Positions 1 through 64,000 of a DNA stretch of 64,000 nucleotides are shown piece by piece. Origin of the DNA: Limisphaerales bacterium (GTDB lineage Bacteria; Verrucomicrobiota; Verrucomicrobiia; Limisphaerales; SXTU01); contig WRPG01000002.1 of assembly GCA_009773355.1 (NCBI GenBank), positions 128,391-192,390 on the forward strand, in the 5' to 3' direction. The position numbers were made by a program, and so were the translations under genes. Within the stretch, counting starts at the first letter, position 1, and the number at the start of each line of letters is the position of its first letter. The notes beneath the pieces were generated by a model. It had not been told where the DNA came from and did no database searches. It saw only the letters and a program-made list of their open reading frames with translations.

Positions 1-486
1 CTGCTCGACGCCTATTCGCAGGTCACCGGTGTCCCGACCGAGTTCCGCCGCGACGTGCGCAACGCCAATCGCGGCGTCGGCGACCGCTACCCGGTTTCCC
101 TGCGCGCCCTCCAGCTCCCGGATGCGAACGTCGCGAGCTACTTCCTGAAAACCTTCGGTCGCGCCGACCGCCTCCAGACCTGCGAATGCGAGCGCTCCGA
201 GGAGCCGAGCATGGCGCAGGCGCTCCACATCGCGAACGGCGACACGCTCAACCCAAAGCTAGCCGCGAAGGACAACCGCATCGGCAAGCTCCTCGCCGAG
301 AAGAAGACCAACGAAGAAATCCTCGACGAAGCCTTCCTCAGCACCCTGAGCCGCCCGCCCACCGCGACGGAAAGAACCCGCTCCCTCAAACTCCTCACCG
401 ACGCGGGTGAAGCCGAACGCCGCGCCGCCCTCGAAGACCTCTACTGGGGCCTGTTGAGCAGCAAGGAATTCCTGTTCAACCACTGA
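1..486 (+). CDS. DUF1553 (PSD1) domain protein, C-terminal part
   Basis: The reading frame is already open at base 1, so only the last 161 residues are present and the true start lies upstream of the window. The segment matches the end of the DUF1549/DUF1553 family: a conserved stretch on finding a terminal arrangement (LPDANVASYFLKTFGR), a cysteine-containing CECERS element, the HIANGDTLN motif, and the closing LYWGLLSSKEFLFNH that ends most members. These are large exported proteins of Planctomycetes and Verrucomicrobia, usually coupled to a DUF1501 protein. Their biochemical role is not established; they are often near sulfatases and carbohydrate genes. A full-length relative lies at 47536-49539. 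Confidence in the family is high, in function low. Confidence 0.85.
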   Translation: MLDAYSQVTGVPTEFRRDVRNANRGVGDRYPVSLRALQLPDANVASYFLKTFGRADRLQTCECERSEEPSMAQALHIANGDTLNPKLAAKDNRIGKLLAEKKTNEEILDEAFLSTLSRPPTATERTRSLKLLTDAGEAERRAALEDLYWGLLSSKEFLFNH

Positions 487-560
487 GCCGGGTCCGTTTG
501 CCGGAATTGGAGATTGTCCCGGCGCGTGGGGCCGCGTAATGCTTGCGCCACCGCTGCTCC

Positions 561-869
561 ATGCTGTCCCTGCTTGACCATCTAAACCAGAATGCCGGCG
601 CCTATGCCGTCGGGGTTGGCGGTTGCGTGCTGGCGCTGCTGGCGTGGCTGCTGGCGGTGCAGTTGCAGCAGTTGCGTGCCTTGCAGAACTGGGAAGAGGA
701 GCGCCAGGCGAGCGAACGGCAGCGCCTCGCGCTCGAACAGGCGCGCGCGGCGATGGAGGAGGCGGAAGTGGCCGCGCGCCTCGAACGGGAGCAGACCGTC
801 CACGAGTCGCGGCAGTCCATCGCCGAGGCCACCGCGCTGCTGCACCAGCTTAAACGCCAGTTCGGATGA
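561..869 (+). CDS. small membrane-anchored coiled-coil protein
   Basis: This predicts a 102-residue protein with one hydrophobic helix near residues 14-34 (VGVGGCVLALLAWLLAVQL) followed by a long charged region rich in Glu, Arg, Gln and Ala that should form a coiled coil to the C-terminus. The ATG at 561 was chosen because the protein then begins just before the membrane helix; an in-frame TTG at 543 is the alternative. The stop overlaps the ATG of the next gene by four bases (866-869), which indicates translational coupling. The partner is also a membrane protein with long helical regions, so the two may form a complex (inference). No named family was recognised. Confidence 0.65.
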   Translation: MLSLLDHLNQNAGAYAVGVGGCVLALLAWLLAVQLQQLRALQNWEEERQASERQRLALEQARAAMEEAEVAARLEREQTVHESRQSIAEATALLHQLKRQFG

Positions 870-3055
870 ACCTCGACCTCACCCGCAAACTGGCCCTGCT
901 CCAGGCCACCGCCGCCAGCCTGCGCGAGACCAGTCGCTCGTTCACGGACACGGCGGACATGTTCGCCCACCGGCAGTTCCAGATGGAGCTGGCCGAATAC
1001 TTGGGCACGCACCGCGCCGCCGGGGACATCCCGCACGAGCCGGACGCGTTTGTGCATGAGGAGATTGACCGGTTGGAGCGCGTGGTGCAGCCGGTCGCGA
1101 AGTTTGTGCAGGAGCAACTGGCGCTGGGCCGGGAGATTCTCGACGCCAAGAAGCAGTCCCTCTCGCGGGCGCAGGTCGCCGAATGCCAGGCGGCGGCGGA
1201 CGCGGCCTTCGCATCACTGGTGGAGGAGCAGCACCGGCTGGCGGCCGGTTTCCTGAACAAGGACTTGTCGGAGGGGGAGGGCGGCGTGGACCTCGCGCCG
1301 GACCTGCTGGCCTTTTGCAAGCTGGCGCGGGCGCAGTCGCCGCTCCTGAAGCCGGAGCGGGCCGCGTTGTGCCAATTCGCCAATGGCGAAGGCCCGCTGC
1401 ACGGCGAGGTGGTCGAGCATCTGGAGGCGGTGCGCGCGGCCTGCGCCACGCTGATCGAGCTGCACGCCGCCCAGGCCGCCACGCTGCAACAGGCCCACAC
1501 GCTGGCGGAGACGGCGGATTTCGCGCGCGCGGCGGCGCTGATCGAGGGGCTGAACCCCGTGTTCACGGACCTGCCCTACCAGCATGTGACCGAGGTCATT
1601 GACGGCTGGCGCAAGAGCCTCGGCGAGTTGGAGGCGCGCTTCACGCGGCTGCGCGAGCAGGTGGCGACCGCGTGGCGCGCGCCGTTCGCGCAGCCGTGGA
1701 AGGTTCCGCCGCGGCAGATGGAACTGGAGCAGCAGGTCCAGCAGTTCCAAGACTATTTGGCGAAGTTCCACGGCGGCCTGGAGAGTTGGAAGAACTCCGA
1801 CTTCGCGCGCGACGGCCACTCGCTGTTCAAGAAGCTGATGGCCCAGTTGGACACGGTTCGCGCCGACCTGGTCCGGCGCTGTGCCGAGGCGCGCACGCGT
1901 GCCCTGGCGGAACTGGCCGTCACGCTCGCCCTCGGGGTGCTCACCGTGAACTTTGCCGGACAGCTTGCCCCGGTGCTGGTGCCCGTCGCGGTCGTGGCCG
2001 CGCTGGTCCAGGGCGTCCGTGCCGCGCACCGCCGCCTCGGCGCGCGCACCAGCGTGGTCTTCCGCCTGGAGGCCGACGGGCGTGCCTTGGGCGACGCCGC
2101 CCACGCCGTCATCCGCCTCAACGGCGAGCCGGTGCGCTCGGGCGACGCGGTCGCGCCCGGCAGCTACCAGCTCACGCTCGACCCCAGCCTCTTCGAGCCG
2201 CTGGCCCGGACGGTCACGGTGCAGTTTGGCCGGCGCAACAACCTGGGCGTCCTGGCCGTGCGGCTCAACCGCGAGGCCCACACCAACACGCTCGGGATGC
2301 GGTTCCTGCCCGTGCCGGGCGTGGCGGCGCTCTTCGGCATCTGGCCCGTGCGCGTGCAGGACTACGAGGGCTTCGCGCGGGAGACCGACCAGAAGTGGCC
2401 GCGCCCGAAGTTCAAGCAGGAGCCGGCCCACCCCGCCGTGAACGTGAGCTGGGACGACGCGCGCCGCTTTTGTCTTTGGCTCACCGACCGCGAGCGGCGC
2501 GCGGGTGCGCTGGGCGAGCGCGATGAGTATCGCCTGCCCACCGACCTCGAATGGAGCGCCGCCGTGGACCTCGGCAAGGAAGCCGGCGCGACGCCCGCCG
2601 AGCGCGACGGCAAAATCCGCGACGTGTATCCGTGGGGCAGGGAATGGCCGCCCCCGAAGAACACCGGCAATTACGACGAGGAGCTGCGCCGCGACGTGTT
2701 TGACTACACGTCGCCCGCCGGCAGCTTCCCCGCCAACCGGCACGGGCTTTACGATCTCGGCGGCAACGTCTGGGAGTGGTGCTCTGACTCCTACGACGGT
2801 CAGCAAAACTATCGCGTGCTGCGCGGCGCGTCGTGGCACAGCGCCAAGCCCCACACGCTGCTGTCCGCCGCGCGCCTCTTCAATTCTCCGGGCCATCGCG
2901 TGGACATCGTTGGCTTCCGTTGCGTGTTGGATGCGCGCCGGCCCAGCCCGGTGTTTTCGCAGCGGGAGAAAGTTGGCAACGGGCAGCCCACCACGCCCGC
3001 CGCGCCAGCCCCCGCCATCCCGCCCGAGGAAACCACGCCATTCCCTCCCGCGTGA
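866..3055 (+). CDS. membrane protein with C-terminal SUMF1 (formylglycine-generating-enzyme fold) domain
   Basis: The protein has 729 residues. Residues 1-335 are mainly helical and charged; a hydrophobic segment lies at about 350-385 (two short helices). A beta-rich PEGA-like region at about 390-465 (residues such as GEPVRSGDAVAPGSYQLTLD) follows, and a SUMF1/FGE domain lies at about 470-690. The last domain is recognised by NVSWDDARRFCLWLTDRE, YRLPTDLEWSAA, YPWG, GLYDLGGNVWEWCSD, VLRGASW and GFRCVLD. The cysteine pair that makes true formylglycine-generating enzymes active is absent after the RGASW motif, so a binding or structural role is more likely than sulfatase activation. The tail is proline-rich. 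It is translationally coupled to the small upstream gene. Confidence 0.8.
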   Translation: MNLDLTRKLALLQATAASLRETSRSFTDTADMFAHRQFQMELAEYLGTHRAAGDIPHEPDAFVHEEIDRLERVVQPVAKFVQEQLALGREILDAKKQSLSRAQVAECQAAADAAFASLVEEQHRLAAGFLNKDLSEGEGGVDLAPDLLAFCKLARAQSPLLKPERAALCQFANGEGPLHGEVVEHLEAVRAACATLIELHAAQAATLQQAHTLAETADFARAAALIEGLNPVFTDLPYQHVTEVIDGWRKSLGELEARFTRLREQVATAWRAPFAQPWKVPPRQMELEQQVQQFQDYLAKFHGGLESWKNSDFARDGHSLFKKLMAQLDTVRADLVRRCAEARTRALAELAVTLALGVLTVNFAGQLAPVLVPVAVVAALVQGVRAAHRRLGARTSVVFRLEADGRALGDAAHAVIRLNGEPVRSGDAVAPGSYQLTLDPSLFEPLARTVTVQFGRRNNLGVLAVRLNREAHTNTLGMRFLPVPGVAALFGIWPVRVQDYEGFARETDQKWPRPKFKQEPAHPAVNVSWDDARRFCLWLTDRERRAGALGERDEYRLPTDLEWSAAVDLGKEAGATPAERDGKIRDVYPWGREWPPPKNTGNYDEELRRDVFDYTSPAGSFPANRHGLYDLGGNVWEWCSDSYDGQQNYRVLRGASWHSAKPHTLLSAARLFNSPGHRVDIVGFRCVLDARRPSPVFSQREKVGNGQPTTPAAPAPAIPPEETTPFPPA

Positions 3056-3076
3056 CGCGCTGCCTCTCCATGAACC

Positions 3077-3152
3077 TGTAGGGGCGGTCTGTGACCGCCG
3101 AGTTTGGGCCACCTCCAGCATTTCGCTCGGCGCTCACAGAGCGTCGCTACAG
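3077..3152. repeat. REPIN-like element, family a (GTAG tail, TGT loop)
   Basis: Two hairpins face each other. The left begins TGTAG (GTAG at 3078-3081) followed by the perfect stem-loop GGCGGTC-TGT-GACCGCC at 3083-3099. The right, read on the minus strand, begins TGTAG (CTAC at 3147-3150) followed by GACGCTC-TGT-GAGCGCC. Stem bases differ between the halves and most changes are paired, which points to conserved structure rather than conserved sequence. It fills the gap between two convergent genes and could also act as a transcription barrier (inference). Confidence 0.8.
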
Positions 3153-3166
3153 TTTCGAACGGGCTG

Positions 3167-4681
3167 CTAACCCGCGCGCTGCGCGACGAATGCCGGCCCC
3201 GCCTGCCCGAACCGGCTCACCGCCGTGACGGCGATGACTTCCGGCAGCGCGGCGCTGCCACCGGACATTGTGCGTGTGAACTGGCCGCCCGCCACGAGTT
3301 CCGTCCGCCACTGGCCGGCGAATCGCATCTGCACCAGCCACCAGCCCGGCGCGCTCCCGCCCGGCAGTTCCCAGCGGAAGACGGACGTGGTCGCTGCCGC
3401 GTCCTGGCCGAACGCGACGATGGGTTTAGCGGGCACAAACTTGTCGAGCCACGGCGACGCCGGGATGAGCGCGAGCGACTGAAAGACTTGGCGGACGAGC
3501 TTGTCGGCGAGGCCGTCGCGGTTTTGGTGCAGCGGCTTGATGCTCCATTGCAGGCTGCCAGTCGCGCCCGGCTGCGCACGGATGAGTTGGAGCTGTTTGA
3601 TGATTTCCTCCGCGCGCCGGCCGTCGGGCGCGATGGCGGCGGCGGAAAGTCCCGGCCAGAGGTGGCGCGCGGCGGCGTTTTGCCCGGCCCACCACTTGAG
3701 CAGCGCGGGAAAGCTCTGCTCCGGCGCATCAATGCTCCAGTAGAGCTGCGGCGCGAGGTAGTCCACCCAGCCGGCGCGGAACCACCTGAGCGCATCGGCG
3801 TAAATCTCCTGCGTCGCGTCCATGCCGCGCACGCCCGGCGGGTGGCCCGGCTTCCAGATGCCGAAGGGGCTGATGCCGACCTTCACCCACGGCTTCTCGG
3901 CCTTGACGCTGGAGTAGAGCCGCTGGACGAAGCGGTTCACGTTGTCGCGCCGCCAGTCGTCGCGCGCGAGCTTGCCGTCGGACTTCTGGTATTTGCGCCA
4001 GCTCGCGTCGTCGGGAAACGGGATGACCTGCTTCGCGGCGGTCTTCTCGGGATAGGGATAGAAGTAGTCGTCGAGATGAACGCCGTCCACATCGTAGCGA
4101 CGCGTGACATCGAGGATGACGCGGAGCGAATGCTCGTGGACGAGTTGCTCGCCGGGGTCGAGCCAAAGGAGCGCGCCGTATTTGCGAACCAGTTCGGGGC
4201 GCGTCTTGCTGATGTGACTCGACGCGACCGGGCTTTTGGCCGCCGCGTGCCGGGCGCGGAAGGGATTGAACCACGCGTGCAGCTCCAGCCCGCGCCGGTG
4301 CGCCTCGGCGACGGCGAAGGCCAGCGGATCGTAATACGGTTCCGGCGCGCGGCCCATCGTGCCGGTGAGGTATTCTGACCACGGCTCCAGCTTCGAGGCG
4401 TAGAGCGCATCGCAGCCGGGGCGGACTTGCAGGACGATGGCGTTGAGCCGCAGCGCGACGGCCTTGTCGAGCAGTGCGAGCAGCTCCGCCTGCTGCTGCT
4501 GCGTGGTGAGGCCGGCCTTCGAGGGCCAGTCAATGTTTCCCACGGTGGCCACCCACGCGCCCCGGAACTCGCGCGGCACGGCGGGCGGGACTTCCTTCGA
4601 GGCAACGTAGCTGACGCCCGCCGCGCGCGCCGGCAAAGCCGGGGCCGCGAGCAGCAGGGAAAGCATCGCGCGGCGGTTCAT
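3167..4681 (-). CDS. secreted GHL10-type glycoside hydrolase-like protein (YngK/DUF187 family)
   Basis: The protein has 504 residues and starts with an export signal MNRRAMLSLLLAAPALPARAA that has twin-arginine character. The mature part opens with the family hallmark FRGAWVATVGNIDWPS, then a (beta/alpha)8-type region with LRLNAIVLQVRP, GLELHAWFNPFRARH, the putative acidic active-site stretch YDVDGVHLDDYFYPYP, and VDYLAPQLYWSID. The C-terminal 100 residues look beta-rich. GHL10 proteins are predicted to cleave glycans or peptidoglycan-linked sugars; the substrate is not known. The start at 4681 was preferred to an in-frame upstream ATG at 4777 because it puts the signal peptide at the N-terminus. 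It runs opposite to its neighbours. Confidence 0.88.
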   Translation of the reverse strand: MNRRAMLSLLLAAPALPARAAGVSYVASKEVPPAVPREFRGAWVATVGNIDWPSKAGLTTQQQQAELLALLDKAVALRLNAIVLQVRPGCDALYASKLEPWSEYLTGTMGRAPEPYYDPLAFAVAEAHRRGLELHAWFNPFRARHAAAKSPVASSHISKTRPELVRKYGALLWLDPGEQLVHEHSLRVILDVTRRYDVDGVHLDDYFYPYPEKTAAKQVIPFPDDASWRKYQKSDGKLARDDWRRDNVNRFVQRLYSSVKAEKPWVKVGISPFGIWKPGHPPGVRGMDATQEIYADALRWFRAGWVDYLAPQLYWSIDAPEQSFPALLKWWAGQNAAARHLWPGLSAAAIAPDGRRAEEIIKQLQLIRAQPGATGSLQWSIKPLHQNRDGLADKLVRQVFQSLALIPASPWLDKFVPAKPIVAFGQDAAATTSVFRWELPGGSAPGWWLVQMRFAGQWRTELVAGGQFTRTMSGGSAALPEVIAVTAVSRFGQAGPAFVAQRAG

Positions 4682-4806
4682 GGGCGCGGAGGTTAGCGGG
4701 CGTGAGCGCAGGTGTCCAACCTGCGGCAACGGCTGGCGGATGTCTGATAGCGCTCGCGCTTGAAGCTTGTTGCGCATCCGTCATTCCGCCATAAGTTCGC
4801 CCTGCG

Positions 4807-5622
4807 ATGCTGACTGACCGCGAGTTCTTCGGACTGGCCGTGCTGCTCTATGGGGCAAGCGCGACGTGGTCCTTTTTCATCTGGCGGCGCGGTTTCCGGC
4901 AGGACTCACGGTGGCAATACTTCCTGCTGCTCGGCGCGGCGCTATTGCACACGGTCGCGATGGCGAAGCGCGGCTTCAGCCTCGAACGCTGCCCTGTCAA
5001 CAACCTCTTCGAGGCCACCATGTTCAGCGCGTGGACCATCGTCGCGGCCTATCTGGTCATTGGCACGTGGCACCGGCTGCGCTTCCTCGGGGCGTTTCTT
5101 TCGCCCGTGCTGTTTGCGATGGGCGTCTTCGCGCTGATGCCGGCGCTGGATGTGAAGGGGCCGCGGCCCGACTTCTCCGGCGGGCTGGTGAGCCTGCACG
5201 TCGCGCTGATCCTGCTGGCCTACGGCGCGTTCGGCCTCGGGTCGGCGGCGGGCGTGATGTATCTCACGCAGGAGCACGACCTGAAATTCCACAAGCTCCG
5301 GGCCATCGTCTCCGCGCTGCCGTCCATCCAGGGGCTGGAGCTGGTCATCGGACGATTCCTAATCTCTGGCGTCGTGTTGCTGGCGGCGGGGCTGGCGCTG
5401 TCGCCGTTCCTGCTACGCCAGGCGCAGACGGCCAACTCGCTGGCGGACCCGAAGGTGCTCTGGTCGGGATTCGTGCTCGTGCTCTACTCCGGGCTGCTGG
5501 TCGCGCACTGGCGGTTCTCGCCGGGCGGACGCAGGTTCGCATGGGGCGCGGTGGGGAGCTTCGCCTTCGTGCTGCTGACCTTCTGGGGCTTCAACCTGCT
5601 GTCGGGAATTCACAATCCATGA
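4807..5622 (+). CDS. HemX/CcsA-like cytochrome c assembly family membrane protein
   Basis: This is a 271-residue polytopic membrane protein with about eight hydrophobic helices. The pattern VNNLFEATMFSAWTIVAAYLV early on and SLHVALILLAYGAFGLGSAAGVMYL in the middle is typical of the CcmC/CcsA/HemX superfamily that handles haem at the membrane. Its position directly before hemA fits the HemX subgroup, which is often next to hemA and may influence glutamyl-tRNA reductase level. The single conserved tryptophan-rich WWD loop of true CcsA proteins is not visible, which also favours HemX. The 118 bases to hemA hold a heptamer repeat. Confidence 0.8.
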   Translation: MLTDREFFGLAVLLYGASATWSFFIWRRGFRQDSRWQYFLLLGAALLHTVAMAKRGFSLERCPVNNLFEATMFSAWTIVAAYLVIGTWHRLRFLGAFLSPVLFAMGVFALMPALDVKGPRPDFSGGLVSLHVALILLAYGAFGLGSAAGVMYLTQEHDLKFHKLRAIVSALPSIQGLELVIGRFLISGVVLLAAGLALSPFLLRQAQTANSLADPKVLWSGFVLVLYSGLLVAHWRFSPGGRRFAWGAVGSFAFVLLTFWGFNLLSGIHNP

Positions 5623-5642
5623 GGGGACGTGCCATGTGGCAG

Positions 5643-5713
5643 GTGACAAGTGACAAGTGGCACGGCGAGCCACGAGCGCGCGCCTTGTCACCTGTCACCT
5701 GTCACTTGTCACT
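5643..5713. repeat. inverted heptamer array, family A
   Basis: The left arm has three 7-bp steps from 5643 (GTGACAA, GTGACAA, GTGGCAC). The right arm has four exact steps at 5686-5713 (TGTCACC twice, TGTCACT twice). The arms are reverse complements of each other, so the transcript can fold on itself. A further AGTCACCTGTCACC follows at 5721-5734, directly before hemA. A related single arm lies at 13287-13314. Confidence 0.8.
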
Positions 5714-5740
5714 CATTCCCAGTCACCTGTCACCCGCCTG

Positions 5741-6802
5741 ATGCCCATCGTCGCCCTTGGCCTCAGCCACCACACCGCGCCCGTCACGGTGCGGGAGCGG
5801 TTTGCCTTCGCCGAGGCCACGACCTCCGACGCGATGCGGAAGCTGCGCGAGACGGGCGTCATCGAGGAGACGGTCATCCTCTCCACCTGCAACCGCGTCG
5901 AGATCTACGCCGCCACCAGCGCCGAGCCGCGCGCCGCGCTGACGGAGCTGCGCCGGTTCCTCCTCGCGCATCACAACTACACCGAACCGCTCGGCACTGA
6001 ACTCTACGAACTGGGCGAGCCGCACAGTGTTGAGCACCTGTTCAAGGTCGCCGCCGGCCTCGATTCGATGGTGCTGGGCGAGACGGAAGTCCTTGGCCAG
6101 CTCAAGCAGGCTTACGACCTCGCGCTCAAGCACCAGCACACCGGCCGACGGTTGAACAAGGCCTTTCAGTCTGCCTTCAATGTCGCCAAGAAAATCCGCA
6201 CGGAGACAAACATCCAGCGCGGCAGCGTGTCGGTGGCGTCCGTTGCGGTGGAACTGGCGGAGAAAATCTTCGACACCCTCAAGAGCCGCACGGTGATGGT
6301 CATCGGCGCGGGGGACACCAGCGAGAAGACCGCGCGCGCGCTGCTCAGTCGCGGCGCGCACAGCGTCATCGTCTCGAACCGCTCGCACGACCGCGCCGAG
6401 GCGCTGGCCGCCGAACTGGGCGGGCGGGCGGTCCATTTCGACGGCTGGCACACGGAGTTTGCGAACATTGACATCGTCATCAGCAGCACCAGCGCGCCGC
6501 ACTACGTCCTGACGCGGCAGAAACTCGCCCCGCTGCTCGCGCTCCGTCACGCACGCCCGCTGCTGCTCATTGACATCGCGGTCCCACGTGACATCGAGCC
6601 GGAGGTGAACTTCCTCGACGATGTCTACCTCTACAACGTGGACGACCTGCAAGGCATCGCCGACGACTACATGAAGCTGCGGCGGGAGGAGCTGGCTGTG
6701 TGCGAGCAAATCATCCGTGCCAAGGCGCAGGCGCTCCTGTCCGCACCGCCAGGAATGCCTCCTTCGCCCGGCACCAACTTCGCGTTCGGCCACGAGAGCT
6801 GA
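5741..6802 (+). CDS. hemA: glutamyl-tRNA reductase
   Basis: This enzyme reduces glutamyl-tRNA(Glu) with NADPH to glutamate-1-semialdehyde, the first step of the C5 pathway to haem. The protein (353 residues from the ATG at 5741) shows the N-terminal GLSHHTAPV motif, the catalytic cysteine C50 in STCNRVEIY, the LGETEVLGQLKQAY motif and an NADPH-binding fold with VMVIGAGDTSEKTARAL. The product is short: most family members have 410-450 residues and end in a helical dimerisation domain, most of which is missing here after REELAVCEQIIRAKAQ. The stop is followed at once by a heptamer array. Some PVC-group enzymes may also be short, so this need not mean loss of function. Confidence 0.93.
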   Translation: MPIVALGLSHHTAPVTVRERFAFAEATTSDAMRKLRETGVIEETVILSTCNRVEIYAATSAEPRAALTELRRFLLAHHNYTEPLGTELYELGEPHSVEHLFKVAAGLDSMVLGETEVLGQLKQAYDLALKHQHTGRRLNKAFQSAFNVAKKIRTETNIQRGSVSVASVAVELAEKIFDTLKSRTVMVIGAGDTSEKTARALLSRGAHSVIVSNRSHDRAEALAAELGGRAVHFDGWHTEFANIDIVISSTSAPHYVLTRQKLAPLLALRHARPLLLIDIAVPRDIEPEVNFLDDVYLYNVDDLQGIADDYMKLRREELAVCEQIIRAKAQALLSAPPGMPPSPGTNFAFGHES

Positions 6803-6816
6803 ATGTTCGCTGTCGG

Positions 6817-6851
6817 CGAAACCCCAAACTCGAAACTTTGAACCCGAAACC
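6817..6851. repeat. heptamer array family C, at the hemA/hemC junction
   Basis: Five consecutive 7-bp steps are visible: CGAAACC, CCAAACT, CGAAACT, TTGAACC, CGAAACC. The sequence resembles the reverse complement of the array at 63194-63223, so both belong to one family. The array contains the only convenient start codon of hemC (TTG at 6838) and so supplies its first codons. Confidence 0.75.
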
Positions 6852-7878
6852 AATAGTAATTGCCACGCGCGGCAGCGCACTTGCACTCGCACAGGCCAAC
6901 GCAGTGCTTGCTCAATGTCGCGCCGCGTTTCCCCGGCTTGCGTTCGAGTTGAGCATTATCAAGACGACCGGCGACAAGCTCCAGACCGCCTCGCTGGCGA
7001 ACCCCGATGCCTCGCTGCCGAAGGGGTTGTTCACGAAGGAGCTGGAGGTCGCGCTGCTCAACGGTGAGGCCGACCTGGCGGTGCACAGCTTGAAGGACTT
7101 GCCGACGGAGCTGCCCCCCGGCCTCGTGCTCGGCGCGGTGGGCAAGCGGGCGGATGTGCGCGACGTGCTGATTTACCGCGATGGCGAGACGGTGCGAGCC
7201 GAGGCTGCCGAGGCGGCGAAGCGGCCCGCTGACTGGGCGCCGGGCCAGCGCGAGAAGCGCGGCTTCAAACCGCAACTCAAACTCAAGGATTTGCCCGCCG
7301 ACGCCGTGGTAGCCACGAGCAGCACCCGGCGGCGCGCGCTGCTGCTCGCCGCGCGGCCGGAGCTGAAGGTCGTCGAACTGCGGGGAAACGTGCCGACGCG
7401 CCTCTCGAAGCTGGCCGAGCGCGCCGACTTCGATGCCATCCTGCTCGCCGCCGCCGGCCTGGAGCGGCTCAAGTTCAACATCGGGGCCAAGGGCGAACTG
7501 CGTGGTGAGGGCGTGCCGCCGGGCCTGCGCGCGGTGCATTTGGAGCCGGAAGTGATGCTTCCCGCCGTGGGCCAGGCGGCGGTCGGGATCGAAGTTCGCG
7601 CCGGCAATGACCGGGTTTCTCCCGTGCTCGCGAAACTCGACCACGGCAACACGCATCTCTGTGTCCGGGCCGAGCGGGCCTTTCTCCGGGCGATGGGCGG
7701 CGGCTGCTCCAGCCCGGTCGCCGCCTACGCCGAGGTGCTTGGCCACCGGCTTCGGATGCGCGTGGTGTCGTTTCTCGACGGCACGGCGAAGCGCGCCGAG
7801 GCGAAGCGCAAGGTGCAGGAGCCGGAGCAGCTTGGTGAACAGCTCGCCGCGGAGTTGAAGGGGCAGCCCGGTGCGTAG
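6838..7878 (+). CDS. hemC: hydroxymethylbilane synthase (porphobilinogen deaminase)
   Basis: HemC joins four porphobilinogen molecules into hydroxymethylbilane. Visible motifs are IATRGSALALAQA, IKTTGDK, PKGLFTKELEVALL, ADLAVHSLKDLPTELP, TSSTRRRALLLAARP, LRGNVPTRLSKL and GGGCSSPVAAYAE with the dipyrromethane-binding cysteine at about residue 290. The protein (346 residues) is longer than the usual 300-315 because about 35 extra residues lie between DVLIYRDGE and VVATSSTRR (roughly residues 120-155), rich in Ala, Lys and Arg. The start is uncertain: TTG at 6838 was chosen since the next in-frame start (GTG 6700) is deep in hemA. It follows hemA closely and is probably cotranscribed. Confidence 0.9.
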   Translation: MNPKPIVIATRGSALALAQANAVLAQCRAAFPRLAFELSIIKTTGDKLQTASLANPDASLPKGLFTKELEVALLNGEADLAVHSLKDLPTELPPGLVLGAVGKRADVRDVLIYRDGETVRAEAAEAAKRPADWAPGQREKRGFKPQLKLKDLPADAVVATSSTRRRALLLAARPELKVVELRGNVPTRLSKLAERADFDAILLAAAGLERLKFNIGAKGELRGEGVPPGLRAVHLEPEVMLPAVGQAAVGIEVRAGNDRVSPVLAKLDHGNTHLCVRAERAFLRAMGGGCSSPVAAYAEVLGHRLRMRVVSFLDGTAKRAEAKRKVQEPEQLGEQLAAELKGQPGA

Positions 7879-7883
7879 CGAAG

Positions 7884-7990
7884 GGAGCGCGGCACTCCGG
7901 GCCGCAGCACCCAGCCTTGGTTGCAGTGCTGGGGATTCGTTGCTTTCACCGCGAGGTTGCCGCTGCGGGCGGGACGCCCGCGCTACGGTG
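7884..7990. repeat. REP-like hairpin units in the hemC-kinase gap
   Basis: The 223-base gap 7879-8101 has no gene. It holds two palindromic units. One at 7885-7910 begins GGAGCGCGGC and resembles the arms of the large inverted repeat at 35934-36038. The other at 7965-7986 is, on the minus strand, GTAG followed by the perfect stem-loop GCGGGCG-TCC-CGCCCGC. They may be the two diverged halves of one element. Confidence 0.6.
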
Positions 7991-8101
7991 GCGGAATGAG
8001 AATTGCGATTTGCCCGGCCAGCCGCTACGTTCCGCGCCGTGTCCGGCCCTTGCATCCACCGCTGCCAGCGCGCAGCCCGTCCCGTCGGGGAAAGGCGTTG
8101 A

Positions 8102-11100
8102 ATGGCTGTCCCATTGCGCGTGCTTTTGGTGGAGGACGAGGAGAGCCACGCGGCGGGCATCCTCGCGGAGCTTAAGCGCGGCGACTACGAGCTGACGACG
8201 GAGCGGGTGTGGGCGGAGGCGGCGTTTCAAGCCGCGCTCAAGCAAGGCGGCTGGACGGTCATCCTCTGCGATTTTCTGCTTCCCGATTTCAGCGGCATGG
8301 ACGCGCTGGCGATGGTGCAGCAGTCCGGTTGCGGGGTGCCGTTCATTTTCGTTTCCGGCCAGATGGACGAGGACGCCGCCGTGGCCGCGTTGCGCGGTGG
8401 CGCGGCGGATTACGTGCGCAAGGCGAACCTCGTGCGGCTGCGGCCCACCATCGAGCGGGCGCTGCGCGAGGCGGAGGAGAAGCGCGCCCAAGAACGGCTG
8501 CGGCAGGAGACGGCGGCGCGCGCGCGGCAGCAGGCGGAGCTGGCGGAGTTCGGGCAATGGGCGCTGACGGGCCGGGAGCTGGACGCGCTGCTCGCCGGCA
8601 CGGCGGAGCGCGTGGCTGAGGCGCTGGGCGTGGAGTTTTGCGAGGTGCTGGAGCTGACGCCCGGCGAGGAGGCGTTCTTGCTGCGGGCGGGCGTGGGCTG
8701 GCATCCGGGTTGTGTCGGCAGCATCCGTCTGGCGGCGACGGATGAATCTCAAGCGGGAGCGACGTGGCGCGCGGGCGTGCCGGTCATCGTGGAGGACTGG
8801 GCGGCCGAGACGCGGCTGCAAGCCTCGGCCCTGCTGCGCGAGCACAACGTCGCTGCCGGCCTGACCGTGCCCATCCGGCTGCGGAGCCGCGTGTTTGGCG
8901 TGCTGGGGGCGCATACGGCCCGGCCGCGCGAGTTCACCCCGGCGGACGCGCATTTTCTCCAGGCCATCGCGAACGTGCTGGCCACGGCCGTCGAGCGCAA
9001 GCTGGCGGAGGACGCGTTGCGCGAGAGCGACGAGCGGTTCCGCCTGTTGGTGGAGGAGGTCAAGGGCTACGCCATTGTCACGCTGGACCCGGAGGCGTGC
9101 GTGCAGACGTGGAACCAGGGCGCGGCAAACCTCTTCGGCCACCCGGCGGCGGAGATGATCGGCCAGCATGTCGCGCGGCTGTATCCACCGGGCGACGTGG
9201 AACTCGGCAAGCCCGAGCTGGACCTGCGGCTGGCGGAGGAGATGGGGCAGTTCGAGGACGAGGACTGGCGGATGCAGAAGGGCGGGACGCAGTTCTGGGC
9301 CAACGTGGTCATCACCGCGCTGCGGCGCGCGGACGGGACGCTGCGCGGCTACGGCGTGGTCACGCGGGACATGACCGAGCGGCGGGTGGCGCTGGAGGCG
9401 CTGAAGCTCAACGAGGAGAAGTTCCGCTCGCTGGTCCACCACATTCCTGACGCGGTGTGGACGGTGAACGCGGCGGGCGAGGCGCTCTTCATCAGCGGCA
9501 ACGCGGAGCGGATTTACGGCTTCAGCGCGGACGAGTTGAAGGCGCACGGCGCGGCGCTGGGGCTGGCCCGGGTGCATCCGGAGGACGCGGCCCGCCTGCG
9601 GGAGGCGTGGCAGGCGTTGTTCGCGCGCCAGCAGCGCTTCGAGGTGGAGTGCCGTTACGAGCGCAAGGACGGGCGGCAGGCGTGGCTGCTGCTCCGCGCG
9701 TCGGCGATCTACGAGAAGGACGGCCAGCTCGTGGCCGACGGCATCACGTCGGACATCACGGAGCGCAAGCGCGCGGAGGATGCGCTGCGCGAGAGCGAGT
9801 CGCGCTTCCAGGTCGTGTCGCAAGCCACCAACGACGTGGTGTGGGACTGGAACCTGGAAACCAACCTCCTCTGGTGGAGTTCGAGCTTTCTGACGCAGTT
9901 TGGCTACGCCGCCGAGGAGGTGGAGCCGAGCATCGAGTCGTGGACCAGCCGGCTGCATCCCGCCGACAAGGAACGAGTGGAACATGGCATCCACGCGGCC
10001 ATCGAACGCGGCGAGCAGTTGTGGTCAGACGAGTATCGCTTCCGACGCAAGGACGGCTCCTACGCCTTTATTTATGACCGGGGCTTCGTCCTCCGCGATG
10101 CGGCCGGGAAGCCGGTGCGGATGATTGGCGCGATGCAGGATGTCTCCGAGCGCCGCCGCGCGGAGGGGCAGATCCGCTCGCAGGCGCGGCTGCTGGACCT
10201 GGCCGGTGACGCCATCGTCGTGCGCAACCTCAACCACGAGGTGCTCTACTGGAATCGCGGAGCCGAGCGCATCTACGGCTGGAAGGCGGAGGAAGTGCGC
10301 GGGCGCAAGGTGACGGAACTGTTGTTCAAAGACACCAAGCCTTTCGAGGCGGCGCAAACTGAGCTGCTCGAAAAGGGCGAGTGGAGCGGCGAGCTGAGGC
10401 AGTTCACCCGCGACGGACGCGAAGTGACCGTGAGCAGCCGCTGGACGCTGGTGCGCGACGACGAGGGCAACCCAAACTCGGTGCTCGTGCTCAACACGGA
10501 CATCACCGAGAAGAAGCGGCTGGAGAGCCAGTTCCTCCGCTCGCAGCGCATGGAGAGCATCGGCACGCTGGCCGGCGGCGTGGCCCACGACCTGAACAAC
10601 ATCCTTTCGCCCATCATGATGTCCGCGCCGATCCTGCGAATGCCCGAGCTGCCCGCCGAGGATTTTGAGCGGCTGCTGGACACCATCGAGACCAATGCCC
10701 AGCGCGGCGGGGACATCGTGAAGCAGTTGCTGGCGTTTGGCCGCGGGGTCGAGGGCGAGCGCGTGGTGGTGCAGCCGCGCCACATCATCAAGGAGATGGT
10801 CAAGATCGCGCGCGAGACGTTCCCGAAGAACCTCACCATCAGCGCCGAGGTGCCCGACAACCTCTGGCCCATCATGGGCGACCCGACCCACACACACCAG
10901 ATTCTCCTGAACCTGTGCATCAACGCCCGCGACGCCATGCCCAACGGCGGCACGCTCAAGGTCATCGCGGAGAACGTGCAACTCGACGAACACTACGTCG
11001 CGCAGGACACGGAGGCGAAACAGGGGCCGTTCGTCAGCATTCGCGTCACGGACACGGGCACGGGCATCCCGAAGGAAATCCTGGACAAGATTTTCGACCC

Positions 11101-11686
11101 GTTCTTTACGACCAAGGAAATCGGCAAGGGCACGGGACTGGGCTTGGCGACCGTGATGGGCATCGTCAAGAGCTACGGCGGCCTCATCCATGTTTACAGC
11201 GAGGTGGGCAAGGGCACGTCCTTCAACGTGCTGCTGCCCGCCGCCCCCAACGCCGTGTCCGCCAGCGACGACTCGACGCGCGAACCACTGCCGCTCGGCC
11301 AGGGCGAAACCATCCTCGTGGTGGACGACGAGCCGGGCATTCTCGGAGCGACGAGCAAGCTGCTGGAGCGGCACAACTACCAGGTGCTCTCCGCCGCCGA
11401 CGGCGCGGAGGCGCTGACGCTCTTTTCCAGCCACCGCAAGCGCATCCGGCTCATCATGACCGACGTGATGATGCCGGTGATGGACGGCGTGGCCCTCACG
11501 CGGGTGATCAAGAAGATGGACACCGACGTGAAGCTGCTGGCCTCCAGCGGACTGGAGCACGACGCCAAGTTCGACGAGTTGCGCACGCTGGGCGTGAACG
11601 CCTTCCTGACCAAGCCTTACACCGCCGAGAAGCTGCTGCAGACGTTGCGGGAGCTGCTCGCCGGAGCACCAGCCGCCCGCGATTGA
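8102..11686 (+). CDS. soluble hybrid histidine kinase (REC-GAF-PAS4-HisKA-HATPase-REC)
   Basis: This is a 1194-residue sensor kinase without membrane helices. Domains in order: receiver at 1-120 (D57 in CDFLLPD), GAF at about 150-300, four PAS domains at about 310-430, 440-560, 565-690 and 695-810, HisKA with the phosphorylated H829 in [12 protein letters not shown], HATPase with the N box [12 protein letters not shown] and G boxes DTGTGIP and [11 protein letters not shown], then a receiver at about 1070-1190 (D1121 in [10 protein letters not shown]). It likely receives a phosphoryl signal through the first receiver and integrates cytosolic cues through GAF and PAS. The second kinase begins 8 bases downstream, so these genes form an operon. 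From the last PAS onward it closely resembles the protein at 13321-15741. The stimulus cannot be read from sequence. Confidence 0.9.
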
Positions 11687-11694
11687 CCTGACCC

Positions 11695-13287
11695 ATGTCC
11701 GCTCCCAGTCCCATCCCCCAGCCGGATCCGCCCGCCGTAAAAAACGGGAAGCAAGCCCGCCAGCGTCACCAGTGGCACCTGATGTATTACGTGCTGGCGG
11801 CGTTCAACATCCTCACGGTCGGATTCACCCTCCGGCTGAACCACCAGATGCAGGAGGCCTTCGCCCGCAGCGTCGAAGTCAGCGCCGCCTGGGACCGCCG
11901 GCTGAAGGACTACGGCGATCTCATCGGCACTGCGCAGGCGGTCCAGGCCCGGTGCAACAACGTGTTTGTCACCCGCGACCCCGTCCGGCAGCGGGAAGAG
12001 ATGAAACTGGCCTACAACAGCTTCAAGGACCGCCTCCGGGCCAAGCGCGGCGAGGCCCTCGTGGCGGTCGAGGGCGTGGAAAGCCGCCGGCTCATCGAGG
12101 AGTTCGACAAGCTCCGCTCCGCCGTGGACGGCATGATCGAGACGGCGGAGGAACTCTTCGACCGCTTTCCAACCGACAAGCCCGACGAGGCCGCCCGCCG
12201 GCTGGTGAATGTGAACCGCGACTACGCCGGCATCATGGCCGTGCTCTCCGACCTGCGCCTCAAGGTCAGCGGCATCCAGACGCGCATCTTCGACAAGCAG
12301 ATGGAGGAGTTCGCCCGGCTGCGCCGCCTGGAGTTTGTCGTCGCCATCCTGGTGCTGGTGATGCTGGGCAGCGCGGTCTTCTACGGCGAGCGCATCACCC
12401 GCCGCATGAACGCCGACGCGGAGGCGCTGGACCGCGCGCAGCATGAGCTGGTGGACACCGCGCGGCGCGCCGGCATGGCGGAGATCGCCACGGGCGTGCT
12501 GCATAACGTCGGCAACGTGCTCAACAGCGTGAACGTCTCCGCTTCGCTTGTCGCCGAGAGTGTCCGCAAATCCAAGGTCGGCAACGTCGAGCGCGTCGCC
12601 AAAATGCTCTCCGAGAACGAGGCAAAACTCGGCGAGTTCCTGACGAACGATCCCAAGGGCAGGCAGGTGCCCGCTTTCCTCAAGACGCTCGCGGACCACT
12701 TGCAGGAGGAGCAGACGCGGATGCTCAAGGAACTGGACTCACTCGCCCAGAGCGTCGAGCACGTGAAGACCATCATCGCGATGCAGCAGAACTACGCGAA
12801 GGTCACGGGCATTCACGAGACGATGGCCGTGGTGGACGTGGTCGAGGATGCGCTGCGGCTCAATGCCATCTCCTTCACCCGCCACGAAATCAAGGTGAAG
12901 CGCGAGTTCGAGGCCAAGCCCACCGCCACGCTCGAGCGGCACAAGGTCATGCAAATCCTCGTCAACCTGCTCACCAACGCCAAGCACGCGCTCGACAAGC
13001 CCGAGGTGAAGGACAAGACTCTGACCGTGCGCGTCGCCCTGAATGGCAACGAAACCGTCCGCATCTCCGTCGTGGACACCGGCTCCGGCATCACGTCGGA
13101 GAGCATGGCGCGCCTCTTCCAGCACGGGTTCACCACCAAGCCGCAGGGCCACGGCTTCGGCCTGCATCACGGCGCGCTGGCGGCGAAGGAGATGGGCGGC
13201 GCCCTCACCGCGCACAGTGACGGCGAGGGCAAGGGCGCGACCTTCACGCTGGAAATCCCGATTCGCCCCCCGGAGGCGAAGGCGTAG
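11695..13287 (+). CDS. membrane sensor histidine kinase
   Basis: The protein has 530 residues. Two membrane helices, at about 25-47 and 217-238, enclose a helical periplasmic sensor region of about 170 residues that looks like a four-helix bundle. The kinase core has H270 in the motif ATGVLHNVGNVLNSV, a subfamily where the histidine is followed by Asn rather than Glu or Asp. The HATPase has NLLTNAKHALD, DTGSGI and GFGLHHGALAAKEMGG. There is no receiver domain. It lies 8 bases after one hybrid kinase and 33 before another, so it may be the membrane input that signals to the receivers of its neighbours (inference). Confidence 0.88.
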   Translation: MSAPSPIPQPDPPAVKNGKQARQRHQWHLMYYVLAAFNILTVGFTLRLNHQMQEAFARSVEVSAAWDRRLKDYGDLIGTAQAVQARCNNVFVTRDPVRQREEMKLAYNSFKDRLRAKRGEALVAVEGVESRRLIEEFDKLRSAVDGMIETAEELFDRFPTDKPDEAARRLVNVNRDYAGIMAVLSDLRLKVSGIQTRIFDKQMEEFARLRRLEFVVAILVLVMLGSAVFYGERITRRMNADAEALDRAQHELVDTARRAGMAEIATGVLHNVGNVLNSVNVSASLVAESVRKSKVGNVERVAKMLSENEAKLGEFLTNDPKGRQVPAFLKTLADHLQEEQTRMLKELDSLAQSVEHVKTIIAMQQNYAKVTGIHETMAVVDVVEDALRLNAISFTRHEIKVKREFEAKPTATLERHKVMQILVNLLTNAKHALDKPEVKDKTLTVRVALNGNETVRISVVDTGSGITSESMARLFQHGFTTKPQGHGFGLHHGALAAKEMGGALTAHSDGEGKGATFTLEIPIRPPEAKA

Positions 13288-13314
13288 TCACCTGCCACTC
13301 GCCACCTGTCACTT
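13287..13314. repeat. heptamer array, family A, single arm
   Basis: Four 7-bp steps (GTCACCT, GCCACTC, GCCACCT, GTCACTT) fill the whole 33-base gap between two kinase genes. It is the same family as the inverted array before hemA. It overlaps the stop codon of the upstream gene by one base. Confidence 0.7.
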
Positions 13315-13320
13315 GCCTTA

Positions 13321-15741
13321 ATGCACCGCATCCTCGTCATAGACGACAACCGCGCGATTCACGACGACTTCCGGAAGATTCTCTGCCCGGCGTCAGCGGC
13401 GGTGGCGGACCTGAGCGCGGCGGAGGCGGCGTTGTTTGGCGACGATTTGCCCACCGAGACCAAGCCCGAATACGAGATGGACTCCGCCTATCAGGGGCAG
13501 GAGGCGCTCGCGCTGGTCAGCAAGTCCGTCATGGCGAACCATCCCTACAGCCTCGCGTTCGTGGATGTGCGGATGCCGCCGGGCTGGGACGGCATCGAGA
13601 CCATCACCCGGCTCTGGCAGGCGGACCCGTATCTGCAATGCGTCATCTGCACCGCCTACTCGGATTACTCGTGGGAGGAGATGGTCGGCAAGCTGGGCCG
13701 CAACGACCGCCTGCTGATTCTCAAGAAGCCCTTCGACAACGTCGAGGTCAGCCAGCTTGTCGTCGCGCTCACCGAGAAATGGACCCTTGGCCGGCAGGCC
13801 CGCTCGCAGATGCGGAACATGGAGTCGCTCGTCTCGGAGCGCACCGCGCAGCTTGAACGCTCCGTCGCCCTCACCCAGGCCACGCTCGACTCCACCGCCG
13901 ATGGCATCCTGGTCGTGAACAAGGAGGGCCGCATGGCCGGCTACAACAAGAAGTTCCTCGCCATCTGGAACCTCCCGCCCTCGCTCATCGAGTCCAAGCA
14001 CTACCAGGACATGCTCAACGCCGTCCTGTGGCAGATCAAGGACCCCGAGGGCTTCAACAAAAAGTTCAGCGAGCTGAACGACACCCCGGAGGCCGCCAGC
14101 TACGACCTCATCGAGTTCGTGGACGGGCGCATCTTCGAGCGCTACTCGCAGCCGCAGCGCGTGGGCGACCAGATTTCCGGGCGCGTCTGGAGCTTCCGCG
14201 ACATCACCGAGCGCAAGAAGGCCGAACGGCGGATTTTCGAGCAGGCCAGACTCATTGACCTCGCCCAGGACGCGATCGTCGTCCGCGACCTCGGCCACTG
14301 GATCACCTCGTGGAACAAGGGCGCGGAACGGCTCTTCGGCTGGACGGCGGAGGAGATCAAGGGCCGCCAAGTCACCGAACTGCTTTACCGCGACGCCGCC
14401 GCCTTCGAGACCGCGCAGAAGGAGCTGCTCGACAAGGGTTCGTGGAGCGGCGAAATCCGCCAGCTCACCAAGGCGGGTCACGAGGTCGTCGTCAACTCGC
14501 GCTGGACGCTCGTGCGCGACGAGGAGGACCACCCCAGCGCGGTTCTCTCCATCAACACCGACATCACCGAGAAGAAGAAGCTCGAGAGCCAGTTCCTCCG
14601 CTCGCAGCGCATGGAGAGCATCGGCACGCTCGCCGGCGGCGTGGCGCACGACCTCAACAACATCCTCGCGCCCATCATGATGTCCGCCCCGCTGCTCCGG
14701 CAGGGGCTTGGACCGCGTGAGACGGAGACGCTCATCACCAACATCGAGACCAGCGCGCAGCGCGGCGCGGACATCGTGAAGCAGCTCCTCGCCTTCGCCC
14801 GCGGGATGGAGGGCGAGCGCGTCGTCGTCAACCTCCGGCACATGGTGGACGAGATGGCGAAGATTGTGCGCGAGACCTTCCCCAAGAACATCACCGTCCA
14901 ATCCAAGGCCAGCCGCGACCTCTGGCCCATCATCGGCGACCCCACGCACATCCATCAGGTCCTCCTCAATCTCTGCATCAACGCCCGGGATGCGATGCCC
15001 AACGGCGGCGGCATCACCATCGTCGCCGAGAACATGACGATTGACGACCACTACGCCAGCTTCGACGCCGAGGCGAAGAAGGGGCCATACGTTGTCCTCC
15101 GCGTTGCCGACACGGGCACCGGCATTCCGCCCGAGATTCTCGACAAGATTTTCGACCCCTTTTTCACCACCAAGGAGCACGGCAAGGGCACCGGCCTGGG
15201 TCTCTCCACCGTGCTCGGCATCGCCAAGAGCCACGGCGGCTTCCTCAACGTCACCAGCGAAATCGGCAAGGGCACGACCTTCTCCTGCTTCTTCCCCGCC
15301 ACGCCCAACGCCAAGCCCGAGGCGCGCGCGGAGAGGAAGGCCCTCGCGCGCGGCAACGGCGAGACCATCCTCGTGGTGGACGACGAGGCCGGCATCCTCA
15401 ACGCCGCCAAGAAGCTCCTCGAAACCAACGGCTACAAGGTCATCACCAGCAGCGACGGCGTCGAGGCCCTCGCCGTCTATGCCCAGCACCGGGATTCCAT
15501 CAAGGCCGTCCTGACGGACGTGATGATGCCGGTGATGGACGGGGCCGCCATGATGCGCGTCCTCAAGAAACTGGAACCCAACATCAAGGTCATCGCCACC
15601 AGCGGCATTGACCAGGACGCGAAGTTCGAGGAGTTGAAATCGCTCGGCATGAAGGCCTTCATCGCCAAGCCCTACACGGCCGAGAAGATTCTCACCACGC
15701 TCCGTGACGTGCTCGCTCCCGAAGCGCCGGGGCCTGCCTGA
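13321..15741 (+). CDS. soluble hybrid histidine kinase (REC-PAS-PAS-HisKA-HATPase-REC)
   Basis: The protein has 806 residues and no membrane helices. It starts with an unusually long receiver (1-160) with D82 in FVDVRMPPGWDG and ILKKPFD, then a coiled linker, two PAS domains (about 185-305 and 310-430), HisKA with H443 in [12 protein letters not shown], HATPase with [19 protein letters not shown] and [11 protein letters not shown], and a terminal receiver with D733 in [10 protein letters not shown]. The second PAS through the end matches the equivalent part of the protein at 8102-11686 almost motif for motif, including a shared [18 protein letters not shown] stretch, so one arose by copying the other. 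The first receiver lacks this relation. It probably works with the other two kinases in one relay. Confidence 0.9.
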   Translation: MHRILVIDDNRAIHDDFRKILCPASAAVADLSAAEAALFGDDLPTETKPEYEMDSAYQGQEALALVSKSVMANHPYSLAFVDVRMPPGWDGIETITRLWQADPYLQCVICTAYSDYSWEEMVGKLGRNDRLLILKKPFDNVEVSQLVVALTEKWTLGRQARSQMRNMESLVSERTAQLERSVALTQATLDSTADGILVVNKEGRMAGYNKKFLAIWNLPPSLIESKHYQDMLNAVLWQIKDPEGFNKKFSELNDTPEAASYDLIEFVDGRIFERYSQPQRVGDQISGRVWSFRDITERKKAERRIFEQARLIDLAQDAIVVRDLGHWITSWNKGAERLFGWTAEEIKGRQVTELLYRDAAAFETAQKELLDKGSWSGEIRQLTKAGHEVVVNSRWTLVRDEEDHPSAVLSINTDITEKKKLESQFLRSQRMESIGTLAGGVAHDLNNILAPIMMSAPLLRQGLGPRETETLITNIETSAQRGADIVKQLLAFARGMEGERVVVNLRHMVDEMAKIVRETFPKNITVQSKASRDLWPIIGDPTHIHQVLLNLCINARDAMPNGGGITIVAENMTIDDHYASFDAEAKKGPYVVLRVADTGTGIPPEILDKIFDPFFTTKEHGKGTGLGLSTVLGIAKSHGGFLNVTSEIGKGTTFSCFFPATPNAKPEARAERKALARGNGETILVVDDEAGILNAAKKLLETNGYKVITSSDGVEALAVYAQHRDSIKAVLTDVMMPVMDGAAMMRVLKKLEPNIKVIATSGIDQDAKFEELKSLGMKAFIAKPYTAEKILTTLRDVLAPEAPGPA

Positions 15742-15753
15742 GCCGTCACGCCG

Positions 15754-16698
15754 ATGACGCTCCAGCCCGCCAGTCTTGCCGACCTCTCCCGGCTGCTCGC
15801 CGACTGCCACGCTGCGAAGCGCCCGATCACGTCCGTTGACCTCGCCGCCCTCGCCGCCGTCCGAGAATACACTCCAGAGGACATGACCGTGACTGTGGAG
15901 GGGGGGATGAACTTGGCCGAGCTGCAAGGCCAGCTCGCCGCGCGCGGCCAGTGGCTCCCGATAGACCCGCCCCACGCCGACCGCGTGACCATCCGCCAGC
16001 TCCTCTCCGAAAACCTCTCCGGCCCCCGGCGCTGCGGTTTCGGGACCATTCGCGAGCACCTCATCGGACTGGAAGCGGTGCTCGCGGACGGCCGCGTCAC
16101 GCACTCTGGCGGCAAAGTCGTGAAGAATGTCGCCGGCTACGACCTTCTGAAACTCTTTGTCGGCGCGCGGGACGGCCTCGGCATCATCAGCGCCGCGACC
16201 TTCAAGCTCCGCCCGTTGCCGGAGCAGGAAGTCGTCTTGAGCGCGCAGTTCAAATCGCTCTCTGCCGCTTGGGTCGCCGTCCAAGCCATGCTCGATTCTC
16301 CACTCACCCCCGTCATCCTTGATCTCCACAACCTCGCTGCTGACGGCTCCGCCTCCGATGCCTTCACCGCCCGTCTCGGTTTCGCCGGCACCCGCGAGGA
16401 AGTCGAGTGGCAGCGCGGCCGTGCCGGCGACTTGCAGTCGCCGTCCGCCGCGCCCGACTGCGAGCAAGCCTTCTGGTCCGCCGACGCTCCCGTTCACACC
16501 GAATCCGTCCTCCCGAGCAAACTTGACGAAGCGCTTTCCACACTCGGCTCCGTGCCCTTCATCGCCCGCGCCGCCAACGGCATCATCCACCATCGCGGCG
16601 TTCCGCTGCCGCGCTCCGCGTCATCCGCCGGCGCGCTGGCGCAACGCCTGAAAGACACCTTCGACCCGCACCACATCCTCCCCGCCGCGCCGCTGTGA
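15754..16698 (+). CDS. glcE: glycolate oxidase subunit GlcE-like (FAD-binding)
   Basis: GlcE is one of three subunits of the membrane-associated glycolate/D-lactate oxidase. The protein (314 residues) has the FAD_binding_4 features TVTVEGGMNLAELQGQLAARGQ, LSGPRRCGFGTIREHLIG, VKNVAGYDLLKLFVGARDGLGI and a C-terminal PFIARAANGIIH. Its N-terminal part is shorter than in E. coli. The stop overlaps the start of glcF by four bases. A repeat unit lies in frame at residues about 223-233 (peptide RAGDLQSPS). The glcD subunit gene, normally first in the operon, is not upstream: a sensor kinase gene ends 12 bases before. GlcD must be elsewhere or the pair works with another FAD subunit. Confidence 0.85.
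   Translation: MTLQPASLADLSRLLADCHAAKRPITSVDLAALAAVREYTPEDMTVTVEGGMNLAELQGQLAARGQWLPIDPPHADRVTIRQLLSENLSGPRRCGFGTIREHLIGLEAVLADGRVTHSGGKVVKNVAGYDLLKLFVGARDGLGIISAATFKLRPLPEQEVVLSAQFKSLSAAWVAVQAMLDSPLTPVILDLHNLAADGSASDAFTARLGFAGTREEVEWQRGRAGDLQSPSAAPDCEQAFWSADAPVHTESVLPSKLDEALSTLGSVPFIARAANGIIHHRGVPLPRSASSAGALAQRLKDTFDPHHILPAAPL
16420..16450. repeat. REP-like unit, family E, inside glcE
   Basis: The sequence CGTGCCGG leads into a perfect stem-loop CGGCGACT-TGC-AGTCGCCG at 16425-16443. It is a single half of the paired element seen at 17193-17248 and 55207-55303. It keeps the glcE frame and encodes RAGDLQSPS. Confidence 0.8.
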
Positions 16699-18014
16699 CT
16701 GTCGCCTCCGAACCATTCCTCGACGAGCAGACCGCGCTCGCCTGCGTCCACTGCGGCCTCTGCCTCGGCTCGTGCCCGACCTATCTGGAGACGGGCAACG
16801 AGAATGATTCTCCGCGCGGGCGCATCTACCTCATGCGCGCCGTGCAGGACGGCCGCCTCCCGCTCGGCGACACCGCCGTCCGGCACATTGACACCTGTCT
16901 CGGCTGCCGCGCCTGCGAAGCGGCCTGTCCCAGTGGCGTCCACTACGGCGAGCTGCTCGAAGCCACCCGCGACCACATCGAACGTCACCATCACCGCTCA
17001 CCCTTTCAGAACTTCCTCCGCCGCGTCGTCATCGAACGGATCTTCCCGCATCCGCTGCGGATGAAACTGGCCCTGCTTCCTGCCCGCCTGCTCAAGCGCG
17101 CCGGCGCGGAGCATCTGTTTCCCCAGTTCGTGCAGGACTCGCTCGCCCTGCTTCCGGCCGAGATGAACGAAGGTCACTTGCCGGAACTCTCCCGTGCCGG
17201 CGATTTGCAATCGCCGTCGGGGGGCGGCGGTTACAAACCGCCGGCACGGCCGCGCGGCCGCGTCGGCTTCATCCGGGGCTGCGTGATGAACGTCATGTTC
17301 GGGCGCACGAACGAGCACTCCATCCGCCTCTTGAACCGCGCGGGCTATGACGTGGTCACGCCCCGTGATCAAGGCTGTTGCGGCGCGCTCCACGCCCACG
17401 GCGGCAATCTGGCCGCCGCCCGCGAGGCCGCCCGCGCGAACCTCGCCGCCTTCGCCCGCGAGCCGCTCGACGCCATTATCATCAACGCCGCCGGCTGCGG
17501 CTCCACGCTCAAGGAATACAACCACCTGCTCGCCGCCGACCCGCGCGCCGCCGCCTTCAGCGCGAAAGTGAAAGACCTCTCCGAGTTTCTTGTGGCTGCC
17601 GGCTTTCAATCGGCAATCGGCAATCGGCGATCGGCAATCAAAGTGACCTTTCACGACGCCTGCCACCTCGCGCATGCCCAGCGCATCACGCATCCGCCCC
17701 GTCTGCTGGTCAAAGCCGTCGCCGGTGCAAACTACGTCGAGATGCCGGAGTCCGATGTCTGCTGCGGCAGCGCCGGCAGCTACAACCTCACTGAGCCGGA
17801 GATGGCCGAACGCCTCCAGCGGCGGAAGGTCGAAAACATCCTCCGCACCGGCGCGACCTGCGTCGTCACCACCAACCCCGGCTGCCTCCTACAAATGCGC
17901 GCCGGCCTGGACGCGGCTGGTGCCACCCACATCGAGACCTTGCACATCGCGGACTTTCTGGAACGCAGCCTCGCCTGCTCCGCACCGGTGATGACGAGAG
18001 GCGGCTTCAACTGA
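16695..18014 (+). CDS. glcF: glycolate oxidase iron-sulfur subunit GlcF-like
   Basis: GlcF passes electrons from the flavin subunits to the quinone pool. The 439-residue protein has two 4Fe-4S ferredoxin clusters near the N-terminus (CVHCGLCLGSCPTY and CLGCRACEAACPSGVHY) and two CCG domains, each ending in a Cys-Cys-Gly (DQGCCGALHAHGG and SDVCCGSAGSYN). Other conserved parts are GFIRGCVMNVMF and FHDACHLAHAQ. Two repeats have been taken into the reading frame: a paired hairpin element at residues about 167-185, just before GRVGFIRG, and a heptamer array at about 305-315, just before KVTFHDACH. Both lie at domain borders. The gene starts with GTG four bases before the end of glcE, implying coupled translation. 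Confidence 0.9.
   Translation: MTVASEPFLDEQTALACVHCGLCLGSCPTYLETGNENDSPRGRIYLMRAVQDGRLPLGDTAVRHIDTCLGCRACEAACPSGVHYGELLEATRDHIERHHHRSPFQNFLRRVVIERIFPHPLRMKLALLPARLLKRAGAEHLFPQFVQDSLALLPAEMNEGHLPELSRAGDLQSPSGGGGYKPPARPRGRVGFIRGCVMNVMFGRTNEHSIRLLNRAGYDVVTPRDQGCCGALHAHGGNLAAAREAARANLAAFAREPLDAIIINAAGCGSTLKEYNHLLAADPRAAAFSAKVKDLSEFLVAAGFQSAIGNRRSAIKVTFHDACHLAHAQRITHPPRLLVKAVAGANYVEMPESDVCCGSAGSYNLTEPEMAERLQRRKVENILRTGATCVVTTNPGCLLQMRAGLDAAGATHIETLHIADFLERSLACSAPVMTRGGFN
17193..17248. repeat. REPIN-like element, family E, in frame in glcF
   Basis: Outer arms CGTGCCGG (17193-17200) and CCGGCACG (17241-17248) enclose two perfect hairpins, CGGCGATT-TGC-AATCGCCG (17198-17216) and CGGCGGTT-ACA-AACCGCCG (17225-17243). 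Read inward from each end the halves differ by a paired A-T to G-C change. The reading frame of glcF passes through. Confidence 0.85.
17608..17639. repeat. heptamer array, family D, in frame in glcF
   Basis: Four 7-bp steps plus four bases: AATCGGC three times, GATCGGC, AATC. It encodes a short peptide (QSAIGNRRSAI) placed between two conserved GlcF segments. No inverted arm is seen nearby. Confidence 0.75.
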
Positions 18015-18261
18015 CGGAGCGCTGACTTCAGTCCGCTGCCATGCCCAAGTGCTTGTGGCAGCCATGTCAGGCACGGATTTATTGTGCCTTTGCCCCGGTT
18101 GGATTCGCTCCCACGTCCGCAGTCCCACCAAGTGGGGCAGAGGCGGCTCCTCCAGCCGGTCGGAGGTGGCTTTTGCGCCGCCGACCTGGGCACGCGCACT
18201 CTCCAAGTGCGCCGGAGATTGCTCGCAAGATTCCCTGTCCGGCGGACGAATGCATCCGCTG
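18015..18261. other. gene-free stretch after glcF with a REP-like unit
   Basis: No convincing gene was found here. The first 25 bases after glcF (18015-18039) contain GGAGCGC followed by a stem-loop around TGACTTCAGTC, similar in layout to the GGAGC family at 35934-36038. The rest leads into the sigma factor remnant. Confidence 0.4.
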
Positions 18262-18410
18262 ATGGTCTCGGCCCTGCCCGTGAATCTGCCCGTCGCGAAC
18301 CCGCTGCACACCCGGCCGAGCCTGCTGGGCCAGCTCCAGGACGGGGCGGACGAGCGAAGCTGGCGCGACTTCTTCGAGACCTGCTGCGGCTGATCCACAG
18401 CGCGGCGCAG
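18262..18410 (+). pseudogene. ECF-type sigma factor N-terminal remnant with frameshift
   Basis: An ATG at 18262 opens a 43-codon frame whose end reads HTRPSLLGQLQDGADERSWRDFFET, the typical start of region 2 in Planctomycetes/Verrucomicrobia RNA polymerase ECF sigma factors (TRxSLLxRLxDxxDxxAWxEFFxxYW). The frame then stops at 18393. In the next frame the following bases read RLIHSAA, which is what would come next in the family, so a single-base loss near 18383 has broken the gene. After that the similarity fades. No region 4 is present. This is interpreted as a decayed gene fragment; a sequencing error plus truncation is the alternative. Confidence 0.5.
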
Positions 18411-18502
18411 GTGCATCTGGCGAAGCACGGCGAGCAGGCGCAGACCAATGGGCCCGCCGGCTGGAGAAAAACTTTCGCCAGCCCCGCCCCTCCGGATTGG
18501 AA

Positions 18503-19162
18503 TCAGGGCAATGCGTTCGGGCGCGCCAGCACCGCGCGGAGCACGGCGGCCAGGCGCCGGGCGGCGAGCTTGGAGTGGCGGCCGAGGGCGATCAGCGCGG
18601 GAATCTTGCGCGGGCGGCGGAGCACCGAGCGGGCGAGCTTGCCGAGGCTCAACTTGCCGTCCGCGTTCACCAGCGCGTTGAAGTCCAGCGGCAGGTCTTC
18701 CTGCGCGGTGTCGGAGATGGCCCGCACGGTGGCGCTCGGGATGCCGCGTTCGCGGCACAGTTGGCGGATGATGTCGGATTCCATCTCGACCGCGTCCGCG
18801 CCCGTGCGCTCGCGCAGCATCGCCTTTTCGTAACCGGTCACGGCCACGCGCTCCGCACAATGAAACCGCGCGGCCACCGCGCCCGCGTCGAGCAACGCCT
18901 GGCGCAGGGGGAAGGCTTCATCCGTGTCGCAAACGACTGTCCCGAGCCGCAGCGTCGAGTTCAGCGCGCCGGCGAAACCACAGGTAAGAACCAGGCTCCA
19001 GGCGTCCGCCGCGAGCTTCGCCTTCACCGCACGTTCGGCGGCGGCGGCCCCCATGCCAGTGACCAGAATCGTGACGTTGGGCGGCAGCCCACGGCGAAGG
19101 GGCGCGGCCTCCTCCTTCACCGCGAAGCAGACGAGGATCGGGCCTTGAGGCAGACCGCTCAT
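18503..19162 (-). CDS. hpnG: hopanoid-associated nucleosidase/phosphorylase (HpnG-like)
   Basis: The protein has 219 residues of the purine nucleoside phosphorylase/MTA-SAH nucleosidase fold. Visible elements are ILVCFAVKEEAAPLRRG, TGMGAAAAERAV, LVLTCGFAGALN and the ribose-binding AVEMESD. HpnG releases adenine from adenosylhopane on the way to ribosylhopane and bacteriohopanetetrol. The assignment rests on the position three bases after the squalene-hopene cyclase gene, on the same strand. Without that context, a general MTA/SAH nucleosidase would be the alternative. Confidence 0.85.
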   Translation of the reverse strand: MSGLPQGPILVCFAVKEEAAPLRRGLPPNVTILVTGMGAAAAERAVKAKLAADAWSLVLTCGFAGALNSTLRLGTVVCDTDEAFPLRQALLDAGAVAARFHCAERVAVTGYEKAMLRERTGADAVEMESDIIRQLCRERGIPSATVRAISDTAQEDLPLDFNALVNADGKLSLGKLARSVLRRPRKIPALIALGRHSKLAARRLAAVLRAVLARPNALP

Positions 19163-19165
19163 GGA

Positions 19166-21199
19166 TTAACGCGCGGTCGGTTGGCCGTTGAGTGGTGGCT
19201 TGCCGGTGCTTGGAGTGACTGGCGGCTTTTGATCCAGCAGCTTGCGATACGTCGCCAGCGCCAGCAGCGGCCAGGAGTTCCGATACATGTCGTATTTGAG
19301 GTAGAACACGCAGGGGAATCCGGTGCCGGTGATCTCGTCCTCGGACCACGAGCCGTCGCGGTTCTGCGTGCCGCAAAGGAACTCGATGCCGCGCTTGAGC
19401 GCGGGCAGGTCGGGGTCGCCGAAGGTGCAGAGGCCCATGACGGCCCACGCGGTCTGCGAGGCGGTGCTCGGTCCCCGGCCCTTGTGGACGGGGTCGTCGT
19501 AGGTGTTGCAGCGCTCGCCCCAACCGCCGTCCTCGTGCTGGACGCTCATAAGCCACTCGCGCGCGCGCAGGAGCCACGGCTCGGTCATGTCGTAATCCAG
19601 CGCCTTGAGACCGCGCAGCACCTGCCAGGTGCCGTAGATGTAGTTCACGCCCCAGCGGCCGTAGAAGCTGCCGTCCTCCTCCTGCAGCTTCTTCATGAAG
19701 GCGAGGCCGCGCTTGACTTGCGGATTCTCCTTTCGCACGCCTTCGAGGCCCATGACTTCAAGAATGCGCGCGGTGATGTCCACGCACTCGGGGTCGAGCA
19801 TGGCGTTGTGGTCGGCGAAGGGGACTTTCTCCAGGATGCTTTTGGTGCAGTCTTTGTCGAAGGCCGCCCAGCCGCCATCCTTGCACTGGAAGGCGAGCAT
19901 CCAATCGTAGCCGCGCCGGAAGCATTCGTCACGGCGCTTCGGGTTGTCGGTGGCAATCTGCCGCAACGCGAGCAGCACCATCGCGGTGTCGTCCACGTCG
20001 GGGTTCCACTTGTTGTTGAACTCGAAGACCCAGCCGCTCGGCTCCACAGAGACCGGGTTTTTGTTGAACCAGTCGCCCCGAAAACGAATCTCCCGGTCCA
20101 TGAGCCAGTTCGCCGCCTGCTTCATGTGCGGGTGCTCGGCGGGCACGCCGGACTCGCGCATGGCGATGCTCACGATGGCGGTGTCCCACACCGGCGAAAA
20201 GCACGGCTCGATGCGCATCGAGTCGGTGGTGTGATGTTCAAGGCGCTTCAGCTCCTTGTATTCGCGGGCGAAGATGGGGTGATCACGCTTGTAGCCGAGG
20301 ACTTCGAGCGCGATGACGCTGTTGAGCATCGCGGGGAAGATGGCGGCGAGGCCGTCGCTGCCCTCGAAGCGCTCCAGCATCCACTGCTCGCACTTCTTGA
20401 GCGCGCGCTTGCGGAACGGGTGGACACTCTGGCGCGCGACCCACTCGGCGAGCTTGTGCAGGCGGTCGAGCCAGAGGAAGGCGTTGCGCAGGCCCAAGTC
20501 GAAGTAGCGCGGGCGCAGCGCCTCATCCAGCTCCCACTTCCCGTTCGGGTAAAGCTCGTCGAGGTTCACGCCGTTCTTGAGCGGGCGCGTGGGGCGGAAG
20601 TGATTGATGATGGCCAGCGGCACGAGCATCGCGCGCGACCAGTTGCTCATGTCCCAAAAGTTGACGTGAAACCATTTGCCGATGAGCAGCACCTCGCAGG
20701 GGATGGAAGGAACGTGGTTCCAGCCCACGAGGCCGATGAGCGCGAGATAGAGCTTCGAGAACGTGTTCATCCGCGGCACACCGCCGAGGTTGCGGGCCAT
20801 CTCGCGGGCCTTGAGCATGCGCGGGTCGGTGACGGACACGCCGGCGAGCTTGAGGGCGAGGTAGGCCTTGATGGTGGCGTTCACCTCTGAGGGGCCGTGC
20901 GGGTAGATGTTCCAGCCGCCGTCGTCGAGTTGGCGCTCGAAGATGTGGTTCACCGCGCGCCGCTGCCACTCGGAGTCCACCGAGTCCGACCAATGGTGGT
21001 AGGCCACCATGTCGGACACGAGCGTCACGTCCACGATGAGTTCGCCGACCCAGTAGCCGTCCGGGTGCTGGACGCTGAGAAGGTAGTCCTGCGACCGCTT
21101 CGTGGCGCCGGCGACATCGGCGGCGGACAACTCGCCAAAAGCGAAGGCAGGTTGTGCAGCGGGCGGGTTGGTTCGTCCTGTTGGGGTGACAACTGACAT
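19166..21199 (-). CDS. shc: squalene-hopene cyclase
   Basis: This enzyme cyclises squalene to hopene and diplopterol, the core of bacterial hopanoids, and acts at the inner face of the membrane. The 677-residue length fits the family. The protonating motif is DVDDTA with D401, D403 and D404. Several QW repeats are present (for example DGYWVGEL, DGGWNIYPHG, KDGGWAAFD, EDGSFYGRWGVNYIYGTW, DGGWGE, RDGSWSE). The substrate-channel block near CVFYLKYDMYRNSWPLLAL closes the protein. It precedes hpnG by three bases and follows rnpB by 59, so hopanoid genes may be read from the rnpB transcript or from their own promoter in that short gap. Confidence 0.96.
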   Translation of the reverse strand: MSVVTPTGRTNPPAAQPAFAFGELSAADVAGATKRSQDYLLSVQHPDGYWVGELIVDVTLVSDMVAYHHWSDSVDSEWQRRAVNHIFERQLDDGGWNIYPHGPSEVNATIKAYLALKLAGVSVTDPRMLKAREMARNLGGVPRMNTFSKLYLALIGLVGWNHVPSIPCEVLLIGKWFHVNFWDMSNWSRAMLVPLAIINHFRPTRPLKNGVNLDELYPNGKWELDEALRPRYFDLGLRNAFLWLDRLHKLAEWVARQSVHPFRKRALKKCEQWMLERFEGSDGLAAIFPAMLNSVIALEVLGYKRDHPIFAREYKELKRLEHHTTDSMRIEPCFSPVWDTAIVSIAMRESGVPAEHPHMKQAANWLMDREIRFRGDWFNKNPVSVEPSGWVFEFNNKWNPDVDDTAMVLLALRQIATDNPKRRDECFRRGYDWMLAFQCKDGGWAAFDKDCTKSILEKVPFADHNAMLDPECVDITARILEVMGLEGVRKENPQVKRGLAFMKKLQEEDGSFYGRWGVNYIYGTWQVLRGLKALDYDMTEPWLLRAREWLMSVQHEDGGWGERCNTYDDPVHKGRGPSTASQTAWAVMGLCTFGDPDLPALKRGIEFLCGTQNRDGSWSEDEITGTGFPCVFYLKYDMYRNSWPLLALATYRKLLDQKPPVTPSTGKPPLNGQPTAR

Positions 21200-21258
21200 G
21201 CGGCGCGAATCTGGAAAACAGCGCTGGGGGAGTAAAGAATTATTCCGGCGACGGAAAT

Positions 21259-21688
21259 GGCTTCGGAAGGGCTGTAAGCCGAATTCTGTCTGCGGCCTTG
21301 CGACCGGAGAGAATCATTTGTCTCAGCAGCCAATACCCGGAACCCATCCCGCTTTCGCGGAAACTGGCGCGGGCCGCGCCGTGGTTCCCTATTTGGCCTT
21401 GCACCCGATGGGGTTTGCCGTGCCCCCGCGCTTGCGCTTGGGGCGGTGCGCTCTTACCGCACCTTTTCACCCTTGCCGGGTATGACATGGCAGTTTTCTG
21501 GTTTCCCATTGGACTACCATGCCGTCCCGGCGGTCTGATTTTCTGTGGCACTGTCCGTCGGCGCGCCTCTCGGCGAACCGCCCGCGTGTATCTCCGGCTG
21601 AACCGGAGTTACGCGGCATCGCGCCCTGCGGTGTTCGGACTTTCCTCCCGCGGACAAGCCGCGAGCGATTCTCTGCCCTTCCGAAGCC
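21259..21688 (-). ncRNA. rnpB: RNase P RNA (bacterial type A)
   Basis: The catalytic RNA that trims the 5' ends of tRNA precursors. On the minus strand the conserved parts occur in order: GAGGAAAGTCCGAACACC (CR-I), AGGGTGAAAAGGTGCGG then TAAGAGCGCACCGCC (CR-II/III), GGCAAACCCCATCGG with GCAAGGCCAAATAGGGAAC, and ACAGAATTCGGCTTACAG (CR-V). The ends were set by helix P1: GGCTTCGGAAGGG at the 5' end (21676-21688) pairs perfectly with CCCTTCCGAAGCC at the 3' end (21259-21271). A length of 430 bases is usual. Open reading frames that cross this region are chance. Confidence 0.96.
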
Positions 21689-21741
21689 GGCGGGACGGTA
21701 ATACAAGCGGTGCTTGGCAGCAAGCCGCCTTCTCCTCCGGC

Positions 21742-22470
21742 TCAATCCACCGCCGCCAGTTCCATGTCCCGAGTGAAGTAGATGATGCGGCCGCAGTGCG
21801 GGCAGGCATTGATCTCGGACTGCGACTGGCAGGCGACCATCACCTGCGTCGGCAACCGCATGTGGCAGCCGCCGCATGCGCTGTGCTGGATGCCGACGAT
21901 GACGTTCTCGCCCTTGCTCTTGAGCAGCCGCTCGTAGCGTGCCAGCGCGCCTTCCTCGACGGCGGCGGCCAGCTCCGCGCGGTTGGCCTGCAACTCGGCG
22001 AGCTTGGCCTTGAAGTTCTCCTCGCGCTTGCCCAGTTCGGTCACTTCCGCGTCCACGTCCTTCTTCGCCTGGGCGGCAAGCTTGGTGGCTGCGGCAACGT
22101 CCTTCGCCACGGCGTCGGCCTGCTCCATGAGGACCAGAATCTGATCCTCGAGTTTGGAGATGTTGCCCTTGCACGTCTCGATCTCGTGCGCCAGCGCGCG
22201 ATACTCCTCGTTCTTCTTGGTCTGGAGCTGCTGCTGGGAATACTTGGCGATCCTTTCCTCCTGCGCCTGCACATCCAGCTCCAGCTTCTTCTTGTCCGAC
22301 TCGATCTGCTTGGCCTTGAGCTTGGCGGCGTCGAGCGCCTGCTGGGAGGAGTTGGCGCGGGACTTGGCACGCTCACGCTGCGGGGTGATGGACGCCAGTT
22401 CGGCCTGGGTGCGGAGGAGGTTGCGGTCGCGGTCTTGGAGAACGAGGAGTTTTTCGATGGCTTCGAGCAT
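21742..22470 (-). CDS. C4-type zinc-ribbon coiled-coil protein (CT398 type)
   Basis: A 242-residue protein with a long antiparallel coiled coil (about residues 5-180, rich in Lys, Glu, Gln, Ala) and a C-terminal zinc ribbon with the cysteine pairs CGGCHMRLP and CPHCGRIIYF. It starts MLEAIEKLLVLQDRDRNL, as in the zf-RING_7 family represented by chlamydial CT398. The function is not settled; chlamydial work links it to sigma-54 and flagellar parts. The gene lies just upstream of rnpB on the same strand. Confidence 0.85.
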   Translation of the reverse strand: MLEAIEKLLVLQDRDRNLLRTQAELASITPQRERAKSRANSSQQALDAAKLKAKQIESDKKKLELDVQAQEERIAKYSQQQLQTKKNEEYRALAHEIETCKGNISKLEDQILVLMEQADAVAKDVAAATKLAAQAKKDVDAEVTELGKREENFKAKLAELQANRAELAAAVEEGALARYERLLKSKGENVIVGIQHSACGGCHMRLPTQVMVACQSQSEINACPHCGRIIYFTRDMELAAVD

Positions 22471-22594
22471 GCGCGGCTTTCTTTGTTCGCGAAAAGCTAT
22501 CGGCCATGCTACGCCAAGTCAATGCACGCCGCCGCCCGGTGCCGCCGGCAAATTTTTTGAACAACCACCCCGCCCTCCGTTCCAAGGTGACAGC

Positions 22595-24100
22595 ATGAAA
22601 ACAAACCGCTTCTCCACCGCCCTGTGCCTGCTGGCGCTCGCCGGCTCGCAGACGCTCGCCCCGCTCCAGGCCGCTCAAAAGGAGTCCGCCGCCATCGCCT
22701 TGGCCCGCCAGTTGAACCAGGCTTTCATCGAGGTGGCCGACCAAGTCTCGCCCTCCGTCGTCGTCATCCGCGTCGCGCAGAAGCAGGACCGCAGCGGCTT
22801 CAGCTCGGATGGCGAGGGCAATCCTTTTTTTGAGATGCTGCCGCGCGAGTTTCGCCGCCAGTTGGAGGAGCAGTTTGAGAAGCGCAAAAAGCAGCCGCAG
22901 TCCGAACCCCAGCCCGAGCGCCCGCCTCAGTTCAACGGCCAGGGCAGCGGCGTCGTCATCCGCGAGGATGGCTACATCCTCACCAACCGTCACGTCGTCG
23001 AGGACGCCGAGAAGATCGAGATCCGCTTCAAGGACGGGCGCACCTTCCCCGCAACCATCCGCGGCGTGGACCCGCGCTCCGATGTCGCCGTGCTGAAGAT
23101 TGAGGCCAAGGGCCTGCCCGCCGCGAAGTTCGCCGACTCGGACAAGACCCGCGTGGGCGAGTTCGCCATCGCCATCGGCGCGCCGTTCAACCTCGACTAC
23201 AGCGTCACCTTCGGGCACGTCAGCGCCAAGGGCCGCAGCGCCCTGCTCCCCGACGCCTCGCCCTTGACGCCGATGGATCAGGATTTCATCCAGACCGACG
23301 CGAGCATCAACCCCGGCAACAGCGGCGGCCCGCTGGTCAACATCAACGGCGAGATCATCGGCATCAACACCCTCATCCGCGGCCTCCGCAGTGGCATCGG
23401 CTTCGCCATCCCCGCAAATCTCGCGCGCGAACTCTCCGACGCCCTCATCAAGAATGGGAAGGTCATCCGCGCCCGCCTCGGGCTGGCCGTCAAGGGCCTT
23501 AAGGACGATCCCGAACTCCGCGCCCAGTCCTTCAAGGGCGTCACCGACGGCATCTTGGTCAGCGGCATCCAGCAAAACGGCCCCGCCGAAAGATCCGAGT
23601 TGAAGCTCGAGGACGTCATCACCCATGTCGAAGGCACTCCCGTCACCAACGTCCAGCAGCTCCGCAATTCCATCCGCAACAAAGTCGGCATCCCCGTCAC
23701 CCTCAGCGTGGTCCGCAACGGCAAGCCGATGAAGATCAAGGTCACCCCGGAGGAATGGCCTGACGAACCGGCCGACTTGTTGGCCAGCAACAAGCCGAGC
23801 AACGAAGTTCAGGCCGACGACCTCGGCATCACGGTGAAGGCACTCACCCGCGAGCTGGCCCGGGAGCACAGCGTGAAGCTCACCGAAGGCTTGATCGTGA
23901 CGGAAGTGGATGCCGGCAGCCCCGCCGCCAAGCGCGGCCTCAAGGCCGGGATCGTCATCACCGAGGTCAACGGCAAGCCCGTGTCCGACCTGCGCGACTT
24001 CAGCGCGGCGCTCAAGGGAGCCGACCTCAAGAAAGGCGTCCGGCTGGAAATCATCAGCGACGGCTTCAAGAAGTTCGAGGTGCTGAAGTCTGGCGACTGA
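22595..24100 (+). CDS. HtrA/DegP-type periplasmic serine protease
   Basis: The protein has 501 residues with a signal peptide (MKTNRFSTALCLLALAGSQTLAPLQA). The trypsin-like domain carries the triad H133 (TNRHVV), D163 (RSDVAVLKI) and S243 (NPGNSGGPL). Two PDZ domains follow at about 275-370 and 395-500. It would degrade or hold misfolded envelope proteins. A charged Glu/Gln/Pro stretch at about residues 80-110 lies in the LA-loop position, as in DegP/DegQ. The ATG at 22595 was chosen because it gives the signal peptide. It is divergent from the zinc-ribbon gene, and no heat-shock promoter could be assigned with confidence. Confidence 0.93.
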   Translation: MKTNRFSTALCLLALAGSQTLAPLQAAQKESAAIALARQLNQAFIEVADQVSPSVVVIRVAQKQDRSGFSSDGEGNPFFEMLPREFRRQLEEQFEKRKKQPQSEPQPERPPQFNGQGSGVVIREDGYILTNRHVVEDAEKIEIRFKDGRTFPATIRGVDPRSDVAVLKIEAKGLPAAKFADSDKTRVGEFAIAIGAPFNLDYSVTFGHVSAKGRSALLPDASPLTPMDQDFIQTDASINPGNSGGPLVNINGEIIGINTLIRGLRSGIGFAIPANLARELSDALIKNGKVIRARLGLAVKGLKDDPELRAQSFKGVTDGILVSGIQQNGPAERSELKLEDVITHVEGTPVTNVQQLRNSIRNKVGIPVTLSVVRNGKPMKIKVTPEEWPDEPADLLASNKPSNEVQADDLGITVKALTRELAREHSVKLTEGLIVTEVDAGSPAAKRGLKAGIVITEVNGKPVSDLRDFSAALKGADLKKGVRLEIISDGFKKFEVLKSGD

Positions 24101-24198
24101 ACCGCCGGGTTCTGTCCGCGCCGGTTCCGGGTGATCAGTGTCCGGCCCTGAACCCGGTTGGCCGTTGCGGCGGGATGAAGCCGCGCTCCCCGCTTGCC

Positions 24199-25419
24199 TT
24201 ACCGCACGACCTCGAAGGCGAAGCCCTTCAGATACTCCGTCTCGGGAATGCACGGAATGAAGGGATGATCCGGCGACTGGCTGAACGTCGCCACGCGGCG
24301 CAGCACACGGCGGGTGTCGAACGCGGCGGAGAGAATCACGTCCTGAAAGGTCACACTGTCCACATGGTGCGAGCAGCAGAAGGTGGCGAGCAGGCCGCCG
24401 GGCTTGAGCAGCTTGAGCGCGCGCAGGTGGATTTCCTTGTAGCCGCGCAACGCGTCCGGCACGGAGGCGCGGTTCCGCGTGAAGGACGGCGGGTCGAGCA
24501 CGATGGCGTCGAACTTGGGAATGACCCGCTCATGCGGGCCGACGGTGGTCTGGGCCTTGAGCCAGTCGAAGACGTTCGCGGCCTCGAAGGTGCATTTCTC
24601 CGCCAGTCCGTTCGCGGCGGCGTTGCGCGTGGCGGCGGCAATGGCGTCCGCGCTTTGGTCGAGGCCGTGGACGTGCGCGGCTCCGGCGCGGGCGGCGTGC
24701 AGGGCAAAGCCGCCGAGGAAGCTGAAACAGTCGAGGACGTTCGCGCCCGGCGTGAGGGCGATGAGCTCGGCGGTGCGCTGGTAGTTGGCCTGCTGGTCGA
24801 GGTAGAGGCCGGTCTTGTGGCCGGCGCGCAGGTCGGTCTCGAACTTGAGGCCGTTGAGCGTCACCGTCACCGGGCCGTCGAGAGTGCCTTCCAGCATTCC
24901 ATTCGCTTCGGGCAGGCCCTCGAATTTGCGCGAGGCCATCTCGTTGCGCTCCACGATGGCGCGCGGGTTGAAGATGGACTTGAGCGCGGCGACGATGAGC
25001 GGCTTGCGCATGTCCATGCCGAGCGCGGAGGTCTGCACCACGAGCACGTCGTCGTATTTGTCCACGATCAGGCCGCTGAGAAAATCGCCCTCGGCGCTGA
25101 CGACGCGGAAGGAGGTCGCACCGGGCAAATGCCGCTGGCGGATGGCGAGCGCCGCGCGGATGCGGGCCTCGAAGAACGCCTGGTCCACCGTGACATGCTC
25201 GTGCGTGATCACGCGCACGGTGATCTTGGACTGCGCGTTGTAGAGGCCGAGGCCGAGCCAGTGCTTGCGATGGTCGTTCACCTCGACGAGATCACCGTCC
25301 TTCACGCCCGGAGCGACGTGCATGATGGCTCCGGCGTAAATCCACGGGTGCCCGGCGACGATGCGGTCGGCTTCGCGGGGCTTGAGAATGACGAGGGGCA
25401 GGGCAGGGGAGGCGCTCAT
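24199..25419 (-). CDS. RlmI-like 23S rRNA (cytosine-5) methyltransferase
   Basis: A 406-residue SAM-dependent methyltransferase. It has an N-terminal PUA-like domain (about 1-90, HPWIYAGAI and GDLVEVNDH), a central RlmI-type domain with GLIVDKYDDVLVVQ and the strand GHKTGLYLDQQANY, and a Rossmann methyltransferase domain with motif I VLDCFSFLGGFALHAA and the catalytic LDPPSFTR and FCCSHHV. The cysteines in the latter fit m5C chemistry. The E. coli homologue modifies C1962 of 23S rRNA; the target here is inferred. It is convergent with the HtrA gene. Confidence 0.9.
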   Translation of the reverse strand: MSASPALPLVILKPREADRIVAGHPWIYAGAIMHVAPGVKDGDLVEVNDHRKHWLGLGLYNAQSKITVRVITHEHVTVDQAFFEARIRAALAIRQRHLPGATSFRVVSAEGDFLSGLIVDKYDDVLVVQTSALGMDMRKPLIVAALKSIFNPRAIVERNEMASRKFEGLPEANGMLEGTLDGPVTVTLNGLKFETDLRAGHKTGLYLDQQANYQRTAELIALTPGANVLDCFSFLGGFALHAARAGAAHVHGLDQSADAIAAATRNAAANGLAEKCTFEAANVFDWLKAQTTVGPHERVIPKFDAIVLDPPSFTRNRASVPDALRGYKEIHLRALKLLKPGGLLATFCCSHHVDSVTFQDVILSAAFDTRRVLRRVATFSQSPDHPFIPCIPETEYLKGFAFEVVR

Positions 25420-25546
25420 GTTTGTAGACAGGTTGGGAAGCGCGGGCCATGAAGCCAGGGCGCGCCGCTTCGGGGCGCAGATGAAGGCAGACCCGGCGGG
25501 CGGGGGAAAGTCTTTTGTTGGTGGCGGGCGGGTTCGCGCGCCCGGA

Positions 25547-26185
25547 TCACTCCGCCAGCTTGCCGACGGGAATCTCGGCCTTGTAGCGGCCCAGCAGCTT
25601 CAACTCGATCACGCCGGCTTCCTCGCCGGTCTTGCGGACGGCCATCACGACGGGGGCCGCGCCCTTGGATTTCTCGGCCGTCAGCGGCACGCGCAGCACG
25701 GGCGAACTGCTCTTGCCGTAGAGGGCGAGCTGAAACTCCTTCTTCCCGGCCTTCTCGATACCGAGGGTGAACACGGCCAGCTCCAGCTCTTTGTCCTTCG
25801 TGGTGACCTTCACGAGCCGGAGCTTGTCGTTGGACAACGCGGCGTCCTTGTCCTTGGGCGCGAGCTGCCTGGTCCACAACTGCCCGACGGGCATCGCCTC
25901 ACCCTTGGATTTTTTCCGGGCAGCCTTGTCACCTTTGGCCGCCTTTTCGACTTTCAAGCGCTTGTCTGGAATGAGCAGCGCGCCCACGTCGCCAGCCTTG
26001 AACCCGACGGCCTGGTCGGGGGCAAGTTCGAGCTTGAGCGGCAGGTCGCCGAGGCGGGTGTTGGCGTCCATGAGCAGCGCGGTGGCCTTGGACAATTCCT
26101 CCGGGGTGAGCTGGGTCGGTTCCTGAGCGTGCAGGGCGCTGAGGCAGGCAAAGGCGGCCACGAGAAACAGGAGTCTGGTTTTCAT
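25547..26185 (-). CDS. secreted protein of unknown function
   Basis: A 212-residue protein with a clear signal peptide (MKTRLLFLVAAFACLSALHAQ). The mature part is rich in Lys and Ala, contains a basic stretch at about residues 82-95 (KAAKGDKAARKKSKGEA) and otherwise looks beta-rich with a repeated LxLxxxG pattern. No cysteine and no known catalytic motif was seen. It lies downstream of the two pseudopilin genes on the same strand, 79 bases after the first, so a role at the cell surface is possible but unproven. Confidence 0.7.
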   Translation of the reverse strand: MKTRLLFLVAAFACLSALHAQEPTQLTPEELSKATALLMDANTRLGDLPLKLELAPDQAVGFKAGDVGALLIPDKRLKVEKAAKGDKAARKKSKGEAMPVGQLWTRQLAPKDKDAALSNDKLRLVKVTTKDKELELAVFTLGIEKAGKKEFQLALYGKSSSPVLRVPLTAEKSKGAAPVVMAVRKTGEEAGVIELKLLGRYKAEIPVGKLAE

Positions 26186-26264
26186 GCTGGTTGGCAGCTG
26201 AGGCGCCCCATGCCAGACGCGCGCTCAAAAACTTCCGTTACAACCCGGCGGGCGAACCATCCAG

Positions 26265-27056
26265 CTATGGCCCCCACATGTTGGTGCCATGGATCCATTG
26301 CTCGCGGGTGATGAGTCGCGCCGAACCATCGGCGAAGGCAGCGTTACCTTGGTCAGTCAGCTTGCGGTTGGCGTTGGGAACGGCAGCGGAACTCTGGCGA
26401 TTGTGATGAAAGATGAAATTGTTGCAAGTGATCCTGGGCTGCGTTGGCGAGTTGTAAAGCGAGCTGTTGCTGTCGTCCACATTGTCGGGAGGGGTGTCGG
26501 TATCCAAGTTGAAGGGAAACACCGTCGGGGAATAGATGACCTGATTGGTGGACTCGCCGACGAGAAACGTGCTTGCGGCAATCTGTCCCAGGCGGGATGA
26601 GCCTCCCGTGCCCGTAATGGTGCTGAAGTAGCCGATGACGCGATTATAGTTCGGTGCCGTGGTAATGGTGATGGTGCCGACTGGGGTGCCGCTGCTGTTG
26701 ACGATTTGTCTTGAGAGAAGCGATGGGCAACCAAGCTTCGGCTCAAACTCGGAGGTGATGGTGGCACTTCGCATCCCGATGTAGGGTGCCAACACAGCAC
26801 GCCATTCTGGCGATTGACCCAAAGGGTCGCCTGCTGGCCGGGAATAGGCGTAGGGCGGCAGCTTGTCGTCGTTGTCACCGGCATACAGCGTCAAGCCGAT
26901 GGCCACCTGCTTCCGGTTGCTGAGACACTTTGACATCTTGGCCTTCTCCTTGGCCTTGCCCAGGGCCGGCAGGAGCATTCCGGCCAGGATGGCGATGATC
27001 GCGATGACGACGAGGAGTTCGATCAGGGTGAAGGCCGAGGAGGTTCTCGATTTCAT
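26265..27056 (-). CDS. pseudopilin-like protein (prepilin N-terminus, H-X9-DG type)
   Basis: A 263-residue protein with a type IV prepilin leader and hydrophobic helix ([20 protein letters not shown]), which a prepilin peptidase would cut before Phe. This is followed by [23 protein letters not shown] and a globular part with ending [23 protein letters not shown], characteristic of the large prepilin-type families of Verrucomicrobia and Planctomycetes. The protein is likely assembled or exposed at the envelope by a type II secretion-like system; no such machinery lies in the window. It is a tandem copy of the gene at 27135-27896, with about 48 identical bases in the leader region. Confidence 0.9.
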
Positions 27057-27134
27057 ACGAATAGTCGCACCGTGGAGGCAGTTGGAGCAGTCGTCAAGGA
27101 GCGGTTGAAGGCGGAGGTTGAAACGCGTTCTCGG

Positions 27135-27896
27135 CTACGGCCCCCACATGCCGCCGTCGTTTTTGAGCCACTGGTCGCGGTTGATGACCCGCGCAGACCC
27201 GTCGGCGAAGCAGACATTGCCTTGGTCCGTCAACTTGACGTTGACATTTGGAGGGGCGGACGAATTCTGGCGGTTGTGGTGGAAGAGGAAGTTGTTGAAC
27301 TTCACCCCCGGCAATGGAGGGGTGGCACTACCATCTGGGATGCCGTCGTCATCGGTGTCCGAGTTCATGTTCCAATTCGGATTACTGGGAGTGTAGATGA
27401 CGATGTTTGTGGACTCGCCGACGAGAAAAGTGCCTGCGGGCACCTGCAGCAGCCGCATCGAGCCGCCGGCCCCACTCGCAACCGTGTGATAATTGATTAC
27501 CCGGTTGTAGTTCGGCGCGGTGGTGATGCCCCCCAGCGCCGGGGTGAAGAGGGCGGGACAGCCGAGTTTGTTTTCGAAGTCATTCGCGACATTCGGTCGG
27601 ACGCCTACGTAACTGGAAATGACAGTCTTCCAATCAGGCGCCTGGGTGGGCGTGCCAGGCGGTGGATAGACGCCCCCGTAGTTGTAAGCATACGGCGGCA
27701 GCTTGTCATCATTATCGCCCGCGTAGATGTTGAACCCCAGCGCAACTTGCTTTCGGTTGCTCAGGCACTTGGTCATCTTCGCCTTGGCCTTGGCCTTGCT
27801 CAAGACCGGCAGGAGCATCCCGGCGAGGATGGCGATGATCGCGATGACGACGAGGAGTTCGATCAGGGTGAAGGCGGATATGCGTCGTAGTTTCAC
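27135..27896 (-). CDS. pseudopilin-like protein (prepilin N-terminus), tandem paralogue
   Basis: A 253-residue protein of the same build as its downstream neighbour: leader [19 protein letters not shown], then [38 protein letters not shown] and the closing [24 protein letters not shown]. It starts with GTG at 27896. The central part differs strongly from the paralogue, while the leader and the last 40 residues are conserved, so the exposed face varies. The gap between the two genes is 78 bases. Confidence 0.9.
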
Positions 27897-28266
27897 GGCT
27901 TGCCGTTAAAAGGTGTCTGGCGGCACGGTTCGTCGCCGCGAGCGGCTTGTCAACGGCCAAACATGGAGTTTGACCGGCCACCAACTCATAGCCAACCCGA
28001 TGCCAGCCGCGTGGTTTTGCCGCACATGGCGGATGAATTGAAGTCCACGCGGGCAGAAGCTCCCTTTGTGCTCCGTGAATTCAACCGGCTGGTCAATTGG
28101 ATCAGCCACCCGAGCTTTTTCCCGCCGACGAGGTGACGGCGATCGATGCCGGCAAGAATCCTGATCGAACTGAAAATGAGCCGTGCGCTTCTTGCCAGCC
28201 GGCTCAGAAAAAGACACCCGCAGCCCGTGGCTCCGCCGCCAGCGAGTCCCCGCACGCCGTCGCACC
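27897..28266. other. 370-base gap upstream of the pseudopilin genes
   Basis: No convincing gene was seen on either strand. Short open frames exist (for example minus strand 27986-28270) but show no family motif and no clear ribosome binding site. The stretch should hold the end of the carbohydrate cluster transcript and the promoter of the pseudopilin genes. No clear hairpin terminator was found. Confidence 0.4.
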
Positions 28267-29418
28267 TCAAGCGGGCAGCGGTGGCGGGACGATGTAGGCT
28301 GGACCGGTGCCAGCGGAACCAAGTCTCGTCCTGACGGCCTCAGCCAGCGGGGTGGGCAAAGCCAGGAAGACGGTCGCGCGGCTGTCCAATTCCTTCGGGC
28401 TGCGGATGGAATGCCCGAAACACGTCTTTCCAATGCGGCTCGGGTCTTCGTCCACGAAGAAATCCACGCGCCCGTCCAGCTCGCCGTAGAGCCAAGTCGC
28501 CGCGATGGAGGTGCCGAAGAGGCCGAAGTTGCCTTTCGCTGACATCGCCTTCGCATGGGCGCGCACGGCAGCGAGCCAGTCCAGCCGCGCTTGCACGGCA
28601 GGCAGCACGGACGGGAGCGCCACCGCCGGCGTGTCGGAGGCCGGGGATTTCCGCGCGACGAGGGTGAGTTCCTTCGCCACCCAGTCGTTGGCGGCGGCGA
28701 GGATTTCGAAGCCGACACCGCGCACGAGTTCCCGCAGCACCGGCAGGAAGAAGTGCGACGAGTGGTCCGCGACGAGGAACATGAACGGGTTGGCCGCGCA
28801 GTCGGGCACCTCGATGAGCAGCAGGCCGCCGGGTTCGAGCTTGTCCCAGATGCGCCGCAGGATGGCGCGCGGCTCGGGGATGTGCTCCAGCGCGTGCAGC
28901 AGGCTGATGAGCTGGAACTGGCCGGGCACCGTGTCCAGGTCGCCCACATACAACCGCTCGACGCCGGGGATCGCCTGCACCGTCGCGCAGTAGTGGTCGT
29001 TCACCTCCACGCCCGCGAGCTTCCAGTTGGGCGCGAGCTGGCTGAAGGCCCGGAGCATTGCGCCGTTGCCGCAGCCGATGTCCAGCATCCGTCCGGCAGG
29101 CGGCACGGACACTTCCTTCAGCACGCGTTGGAGAAGCCGGGCCGAGCGCGTGGTGGCCTGGCCCGAGGCCTGATCGAAGACGCTTTGCTCCACGCCGTGG
29201 CTGGTGTGGTAGATCGTGTAAGCGTCGTAGATCGCCTTGGCCTCCGCGTGCCAGCGCGCATCCAGCACCGCCTGCGCGCACTGGCAGGCGGGGCAAACGG
29301 CGCATTGGCCGCCGGCGGGCCAGGGCTTGCAGTCGGAGGTCACGCGGCGGAAGCCATCGTAGCCCGCGACCAGCATGACCGGCCCCGCGCCGCAGACGTG
29401 ACAGGCGGGCGCGCTCAT
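28267..29418 (-). CDS. zinc-finger SAM methyltransferase (sugar C-methyltransferase-like)
   Basis: A 383-residue protein with an N-terminal cysteine cluster (CHVCG and CAVCPACQCAQ) that should bind zinc, a SAM-binding domain with motif I MLDIGCGNGAMLRAFS and LHALEHIPEP, and a C-terminal domain (about 260-383) with FGLFGTSIAATWLYGEL, as in the Methyltransf_14-type tail of NDP-hexose C-methyltransferases. Those enzymes add a methyl branch to a nucleotide-linked deoxysugar. It is the last gene of the minus-strand surface-carbohydrate cluster and overlaps the previous gene by four bases. Confidence 0.8.
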   Translation of the reverse strand: MSAPACHVCGAGPVMLVAGYDGFRRVTSDCKPWPAGGQCAVCPACQCAQAVLDARWHAEAKAIYDAYTIYHTSHGVEQSVFDQASGQATTRSARLLQRVLKEVSVPPAGRMLDIGCGNGAMLRAFSQLAPNWKLAGVEVNDHYCATVQAIPGVERLYVGDLDTVPGQFQLISLLHALEHIPEPRAILRRIWDKLEPGGLLLIEVPDCAANPFMFLVADHSSHFFLPVLRELVRGVGFEILAAANDWVAKELTLVARKSPASDTPAVALPSVLPAVQARLDWLAAVRAHAKAMSAKGNFGLFGTSIAATWLYGELDGRVDFFVDEDPSRIGKTCFGHSIRSPKELDSRATVFLALPTPLAEAVRTRLGSAGTGPAYIVPPPLPA

Positions 29419-30113
29419 GCGGTGCGCGGGCCGCAGGCCAGGCCGATGACGTATTGGGACATCGGGAAGTAGCCGGTGTGGACCACCTCGTCGTTCATGG
29501 AGAAGACGAAGACGTTGTGAAAGTGCCGCAGGAGCAGCGCCTTCATCGCGGGGCCGTCCTTGCAGTTGACGTGGCCGGCCTTGCTCGCGGCGCTGGCATA
29601 AACTTGCGAGTTGGCTGAAGGGCAGCCCAGCACCAGCACGCCGTGCGGCTGGAGCGAGGCGGCGATGTTCCCCACGAACCGGTCCTCGACCGCGGCCGGG
29701 ATGTGCTCGACGACGTCCATCGCGTAAGCCCCGTCAAACGTGCCGGGACACGGGCCGGCGATCATGTCGTGGAGGAACACGTCGAACTTCCAGCGGCCTT
29801 CCTCCATGCGCTGCTGCACGTCCGCGACGAACACGGGGTCGAAGTCGGTGGCCGTGAGCTTGCCGACCTCCTGCTGCACGATGCGCGTGCCGAAGGCGTC
29901 CGCGCAGCCAACTTCCAGCACATGGGCGCAGCCACTGAGCATCTTGGCGGCGAACTTGTAGCGCGAGGTGAGGAACGCGAGGTGGCGCGGGTCGTGGTGC
30001 CACATGTAGTTCACCATGAGGCCGAGCTGGGTGCGGCCCTGGCGGCGCTCCAAGTCCAGGCAGCACTGGTATTGCGGTTCCTTCGTCTCGGGTTGGGGAG
30101 TTGGGTCGCTCAT
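29415..30113 (-). CDS. SAM-dependent methyltransferase
   Basis: A 232-residue class I methyltransferase with motif I VLEVGCADAFGTRIV, the acidic residue in ATDFDPV and FDGAYAMDVVEHIP. The start was set at the ATG 30113; a TTG at 30140 would overlap the upstream gene. The substrate is unknown; its place between two other methyltransferases in a glycan cluster suggests modification of a sugar. Confidence 0.8.
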   Translation of the reverse strand: MSDPTPQPETKEPQYQCCLDLERRQGRTQLGLMVNYMWHHDPRHLAFLTSRYKFAAKMLSGCAHVLEVGCADAFGTRIVQQEVGKLTATDFDPVFVADVQQRMEEGRWKFDVFLHDMIAGPCPGTFDGAYAMDVVEHIPAAVEDRFVGNIAASLQPHGVLVLGCPSANSQVYASAASKAGHVNCKDGPAMKALLLRHFHNVFVFSMNDEVVHTGYFPMSQYVIGLACGPRTA

Positions 30114-30123
30114 GGCGGGCAAG

Positions 30124-30783
30124 TCATTTGAAGCAGACAAAATCCCAGTCGCCGGTGTAGCCGGTCTGCTGGAAGATGAATTCCCATTCCTCGGGGCGGA
30201 AGAAGCATTCGCAGGTGAGCTGCCAATACATCAGGTTCACCTTCTCGCGCTCGTTCAGGTAGGAGTCCATCACGATGAACTTGTGTCGCCGGCCCACGCG
30301 CTCGATCTCGCGCAGCGCCTGGAAGAGCTGCGGCAGCGCGAGGTTGTGCAGCGTGTTGATGGAGAGCACCAGGTCGAAACTCTTGTCCGCATACGCCGAG
30401 AGGTCCGCCGCCGTGCCGGTGCGGAGGAAGGGCTTCACGTCGTCCATCGCGTTCGCAATCGCGTAGTCGGAGATGTCCAGGCCGAACGCCTCCATGCCTT
30501 CCGCCCGGAAGTCATGCACCACGAAACCCTTCGCGCAGCCGATGTCCAGCACGCGGTCGCCGGGCTTGAGGCCGTAGTGCGCGATCAGCTTGCGCGCGAA
30601 GGCCACCCAGCGTCCGTCATACTTGAACCCGCCGTAGCCATAGCGCCGGTCGCCGTCGAAGTATTCCTGCCCGAACCGCTTCGACACCGTGGCGCACTCG
30701 GCCTTGTCGTAGTCCACGACGCGCTGCACGTAGTTGCGCTTCGTCGCGTTGTGGATGCCGGAGATGAAGTCGAGTTTCGCCAT
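30124..30783 (-). CDS. SAM-dependent methyltransferase
   Basis: A 219-residue class I methyltransferase with motif I VLDIGCAKGFVVHDF, FGLDISDYAI and FDLVLSINTLHNL. The N-terminus has a YGYGGFKYDGRW stretch. It starts 12 bases after the transketolase C-terminal subunit gene on the same strand. Similar proteins occur in capsule and LPS clusters. Substrate unknown. Confidence 0.8.
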   Translation of the reverse strand: MAKLDFISGIHNATKRNYVQRVVDYDKAECATVSKRFGQEYFDGDRRYGYGGFKYDGRWVAFARKLIAHYGLKPGDRVLDIGCAKGFVVHDFRAEGMEAFGLDISDYAIANAMDDVKPFLRTGTAADLSAYADKSFDLVLSINTLHNLALPQLFQALREIERVGRRHKFIVMDSYLNEREKVNLMYWQLTCECFFRPEEWEFIFQQTGYTGDWDFVCFK

Positions 30784-30795
30784 GCGCGGGAGCGG

Positions 30796-31722
30796 TCAGC
30801 CGGCCAGTTCCGCCACTTCCTGGAAGATCACCGCCGGGTCCAGGCCGTGGGCCTTGAGCAGGTCATAGTGCGAGCCATAGACGTGGATGAACTCATCCTT
30901 CAGCGAATACGTGCGCAGCCGGCAACGCGCGCCGCTGTCCCACGCAATCGCCTTCACCTGCGGACCCAGCCCGCCGAACGGCGCGTGCTCCTCCAGCACC
31001 ACGACCGTCTTGAACTTCGCCAGCAGCGCGCGGATGCCGGGCTCGTCCAGCGGCTTGAGGCTGTGGACGGAGACGACGGCGGTGGAGAGGTTCTTCTCCC
31101 TTTCCAACTTCGCCGCGAGTTCACAGGCCATCTTCGTGATCGGCCCGTAGGTGAGGAAGCACACGTCCGTGCCACCCCGGATGCAGCGCACCTTGCCAAA
31201 CTGAAACGGTTCCGGCGCGGCCGCCGTGAGATCCGGCTCGCCCGCCTTGCCCAGCCGCAGATAGACCGGCCCGGTGACACCCATGCTCGCCTTGGTCACG
31301 GCGGCGGACTCCGCAGGGTCGCAGGGCGCGAGCACCGTCATGTGCGGGATGGCGCTCATGAGCGCGACGTCTTCCTGCGCGTGGTGTGTGCTGCCGAGCG
31401 TGGAGTAATTCACGCCGCCGCCCACGCCGACGAGCTTCACCGGCAGATTCTGGTAGCAGCAGTCCAGCCGCACCTGCTCGAACGGCCGGTAGATGGTGAA
31501 CGTGGCGATGGTGTAGGCAAACGGCACCATGCCGCGCAGCGCCAGCCCCGCGCACATGCCCACCATGATCTGCTCGGCCACGCCGACGTTGATGAAGCGC
31601 TCCGGCGATTCCTTCTGGAAGGAGGCCACGCCCGCCGCCGCGGTGATGTCCGCGACCACGAGGCAGATGCGCCGATCGTTTTTGGCGAGGTCGTAGAAGG
31701 CGTTGGCGAAGGCGTTTCTCAC
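30796..31722 (-). CDS. transketolase, C-terminal subunit
   Basis: A 308-residue protein matching the pyrimidine-binding and C-terminal domains of transketolase: RRICLVVADIT, INVGVAEQIMVGMCAGLALRG, the cofactor-binding YTIATFTIYRPFEQVR, and a final domain with KTVVVLEEHAPFGGLG. The start is GTG at 31722, overlapping the stop of the N-terminal subunit (GTGA), which shows tight coupling. Together the two halves transfer two-carbon units between sugar phosphates. In this cluster the useful product would be sedoheptulose 7-phosphate or a branched sugar. Confidence 0.9.
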   Translation of the reverse strand: MRNAFANAFYDLAKNDRRICLVVADITAAAGVASFQKESPERFINVGVAEQIMVGMCAGLALRGMVPFAYTIATFTIYRPFEQVRLDCCYQNLPVKLVGVGGGVNYSTLGSTHHAQEDVALMSAIPHMTVLAPCDPAESAAVTKASMGVTGPVYLRLGKAGEPDLTAAAPEPFQFGKVRCIRGGTDVCFLTYGPITKMACELAAKLEREKNLSTAVVSVHSLKPLDEPGIRALLAKFKTVVVLEEHAPFGGLGPQVKAIAWDSGARCRLRTYSLKDEFIHVYGSHYDLLKAHGLDPAVIFQEVAELAG

Positions 31723-32540
31723 GGGTTGCAACCCTCCACTTCCTTGATCGCTATCTGATACTCCTCCGCGTTCGGCGCGCGGTAGTGCCAGATCGGGACG
31801 TTCTCCATGTAGCTTACGCCCTTGCCCTTCGTCGTGCGGCCCAGCAGCACAAACGGCTTCGTGCCGCTGCGCGCCTTCACCGCGTCGTGGATCGCCTGGG
31901 GGTTGTGCCCGTCCACCTCGACGCACTCCCACCCGAACGCCCGGAGCTTGTCGAGCATCGGGTAAAAATTCGGCAGCGTCTTGCTCGTCTGGCCCAGCGA
32001 TTGAAAGTCGTTCAAGTCCACCAGCGCCACCAGCCGCGTGATGCCGAAGGACGGCGCGACCATCAACGCCTCCCACACGGAGCCTTCCTGCAGCTCGCCA
32101 TCACTCATCACCACGAAGATGTCGCGGGCCTTGGCGTTCAGCTTGTCCGCGTAGGCCATGCCCACCGCCAGCCCCAGCCCGTGCCCGAGCGACCCGGTCG
32201 AGGCCGCGATGCCCGGCGTGCCATAGTCGGGATGCGTCGCCAGCGGGAAGCCCGGCCGGCAGAAGTTCTCCAGCCACGCGGACGGGATGACGCCCAGTTC
32301 CTCCAGCACCACATACTGCGCGGGGGAACCGTGTCCCTTCGAGAGGACGAACGTGTCCTCCGTCTCGGGATCGCCCGTGCGGTGCATCAGGCCGAAGTAG
32401 CTCGTGGCCACCAGCTCCAGGCACGAGAAGGACGGCGCGATGTGCAGCGCGCCGACGGTCTGCGAGATGTCGAGGATGCGGCGCCGGTAGCGCTGGCAGC
32501 GGGCCTGGACGGCGGCCGCGTCAAAGGGTGGAGTCGCCAT
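31719..32540 (-). CDS. transketolase, N-terminal subunit
   Basis: A 273-residue protein with the thiamine diphosphate-binding half of transketolase: FVLSKGHGSPAQY, GSLGHGLGLAVGMA, the metal/TPP motif SDGELQEGSVWEAL ending in DLNDFQS, and TTKGKG. The motif starts with Ser instead of the usual Gly, as in many split enzymes. It begins 7 bases after the SDR gene upstream and overlaps the C-terminal subunit gene. Confidence 0.92.
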   Translation of the reverse strand: MATPPFDAAAVQARCQRYRRRILDISQTVGALHIAPSFSCLELVATSYFGLMHRTGDPETEDTFVLSKGHGSPAQYVVLEELGVIPSAWLENFCRPGFPLATHPDYGTPGIAASTGSLGHGLGLAVGMAYADKLNAKARDIFVVMSDGELQEGSVWEALMVAPSFGITRLVALVDLNDFQSLGQTSKTLPNFYPMLDKLRAFGWECVEVDGHNPQAIHDAVKARSGTKPFVLLGRTTKGKGVSYMENVPIWHYRAPNAEEYQIAIKEVEGCNP

Positions 32541-32547
32541 GGTCTGC

Positions 32548-33540
32548 CTACGTGCGGAGGACGTAGCCTGTGGGCACGTCGCGGATTTGGTCGAGATACT
32601 GGCGGCCCCAGGCGATCATTTCCTGGACGCCTTCCTCAATGCTGATCTGCGCCTCCCAGCCGACGTCCTGCTTGATCGCGCTGCTGTCCAGCCAATACCG
32701 GCTGTCTTGCCCCAGCCGGTCGGGCACCACCTCGCAAAGCTGCTCGAAGGGCATCGGGAACCCCTCGGCCACCTTCGCCACGAGGTTGCGGATCGAGATC
32801 GGGAGCGGCGGGCCGGCGTTATAGACCTTGCCCAGCGGGGCTTTCTCGGAGACGAGCAGGATCGCCCGGGCCAGGTCGCGCGCGTGGATGTAGGACTTCT
32901 CCGCGCGCCCACCGCCTTGGAGCGGGAGCTTCTGCCCGGTGAGGCCGCACAGCACGGCGCGCGGGATCACGCGGTGCAGGAGCTGGCCGGGGCAGTAGGC
33001 GTTCGAGGGGCGGATGATGTTCATGCGGAACTTGAGCACGTTCGCCACGGACATCAGGTAGAGGTCGAAGGCCGCCTTGGACGCGGCGTAAGGGCTGGTG
33101 GGCTGGAGCGGCGTGGTCTCCTTCGCCGCGAAATTCACCGAGCCGTAAAGCTCGCTGGTGCCGATCTGGATGAAGCGCTCCATGTAGTCGCGTTTCATCA
33201 GGTCCTCGCTCATCTTCGTGAGCGCCACGCAGTTGGTCTCGAAGAAGCGCCAGGATTTCTTCCACGACACCGCGCCCTCGCCCTGCGCCGCGTAGCTGAT
33301 GATCACCTCGGGCTTCTCGGCGTCGAACAGCTCGAACAGCCGGTCCTGCTCGTGGACGAGGTGGATCTGGTGGTAGGCGTAGCGCGGGTCGCCCTTGCCC
33401 ACGTTCAGGGAGAATGGCTCGGGCTTCTCCGGGTTGCGGCCCACGCAGATGACCTTGCGGGCGTCGGCATTGGCGAGCAGATACAGCGCCGTGTGGATGC
33501 CGAAGGAGCCGCCGCCGCCGAGGATCACGTAGGTCTTCAT
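32548..33540 (-). CDS. NAD-dependent epimerase/dehydratase (SDR)
   Basis: A 330-residue extended SDR protein with nucleotide-binding YVILGGGGSFGIH, FIQIGTSELYG and the active-site Tyr-Lys pair in SPYAASKAAFDLYL, then NIIRPSNAYCPGQ. It resembles dTDP-glucose dehydratase and UDP-sugar epimerase proteins. The substrate cannot be told. The start at 33540 puts the glycine motif at the N-terminus; a longer open frame upstream was rejected as non-coding. Confidence 0.85.
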   Translation of the reverse strand: MKTYVILGGGGSFGIHTALYLLANADARKVICVGRNPEKPEPFSLNVGKGDPRYAYHQIHLVHEQDRLFELFDAEKPEVIISYAAQGEGAVSWKKSWRFFETNCVALTKMSEDLMKRDYMERFIQIGTSELYGSVNFAAKETTPLQPTSPYAASKAAFDLYLMSVANVLKFRMNIIRPSNAYCPGQLLHRVIPRAVLCGLTGQKLPLQGGGRAEKSYIHARDLARAILLVSEKAPLGKVYNAGPPLPISIRNLVAKVAEGFPMPFEQLCEVVPDRLGQDSRYWLDSSAIKQDVGWEAQISIEEGVQEMIAWGRQYLDQIRDVPTGYVLRT

Positions 33541-33598
33541 TTGGTTTGTTTGCCGGGCTGCCGCCCGCCTGCAACGGGCCGGCGAAAGGGGGCTGTAA

Positions 33599-34057
33599 CT
33601 AGCGCGGTTTGGCCGGACGGTAAAGCTTCTTTTGGGCCGCCAACGCGAGATCCCAGACCTCGGTGAGATAGTCCGGCATGGGGTGCTGGCCGATCTCCGC
33701 GCGAGGAACGAAACGCACCTCCTGCCCCTCATAACAGAACACCGGGCTGACCCCGTCATAATCCGCGCGCCAGAAACTCAACCGAAACTCCCGCCCCGTG
33801 TCCGGGCTGAGGTAGTCGAACTCGGTCAACGGCTCCAGCGTCGCGCAGTCGTAACCCGTCTCCTCCAGAAACTCCCGCCGGGCGCAGGCCTGGCAGGTTT
33901 CGTCCGGCTCGCAATGACCGCCGGGAAACACCCACAACCCCGCCGCGCTCAGGCCCGGCTTGTCGTCCCGGTGCTGGAGCAGTGCCGCTCCATCCGCCCG
34001 CAGCAGAACCACGCCGCCGATGCGCGGACGTTCGGGGGCGGAAACCGGATTGGCCAT
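33599..34057 (-). CDS. Nudix hydrolase
   Basis: A 152-residue protein with a perfect Nudix box spanning about residues 47-70: GGHCEPDE followed, seven residues on, by REFLEETGY. Such enzymes cleave nucleoside diphosphates linked to another group, such as nucleotide sugars. In this cluster it may clear or regulate activated sugars, though the substrate is not evident. It starts 10 bases after the upstream SDR gene stop. Confidence 0.88.
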   Translation of the reverse strand: MANPVSAPERPRIGGVVLLRADGAALLQHRDDKPGLSAAGLWVFPGGHCEPDETCQACARREFLEETGYDCATLEPLTEFDYLSPDTGREFRLSFWRADYDGVSPVFCYEGQEVRFVPRAEIGQHPMPDYLTEVWDLALAAQKKLYRPAKPR

Positions 34058-34067
34058 GATGAAGGGT

Positions 34068-34964
34068 TTAGCCGGCGACCAGTTCATCCCGCATCTCCGC
34101 CAGGCCCTGCGCCAGCGGGCGGCATTGGAAGTCGGGGAACTCTCGCCGCAGCCGGGCGACGTCAAAATGCCGGTGCGTGATGATCGCTCCGGGGGCGCGC
34201 GGCTGGCGGATGATTTCCACCGGACGCGGGCAAAGCCGCGCGATGACCTGCGCGACTTCGAGGAAGGAAACGGACTGGCCGGTCGCGGCGTTCAGCGCGC
34301 CCTCCGTGCGTCGGGTGAGGCACAGGGCTATCAGCCGTGACAAGTCGCGCGCGTGGATGTGGTCGCGTTGTTCCTCGCCGTCGCCAAACAGCGCAATGCG
34401 CCCGTCCTTGAGCGCCGTGCGGAGGAAGCGGTTCGGGCCATAGCTGTTGTGTGTGTCGCCCGGGCCATAGACGGCGCACGGGCGGACGATGCACAGCGGC
34501 GTCTTTGCCACGGCGGCGGAGTGCAGCAGCATCTCCTCGCGCGCGGCGTGCATCTTGCCGTAGAGGCCGATGCCCGCGCGCGGCGTCGCCTCGGTGAAGG
34601 GGGCCGGCTGATCTTCAAACACCGCGTCCGAGCTGAGGTAAATGATCTGCGTGCAGGGCGACGACTCGATGGCGGCGCACACGTTGGCGGCCATGGTCAG
34701 GTTCCGCATGAAGGTCCGCACGTCCTTGCCCTTCTCCGGCGTGAGCGCCGAAGTCATCACCAGCGCATCGTCTGGGCGCAGGCGCACGCGGAGCTGGCTG
34801 GCCGTGTCGGGTTGAAGCAAATCCACCCGGGCGGAACCAATCACCTCCACCGCCATGCCTTGTGCCGGGAGGAACTGCGCGAGGTCGCGCGCGATGAACC
34901 CGTTCGCTCCGAGGATGACGACGCGGGCGGGGTTTCGGGGCGTGGCGTTGTGGTGCGTGAGCAT
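34068..34964 (-). CDS. SDR-family sugar epimerase-like protein with altered active site
   Basis: A 298-residue protein with VVILGANGFIARDL, a YLSSDAVFED strand, RPCAVYGPGDTHNSYGPNRF and GDGEEQRDHIHARDLSRL. The catalytic YxxxK reads YGKMH, so the position of the lysine holds histidine. It is a close paralogue of the next gene upstream. The ATG at 34964 was chosen; a TTG at 34979 would overlap the upstream gene. Confidence 0.8.
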   Translation of the reverse strand: MLTHHNATPRNPARVVILGANGFIARDLAQFLPAQGMAVEVIGSARVDLLQPDTASQLRVRLRPDDALVMTSALTPEKGKDVRTFMRNLTMAANVCAAIESSPCTQIIYLSSDAVFEDQPAPFTEATPRAGIGLYGKMHAAREEMLLHSAAVAKTPLCIVRPCAVYGPGDTHNSYGPNRFLRTALKDGRIALFGDGEEQRDHIHARDLSRLIALCLTRRTEGALNAATGQSVSFLEVAQVIARLCPRPVEIIRQPRAPGAIITHRHFDVARLRREFPDFQCRPLAQGLAEMRDELVAG

Positions 34965-34975
34965 GGCGTGGCGGG

Positions 34976-35860
34976 TCAACGCGAGTCGGTGGCGCGCATC
35001 CGCTCCAGACCCGCGCGCAGGTCCACGGGGGTAAAATCAGGAAACAGCCGGCGCAGCAACGAGGCATCGAAGGACCGGTAGCCGCCGTGGGGCATCGGCC
35101 CCTGACGCGGCGAACCCGTCACCCTCACGCGCGGCTCGAACAGCGTCGCCGCCAGCTCCGCAACCGTGCGGAAGCTTGTGACGGTGCCGCTGATCGCGTT
35201 CACCACGCCGGTCGCGCGGTGCACCACACAGCGTCGGACAATCTCCGCCACGTCCTCGATGCAGATGTGATCGCGCTGCTCCTCGCCCTCGCCAAAGAGC
35301 ACGATGTCCTTGCCCGAACGCGCCAGCCGCAGGAAGCGGTTCGGCCCGTAGCCGTTGTGCGGATCGCCCGGCCCGAAGATCAGCGTCGGCCGCACGATGG
35401 CCAGCGGGATGCCGGGCAGCTCGGACTTGAGCATGACTTCACGGGCAAGGTGCATCACGCCGTGCAGCGACCCCGGCTCGGCCGGCGAGGCCTCGGTCAT
35501 CGGCGCGCGCGAGTCCGCATAGACCGCGTCCGAACTGACATAGACGAGATGTGCGACCGGCTGCGCCTTCACTGCCTCGATGGCCGCCTGCATCATGCGC
35601 AGGTTGTCCAGGAGCATCGCGGGGTTCTTCACCGGCGCGAGCGCGGAGGTGAGCACGAGCGTGGTGCTGCTGGTGAGCTGCGCGGCCAATCGCTGCGCGG
35701 CGTCAGACGCGAGCAGGTCCACTTCCTTGCGCGTGAGTGGCACGATTTCCACGCCATCGCGCCGCAGCCGCGCGAGCGTCGCGCGGCCGACAAAGCCGCC
35801 CGCGCCCATGATGACGACCCGCGCAGGCGGCGTGCCCTGCAGTTGATTAAGCGTAAGCAT
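34976..35860 (-). CDS. SDR-family sugar epimerase-like protein with altered active site
   Basis: A 294-residue paralogue of the preceding entry: VVIMGAGGFVGRATL, VYVSSDAVYAD, RPTLIFGPGDPHNGYGPNRFLR and GEGEEQRDHICIEDV. At the YxxxK site it reads HGVMH, so both the tyrosine and the lysine are missing. It keeps the NAD-binding and GPNRFLR parts, so it may bind a nucleotide sugar without the normal chemistry, or use another residue. The start at 35860 follows from homology; an open frame reaching 36085 contains the inverted repeat and is not coding. Confidence 0.78.
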   Translation of the reverse strand: MLTLNQLQGTPPARVVIMGAGGFVGRATLARLRRDGVEIVPLTRKEVDLLASDAAQRLAAQLTSSTTLVLTSALAPVKNPAMLLDNLRMMQAAIEAVKAQPVAHLVYVSSDAVYADSRAPMTEASPAEPGSLHGVMHLAREVMLKSELPGIPLAIVRPTLIFGPGDPHNGYGPNRFLRLARSGKDIVLFGEGEEQRDHICIEDVAEIVRRCVVHRATGVVNAISGTVTSFRTVAELAATLFEPRVRVTGSPRQGPMPHGGYRSFDASLLRRLFPDFTPVDLRAGLERMRATDSR

Positions 35861-35933
35861 AAGCGGCACGCCCGTCTCCGACCCGGAGCGTTCCCATTCG
35901 AAGTCCGCAACCGGGCAGAACGCCAACCGCCCC

Positions 35934-36038
35934 GGAGCGCGACCCTCTGGGCCGCAGCGGCAGCCTGACAGAAAGAGCCGCGGACATTCCCACGTCATTC
36001 CCTGCTGCCAGCCGCTGCGGCCCAGAGGGCCGCGCTCC
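35934..36038. repeat. REPIN-like inverted repeat, family c (28-base arms)
   Basis: Arms 35934-35961 and 36011-36038 are reverse complements with one mismatch, separated by 49 bases. Each begins GGAGC and contains a hairpin of the form GCGGCCC-TCT-GGGCCGC. It sits between the SDR gene and the dehydrogenase gene, both on the minus strand. A related half is at 7885-7910. Confidence 0.85.
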
Positions 36039-36100
36039 GCAGCCAGTGCGCGGACGCACCCCGCGTCGCACACCTTCCGCTTCACGTTTTACGTTCCGCT

Positions 36101-37408
36101 TCATTTCATTCCCCCGCCCGCCCCCAGCCTTGGCGACGCGCCGAGCTGGTAGTAGTCAAATCCCAGCGCCGCCGCCTGCTCGCCGTCCAGCACCCCGAAC
36201 GGGTCCAGCAGGATGTTCCCCGGCATCGCCGCGCGGATGTCTGCCAAATTCAGCTTCCGAAACTCCGGCCACGGCGTGGGAATCACGAGCGCGTGCGCGC
36301 CGCGACAGGCATCCAGCGCGGTGTCGCATTGGCTGAACTGCGGATACGCGCCCGCCGGCAGCCGCACGACGGGGTCGTAGGCCTGCTTGCGGCATTCGGA
36401 GATGCCCGCGACGAACTGGAGCGACGGCGAGTTCTTCGTCGAGTGCGTGTTCTCCTTGTAGGCGAGGCCCAGCACCGCGACGGTCGCGCGCGCGAGCGGG
36501 AGGGCGCGGCGTGCGCAGGCCTCGCGGAAAGTGCGGGCGGTCCAGTCCTTCCGGTGCGCGCTGTTGCGCTGCCACGCGTCCACGATGCCCGTGTCCGCCA
36601 GCGATCCTTCCGCGAGCCGCTTCACCGTGACAAGGTCGCGCTCCAGGTTGCCGCCGGCGATGCCGAGGCCGGGCGCGAGATACGCCTTCGGGCCGATGCG
36701 CGCGTCGAGGCGCAGGGCGGGGGCGATCTCCGCCCAGTCCGCGCCAATGTGTTCGCAAACCTCCGCGAGCGTGTTCGTGGTGGCCACGGAGGAGACGAGG
36801 AAGCAGTTGATGGCAATCTTCGCCAGCTCCGCGCTCTCATAGCGCATCGCGAGCACCGGGCAGCCGAAAGCCGCCAGCCAGCGCGCGTAGTCCGGCGGCA
36901 GCGGGGTGCGCGGGTCCGCGCAGCCGACGATGTGGCGCTCGGGCTGGAGCGCGCGCGCGATGGCGTTGCCGAAGACGAGCGTCTCGACCTGATAGTGCAA
37001 CGCGCCGCCCAGGCGCGGGCCTTGCGCGGCCAGCGTGCGGGTGAAGCCGGGCGGCACCTGGCAGAGAATCACCGCCGTCGCGTCCGGCGCGAGCTGCGGA
37101 GCCGTGTGCGCGAGCAACTGTCGGAGCGGGCCGAGGTCGCTGCGGTTCGCCGCGTCGGTCGGCACGTCGAGCGAGTAGAAGACGACGCGGCACTTCGCCA
37201 GCGCGGCGGGGTCCGGCGTGAAGTTGAGCTTCGCCTTGTGCGCGGCGAAGAGGTCATCAAGCCCTGGTTCGGAAACGGGGAACTGTCCTTGCCCCAGCCG
37301 CTCGCACAGCGCGGCATCGCGATCAAACCCGACCACGTCAAACCCCTTCGCCGCCGTGGCGAGGCCATGGACGATGCCGAGATGCGAGAGGCCGACGAAG
37401 CCAATCAT
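36101..37408 (-). CDS. UDP-glucose/GDP-mannose dehydrogenase family protein lacking the catalytic Cys
   Basis: A 435-residue protein with the family layout: N-terminal NAD domain (MIGFVGLSHLGIVHGLATAAKG), a central helical domain with the conserved Lys and Asn in SAELAKIAINCFL, and a C-terminal UDP-binding domain with GLAYKENTHSTKNSPS and HALVIPTPWPEF. In normal enzymes the centre reads GGSCxPKD, where Cys forms the thiohemiacetal. Here it reads AGGNLERDL, with Asn at residue 254, and the reading is unbroken around it. The family oxidises the C6 alcohol of a nucleotide sugar to the acid. Without Cys the second oxidation step should fail, so it may make an aldehyde or serve another purpose. 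It overlaps the next gene by four bases. Confidence 0.85.
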   Translation of the reverse strand: MIGFVGLSHLGIVHGLATAAKGFDVVGFDRDAALCERLGQGQFPVSEPGLDDLFAAHKAKLNFTPDPAALAKCRVVFYSLDVPTDAANRSDLGPLRQLLAHTAPQLAPDATAVILCQVPPGFTRTLAAQGPRLGGALHYQVETLVFGNAIARALQPERHIVGCADPRTPLPPDYARWLAAFGCPVLAMRYESAELAKIAINCFLVSSVATTNTLAEVCEHIGADWAEIAPALRLDARIGPKAYLAPGLGIAGGNLERDLVTVKRLAEGSLADTGIVDAWQRNSAHRKDWTARTFREACARRALPLARATVAVLGLAYKENTHSTKNSPSLQFVAGISECRKQAYDPVVRLPAGAYPQFSQCDTALDACRGAHALVIPTPWPEFRKLNLADIRAAMPGNILLDPFGVLDGEQAAALGFDYYQLGASPRLGAGGGMK

Positions 37409-38319
37409 GGCGGGGGAAGTTGAGTTTTCAGCGCATCGAGGTGCGCGCCAATCCACAGGTCGTTGTCCCAGTTCGTCCCGCCGGTGCGGGCGAGCGCGAG
37501 GAAGTGGTCATGCTCCAGCCTCCACGTCGGGTCGGGCTGCTCCAGCGTCTCGATCGTTTCCTCCGGCCGGCCGCTGGGGAAGATACGTTTGCGCACCGTG
37601 AGCGTGCTCGGGCCCCACTTGCACAGGCACTGGATGTGCGCGCTGCCCAGCTCGCCGTAGAGATCGAGCGAGAAGGTGTTCCGCCATGAGAGCAGCGTGG
37701 CCTCCATCTCCCAGACCGCCGGCCCGTCGAAGCCGTAGATCACATGGTCAGGGGATTGGTTCTCAAAGCGGTTCGCGCTCCAGACGCGGCCGAAGTCCTC
37801 GCGCGCGCCAAAGAGGAAGTGCGCCATGTCGAGCATATGCGAGCCGAGGTCGGGCAGCACGCCCGCGCCCTGGTCGCGCCACGGGGAGTTGCGCACGTCC
37901 CGCGCCGTGCCGTTGCCGTAGAAGATGCGCGTGAGATAAACCCGGCCCAGCGCACCGGAATCCACGACCTGCTTCACCTTGGCAATGTGCGGCTCGAAGC
38001 GATGATTGTAAGCCGTGTAAGCCGCCGCCTTCGTGCGCTGCGCGTGTGCGATCAGCTCCCGGATCTCGTTGGCCGGCGCGAGCAAGGGCTTCTCCACGAG
38101 CACATGCTTCCCGTTCGAGACCAGATGCCGGAGAATCGGGACCTTCGCGTCGTCCGGCACGCAGACACAGGCGGCGTCGTAGCGGTCGAGCGGGACTTCC
38201 TGGATGGTCTTGAAGTCCACGCCAGCAGCCACCGGGTCCACCACCGCCACCACGCGATCCCCCGCGACCGCACGGCGTTTGCGGCCCTGCACTCCGAGGC
38301 CGATGATGACGATTCTCAT
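37405..38319 (-). CDS. Gfo/Idh/MocA family oxidoreductase
   Basis: A 304-residue NAD(P)-dependent sugar oxidoreductase with MRIVIIGLGVQGRKR, YDAACVCVPDD, HVLVEKPLL (the EKP motif) and GVLPDLGSHMLDMAHFL, where Asp and His are in the usual active-site positions. Members often oxidise or reduce a keto group on nucleotide sugars or inositols. Its start codon overlaps the HldE-like gene stop and its stop overlaps the dehydrogenase start, so three proteins are made from one coupled unit. Confidence 0.88.
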   Translation of the reverse strand: MRIVIIGLGVQGRKRRAVAGDRVVAVVDPVAAGVDFKTIQEVPLDRYDAACVCVPDDAKVPILRHLVSNGKHVLVEKPLLAPANEIRELIAHAQRTKAAAYTAYNHRFEPHIAKVKQVVDSGALGRVYLTRIFYGNGTARDVRNSPWRDQGAGVLPDLGSHMLDMAHFLFGAREDFGRVWSANRFENQSPDHVIYGFDGPAVWEMEATLLSWRNTFSLDLYGELGSAHIQCLCKWGPSTLTVRKRIFPSGRPEETIETLEQPDPTWRLEHDHFLALARTGGTNWDNDLWIGAHLDALKTQLPPP

Positions 38320-39866
38320 TCGAACCGCGCGCGTTTCTCGACCTCCGCCAGCTTCTTGAGCACGGCGTCCGGGGCCACCGGGTTGTTGCCATCGTGTTCG
38401 CAGGCCACGGCCGCGGCGATGGAGCCGAGGATGCTCGCGACCACGTTCGAGCCGGTGACCTTGAGCGACAGCGTGGCATAGGCCAGCAGCGCGTCGCCGG
38501 CACCCACCGCGTCCACGACGTTCCCGGCGAAGCTGTCCACCGTGAAGAACGAGCGCACGTTCGGATCGGGCGAGCGGTAGGTGATGAGTCCGCGCTCGCC
38601 GAGCTTGAGGATGAGCGTCTTGCAGCGCGCCTTCTTGTAGAGGTCCAGCGCGAGCGGGCGCACGGTGGAGTCCTGGTCGCCGAGGGCGAAGCGCGCCTCG
38701 CGCTCGTTCGGCGTGATGAGGTCGAAATCCTGGAACTCGAGGATGTTGCCCCAGCGGTTGGCGACCTGGCTGTCCGCCACGCGCATCACGCCGGCGGGCA
38801 CGGCGGCGGTGAGCGGCGGGATGGTGTGCTTGTTGAACAGGCCGTGCCGGAAATCGCTGAAGACCGCGACATGCACGGGATGCGCGGCGAGCTGCGCCTT
38901 GAGCTTTTCGAGAATCTTGTCGGAGATCGGGCGGTTATCGAGCTTGTCCACCTTCAACATCCGGTAGCCGTTGGTGATGAAGGCGTTTTTGTGCGTCGTC
39001 GGCCGCGTCGGGTCCACCACCGCTTCGACCGTGATGCCGGCGGACTTGAGATCGTCCACCACGAAGTCCTTGAGCGCGTCGTTGCCCAGCATGGTGGAGA
39101 AGACCACTTCCCCGCCCGCCGCGCGCATGTGCTTGGCCACCACCGCCGCGCCGCCGGAGAAATCCACCGCGCGCTCATATTTCACGCTAAAGGTCGGCGT
39201 CTTGGCCGTGCCGCCGATGAGCGTGCAATAGGTGTAGCCGTCCACGATGGTGTCGCCGATCACATGCACGCGCACGCCGCGCATCTTGTCGAGCGCGGTT
39301 CGCAGGTCCGCGAAGCCCAGGCCCTCGGATTCGAGGAGTGCGTGCAGCTTGTCCACCGCGAGGTTCGGCGGCGTCAGGTCAATGATCGCCGACGAGGACA
39401 TGATCAGGTCGCCCGGAGTGAAGACCACTTCGCCGCCGTAGCTTTCGAGCGTCGCGATCTCCTCCTTCGTCTTCGGGTGGACGCCCTCGGAGGAATACTC
39501 GTAGCCCTTCGCGAAGAAGTCCGGCTGGATGAACTGGAGGTTCTCGATGGGCGTGGCGTTCTCGTCCACGATCACGTAGTCCACGCATTCGAGGGCGGCG
39601 AGGTTCATCGCGCGGAGTTCCTGCGGGACGAAGGGGCGGAAGTTGGCCTTGTTGATGTGTGCGTCGGACGTAAGGCTGGCGATGAGCTTGTCCGCCTTGC
39701 TCTTGGCATACATCAGGTGCCGGATATGGCCGGGATGCACGAGGTCGAACGTGCCGTGGCACATGATGACGCTGTGCGGACGCGGACGCGGGCCGATGGC
39801 CTCGCGCAGTTGCTCGCGCGTCATGATCTTCCGACGGTAATCGGGCTGCTTGTCAGGCGGAGTCAT
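38316..39866 (-). CDS. bifunctional heptose nucleotidyltransferase-kinase (HldE-like, reversed order)
   Basis: A 516-residue fusion. Residues about 30-170 are a cytidylyltransferase-type domain with CHGTFDLVHPGHIRHL (C36-L51). Residues about 195-510 are a PfkB/ribokinase-type sugar kinase with VIGDTIVDGY, FSGGAAVVAKHM, LITPNEREARFAL and the anion hole DAVGAGDALLAY with catalytic D458. In E. coli HldE the kinase comes first; here the order is switched. The enzyme would phosphorylate a heptose 7-phosphate at C1 and later attach the nucleotide. The gmhA and gmhB genes in the same cluster support that role. Confidence 0.88.
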   Translation of the reverse strand: MTPPDKQPDYRRKIMTREQLREAIGPRPRPHSVIMCHGTFDLVHPGHIRHLMYAKSKADKLIASLTSDAHINKANFRPFVPQELRAMNLAALECVDYVIVDENATPIENLQFIQPDFFAKGYEYSSEGVHPKTKEEIATLESYGGEVVFTPGDLIMSSSAIIDLTPPNLAVDKLHALLESEGLGFADLRTALDKMRGVRVHVIGDTIVDGYTYCTLIGGTAKTPTFSVKYERAVDFSGGAAVVAKHMRAAGGEVVFSTMLGNDALKDFVVDDLKSAGITVEAVVDPTRPTTHKNAFITNGYRMLKVDKLDNRPISDKILEKLKAQLAAHPVHVAVFSDFRHGLFNKHTIPPLTAAVPAGVMRVADSQVANRWGNILEFQDFDLITPNEREARFALGDQDSTVRPLALDLYKKARCKTLILKLGERGLITYRSPDPNVRSFFTVDSFAGNVVDAVGAGDALLAYATLSLKVTGSNVVASILGSIAAAVACEHDGNNPVAPDAVLKKLAEVEKRARFE

Positions 39867-39942
39867 GCAAAGGAAATTGTCGGTCGTTGGCTGCGGACTT
39901 TAACGGGCCGCCGGGAAAAGGCGAGGCGAAGTAGGGCGAAGG

Positions 39943-40947
39943 CTACTTCTTCTCCCCGCCGAGAAACGCAAACCACGTCTTCGTCGCCTGCGCGATGGAG
40001 GCCTGATCCCACACCGGAGCCTGCCGCCAATACTCGATGTTTGCCAGCAGGTTCGCCACGCCCTGCTCGAACGGCACGAGCTGCTTCCAGCCAAGGTCGC
40101 GCGTGATCTTCGTGATGTCCGCCCAGGTGCTGTCCGGCTCGCCGGGGCGCTTGGGCAGGTGAATCACTGGGCCGCCGAGCAGCTCGACGATGCGGTTGAC
40201 CGGCTGCGGATTGCCCGCGCCGAGATTCCAGATCTGGCCCGCCAGATCGGACTTCGCCGCGAGATAGAAGGCCCGCGCCACGTCGGTCACGTAGAGGAAG
40301 TCGCGCCGCTGCGTGCCGTCGCCGACGACGGTGAAGGGCTTGCCCGCGAGCTTCTGCGCCAGGAAGACGCCGAAGACCGCGCCGTAAGCGCCGGAAGTTT
40401 TGGAGCGCGTGCCGTAGGCGTTGAAGATGCGGATAGAGTTGACCGGCAGCTTGTAGGCGCGGCTCCAGTGCAGCACGGCCTCCTCGCCCATATATTTGCT
40501 CAACGCGTAGGGATGCTCGCATGCGATGGGCGCGTCCTCGCGCGTGGGCACGGCGGCCAGGCCGTAGCAGGAGGAGGACGCGGCATAGACGAGCTTGCGC
40601 ACCTGCGCGTGCCGGGCGCATTCGAGCACCTTGATCGTGCCCATGACGTTTGTGCTGAGATAATCCACCGGCCGCTCGATGGACGGCACGATGTCGCCGA
40701 TGCCGCCGAAGTGGATCACGTAGCTCGCGCCTGCGAAGAGTGGATCGTTGGCAGCGAGGTCGCGGATGTCGCGGACTTCGACGACGAGGTCGGGGTTGTC
40801 CTTGTGCTGCTGGAGGTTTTCGAGCCGGCCGCCGACGAGGTTGTCAATGACATGGACGCGGTGTCCCTCGGCGAGGAGCAAGTCCACCATGTGGCTGCCG
40901 ATAAAGCCGGCGCCACCAGTGACAACGGCGATGGGTTTGGCGGGCAT
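39943..40947 (-). CDS. NAD-dependent sugar epimerase (UDP-glucose 4-epimerase-like SDR)
   Basis: A 334-residue extended SDR protein with VVTGGAGFIGSHMVDLL, HFGGIGDIVPSIERP, AASSSCYG, the catalytic pair in HPYALSKYMGEE, and RIFNAYGTRSKTSGAYGAVF. It closely resembles GalE/WbpP-type epimerases. It is followed 76 bases later by the HldE-like gene. The start at 40947 was chosen because the glycine motif then lies at the N-terminus. Confidence 0.88.
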   Translation of the reverse strand: MPAKPIAVVTGGAGFIGSHMVDLLLAEGHRVHVIDNLVGGRLENLQQHKDNPDLVVEVRDIRDLAANDPLFAGASYVIHFGGIGDIVPSIERPVDYLSTNVMGTIKVLECARHAQVRKLVYAASSSCYGLAAVPTREDAPIACEHPYALSKYMGEEAVLHWSRAYKLPVNSIRIFNAYGTRSKTSGAYGAVFGVFLAQKLAGKPFTVVGDGTQRRDFLYVTDVARAFYLAAKSDLAGQIWNLGAGNPQPVNRIVELLGGPVIHLPKRPGEPDSTWADITKITRDLGWKQLVPFEQGVANLLANIEYWRQAPVWDQASIAQATKTWFAFLGGEKK

Positions 40948-40958
40948 CGAACGGGGAA

Positions 40959-40988
40959 GATTGGGATTTGGGTTGTGGTTAGGATTAG
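40959..40988. repeat. hexamer array upstream of an SDR gene
   Basis: Five 6-bp steps: GATTGG, GATTTG, GGTTGT, GGTTAG, GATTAG. It starts 12 bases from the start codon of the minus-strand SDR gene and would form its leader. No inverted arm was found. Confidence 0.5.
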
Positions 40989-41011
40989 GTGGCAGCTGCC
41001 GGAGCCTGGCC

Positions 41012-41188
41012 TCAGTCGCAATTGAAAAACCTGCCGTGGGAGCCCAGCATGGTGTCGCAGTGGCCTTTCGTCGAGCGGACACTCCGGTGGCTGATTGTGT
41101 CAGCGCGGTCCGACTGGCGCCTCCCGGCCGTAGCGGGTGCGGCGATGCCTGGTGACAGCGCCATCAGCGCGGGAAGCTTCTCTGTCAT
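41012..41188 (-). CDS. possible small protein downstream of the multicopper oxidase
   Basis: A 58-residue open frame starting ATGACAGAG at 41188. It has a good ribosome binding site (AAAGGA, with about five bases before the ATG). The predicted protein (MTEKLPALMALSPGIAAPA at its start) has a hydrophobic N-terminal third and a charged remainder with two cysteines. No family was recognised. The gap 40948-41231 otherwise holds only the hexamer array. Confidence 0.35.
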   Translation of the reverse strand: MTEKLPALMALSPGIAAPATAGRRQSDRADTISHRSVRSTKGHCDTMLGSHGRFFNCD

Positions 41189-41231
41189 CGTGTTCCTTTC
41201 GACATTGCTGGTGTCGCGCGAATCTGTCACT

Positions 41232-42671
41232 TCATCGGCGTAGAGCTGCCGGAGGTTCCACGTTGAAGTTGAGCATCATCCCGGCATCTTCGTGCTCCAA
41301 GTTGTGGCAGTGCTTGATGAACCGTCCCGCATGGGCGTCGAAGCGGACCAGGACGGCGACCGTTTCGTTTGGGTTCACGAGCACCGTGTCTTTCCAGCCG
41401 CCATCCGTCGGTGTCAGCATCCCAGTGCTCCGGCTGAGGACTTGAAACAGGGTTCCGTGCGGGTGCATCGGGTGGGGCAGCATGCTTCGGTTCTTGAACT
41501 CCCATCGCTCCAGCTGATTCCAAGGGACCGTGAAGTTTGTGACTTCCATCTTGAACTGCGCCCCGTTGATGAAGTGGGCCATGCGCTCCATGGTGATGTC
41601 GAACGTGCGGGTGCGGGCGGCCTTGCTCTCGTTGTAGGCCAGAATACTCGACAGCTTCCTCGGCACTTTGCCGGGGACGGTGTTGGGCTTGTCCACGTAA
41701 AACCTCATCACATCGAGCGAACTCCCTTGGCTCGGCCCCATGCCCATTCCCATCATGCCCATGCCTCCCCCCATTCTCATCCCGCCTGGCTCGAATGGCA
41801 CGCTCCGCAGGGTCAAGCCGGTCCCGACGGCATCGCGGGTGAAATCCACCACCACATCCGCCCGCTCGCCCGGAGCGAGGGTCAGGTAGGTGACGGCTAC
41901 CGGTGCCGCCAGGAGTCCGCCGTCTGTGCCGATGACTTGAAAGCTGCGGCCGTCATCGAATCCGAGTTTCAATATTCGCGCGTTGGAGCCATTCACCCAG
42001 CGCAGGCGATAGCTGGACCTGTCCACGGACATCCAGACATCAGGCGTGCCGTTCACAAGAGCCGCGTCGCCCAGGAAGCCCATCATCATGTCCATCATGT
42101 TTGGGTTGTAGGTCAGTTCGCGGCGGGGATTAAGCCGCTTGTCGGCGATGAGCATGGGGATGTCGTGTGAGCCTCTCGGCAGGCCGAGCGCGCCTTCCTC
42201 CGGGTCCTCCACAATGAACAGGCCTGCCAGCCCGCGGTAAACTTGCTTGGCGGTCAGTCCGTCAGTGTGCGCGTGGTAGAAATAGGTTCCTGCCCGGTTA
42301 AGGATGGGAAAACTCACCCGGTAGCCCTGGCCCGGAGGGACGGCACTTTGCGGAAGCCCGTCCATGGCGGAGGGCGCAAGGATGCCGTGCCAGTGCAAGA
42401 CCAACGGTTCATTGAGCTTGTTGCTGACGCTGGCCGAGAAAGTGTCACCGCGCCGCACCCGGATCGTCGGGGCGGGCAGGGAGTTGTTCACCATCAGCAC
42501 GGACGCCGGAAAGCCCGGCCAGACCGCGATGGTGCCATTCGCCGCCGTGAGGGTAGTCCCGTTGGTGAACTCTGGCGTTGGCCGCAGTTCATTGCCGGGG
42601 TGCGTCGCCGCGCGGCTGGCGGGCACAAACAACACGAGCCCGGCCAGAATCCAGTTTGAAATCGAGTTCAT
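41232..42671 (-). CDS. multicopper oxidase (CueO/laccase-like)
   Basis: A 479-residue exported protein (signal peptide ILAGLVLFVPASRAA). All four copper-binding motifs are present: HWHG (H93, H95), HAHTDG (H133, H135), HPMHPHG (near 400) and HCHNLEHEDAGMM (from 454), with the type 1 copper Cys455, His and Met. A methionine-rich loop at about residues 300-325 (MRMGGGMGMMGMGMG) resembles the Cu(I)-binding insert of CueO. It would oxidise Cu(I) or phenolic or metal substrates in the periplasm. It sits inside the carbohydrate cluster, with longer gaps on both sides than its neighbours, and is probably a later insertion. Confidence 0.94.
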   Translation of the reverse strand: MNSISNWILAGLVLFVPASRAATHPGNELRPTPEFTNGTTLTAANGTIAVWPGFPASVLMVNNSLPAPTIRVRRGDTFSASVSNKLNEPLVLHWHGILAPSAMDGLPQSAVPPGQGYRVSFPILNRAGTYFYHAHTDGLTAKQVYRGLAGLFIVEDPEEGALGLPRGSHDIPMLIADKRLNPRRELTYNPNMMDMMMGFLGDAALVNGTPDVWMSVDRSSYRLRWVNGSNARILKLGFDDGRSFQVIGTDGGLLAAPVAVTYLTLAPGERADVVVDFTRDAVGTGLTLRSVPFEPGGMRMGGGMGMMGMGMGPSQGSSLDVMRFYVDKPNTVPGKVPRKLSSILAYNESKAARTRTFDITMERMAHFINGAQFKMEVTNFTVPWNQLERWEFKNRSMLPHPMHPHGTLFQVLSRSTGMLTPTDGGWKDTVLVNPNETVAVLVRFDAHAGRFIKHCHNLEHEDAGMMLNFNVEPPAALRR

Positions 42672-42782
42672 TCAGGCTGGTTTCCGACTTATGCGGCATG
42701 GACAACCGAGACTCACGGCGAGAAACTGGGACCGGAAGGGGCGTTGAGCTTGATGTCGGACTTTCACTTGATCCTAATCCCG

Positions 42783-43787
42783 CTACTTCAGCCCCAGCTT
42801 CTTCACGCTCTTCACGTTCACGAACGCCTCGTCGGTGATCGTGTTGGTCGGGAACTTCCCGGCTTTGAACGCGCGGCACAGGTCGCGCACGGCGTCCTCG
42901 ATGGTGCGCTTGGGCCGCCAGCCGAGCACCTGTTCGATCTTGCGCGAGGTGATCCGGTAGGAGCGCGGGTCGTTCGTGGTCGTGCGTTCGATGCGGATGG
43001 GCGGGCGCTCGGGGAACTCCTCGCCGACGATCTGCTTCGTGATCTCGGCCAACTCGTTGACGGTCTGGTTTTGATAGCCCGCGTTGAAGGTCTGCCCGGC
43101 GAGCTTCTCCTTGGGCATCGTGAGCGCCTCGGCGTAGAGGTCCGTCACGTCCTCGATGTGGATGTTCGGCCGCTGCTGGTCGCCGCCGAAGACGGTGATG
43201 ACGCCTTTGTGATAGGCGTGGTTGGTCAGGATGTTCACCGTCAGGTCGAAGCGCATCCGGGGCGAGTAGCCGCAGACGGTCGCCGGGCGGAAGGTGACCA
43301 CGGTCATCTGCGGCGACTGATACTTGAAGGCGATGGGTTCGCAGAGGCCCTTGTATTTGTTGTAGTCGGTCAGCGGGACAAGCGGGTGCTCCTCGGTGAC
43401 TTCCGGCGAATCGCTCACGCCATAGACGGAGCTGGACGAGACGTTGATGAACCGCTCGACCGTGCCCGCCGCAGCCGTGGCCTGCATGAGCGGCTCGAAG
43501 CACTCGTAGTTCATCGTCCGGCTCAACGACGGGTCGAGGTCGAAGCTCGGGTCGTTCGAGATGCACGCCATGTGGATGACGGCGTCGCAGCCACGCAGCG
43601 CCCCGGCGTATTTTTTGGTGTCGCGGATGTCGCCCTCGATGACCGTAAGCCGCGGGTGCGGCGTCAGCCCGGCCGAGCCAAAGAGCATCAAATCATAGAC
43701 GACCACCTCGCAGCCCATGGCGAGGAGCTTGGGGACGAGGATGCAGCCTTTGTAGCCGGCGCCGCCGGTGACGAGAACACGTTTCAC
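42783..43787 (-). CDS. NAD-dependent epimerase/dehydratase (SDR)
   Basis: A 334-residue extended SDR with VLVTGGAGYKGCILVPKLL, IHMACISNDPSFDLDP, NVSSSSVYG, the active-site YNKYKGLCE and FRPATVCGYSPRMRFDLTVNILT. It belongs with proteins annotated as GDP- or UDP-sugar epimerases in LPS clusters. The conserved GxxGxxG is GGAGYKG. Substrate not known. Confidence 0.86.
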   Translation of the reverse strand: MKRVLVTGGAGYKGCILVPKLLAMGCEVVVYDLMLFGSAGLTPHPRLTVIEGDIRDTKKYAGALRGCDAVIHMACISNDPSFDLDPSLSRTMNYECFEPLMQATAAAGTVERFINVSSSSVYGVSDSPEVTEEHPLVPLTDYNKYKGLCEPIAFKYQSPQMTVVTFRPATVCGYSPRMRFDLTVNILTNHAYHKGVITVFGGDQQRPNIHIEDVTDLYAEALTMPKEKLAGQTFNAGYQNQTVNELAEITKQIVGEEFPERPPIRIERTTTNDPRSYRITSRKIEQVLGWRPKRTIEDAVRDLCRAFKAGKFPTNTITDEAFVNVKSVKKLGLK

Positions 43788-43837
43788 AAGTGGGCAGAGG
43801 GTAGGAATGAAGTTTGGACTGTCGAGCGAAAATCAGG

Positions 43838-43908
43838 CCGTAGCCGCCGACGTGAGGAGGCGGACTCCGTAGCCAGCCGAATCCGCCTCCTCACGTCGGC
43901 GGCTACGG
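43838..43908. repeat. REPIN-like perfect inverted repeat, family d (27-base arms)
   Basis: Arms 43838-43864 and 43882-43908 are perfect reverse complements separated by 17 bases. Each starts CCGTAG (GTAG at 43840-43843, CTAC at 43903-43906) and includes CCGCC and GGCGG that can pair across a 10-base loop. It lies in the 140-base gap before the transaldolase stop. Confidence 0.9.
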
Positions 43909-43927
43909 GGGATGGGCGGGAGGTTCA

Positions 43928-44653
43928 TCACGCCGTCGCGATGCGGAAGCCGGCGGCCTGCGCGTCGTTGTAGAACATCTTCACGGTGTCGAGCGAGTAT
44001 TCGGAGAGGTCTTTGCCCACGAGGTTCAGCTTGCCGAGGATGTCGTGCGTCACCGTGATCACGTGGCAGCCGATGCTGTCCGCGTGGAAGATGTTCAGCA
44101 GCTCGCGCGGGCTGGCCCAGATGAGTTCGGCCTTGGGATTCGGCGCGAGCAGGCGCACCGCTTCGGCCATCTGCGGCAACGGGTCATGGCCCGTGTCCGC
44201 GACGCGCCCGGCGAACACCGAGACGTAGCTCGCCACGTTGGGCGAGAGGCACGCGACCACGTCGCGCACCTGGTCGTTGGTCATGAGCGCGGTGACGTTG
44301 AGCTGCACGCCGGCCTGCGCGAGGCGGCGGATGAGCGGCCCGGCGAACTCGCGCTTCGTGTTCGTCACGGGAATCTTCACATAAACATTCGCGCCCCACG
44401 ACGCGATCTCGCGCGCCTGCTGCTCCATCTCGGCGAAGTCGTCCGAGAACACCTCGAAGGACACCGGCGCGTTGCCGATGATCTTGAGCACCTCGTGCGA
44501 GAAGGCCTTGTAGTCCGTCACGCCAGCTTTGCGCATCAGCGTCGGGTTGGTGGTGAAGCCCTTGATGAGCGGGTTCGCCGCCAGGGTCGCAATGCCTTTG
44601 AGGTCCGCGCCATCGGCGAAGACCTTCACTTTGAGTTCGCTGGTTTGCTTCAT
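43928..44653 (-). CDS. transaldolase
   Basis: A 241-residue TalC/MipB-type transaldolase. Typical parts are KVFADGADLKGI, KGFTTNPTLMRKAG, VYVKIPVTN with the Schiff-base lysine, LNVTALMTNDQV and VSVFAGRVADTG. It exchanges three-carbon units between sugar phosphates and can produce sedoheptulose 7-phosphate, the entry compound for GmhA. The frame upstream stays open far past 44653, but the ATG there gives the normal length. Confidence 0.9.
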   Translation of the reverse strand: MKQTSELKVKVFADGADLKGIATLAANPLIKGFTTNPTLMRKAGVTDYKAFSHEVLKIIGNAPVSFEVFSDDFAEMEQQAREIASWGANVYVKIPVTNTKREFAGPLIRRLAQAGVQLNVTALMTNDQVRDVVACLSPNVASYVSVFAGRVADTGHDPLPQMAEAVRLLAPNPKAELIWASPRELLNIFHADSIGCHVITVTHDILGKLNLVGKDLSEYSLDTVKMFYNDAQAAGFRIATA

Positions 44654-44682
44654 AGTTGTTTCCGGGCGGACGATAGCGCGAT

Positions 44683-45204
44683 TCACTGGCCGAGGATAAT
44701 CCGCACTGCCTCGGGTAAATTCCTGACGGTGAAGTCCGGCGCGTCGCGCAGCACCTCGGCATAGCCGTAATCCACGAAAATCGTCCGGCAACCGGCGGCC
44801 TTGCCCGCCGACACATCCCGCCAGCGGTCGCCGACCATGAACGACTCGGCGAGGGACAAGCCCAGTTCGCGCGCGGCGTTGGTGAGCAGGCCCGGCTTGG
44901 GCTTGCGGCAATCGCAAGCGTCGGCATCCACATGGCGGCAGACGCGGATGTCGTCCAGCGGCAGCTCGCGGCGCAGACGCTCGTGCATGGCGTCGAGCAC
45001 GGCTCGGTCGAGCTTCCCCGTCGCCACGTCGGGCTGGTTCGTCACCACGACCAGCCGCCAGCCTGCGGACTTCAGCTCGCGCGTCGCCTCGATCACGCCG
45101 GGCAGCAACTCCAAATCCTCCAGCCGGCGCGGGGCGAAAGGCTTGCCGTCGCGCGTCTCCGACCGCGTCAGCACGCCGTCGCGGTCGAGAAAGACGGCAC
45201 GCAT
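44683..45204 (-). CDS. gmhB: D-glycero-D-manno-heptose 1,7-bisphosphate phosphatase
   Basis: A 173-residue HAD-family phosphatase. It has the nucleophile motif FLDRDGVL, VVVTNQPDVATG, the zinc-binding cysteine/histidine loop CRHVDADACDCRKPKPG typical of GmhB, and FMVGDRWRDVSAG. It removes the C7 phosphate of heptose 1,7-bisphosphate after the kinase step. It lies 29 bases before the transaldolase gene. Confidence 0.92.
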   Translation of the reverse strand: MRAVFLDRDGVLTRSETRDGKPFAPRRLEDLELLPGVIEATRELKSAGWRLVVVTNQPDVATGKLDRAVLDAMHERLRRELPLDDIRVCRHVDADACDCRKPKPGLLTNAARELGLSLAESFMVGDRWRDVSAGKAAGCRTIFVDYGYAEVLRDAPDFTVRNLPEAVRIILGQ

Positions 45205-45226
45205 CACTCAGCGGGGGAAAGGGCGG

Positions 45227-45463
45227 AAACCACGAATGGACACGAAGGAACACGAACGCTGAAAACTCTGGAGGCTGCGCCTGCACCAGCGATGGTAGGG
45301 CGCGCTGTCCTCAGCGCGCCGCCGAAATCTTGTGGCGTGCGGGTCCTCGCGGCGGGGTGAGGACACCCCGCCCTACCATCGCCGGCCCCGGAGCGCGCTC
45401 CGGGAAAATGCACGGGCTGACTTCCTCCCCATTCGTGTCTCTTCGTGTCCATTCGTGGTTAAA
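45227..45463. repeat. nested repeat: decamer arms enclosing a REPIN-like element (family e)
   Basis: Outer arms at 45227-45257 (CACGAATGGA, CACGAAGGAA, CACGAACG) and 45431-45463 (CATTCGTGTC, TCTTCGTGTC, CATTCGTGGT) are inverted 10-bp-step arrays. Inside, 14-base arms (45289-45302 and 45369-45382) start a GTAG element with hairpins GGCGCGCTG-TCCT-CAGCGCGCC and GGCGGGGTG-AGGA-CACCCCGCC, whose stems differ by paired changes. An 18-base palindrome lies at 45387-45404. The whole gmhA-gmhB gap (45205-45472) is made of this. Confidence 0.85.
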
Positions 45464-45472
45464 TCAGCCAGC

Positions 45473-46081
45473 TCAGGCTTTTTTGGCTTCGAGGCCTTCC
45501 CACTTGTTGGCCTGCATCAGCACCGCCGGGTGCGTGACCAGGCAATGCCAGATCACTGCCTGAAACGCCTCCGCGTGCGGTGTGATTGCGTTCGCGTCCA
45601 CCGTCGGCACCACCACCACGACATCGCCCGCCTTCTTCGTGTAGCCGCCGTCGCGGCCCACGATACCGAACACCTTCAGCCCGCGCTTCTTCGCCTCGTC
45701 CACCGCGCGGACGAGGTTCGGGCTGACGTTGCGCACCGCGTCCCCGCCGCCGACTGAGAAAATCATGATCGCGTCGCGCTCGTTGGCGCGGCTGACCTTG
45801 AGCCAGCCCTCGAAGACCGTGGGCCAGCCCTCGTCGTTCGTGCGCGCGGTCAGCTCGGCCACGTTGTCGCACGGGCTGTAGGCTTCGATGCCGCCGAGCT
45901 TGCGGAAATCATTCACCGCATGGCTGCAGTTGGCCGCGCTGCCGCCGACGCCGAGGAGGAAGAGCCGTCCGCCGCGCTCGCGCAGGGCCGCGAGTTCGAG
46001 CGCCAACCGGTCAATCTGGGCCGCGTCCAGCGCGGCGGCGATCTGCCGGACCTGGTCGAGATACGTTTGCGCGTGCGTCAT
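45473..46081 (-). CDS. gmhA: sedoheptulose 7-phosphate isomerase (SIS domain)
   Basis: A 202-residue SIS-domain protein with the phosphosugar-binding GVGGSAANCSHAVNDF, IMIFSVGGGDAVRNVSPNLVRAV and a final HPAVLMQANKWEG. It converts sedoheptulose 7-phosphate to heptose 7-phosphate. It is the first gene of the minus-strand cluster, divergent from the DUF1552 gene, so a promoter for the cluster should lie in 46082-46220. Confidence 0.88.
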   Translation of the reverse strand: MTHAQTYLDQVRQIAAALDAAQIDRLALELAALRERGGRLFLLGVGGSAANCSHAVNDFRKLGGIEAYSPCDNVAELTARTNDEGWPTVFEGWLKVSRANERDAIMIFSVGGGDAVRNVSPNLVRAVDEAKKRGLKVFGIVGRDGGYTKKAGDVVVVVPTVDANAITPHAEAFQAVIWHCLVTHPAVLMQANKWEGLEAKKA

Positions 46082-46220
46082 GCGCCCTTGTCGTAGCAGG
46101 AGCCGGTTGATTTGAAAACTACGGTGTTCATCGGAGCGCCGATCCGTCGCAATGGAACTGTCGGCGGCGGCGTCCATCCCTGTGTATGCACCGGTTTCAA
46201 GAGTCTCAACCAGGCAGGAC

Positions 46221-47486
46221 GTGAACGCGCTCACCCGCCGCACCTTCCTTCGCGCCGCCGGCGTCTCGCTCGCGTTGCCGATGCTGGAATCGCTCCAGCC
46301 GCGCGCCTTCGCTGCCGGCAAGTCTGCACCGATTCGCCGGATGCTCTTCATTTGCACGCCGCTAGGGGTGCATCCCGCGAACTTCTTTCCGACTGAGGCG
46401 GGCCGCGATTACGCGCTCTCGCCGTATCTGGAGGTGCTCAAGGATTTCCGCAACGACTTCACCGTGATGTCCGGCCTCGCGCATCCCGAGGTCGGGTCGA
46501 GCCACGATTCCATCTTCAGTTTCCTCACCGGCGCACCGCATCCGGAGATTCGCGCGGGCTTCCGCAACAGCATTTCCGTGGACCAGTTCGCCGCCGAGCG
46601 CATCGGCGGGCAGACGCGTTTTCCCAGCCTGTCGCTCTCGGCGGAGGGCTTTGGGCTTTCGTGGACGCGCAGCGGCGCGCTCGTGCCGCCGGACTTGTAT
46701 CCGGCGAATGTCTTCGCCCGCCTCTTCCTCGAAGGCCGGCCCGACGAGGTGCAGGCGCAGGCGCGGCGGTTGCGCGACGGCCAGAGCATCCTCGACACCG
46801 TGCGCGAGCAGGCCCGGCGCTTGCAGCCGTCGCTCGGCACGCGCGACCGCGAGAAGATGGACGAGTATTTCACCAGCGTCCGCGAGCTGGAGCAGCGCAT
46901 GGTCACGAACGAGGAGTGGTCCAAGAAGCCCAAGCCGAAGGTGGAGGCGAAACCGCCGCAGAACGTCATGAACTCCGCCGACCTCATCGGCAAAAACCGG
47001 AGCATGTTCGACCTCATCCACCTCGCGTTGCAGACCGACTCCACGCGGCTCATCTCGATGCTCCTCCTCGGCACCAGCCTCGTGCCGCCGATTCCAGGTG
47101 TCTCGCAGGGCCACCACGACCTCTCGCACCACGGCCAAGACCCGGTGAAGCTCGCGCAGCTCAAGACACTGGAAGTCGAGAAGATGAAGACGCTCGTCGA
47201 ACTGCTCACGAAGCTGAAGCAGAGCGAGGAACAGGGCGAAAGCCTTCTGAACCGGACCATGGTTTTCTTCAGCAGCAACCTCGGCAACGCGAGCAACCAC
47301 TCCACGCGCAACCTCCCCGTTCTCCTCGCAGGCGGCGGCTTCAAGCACGGCCAGCACCTCGCCTTCGACCCGAAGTCCCCGCCGCCGCTCTGCAACCTCT
47401 ACGTCTCCATGCTCCAGCGCATGGGCATCGAGGCGGAGAAGTTCAGCTCCGGCACCGGGCCGTTGAAGGGGTTGGACATGGTCTGA
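46221..47486 (+). CDS. DUF1552 protein with twin-arginine signal
   Basis: A 421-residue exported protein. The N-terminus LTRRTFLRAAGVSLALPMLE is a twin-arginine signal. Conserved DUF1552 parts are RMLFICTPLGVHPANFFP, SGLAHPEVGSSHDS, the VDQFAAERIG line and HHDLSHHG, followed by MVFFSSNLGNASNHSTRNLPVLLAGGG. The family is related to the alkaline-phosphatase-like DUF1501 group; activity unknown. GTG at 46221 puts the Tat motif at the N-terminus; an in-frame ATG lies at 46152. The next gene starts 50 bases downstream. Confidence 0.85.
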   Translation: MNALTRRTFLRAAGVSLALPMLESLQPRAFAAGKSAPIRRMLFICTPLGVHPANFFPTEAGRDYALSPYLEVLKDFRNDFTVMSGLAHPEVGSSHDSIFSFLTGAPHPEIRAGFRNSISVDQFAAERIGGQTRFPSLSLSAEGFGLSWTRSGALVPPDLYPANVFARLFLEGRPDEVQAQARRLRDGQSILDTVREQARRLQPSLGTRDREKMDEYFTSVRELEQRMVTNEEWSKKPKPKVEAKPPQNVMNSADLIGKNRSMFDLIHLALQTDSTRLISMLLLGTSLVPPIPGVSQGHHDLSHHGQDPVKLAQLKTLEVEKMKTLVELLTKLKQSEEQGESLLNRTMVFFSSNLGNASNHSTRNLPVLLAGGGFKHGQHLAFDPKSPPPLCNLYVSMLQRMGIEAEKFSSGTGPLKGLDMV

Positions 47487-47535
47487 TGTGGGCGTTGCGT
47501 CCGCCCGTCATTGCCGCCAGCATTGACACAGACTA

Positions 47536-49539
47536 TTGAACGCACTTCGTTCCATCCTGAGGCTCGCGGTGGTTTGCCTTGCCGTTGGCATCACGTCTGG
47601 CTTCGCCGCGACGCCTTCGCTCGAAGCGGGGCGCAAGCATTGGGCCTTTCAACCAGTGCGCGCGGTCCAACTTCCAACGGTGAAGGACGCGACGTGGTCG
47701 CGGAACGACGTGGACCGGTTCATTCTCGCGGCGCTGGAAGCGAAAGGACTGAAACCGTCACCGGAAGCAGACCGGCGCACGTTGATTCGCCGAGTGACGT
47801 TTGACCTCATCGGCTTGCCACCGACGCCGGAGGAGGTCGAGGCGTTCGTGCGTGATACTTCGCCGCAGGCTTGGGAGCGCGTCGTGGACCGACTGCTCGC
47901 CAGCCCGCACTACGGCGAGCGCTGGGGGCGGCACTGGCTGGACCTGGCGCGCTACGCGGACAGCAGCGGCTTCCACAACGATCTGGACCGGCCGCACGCG
48001 TGGCGATACCGCGATTACGTCATCCGCAGCTTCAACGAGGACAAGCCCTACGCGCGGTTCATCGCCGAGCAACTCGCGGGCGACGAGGTGCCGGGCGCAA
48101 GCGAGGAAACGCTCGTGGCCACCGGCTTCTGCCGCAACGGCCCGACCAACGACGACAACATGGGCAACAACAAGGAGCAGTATCGCCTCGACGAGCTGGA
48201 TGACGTGATCTCCACCACCTCGACGGTCTTCCTCGGCCTCACGGTGGGCTGCGCTCGCTGCCACGACCACAAGTATGACCCGGTCACGAGCGCGGATTAC
48301 TACAGCCTGCTCGCGGTCTTCAATGGCACGGTAAAGAAGGGCGTGCCGAAGGAGAGCGACGAGAAGGACAAGGCGAAGGAGTTGGTGAAGTTGCAGGCGC
48401 TCATCGAGACAAAGGCAACAGTGCCGCCGACCTATTTGCTTCGTCGCGGCAGCCTGCAAAACAAGGGGCCGGAAGTCCCGCCCGCCGCGCCGCTGGTGCT
48501 CGTGTCGAACCCGCTTCGCTTCCCGGAGCCAGCGGCGGACGCGAAGTCCTCGGGCCGCCGCCGCACGCTCGCAGAATGGATTGCCGCGCCGGACAACCCG
48601 CTGACGTGGCGCGTGCTGGCGAACCGCATCTGGCAGCATCACTTCGGGCAAGGGCTGGTCGCGACGGCGAGCAACTTTGGCTTCAACGGCACGCGGCCCA
48701 CGCACCCGGAGCTGCTCGATTTCCTCGCAGCCCGGCTGGTCGCGGAGGGCGGAAGGTGGAAGCCGTTGCACAAACTGATTCTGATGTCGGCCACGTATGG
48801 GCAGGAGGTGGGGGGAAGTAATCAGTATGCAGTGGTCAGTGTTCAGTCAGGGACGCGCCCGGCTGCCGAGCGCCCTACTGAACACTGGACACTGAATACT
48901 GAACACTCTCGGGCCGCCGTCCTCGACCCCGACAACACCCTCCTCTGGCGTGCGAACCTCCAGCGCCTCTCCGCCGAGTCATTGCGCGACAGCATCCTCT
49001 CCGTCAGCGGGAAGCTGAACCCGCAGCTCGGCGGGCCGGGCATCAAGCCGCGCATCCGGGCCGACCTGCTCACGGCCAGTCAGCGCAACAAGTGGCCCAC
49101 GCTCACCACCGAGGGGCCGGCGCAGTGGCGACGCAGCGTCTATATCTACGTGAAGCGCCAGTTGCTCATGCCGATGATGGAACTCTTCGACGCGCCCACG
49201 ACCACGGACAGTTGCGCCGAACGCACCAAGAGCGTGGTGCCCACCCAGGCGCTGGTGCTGATGAACGATGAGTTCGTCGAGGACCACGCGGGTTTTCTCG
49301 CGCAGCGCGCTGCAACGGACGTGGGCGGGGATTTGTCCAAGGCGATTGAGCGAATGCATCAGCTCGCACTCGCCCGCGTGCCAACAGCGGAACGGCTGCG
49401 TCAAGCAACGGGGTTTGTCACCGCCCGCGAGTCGGTCTACGAGAAAGAGGCCGGAGCGAAGGAAGCGCCCCGCCAGCGCGCGCTCACGGACCTCGCGCAT
49501 GTGCTCTTCAACAGCAGCGAGTTCATCACCATCGAATGA
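47536..49539 (+). CDS. DUF1549/DUF1553 (PSD1) protein with in-frame repeat
   Basis: A 667-residue exported protein (signal LRLAVVCLAVGITSGFA). DUF1549 comes first with RNDVDRFILAALEAKGL, LIGLPPTPEEV, YGERWGRHWLDLARYADSSG and a haem-binding-like CARCHDHK. DUF1553 follows with LAEWIAAPDNPLTWRV, NRIWQHHFGQGLV and DPDNTLLWRANLQRLSAE. At residues about 429-458 a heptamer repeat adds about 30 residues between MSATYGQ and the DPDN segment, where relatives have only a short link. Translation starts at a TTG. The stop overlaps the DUF1501 gene start by four bases (ATGA), the usual pairing. Confidence 0.88.
   Translation: MNALRSILRLAVVCLAVGITSGFAATPSLEAGRKHWAFQPVRAVQLPTVKDATWSRNDVDRFILAALEAKGLKPSPEADRRTLIRRVTFDLIGLPPTPEEVEAFVRDTSPQAWERVVDRLLASPHYGERWGRHWLDLARYADSSGFHNDLDRPHAWRYRDYVIRSFNEDKPYARFIAEQLAGDEVPGASEETLVATGFCRNGPTNDDNMGNNKEQYRLDELDDVISTTSTVFLGLTVGCARCHDHKYDPVTSADYYSLLAVFNGTVKKGVPKESDEKDKAKELVKLQALIETKATVPPTYLLRRGSLQNKGPEVPPAAPLVLVSNPLRFPEPAADAKSSGRRRTLAEWIAAPDNPLTWRVLANRIWQHHFGQGLVATASNFGFNGTRPTHPELLDFLAARLVAEGGRWKPLHKLILMSATYGQEVGGSNQYAVVSVQSGTRPAAERPTEHWTLNTEHSRAAVLDPDNTLLWRANLQRLSAESLRDSILSVSGKLNPQLGGPGIKPRIRADLLTASQRNKWPTLTTEGPAQWRRSVYIYVKRQLLMPMMELFDAPTTTDSCAERTKSVVPTQALVLMNDEFVEDHAGFLAQRAATDVGGDLSKAIERMHQLALARVPTAERLRQATGFVTARESVYEKEAGAKEAPRQRALTDLAHVLFNSSEFITIE
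48823..48907. repeat. inverted heptamer array, family B, in frame in the DUF1553 gene
   Basis: The left arm has four steps (CAGTATG, CAGTGGT, CAGTGTT, CAGTCAG, 48823-48850). The right arm has ACTGAAC, ACTGGAC, ACTGAAT, ACTGAAC and ACT (48877-48907). The arms pair. The reading frame passes through the whole element without a stop. Confidence 0.88.
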
Positions 49540-50951
49540 ACCTGACCCGCAGACGAATGCTTCAGTTGGGCGGCGGCGGCTTCGGCGCGCTGGCGCTGAA
49601 CTCGCTGTTGCACGCGGATGGCGCGCTGGCCGCGCCGGCTTCTACGAACCCGCTGTCCGCGCACCCGCCGCACTTCGCCCCGCGCGCCAAGTCCGTCATC
49701 TTCCTCTTCATGTATGGCGGGCCGAGCCATGTGGACTTGTTCGACCCCAAGCCCGAGCTGGAGAAGTGGCACGGCAAGGCGATTCCCGTCTGGAAGCCCG
49801 AGGACGCGTTCATGGGCCGCAAGACCCAGAACGTGGCGATGAAGAGCTACTTCCAGTTCGCCAAGCACGGCGCGGCGGGCATTGACATTGCGGAGACGTA
49901 TCCGCACCTCGCGCGCCAGGCGGACGACTTGTGCGTCATCCGCTCGATGCACACAGAGAGCAACAACCACGGCCCCGCGCTCTTCCAGATGAACAGCGGC
50001 TTTGTGTTGCCGGGCCGTCCGAGCATGGGCTCGTGGGTGACTTACGGACTCGGCTCCGAAAGCGAGAATCTCCCCGCCTACGTGGTGCTGCTCGACCACC
50101 AGGGCGCGCCAGTGAACGGGGCGTTGAACTGGTCGAACGGTTTCATGCCCGCCGCGTTTCAAGGCGTGCCGTTCCGTTCGAGCGGCGACCCCATCGCCTA
50201 CCTCACGCCGCCGAAGAACGTTTCCGCCAGCCAGCAGCGCGCACGCCTCGACCTGCTCCGCCAGTGGAACGAGGAATACGCCGCCGCGAACCCCGCCGAG
50301 TCCAGCCTCGCCGCGCGGATCGCGAGCTATGAGCTGGCGTTCCGCATGCAGATGAGCGCCGCCGAGTGCGTGGATGTCGCACGCGAGCCGGAATCCATCC
50401 GCAAGCTCTACGGCCTCGACCGTCCGGTCACGCAGCACTTCGGGCGCAACTGCCTGCTGGCCCGCCGGCTCGTCGAGCGCGGCGTGCGTTTCGTGCAGCT
50501 CTATAGCGGCGGCAACGAAGGTCCGAAGGCGTGGGACGCGCACGACGATCTGAAGAAGAACCACGACCTCCACTGCGCGGAGACGGACCAGCCCATCGCC
50601 GCGCTGCTGAATGACTTGAAGGCCACGGGCCTGCTGGATACGACCCTCGTCATCTGGGGCGGCGAGTTCGGGCGTTCACCGGTCGCTGAAAATGGCAAGG
50701 GCCGCGACCATCACCCCAAAGGCTTCACGATGTGGATGGCCGGCGGCGGCATTCGCGGTGGCATGATCCACGGCGCGACGGACGAGTTTGGCTACAGCGC
50801 GGTGGAGAAGCCCGTCTCCGTCCCCGACCTGCACGCGACGATTCTCCACCAACTTGGCCTGAACCACGAGCAGCTCACCTATCGCAACACCGGCCGCGAC
50901 TACCGCCTCACCGACGTGAGTGGCGAGATCGTGCGAGAGCTGCTGGCGTAG
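49536..50951 (+). CDS. DUF1501 protein
   Basis: A 471-residue protein with an N-terminal twin-arginine-like signal (LTRRRMLQLGGGGFGALAL). Conserved DUF1501 parts: VIFLFMYGGPSHVDLFDPKPEL, SFRSMHTES-type ICVIRSMHTES, MNSGFVLPGRPSMGSW, VIWGGEFGRSP and the metal-ligand-like GRDHHPKGFTMWMAGGGIRGG. The family is structurally related to alkaline phosphatase/sulfatase enzymes; the reaction is unknown. It is coupled to the DUF1553 gene. Its end overlaps the end of the convergent nucleotidyltransferase gene by 44 bases. Confidence 0.88.
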   Translation: MNLTRRRMLQLGGGGFGALALNSLLHADGALAAPASTNPLSAHPPHFAPRAKSVIFLFMYGGPSHVDLFDPKPELEKWHGKAIPVWKPEDAFMGRKTQNVAMKSYFQFAKHGAAGIDIAETYPHLARQADDLCVIRSMHTESNNHGPALFQMNSGFVLPGRPSMGSWVTYGLGSESENLPAYVVLLDHQGAPVNGALNWSNGFMPAAFQGVPFRSSGDPIAYLTPPKNVSASQQRARLDLLRQWNEEYAAANPAESSLAARIASYELAFRMQMSAAECVDVAREPESIRKLYGLDRPVTQHFGRNCLLARRLVERGVRFVQLYSGGNEGPKAWDAHDDLKKNHDLHCAETDQPIAALLNDLKATGLLDTTLVIWGGEFGRSPVAENGKGRDHHPKGFTMWMAGGGIRGGMIHGATDEFGYSAVEKPVSVPDLHATILHQLGLNHEQLTYRNTGRDYRLTDVSGEIVRELLA

Positions 50952-51705
50952 CCGGGTTAGCCGGCAGTTCAACTGCTTTATTGGGTCCGCGACCATCCCT
51001 GCGGTTGTGACGGAGCTTTTCCAACTCCCCGCGCAAGGGCAGCCAGTAGGCTTTGTCCCGCTGGCGTTCGTCCATTTCTTCGGCCAGCAACGCCTGCTCC
51101 AATCCGCCCGCGCTCCCGGTTTGCGCGTGCGCGAGCAGGGGGCGTTGCCTGACCAGCCGGCGGCAAACAGCCGGATGACGGCTGGCGAGTTCCCGGAGCA
51201 GCTCCGGGGTGCGGAGCTGTTGAAACCAGAAGCGGAGCCGCGCGGCTGACGGGTTCCTCCAGTGCGTGAAAAAATGGGCCTCGAGCAGGCGCCGGATCAT
51301 CGGCCAGTCCTTGTCGCGCTGGGTTTTCTTGGCCTGCACCAAGTCGGGCAGGGAAAGCAGGTCGCATTTTTCGCCGCCGGAAAGTTCCAGCGTCGTCCGG
51401 CGCCGCCAGAGTTTGTCGAAGGGATCAACCCCGCGCATTTTGGACATCACGTCCACCCGCATTCGCAGCGCATCGGGATGCTGGCACCGAAAGTGAACGG
51501 CGTGCCCGCGCCGGAGGTATTTCAGGGCGAAGGGCGGCACGGCGATGGACTCGGCCCGCAGGTCGGCGAGCGCCTTGCGCAGCCGCGCGAGGTTCGCCGC
51601 GTCGGCCAGGATGGCGAAATCCGTGTCGCGGCTAAACTCGGCCGCGCCGTAAAACACGCACGCTTGTCCGCCCATGAGCAGGGCGCGGACGCGATGCGCG
51701 CGCAT
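50908..51705 (-). CDS. nucleotidyltransferase-fold protein
   Basis: A 265-residue protein with the nucleotidyltransferase motif ALLMGGQACVFYGAAEFSRDTDFAIL, which has a glycine pair followed by Asp-x-Asp. A region VDVMSKMRGVDPFDKLW and a helical C-terminal half follow. Similar proteins occur in AbiEii/MNT-type toxin-antitoxin pairs. The start at 51705 is the first ATG before the conserved block, though the real start may be upstream since the frame stays open to 51840. It overlaps the small upstream gene by 74 bases in another frame. Confidence 0.7.
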   Translation of the reverse strand: MRAHRVRALLMGGQACVFYGAAEFSRDTDFAILADAANLARLRKALADLRAESIAVPPFALKYLRRGHAVHFRCQHPDALRMRVDVMSKMRGVDPFDKLWRRRTTLELSGGEKCDLLSLPDLVQAKKTQRDKDWPMIRRLLEAHFFTHWRNPSAARLRFWFQQLRTPELLRELASRHPAVCRRLVRQRPLLAHAQTGSAGGLEQALLAEEMDERQRDKAYWLPLRGELEKLRHNRRDGRGPNKAVELPANPATPAALARSRHSRR

Positions 51706-51862
51706 CGAAGAAAGGACTTTGCGTATCGGGTTCGGGATCAAGCGAGCCTCCGAGCGCGAGATAGATCTGCCAGACCCGCTCGCTCTCCAGCCAGCGTTGG
51801 ACTGGGGTGAGCCGATACCACTCGGCCCACTCGCCGCCAACCAGTTCTTCCGGCTGAATCAT
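51632..51862 (-). CDS. small protein paired with the nucleotidyltransferase
   Basis: A 76-residue protein starting MIQPEELVGGEWAEWYRLTP with QRWLESERVWQIYLALGGSLDPEPDTQSPFF after it. The middle is helical and charged, with tryptophans; the end is basic. It lies directly before the nucleotidyltransferase and overlaps it, the layout of a two-gene toxin-antitoxin or regulatory cassette. The overlap and the conserved-looking core support it as a gene; the function is unknown. Confidence 0.6.
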   Translation of the reverse strand: MIQPEELVGGEWAEWYRLTPVQRWLESERVWQIYLALGGSLDPEPDTQSPFFDARASRPRPAHGRTSVRVLRRGRV

Positions 51863-51920
51863 GGAGATTAAATATCAGCCTCGGGCTGTGGTGTAAACGA
51901 TGCCGGTTCAGGCGGACACG

Positions 51921-53795
51921 CTACTCCACCGTCACGCTCTTGGCGAGGTTGCGGGGCTTGTCAACGTCGCAGCCGCGCGCGACGGCGATGTGGTAGCTGA
52001 GGAGTTGCAGCGGGATGACCGCCAGGAGCGGGTGCAGCGGTTCCCAAGTCGCCGGAAGGTAGATGACGTCTTCGACTTTTTCCTTGATGCGCTCGTTGCC
52101 TTCGGTGGCGAGCGCGATGATGGGGCCTTTGCGCGCCTTGATTTCCTCCAAGTTGCTGAAGGTCTTCTCGTAGAGCGCGTCGGTCGGGGCGATGAAGACG
52201 GTCGGGGTCTTCTCATCAATCATCGCGATGGGGCCGTGCTTCATTTCGGCGGCGGGGTAGCCCTCGGCGTGGATGTAAGAAATCTCCTTGAGCTTGAGCG
52301 CGCCTTCGAGGGCGACGGGGAAGTTGTATTGGCGGCCCAGGAAGAAGAAGTCTTCGGCGTGCGCATACTTGAGGGCGATACGCTTGATCTCCTCGTTCTG
52401 GTCGAGGATGCGCTGAATCTGGTCGGGGATGGCTTCGAGGGCTTTGATGATCTGGGTGCCGCGCCGGTTGGAGAGCATCCGAATGCGGCCCATCATCAAG
52501 GCGAACATGGTCAGCACGCTGACCTGGCTGACGAAGGCCTTCGTGGAGGCGACGCCAATCTCCGGACCAGCGTGCAGGTAGATGCCGCCGTCCGCCTCGC
52601 GCGCGATGGTGCTGCCGACGACGTTGCAGATGGAGAGGACCTTGTGGCCGCGACGCTTGGACTCGCGCAGGCCGGCGAGCGTGTCGGCGGTTTCGCCGGA
52701 CTGGGTGATGACGAGGCAGAGGGTGTTCTTCTCGATGGGCGCGTTGCGGTAGCGGAACTCGGAGGCGTATTCGATCTCGACCGGGATGTGCGCGAACTCC
52801 TCGATGAGATACTCGCCCACGAGGGCGGCGTGCCAGCTCGTGCCGCAGGCGGTGATGACGATCTGGTCCACGGCGCGCAGTTCGGCGGTGGTCATGTTCA
52901 GGCCACCGAATTTCGCGGTGCCGTCCTCGGCATCGAGGCGGCCACGGATGGCGTTCTGCACGGTCTTGGGCTGCTCGAAGATTTCCTTGAGCATGTAGTG
53001 CGCGAACGTCCCACGCTCGGCGGCGTCGGCGTCGAACTCGATTTTCGAAAGCTGGAACGAAGCAACCTCGTTGCCGAGCGAGTCCATCTTGAACTGGTCG
53101 GGGAACAGCGTGACGACATCGTAGTCCTTAAGGTAGATGACCGTGCGGGTGTGGCTGACGATGGCACTGGCGTCACTGGCGAGGAAGTGCTCGCCCTCGC
53201 CGACGCCCACGATGAGCGGGCTGCCGCGCCGCGCGCCGACCATCACGCCGGGGTGGTCCGTGCAGATGACGCCGATGCCGTAGGTGCCGATGACTTCGCG
53301 CAACGCGTTCATCACGGCCTGCGCGAGCGGGTGCGTGCCCTCTCCGTTCCAGGTTGCCTTCCCCGCTTCGGTGAGCCGCGCGTAGTGGTGGCCGATGAGA
53401 TGCGCGAGGACTTCGGTGTCAGTGGCGGATTTGAAAGTGTCACCACCCTTGAGGAAACGCTCCTTCAACGTGTCGAAGTTCTCGATGACGCCGTTGTGGA
53501 CGATGGCGATTTTTCCCGACTGGTCGAGGTGCGGGTGGGAGTTTTCGTCCGTCGGCGGGCCGTGCGTGGCCCAACGCGTGTGGCCCATGCCGACCTGGCC
53601 GTAGATGGGATTGGCCTGCACGAGCTTCGCCAGCCCCTCGTCAATCTTGCCCTTCTTCTTGCGCGTGCCCAGCTCGCGGTTTTGCAGGACGGCCACACCG
53701 GCGGAGTCGTAGCCTCGATATTCGAGCCGGCGAAGCCCCTCGATGAGGATGGGGGTGGCCTGCTGTTTCCCGATGTATCCGATGATGCCGCACAT
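51921..53795 (-). CDS. glmS: glutamine--fructose-6-phosphate aminotransferase
   Basis: This enzyme makes glucosamine 6-phosphate, the first step to UDP-GlcNAc. The 624-residue protein has an N-terminal glutaminase with the nucleophile Cys2 (MCGIIGYIG), EYRGYDSAGVAV, HTRWATHG, and two SIS domains (ITACGTSWHAALVGEYLIEE, ITQSGETADTLAGLRE) with the C-terminal KSVTVE ending. The length fits. It is divergent from glgC; the gap 53796-53890 should hold both promoters. No glmS ribozyme was seen upstream. Confidence 0.97.
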   Translation of the reverse strand: MCGIIGYIGKQQATPILIEGLRRLEYRGYDSAGVAVLQNRELGTRKKKGKIDEGLAKLVQANPIYGQVGMGHTRWATHGPPTDENSHPHLDQSGKIAIVHNGVIENFDTLKERFLKGGDTFKSATDTEVLAHLIGHHYARLTEAGKATWNGEGTHPLAQAVMNALREVIGTYGIGVICTDHPGVMVGARRGSPLIVGVGEGEHFLASDASAIVSHTRTVIYLKDYDVVTLFPDQFKMDSLGNEVASFQLSKIEFDADAAERGTFAHYMLKEIFEQPKTVQNAIRGRLDAEDGTAKFGGLNMTTAELRAVDQIVITACGTSWHAALVGEYLIEEFAHIPVEIEYASEFRYRNAPIEKNTLCLVITQSGETADTLAGLRESKRRGHKVLSICNVVGSTIAREADGGIYLHAGPEIGVASTKAFVSQVSVLTMFALMMGRIRMLSNRRGTQIIKALEAIPDQIQRILDQNEEIKRIALKYAHAEDFFFLGRQYNFPVALEGALKLKEISYIHAEGYPAAEMKHGPIAMIDEKTPTVFIAPTDALYEKTFSNLEEIKARKGPIIALATEGNERIKEKVEDVIYLPATWEPLHPLLAVIPLQLLSYHIAVARGCDVDKPRNLAKSVTVE

Positions 53796-53890
53796 GGCTG
53801 GTGATTGGGGAAATTTGGGTTGTTGCTTGCGCTTACGCTGAAAAAAAGGTTAAAGGTTCGCTCAACCGAACCGCAAGTAAGGATTTATTT

Positions 53891-55198
53891 ATGGCCGCAC
53901 CGCGTCGCATGGCTCCCCACGTTCCCAATGTCCTCGCCGTCGTCATGGGCGGCGGGCAGGGCACCCGGCTCTGGCCGCTCACGCAGGACCGTTCCAAGCC
54001 GGCCGTCCCGCTCGCGGGCAAATACCGCATCGTGGACATCCCCATCTCGAACTGCATCAACTCCGGCTACCGCCGCGTGTATCTGCTCACGCAGTTCAAC
54101 ACCGCCTCGCTCCACCGCCACATCAGCCAGAGCTACAAGTTCGACCACTTCAGCGGCGGCTTCGTGGAACTGCTCGCCGCCGAGCAGACCATGCACAGCA
54201 CCTCGTGGTATCAGGGCACCGCCGACGCCGTGCGCAAAAACCTCGTCCACCTGCTCAACCACGACTGGGAATACTGCCTCATTCTCAGCGGCGACCAGCT
54301 CTACCGGATGGATTTCCGCCGCATCATCGCGCAGCACGCGGAGACCAAGGCTGACCTCACCATTGCCACCATCCCCGTCACCCGCGACAGCGCGCAATCC
54401 CTCGGCATCCTTCAGATTGGCGAGGACCGCCGCATCTCGAACTTCGTCGAGAAGCCCAAGGATCCCGCCATCCTCGACTCGCTCAAAATCCCGCGCGAGT
54501 CCTACGACGCGCTGGACATCGAGGGCAACGACGAGTTCTACCTCGCCTCGATGGGCATCTACGTCTTCAACCGCTCCGTCATGGTCAAGCTGCTGGACAA
54601 CGACTTCACCGACTTCGGCAAGCACATCATTCCCGGGGCCATCACCAGCCACCGCGTCTTCAGCTACGTCTATCAGGGCTACTGGGAGGACATCGGAACG
54701 ATCAAGAGCTTCTTCGAGGCGAACCTCGACTCCGCCGAGGAGTTGCCCAAGTTCAACTTCTTCGACATGAGCGCGCCGATCTACACGCGCCCGCGCTTCC
54801 TGCCCGGCAGCAAGATCAACGGCGCGAGCATTGACCACGCGCTCGTCGCCGACGGCTGCATCATCAGCCACGCGCACATCAGCCACTCCGTCGTCGGCCT
54901 CCGCAGCTTCGTGGGCATCGGCACCAACCTCCATCGAGTGATAATGATGGGCGCGGACTACTACGAGTCACAGGCCAGCCTCCATGAGAACCTCAACGCC
55001 GGACGCCCCCGCATGGGCATCGGCCAGCACTGCCGCATCGAGAACACCATCTTGGACAAGAACGCGCGCATCGGTGACAACTGCGTCATCTCCCCCGCCG
55101 GCAAGCCGGAGAATTTCGATGGCAACGGCTATGTCATCCGCGACGGCATCGTCATCATCCCCAAGAACGGCGTCATTCCGCACGGCACGGTCATTTGA
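53891..55198 (+). CDS. glgC: glucose-1-phosphate adenylyltransferase
   Basis: GlgC makes ADP-glucose for glycogen. The 435-residue protein has VMGGGQGTRLWPLTQDRSKP, SWYQGTADAVRKN, YCLILSGDQLYRMD, FVEKPKD, FYLASMGIYVF and the left-handed beta-helix tail with GYVIRDGIVIIPKNGVIP. ATG at 53891 has an AAGGAT ribosome binding site 7 bases upstream. The frame is open further up but with no motif there. Confidence 0.95.
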   Translation: MAAPRRMAPHVPNVLAVVMGGGQGTRLWPLTQDRSKPAVPLAGKYRIVDIPISNCINSGYRRVYLLTQFNTASLHRHISQSYKFDHFSGGFVELLAAEQTMHSTSWYQGTADAVRKNLVHLLNHDWEYCLILSGDQLYRMDFRRIIAQHAETKADLTIATIPVTRDSAQSLGILQIGEDRRISNFVEKPKDPAILDSLKIPRESYDALDIEGNDEFYLASMGIYVFNRSVMVKLLDNDFTDFGKHIIPGAITSHRVFSYVYQGYWEDIGTIKSFFEANLDSAEELPKFNFFDMSAPIYTRPRFLPGSKINGASIDHALVADGCIISHAHISHSVVGLRSFVGIGTNLHRVIMMGADYYESQASLHENLNAGRPRMGIGQHCRIENTILDKNARIGDNCVISPAGKPENFDGNGYVIRDGIVIIPKNGVIPHGTVI

Positions 55199-55206
55199 TT
55201 GAAACC

Positions 55207-55303
55207 CGTGCCGGTGACTTGCAGTCGCCGTCCGCAGGGGCGCCTTTGAAGCAGCGGCACAGGGCAGCCAACCCGCAACGCGGCGACTGCAAGTCGCCGG
55301 CAC
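55207..55303. repeat. REPIN-like element, family E, after glgC
   Basis: Outer arms GTGCCGG (55208-55214) and CCGGCAC (55297-55303) with hairpins CGGTGACT-TGC-AGTCGCCG (55212-55230) and CGGCGACT-GCA-AGTCGCCG (55281-55299). It is the longer-spaced version of the element found in frame in glcF and is placed just after the glgC stop. Confidence 0.85.
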
Positions 55304-55365
55304 TCGCTCTGGACTCAGGGAACGCGTAACCACTCCCCGTCGGTCCCCGTCCGCTTCACCACGTT

Positions 55366-56016
55366 ATGAAAACCGCCACCCTCCTGCTCGTGTTCGTTTC
55401 TGCGTTCGCCGCGTTCAGCTCTCCCGCCGCCGAACTCGAACCCAAGCTCGGCAAGCAGGGTGCCTTGCTCATGGAGGAGAAGTTCGACGGCAAGGAGTTG
55501 CCCAAGAACTGGAACCGCAACGCGGGCAAACTCACCGTCGCCGAGGGCGTCCTCAAGGCCAGCGAAGTCGCCGCCGACAAGCACGCTGCCGCCTTCCGCC
55601 GCCCGCTGCCCATCCAGGACGCCGCGATCGGCGTGAAGTTCCGCTTCGAGGGCGCGAAGATGTTTCACGTCGGCTTTGACCCAGCGCCCGGCGAGCTGAA
55701 GAAGCAGGGCCACCTGTTTTCCCTCATCATCACACCCGCCGGCCTGAGCATCACCGAACACAACGACAAGTCCGACCCCAAGTCCACCAACAAGGCGCTC
55801 GCCAAGCGCGTGGCCACGTTTGAAAAGGGCCGCTGGTATGAACTGCTCCTCGAAGTAAAGGGCGACGACGTGCTGGCGCAGATTGCCGGGATGGAGCCGC
55901 TTCGCGCCACGAGCAAGGACTTCCACGTCAAGAAGCCCGGCCTCGTCTTCCGCACCGGCGGCAAGGACACCGACGAGGTTCATCTCGACGAGGTCCGGGT
56001 GTGGGAGTTGAAGTGA
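55366..56016 (+). CDS. secreted protein, concanavalin-like/DUF1080-type fold
   Basis: A 216-residue protein with a signal peptide (MKTATLLLVFVSAFAAFSSPAAE). The rest is beta-rich: LLMEEKFDGKELPKNWNRNAGKLTVAEGVLKASE, GVKFRFEGAKMFHVGFD, RWYELLLEVKGDDVLAQIAG and DEVHLDEVRVWELK. This is the layout of carbohydrate-binding jelly-roll domains such as DUF1080. No catalytic residues could be named. The gap after it (to 56152) holds nothing recognised. Confidence 0.7.
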   Translation: MKTATLLLVFVSAFAAFSSPAAELEPKLGKQGALLMEEKFDGKELPKNWNRNAGKLTVAEGVLKASEVAADKHAAAFRRPLPIQDAAIGVKFRFEGAKMFHVGFDPAPGELKKQGHLFSLIITPAGLSITEHNDKSDPKSTNKALAKRVATFEKGRWYELLLEVKGDDVLAQIAGMEPLRATSKDFHVKKPGLVFRTGGKDTDEVHLDEVRVWELK

Positions 56017-56152
56017 ATGATCGTTTTCCCGCGCAGGGCGGCTGTGGGCGGCCGGGCGCAACGACTCGGGGCGGAGGGCGCCGTCCGGTTCGCTTCCGCC
56101 ACTGACACAACGAATCCTTTCCTTTGGGCCGCATTATCTCCATGATCGAGCC

Positions 56153-57517
56153 ATGAAATCGTTCCTGCTTGCCGGTCTCTCCGCCTTGTTGGTTGCCGCC
56201 AACGCCTTCGCCCAAAATCCGCCCGCCGCGCCCGCCGCGCCGCCCGCGTTCAAGAAGGTCGTCACCACGATGGACCTCAAGGACGGCGACACCGTCGTCT
56301 TCCTCGGCGACAGCATCACGCACCAGTGCCTCTACACCCAATACGTCGAGGACTACTTCTACACGCGCTTCCCGAACAAGAAGCTCCGCTTCCACAACGC
56401 CGGCGTCGGCGGCGACCGCGCGTCCAGCGCCCTCGCCCGCTTCGACGAGGATGTCGCCAGCTTCAAGCCCAAGTATGTCACCATCCTGCTGGGCATGAAC
56501 GACGGCTCCTACCGCGACTTCGACAAGGCCATCTTCGACACCTACCAGAAGGACATGACCACGCTGCTTGACCAGCTCGCCAAGCTCGGCGCGACGGCCA
56601 TCCCGATGACGCCGACCATGCACGACGCCCGCGCCGCGCGTCTCCGTGGCAAGAGCGGCGAGCCGCGCGACACTTACTATAACGGCGTGCTTGCGCTCTA
56701 TGGCGCGTGGCTCGCGGAGCAGGCGCAGGTGCGCGGCCTCGGCTTCGTGGACATGTATTCCCCGCTCAACCACCTCACGCTGGCGGAGCGCAAGAAAGAC
56801 CCCGCCTTCACCCTCATCAAGGACGCCGTGCATCCCGACGCGCCCGGCCAGGTCGTCATGGCGCAGGCGGTCATCAACGACATCTGCCCGAAGTCCCAAG
56901 TCTCGAACATCACCATCGCCCCGAAGGACGGCAAGCCCGCCGCGACCGCCGGCAACGGCAAGATCACAGACTTCTCCGCCACCGACGCGCGCATCGCCTT
57001 CACCTTCACGGGCAACGCCCTTCCTTGGGTGCTGCCGCCCGAGGCCGCGCTGGGCTACAAACTCACCGCCGCCGGCCACCGCAACAGTGGCGAGGTCTTC
57101 GCCGCGCGCGGCCTCAAGCCGGGCAAATACGAGCTGAAGATTGACGGCCAGAGCGTGGGCGCCTGGACCGACGCCGTGCTCGGCTTCAAGGTCGAGTTGC
57201 AGGAGAACGACAAGACACCGCAATACCAGCAGGCCCTCAAGGTCGCGCTGCTCAACAAGGAGAAGAACGACACCGCCACGCGCCCGCTGCGCAACCTGTG
57301 GGGTTCGCTCAAGGGCAAGCGCAGCCAGCTCGCCCAGCTTGCCGCGAAGAAGGATCCGACCCTCGACACCAAGAAGGCCGAGTTCGAGAAATGGTTCGCC
57401 AATGACTTCAAGACCGGCGTCGCCAAGCTCAACGCCGCCGTGGACGAATTCGACGCGCGCATCTACCAGGCCGCCAAGCCCCAGCCCCGCAAGTATGAGC
57501 TGGTGCGGGTGAACTGA
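56153..57517 (+). CDS. SGNH/GDSL-type esterase, secreted
   Basis: A 454-residue protein with a signal peptide ([16 protein letters not shown]). The SGNH blocks are in order: FLGDSIT (Ser), GVGGDRAS (Gly), LLGMNDG (Asn) and [10 protein letters not shown] (Asp, His). The C-terminal 170 residues (from about 260) form an additional beta-rich and helical part. Such enzymes remove acetyl or other acyl groups from glycans. Substrate not known. The gap to the next gene (57518-57725) holds nothing recognised. Confidence 0.85.
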
Positions 57518-57725
57518 GCGCCATTTAGCCGGAGGGGATAAGGACGAGTTGATGGCGGGTGAAACGCCGGTTGAGCCGGTCGGGCTGTGCGCCGCAGGCC
57601 GCCATGTCGCCAACCTTGGGGCTGAGTCAAAGCCAGCTTGCGCCCACTCAAACGCGGGTGGCATGAATGCCGTCCGCAGGCGTCCCGTCAGGGTTCAAGA
57701 CAGTCACCTAGTTCACGGCACCGTT

Positions 57726-59066
57726 ATGCTGACCATCCTCGGACCCGCCCAAGGCCGTTTCTGTGACGGCGTTTCCCGGCGCAACTTCCTCCGCCTCGGC
57801 GCGCTGGGCCTGGGCGGGCTGGCCCTGCCACAACTCCTCGAAGCCGAGGCCAGGGCCGGCATCCGCAAGTCGCACAAGGCCGTCATCAACATCTTCCTCG
57901 CGGGCGGGCCGCCGCATCAGGACATGTTCGACCTGAAGCCGGACGCGCCGCGGGAAGTGCGGGGCGAGTTCAAGCCCATCAAGACCAACGTCCCCGGCAT
58001 GGAGGTTTGCGAGCTGTTCCCGCGCCTCGCCCAGTGCGCGGACAAATACACCATCATCCGCTCGATGGTCGGCGCGGCGGGCGGGCACGACGCCTTTCAA
58101 TGCCAGACCGGACGCGCGCCCCGCAACCAGCCGGCCGGCGGCTGGCCCTCCCTCGGCGCGGTGCTCTCCAAGGTCCAAGGCAACACCGTGCCCGGCATGC
58201 CGGCCTTCGTCGGTCTCGCGCCGAACACGGGGCACCGCCCGTGGGGCGACCCCGGCCCGGCGGGCTTCCTGGGACCCGCGCACTCCGCGTTCAAGCCGAA
58301 CAAGGAGGGCAAGGAGGACATGGTCCTGAACGGCGTCTCGGCCAGCCGCCTGGATGACCGCCGCGCGCTGCTCACCGCCTTTGATCACTTCCGCCGCGAC
58401 GTGGACAACAGCGGCTTGGTGGAGGGCCTCGACGCGTTCCACCAGCAGGCCTTCGCGATGCTGACCTCCAGCCGCCTCGCCGAGGCGCTGGACCTGAGCA
58501 AGGAAGACCAGAAGCTCCGCGACCGCTACGGGCGCGGCTTTCCGAACTTGAAGGACGATGGCTCCCATCGCCTGTTGGACGACTTTCTCATGGCGCGGCG
58601 GCTCGTCGAGGCGGGCGTGCGCTGCGTGACCATCGCGTTCAGCCGCTGGGACTGGCACGGGAACAACTTCGGCCAGGCGCGCGAGGAATTCCCGCTGCTC
58701 GACAAGGGCCTCTCCGCGCTCATCGAGGACCTGCACGCGCGCGGCATGGACCGCGACGTGAGCGTCGTGGTCTGGGGCGAGTTTGGCCGCACGCCCAAGA
58801 TCAATACCAACGCCGGCCGCGATCACTGGCCGAACGTGTCCTTTGCGCTGCTTGCCGGCGGGGGAATGCGGCACGGGCAGGTCATCGGGGCGACCAGCCG
58901 CGACGCGGGGGAATGCATTGACCGGCCGGTGAAGTTCGGCGACGTGTTCGCGACACTCTACCAGCAGCTCGGCCTCGACCCGCACAACGACATGGTGAGC
59001 GACCTGACGGGCCGCCCGCAGCACTTGGTTGACCCCGGCTGCGAGCCGCTGCGTGAGTTGGTGTAA
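57726..59066 (+). CDS. DUF1501 protein
   Basis: A 446-residue protein with a twin-arginine-like signal ([21 protein letters not shown]). Motifs: [64 protein letters not shown] and [22 protein letters not shown]. It is a distant relative of the copy at 49536-50951, but no DUF1553 partner lies next to it here. The ATG at 57726 gives the Tat motif a normal position. Confidence 0.87.
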
Positions 59067-59106
59067 AACGTGTGCCGGGGCACTATCGGCGGGGGGACAT
59101 CGAGCG

Positions 59107-59448
59107 TCATCGCCACACGCGCTTCCATGCCTTCAGTTTGCCGTCCGGCGCAAAGGTGAGGCGCAGCAGGCGGTCGGGGTCGCGCACGCCCTCGGTGCGG
59201 ACGACGCGTCCGTCGGGGAAGGAGTGATAGATGGGATTGCTCCGGCCGCGTGCCACGAGCCAGTCCGCCACCCGCGTGCCGTCGGTGAGCGGCGCGCTCT
59301 TCTCCGGCGGCCCCATGTCCTTGACGGCGGCGTCGAATGTGTAGCTGCCCACGCGGGCATCCCAGTCAAGCTTCGGCGGCGTGGTGCAGGCGGTCGCGAG
59401 CAAGGCCAGCAGGGCGGTGAGCAGGAAAAGTTGAGCGGTGGGTTTCAT
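59107..59448 (-). CDS. small lipoprotein
   Basis: A 113-residue protein with a lipoprotein signal (LFLLTALLALLATAC), where Cys21 would be acylated. The remainder, VGSYTFDAAVKDMGPPEKSA, LVARGRSNPIYHS and LRLTFAPDGKLKAWKRVWR, resembles the SmpA/BamE-like small outer-membrane lipoprotein fold. Function unknown. It lies 7 bases after the recombinase gene on the same strand. Confidence 0.7.
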   Translation of the reverse strand: MKPTAQLFLLTALLALLATACTTPPKLDWDARVGSYTFDAAVKDMGPPEKSAPLTDGTRVADWLVARGRSNPIYHSFPDGRVVRTEGVRDPDRLLRLTFAPDGKLKAWKRVWR

Positions 59449-59455
59449 GGCGGTG

Positions 59456-60415
59456 TCAGGCGCGCGGGTGAGCGGCGGCGTAGGCTTGTTTCAAGCGCTC
59501 GGTCGTGACGTGCGTATAGACCTGCGTGGTGACGAGGTTCTTGTGGCCCAGCAGCTCCTGCACGCTGCGGAGGTCCGCGCCGTTGTCGAGCAGGTGCGTG
59601 GCAAAGCTGTGCCGGAGCTTGTGCGGCGTAAGGCTGGCGTCGAGGCCGGCGGCGAGGAGGTAACGCTTGAGCCGCTGCTGGACTTGCGTGGGGCGGATGG
59701 GTTCCACACCGTCCGCGTCGGCGAGGAACACGGGTGCGTCCGCTGCCGGCGCGTGGGGCAGCGCCTGCCAGTAGGCGAGGATCGCGCGCAAGGCCGGCAC
59801 GCCGATGGGAATCTGCCGTTCCTTCCGGCCCTTGCCGCGCACCTGGAGAATGCGGTCGGTCTGGTTCAAGTCTTCGACGCGCAGGCCGCAGACTTCGCTG
59901 ATGCGCAGGCCGCAGGAGTAAATCGTCTCCAGAATCGCGGCGTCGCGGAGGAAGTCGGATTTGGCGACGGGGTGTTCGCTCGTCTGACACTCGCGCTCGA
60001 ACTCGCGGAGCGGGGTTTCGAGGAGCGCCTTCGCCTGAGCGACGGTGACGAACTTGGGCAGCCGGCGTTCGGGCTTGGGCATCGTGAGGTTGCGGATGGG
60101 CGATGCAACGACGTGGCCGCGGCGGATGAGGAATTTGTAGAAGGTGCGCAGCGCGCTGAAGGTGAGGTGAATCGTGGCGCGGCTAAGTTCGCGCCGGCTG
60201 AGGTGGCGGAGGAAGGCGCGGAAGTCGTCGCGCTGAAGGCTTGCCCACGCGGGCTGCGATTGTCGCTCTGCCTCGTGCCAGCGGCGGAACTCCGCGAGCG
60301 CGTCCGAGTAGTTGCGATGCGTGTATTCGGATGCGCCGCGATCCGTGGCGAGATGGGTGAGAAACTCCGCGACCCAGATATCCACAGGCTGCTCTGTTGG
60401 TTGCGGCGTGCTCAC
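59456..60415 (-). CDS. tyrosine recombinase (XerC/XerD-like)
   Basis: A protein of 319 residues from the GTG at 60415 (337 from an ATG at 60469). It has the N-terminal SAM-like domain and the catalytic residues of tyrosine recombinases: Arg in CGLRISEVCGLR, Lys in GKGRKERQIP, His-x-x-Arg in LTPHKLRHSFATHLLDNG, and His/Tyr in LGHKNLVTTQVYTHV. XerC and XerD resolve chromosome dimers at dif. No dif site was recognised nearby. It could equally be another site-specific recombinase. Confidence 0.9.
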   Translation of the reverse strand: MSTPQPTEQPVDIWVAEFLTHLATDRGASEYTHRNYSDALAEFRRWHEAERQSQPAWASLQRDDFRAFLRHLSRRELSRATIHLTFSALRTFYKFLIRRGHVVASPIRNLTMPKPERRLPKFVTVAQAKALLETPLREFERECQTSEHPVAKSDFLRDAAILETIYSCGLRISEVCGLRVEDLNQTDRILQVRGKGRKERQIPIGVPALRAILAYWQALPHAPAADAPVFLADADGVEPIRPTQVQQRLKRYLLAAGLDASLTPHKLRHSFATHLLDNGADLRSVQELLGHKNLVTTQVYTHVTTERLKQAYAAAHPRA

Positions 60416-60457
60416 GCGGCAAGAGTAGTCCGCAGCGAGCCAGTCTGCCAGAGGCGA

Positions 60458-60531
60458 GTAGCTCGACATTCCAATGTCGAGTGTTCGGGCGCAGGTCAGG
60501 CGTGGCTCTCGACATTGGAATGTCGAGCTAC
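60458..60531. repeat. REPIN-like element, family f (GTAG tail)
   Basis: Perfect 24-base inverted arms at 60458-60481 and 60508-60531. Each starts GTAG and continues into a stem CTCGACATT-CC-AATGTCGAG (9-bp stem, 2-base loop). It is AT-richer than the other families. It lies between the recombinase start and the terminator. Confidence 0.9.
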
Positions 60532-60540
60532 TTGAAAGCG

Positions 60541-60566
60541 AAAGGCCGCCTGCGAAGGCGGCCTTT
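60541..60566 (-). terminator. hairpin terminator after the thioredoxin-fold gene
   Basis: A perfect 10-bp stem (AAAGGCCGCC at 60541-60550 and GGCGGCCTTT at 60557-60566) with a 6-base loop lies 22 bases after the stop of the minus-strand gene. The stem ends in A/T pairs, as in intrinsic terminators, though the following T run is short. Confidence 0.7.
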
Positions 60567-60588
60567 CAAACGGAATTGAGTTGGAGAA

Positions 60589-62426
<1,838 letters not shown>

Positions 62427-62429
62427 AGC

Positions 62430-62522
62430 CTCACGCAACGGGCGCGAAGGCCGCAAAGGCGAATCAAGGCGGGGCGTCCCCTTTCAAAATTCCTTTGCGT
62501 CCGCTGCGGCCTTTGCGTGAGA
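62430..62522. repeat. inverted nonamer array, family G, after tgt
   Basis: The left arm (62430-62463) has 9-bp steps CGCAACGGG, CGCGAAGGC, CGCAAAGGC. The right arm (62491-62522) has CCTTTGCGT, CCGCTGCGG, CCTTTGCGT, the inverse. It fills the gap between two convergent genes. Confidence 0.75.
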
Positions 62523-62526
62523 CAGT

Positions 62527-63186
62527 TCATCCGTCGAACGCAAACCAGTGCCGGCACTGTAGCAGCAGCGCGAAGAGCCACACCAGCCACACGCCGCCTC
62601 GGTAATACAGCCAGACGGCCACGGCGCTGTTCAACGCGCGGAAGAACGCCAGCCCCAGCGCCACGTCCCACGTCAACGCCGCCGACACGCTCTGCAGCTT
62701 CAACGCGAACACCAGCAGGCCGAACAACACCGTGGCGACCGCCGCGAGCTTCACACCCGGCAGCAGCCGCACAAAGAACGCGAATGGTGCGAAACAGAGG
62801 AAGAGTTGCTCCATCGCCAGGTTGAACAGGACGTGCTCCGCCCACTGAGCCGGGTTGCGGGGAAAGTCCGTGGGCGCAAGCTGACGGAGCGTGGGATCGC
62901 CGAAATGGAACGAGATGGCTGCTCCAGCGCCGCCGAGCGCGAGCGCGACCAGCCAAAGATTTGGCGAAACGCGCTTGGGAAAGACTTCGAGCCGGCCGTG
63001 CTTCTCATGCCACGCGAAGACCGCCCCCCACATCACGAGGGCTGCCCAGCCCACCACGGCTACGAGAAACCACACGTCGTCCTTGCGCTGCGTCCAGTGG
63101 GCGAGACGCGGGTAGCAGGCGAGGGCGGTGAGTGCGGCCGCGATGGCCGCGCGCAGCAGGACGACGGGTTCGGCGAGGGAGCGCAC
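62527..63186 (-). CDS. integral membrane protein, unknown
   Basis: A 219-residue protein with about six hydrophobic helices. A block near residues 117-140 (AEHVLFNLAMEQLFLCF) and the ending ALNSAVAVWLYYRGGVWLVWLFALLLQCRHW resemble the helical arrangement of CPBP-type membrane proteases, but the double Glu motif is not complete. Identity uncertain. Confidence 0.65.
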   Translation of the reverse strand: MRSLAEPVVLLRAAIAAALTALACYPRLAHWTQRKDDVWFLVAVVGWAALVMWGAVFAWHEKHGRLEVFPKRVSPNLWLVALALGGAGAAISFHFGDPTLRQLAPTDFPRNPAQWAEHVLFNLAMEQLFLCFAPFAFFVRLLPGVKLAAVATVLFGLLVFALKLQSVSAALTWDVALGLAFFRALNSAVAVWLYYRGGVWLVWLFALLLQCRHWFAFDG

Positions 63187-63193
63187 AAGGAAA

Positions 63194-63278
63194 GTTCAAA
63201 GTTCCAAGTTTCGAGTTCCAAGTCGCTGGCGCAGGTTCGCGTGCCCAACCTTGAACCTTGGACTTGGAACTTGGAACC
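63194..63278. repeat. inverted heptamer array, family C
   Basis: The left arm (63194-63223) has GTTCAAA, GTTCCAA, GTTTCGA, GTTCCAA and GT. The right arm (63245-63278) has TTGAACC then near-heptamers of TTGGAAC. The arms are inverses. It lies between two minus-strand genes and is related to the array at 6817-6851. Confidence 0.88.
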
Positions 63279-63285
63279 TGTCCGC

Positions 63286-63822
63286 CTACTTCAGCCCGCT
63301 CTCAATCATCTTCTCGAAGTCCGCGCGCGCGCCCTTCACGAGCGCGGCGGGGCCGGTGAGGCGGACGAACACGCTGCCCTCGCTGCCCTCGACGATGCCG
63401 CCGAGCAGCGCGAAGCCGGCCTTGGGCGTGGGCGGCTGTCCCGGCATCCCGCTCTTGTAGGTGCCCTCGGCGGAGACGTAGGTGACGACGGCCTTGGCGA
63501 ACTTCTTTTCCTCGGTCTTGGCGTTGATCTTGTCGCGGCCCTCCTCGAACTGACCGAACCAGCGGTCCACATTCGCCTTCGTGCCGCCGCTCTGCGGGCC
63601 GAAGAAGAAGAACACGACCTCGCCCGGCTCCTTGGCGTCCTTGGCCGTGACCTTGAGCTGGGCCTTGCGCATCTGCGACTGGACCTCGACCCATTCCCAG
63701 GAGCCGGGGCGTTTGAAGGTGAACTCACTGACCTTGAAAGTCTCGGGGCCGGCGGCGTGAACCGTTGCGGTGAGCCAGAGGGCGGACAGGCAGAGCAGGG
63801 CAGGGCGGAGCAGTAGTTTCAT
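63286..63822 (-). CDS. secreted protein of unknown function
   Basis: A 178-residue protein with a signal peptide (LLLRPALLCLSALWLTATVHA). The mature part has FKVSEFTFKRPGSWEWVEVQSQMRKA, VVFFFFGPQSGGTKANVDRW, YKSGMPGQPPTPKAGFALLGGIVEG and FVRLTGPAALV, a beta-rich pattern found in several secreted proteins of this phylum. No catalytic motif. The 178 bases after its start up to the window end hold nothing recognised. Confidence 0.75.
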   Translation of the reverse strand: MKLLLRPALLCLSALWLTATVHAAGPETFKVSEFTFKRPGSWEWVEVQSQMRKAQLKVTAKDAKEPGEVVFFFFGPQSGGTKANVDRWFGQFEEGRDKINAKTEEKKFAKAVVTYVSAEGTYKSGMPGQPPTPKAGFALLGGIVEGSEGSVFVRLTGPAALVKGARADFEKMIESGLK

Positions 63823-64000
63823 GCGCGCTCTGGTAGCGAAGCCCGCGCGCCAAGGCAAGCACCAAGGGCGTTGCTTATGGCCCATGCCCGGGAACTGGAT
63901 GCAACTGGACCACGCGCAGAGTAGCTCGTGCTCGGTGGGGTGCCAAGGTGCGCTCCAGTGAACTTCTGATTGACCCCTGCCTGCCTTTGTTGGCTCAATG

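Follow-up and report, generated by a model that had tools for sequence, protein, structure and literature searches.

A probably mobile two-hairpin repeat of one Verrucomicrobia genus lies in frame in glcE, glcF and other genes

Introduction

The REPINs of Pseudomonas fluorescens are inverted doublets of REP sequences that go with a RAYT; their common units are 71 and 110 bp, and they were described from extragenic space (PMC3116915). Palindromic repeats that lie in frame inside genes are a kind known from Rickettsia and from intragenic REPs (PMC3733652). The intragenic REPs, of GTAG and CGTC types, include examples from O. terrae, a member of the Verrucomicrobia, and their dimers encode 20–30 amino acids; they are placed near gene 3' ends, with uvrB among the hosts (R. 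conorii), and unrelated families were seen at one site in a single case, recB of two Xanthomonas, the sites being different otherwise (PMC3733652). CGTC REPs have CGTC at one end, an 8–9 bp stem with A/T first pairs and a loop of 4–5. Template switching yields compensated changes without selection (PMC8794818).

The first-pass annotation of a 64,000-nt stretch of a Limisphaerales genome (the window) had proposed that one hairpin element, family E, is inserted in frame in both glcE and glcF, and that this DNA is the source of a peptide, RAGDLQSPS, shared by the two proteins. Here family E is compared with the systems described above.

Results

The glcE-like and glcF-like genes overlap by 4 nt and, as the first-pass annotation had it, both carry the same hairpin DNA (Table 1). 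The first 27 nt of the two elements are identical at 25 positions, and RAGDLQSPS is encoded in the own frame of each gene. Folding agreed with the proposal that the element is complete in glcF and halved in glcE. In glcF, two hairpins form an inverted repeat of 58 nt (DNA fold −27.6 kcal/mol, z −5.3), which encodes GlcF residues 167–185, RAGDLQSPSGGGGYKPPAR; the glcE element is one hairpin, with z −0.9 over the 46 nt folded, yet its 7-bp stem is perfect. RAGDLQSPS is missing from the GlcE and GlcF of other families, which rules it out as a conserved peptide of these proteins. Its conservation in distant bacteria had been named as the observation that would speak against an origin in the DNA element, and that claim stands. 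Coincidence or shared GlcE/GlcF ancestry, for which no supporting point was found, is refuted by this absence and by the pattern counts given below. The gene whose stop codon the third copy in Table 1 follows reads like glucose-1-phosphate adenylyltransferase, and the copy is typical of a class that hugs stop codons.

Table 1. Family E elements and their glc host genes in the window.
Feature	Position	Strand	Basis or detail
glcE-like gene (FAD-binding subunit), with half element	15754..16698	+	ORF; Pfam FAD_binding_4, E 3.4e-19
Half family E element, CCGTGCCGGCGACTTGCAGTCGCCGTCCG	16419..16447	+	Hairpin 16426-16442; RAGDLQSPS = GlcE residues 223-231
glcF-like gene (Fe-S subunit), with full element	16695..18014	+	ORF; Pfam Fer4 and CCG domains
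Full family E element	17192..17249	+	Hairpins 17199-17215 and 17226-17242; outer arms CCGTGCC/GGCACGG
Full 96-nt family E element, intergenic	55208..55303	+	Just behind stop codon

The claim of in-frame insertion in both genes held for glcF only. In three congeners (G003, G004 and G005) the glcF site is a short native linker with no element, and the glcF copy is therefore, as judged from predicted proteins, a true in-frame insertion. Other repeats or inserts lie in the same place in G002 and G006–G010, and some of these sit between GTGCC/GGCAC ends and look like leftovers of an older family E copy. The inserted residues fall in the linker that joins the Fe-S domain to the first CCG domain, and pLDDT is <50 at residues 173–177 of a GlcF model in which most of the domains are well predicted. 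In GlcE, the distance from EVEWQ to EQAFW is 16 residues, against 17 in the distant homologues L049 and L050. The half element thus adds no net length, which argues for a remnant or a replacement and not a clean insertion. CTC-type repeats are found at the glcE site in G002, G004, G009 and G010. A second, different repeat insertion was observed in glcF at window positions 17608–17640, where AATCGGCAATCGGCAATCGGCGATCGGCAAT encodes the peptide SAIGNRRSAI before the second CCG domain, and the same peptide type occurs in an AddA-like protein of the present genome.

Family E is dispersed through the genome. Exact matches to the arm core GCCGGCGAYNTGCARTCGCC number 118 in 6.16 Mb, and the reversed control has 0; together with the pattern matches in the window (5 observed, 0.36 expected), these counts rule out a chance likeness of the glcE and glcF stretches. 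Reading of 100 of the 118 matches, with copies fetched by place, gave 82 distinct copies, 72 of which have both arms, so that family E is, in the manner of REPs and REPINs, a high-copy dispersed palindrome found chiefly as inverted doublets. Measured from GTGCC to GGCAC, the main size classes are 66–73 nt and 93–96 nt, and the glcF copy, at 54 nt, is shorter than either. The arms have the consensus CCC-GTGCC-GGCGRYT-TGC-ARYCGCC-G, followed mostly by TC or CC, and their outer edge is sharp; the consensus forms a 7-bp stem that begins with G-C and has a loop of 3. About half of the arms have CGTC after the stem, while a GTAG-type tag is not characteristic of the family, GTAG or CTAC being near just 17 of 154 arms and the outer sequence being GTGCC. 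Collapsed single-hairpin forms of ∼27–33 nt were seen at orthologous sites (L239, L240, L283, L312 and L235), as if the spacer and one arm had been deleted.

The arm core is present in nine of the ten other genomes of the genus, with 7–45 matches each. Among 47 genomes from other families of the order it was found in G012 (one match) and G046 (two) only, and in a phylum-wide sample of 388 genomes it was found in one, the present genome. The named records with a family E arm come from uncultured Verrucomicrobia, and several seem to bear a wrong label: those filed as Klebsiella pneumoniae, Akkermansia muciniphila or Proteobacteria (L135, L139 and others) carry family E and are probably mislabelled MAGs of this genus.

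These counts bear on the idea that template switching or a glcE–glcF duplication formed both window palindromes in situ, with no mobile family. The genes are neighbours in one operon, and in G002 (L045, G002:C130) glcE and glcF share a rare variant of the unrelated CCCTCTCC-type repeat, two of the three exact copies in that genome, which suggests local copying within the operon. However, the stems differ in type between the glcE and glcF copies in the window (GAC/GTC and GAT/ATC), which excludes recent copying of one from the other, and the 118 genome-wide matches contradict a local origin as the sole cause. Such an origin is very improbable, although local copying could still contribute.

Judged by codon-position GC on both sides, 25 of the 82 copies lie inside genes. 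The hosts of in-frame copies include UvrB, ArgE-like, AddA and MFS types (these names, like CheA-like and EamA, are a reading of the sequences). The in-gene copies keep the frame and mostly read RAGDLQSPS...GDCKSPAR, and in 19 of 24 the left arm is in the RAGDLQSP frame (p 5e-6). The consensus arm, read as sequence, is free of stops in all frames, and the frame bias is therefore more than stop avoidance. In predicted translations the copies interrupt unrelated proteins in frame, and orthologues have the site empty, as described for intragenic palindromic elements of the RPE kind. The same peptide in UvrB-, AddA-, MFS- and HEAT/cytochrome-type proteins also bears out the earlier proposal that it comes from a dispersed DNA element and not from common descent or function. 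One AddA-like gene (L131, G000:C132) holds three family E insertions together with ARTPTSA-, QVGHLRS- and IGNRQSAI-type repeats in a single open frame.

The preference for one frame would also be expected if the peptide were a functional module, such as a tag for binding or export, that has spread from protein to protein. This is a most unlikely explanation: the hosts are membrane, repair and metabolic proteins, in congeners the peptide is missing or a different sequence stands at that codon, the GlcF model predicts the insert with low confidence, and the frame bias equally fits tolerance of a hydrophilic linker. The copies inside genes would be read as a tolerated linker peptide. Outside genes, 29 of 57 copies have a gene's stop codon no more than 30 nt away, mostly at 1–6 nt, compared with 0.8% of random positions of the same loci.

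Sixteen sites were compared between orthologues within the genus, and the presence of family E at them is species-specific. In the ArgE-like gene, G000, G001 and G002 carry family E; G003, G004, G006, G009 and G010 are empty; and at the same codon G005 has a GGCAGGCATCCTGCCTGCC repeat and G007 a GACTCCGTCGAGCCCC repeat. The UvrB site holds family E in G000, G004 and G007 and other inserts in G005 and G006, and is empty in G001, G008, G009 and G010. In gene e61, family E (G000), a palindromic CTCC...GGGGGAGAGG type (G002), a GCGGACGCCCACGTCCGC type (G007) and another insert (G005) are found, with little or nothing in seven genomes. The HEAT/cytochrome and further genes likewise have both filled and empty orthologous sites. 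Of the repeats at shared sites, the GCGGACGCCCACGTCCGC repeat, with between 1 and 88 copies in a genome, and the CCCTCTCC-type repeat, with up to 28, are dispersed, whereas for the GACTCCGTCGAGCCCC repeat a long exact pattern matches just 2–3 copies in two genomes, so that its status as a family is weaker. At L105, a GCGGACG repeat has family E between its arms, in the order GGAGCGCGGACGCCCACGTCCGC, family E, GCGGACGTGGGCGTCCGCGCTCC.

The relatives thus carry unrelated hairpin repeats at the same codons, and these gene positions are probably repeatedly used landing sites. At least six extra residues were present at the site in 77 of 118 orthologue comparisons, family E copies counted in, against 13 insertions of at least six residues in all in the flanks (∼180 amino acids each), a contrast to which naturally variable loops contribute. 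Support in the species tree is low (0.17) at the node of the present genome, and gains and losses are therefore not firmly countable. Tolerance alone might not be the cause of this reuse: it is conceivable, if rather doubtful, that unrelated palindromic families are steered to the same codons of orthologues by a shared target, such as CGTGCC, or by older palindromes that act as landing pads, and that hypervariable linkers are built by successive families.

The stems of family E covary. One variable pair is A-T in 118 arms, G-C in 33 and other in 3, with a search pattern that favours A-T in one arm; another is C-G in 88, T-A in 61 and other in 5. Between orthologous arms, which were copied by hand and whose comparisons are not independent, 32 pair differences are matched by a compensating change on the other side and 3 lack one, where ∼9 double differences would be expected with independently varying sides. 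This covariation, together with the half of the extragenic copies that stand directly behind stop codons, would fit RNA hairpins that act in mRNA stability, transcription end or translation pausing, the in-gene copies being by-products or regulatory hairpins. However, template switching gives the same compensation without selection (PMC8794818), many orthologous sites contain either nothing or an unrelated repeat, and the stem has decayed at some sites, such as the right arm in UvrB and the MFS copy of G002. A function in RNA is consequently an unlikely account of the family. The compensated stems could stem from template switching, exchange between copies or selection on RNA, and covarying stems in such repeats need not imply RNA function.

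No transposase gene was found beside family E: at the 16 Y1/RAYT loci in the 11 genomes of the genus (draft assemblies), no copy lies within 1.5 kb, and a RAYT flanked by family E is thereby rejected at these loci. Three Y1 transposase genes belong to the present genome (L070, L071 and L072). Two of them, L071 and L072, look like RAYTs amid other repeats (peptides SAGVQPA/APVSNRR and STLECR/HWNVEL), which may be their own REPs. No parent insertion sequence of family E was found, and no target duplication was resolved by eye at the empty sites. In IS200/IS605-type systems the outer tag equals the target. A CGTGCC-like native sequence is present at two empty sites, in EamA and in e61 of G004 (CGTGCTGGCGAT), and these two cases, the second possibly a deletion remnant, hint that the outer tag of family E may likewise equal its target.

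Discussion

Family E, of one Verrucomicrobia genus, is probably a mobile but non-autonomous palindromic repeat that resembles REPINs, with two hairpin arms inverted around a spacer. Its residence in frame inside genes is real and well supported. As to its movement, we infer that it would spread as hairpin DNA via an HUH (Y1) transposase that either acts in trans or has since been lost. Insertions would survive only where the protein tolerates them, so that the same few loops would be hit repeatedly, sometimes inside an older repeat, and the arms would be kept palindromic by template-switch correction or by exchange between copies. In the window, the glcF element would be whole, and glcE would retain half of one.

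If the predicted reading frames are taken at face value, family E illustrates how dispersed DNA may add peptide to proteins in frame. The filled sites also offer a natural map of where housekeeping proteins (UvrB-, AddA-, ArgE-like and GlcF) tolerate insertions, backed by several independent repeat families, and a system for asking whether repeats target loops or merely survive in loops.

Of the known systems, REPINs are resembled in the two short inverted hairpin repeats, the dominance of doublets and the conserved arms around a looser spacer, and two unit sizes occur in both (about 70 and 96 nt in family E, 71 and 110 bp in REPINs; PMC3116915). Unlike REPINs, family E showed no RAYT neighbour at the loci examined, has GTGCC as its outer sequence and places nearly one-third of the copies read in genes. 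Membership in REP/REPIN proper is not claimed, because neither the tag nor a cognate transposase was found when both were sought. Like MITEs, family E is short and non-autonomous and has inverted repeats, and it differs from them in that no target duplication was resolved by eye and no parent insertion sequence was found. Compared by description, it shares with the Rickettsia palindromic elements a palindromic build and in-frame residence in unrelated proteins as extra linkers, whereas its lineage, two-hairpin form and two size classes are different. With the intragenic REPs it has in common palindromes in genes, placement near gene 3' ends and uvrB as a host (PMC3733652). It lacks the GTAG tag of the GTAG REPs, its CGTC stands after the stem and not as a 5' head, and its stem and loop do not match those of CGTC REPs. 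The literature found covers intragenic REPs and template switching, with no description of family E, which is new as a family. What is unusual is the reuse of the same codons: unrelated families occupy one codon across species at family E sites, compared with the single recB case among intragenic REPs (PMC3733652).
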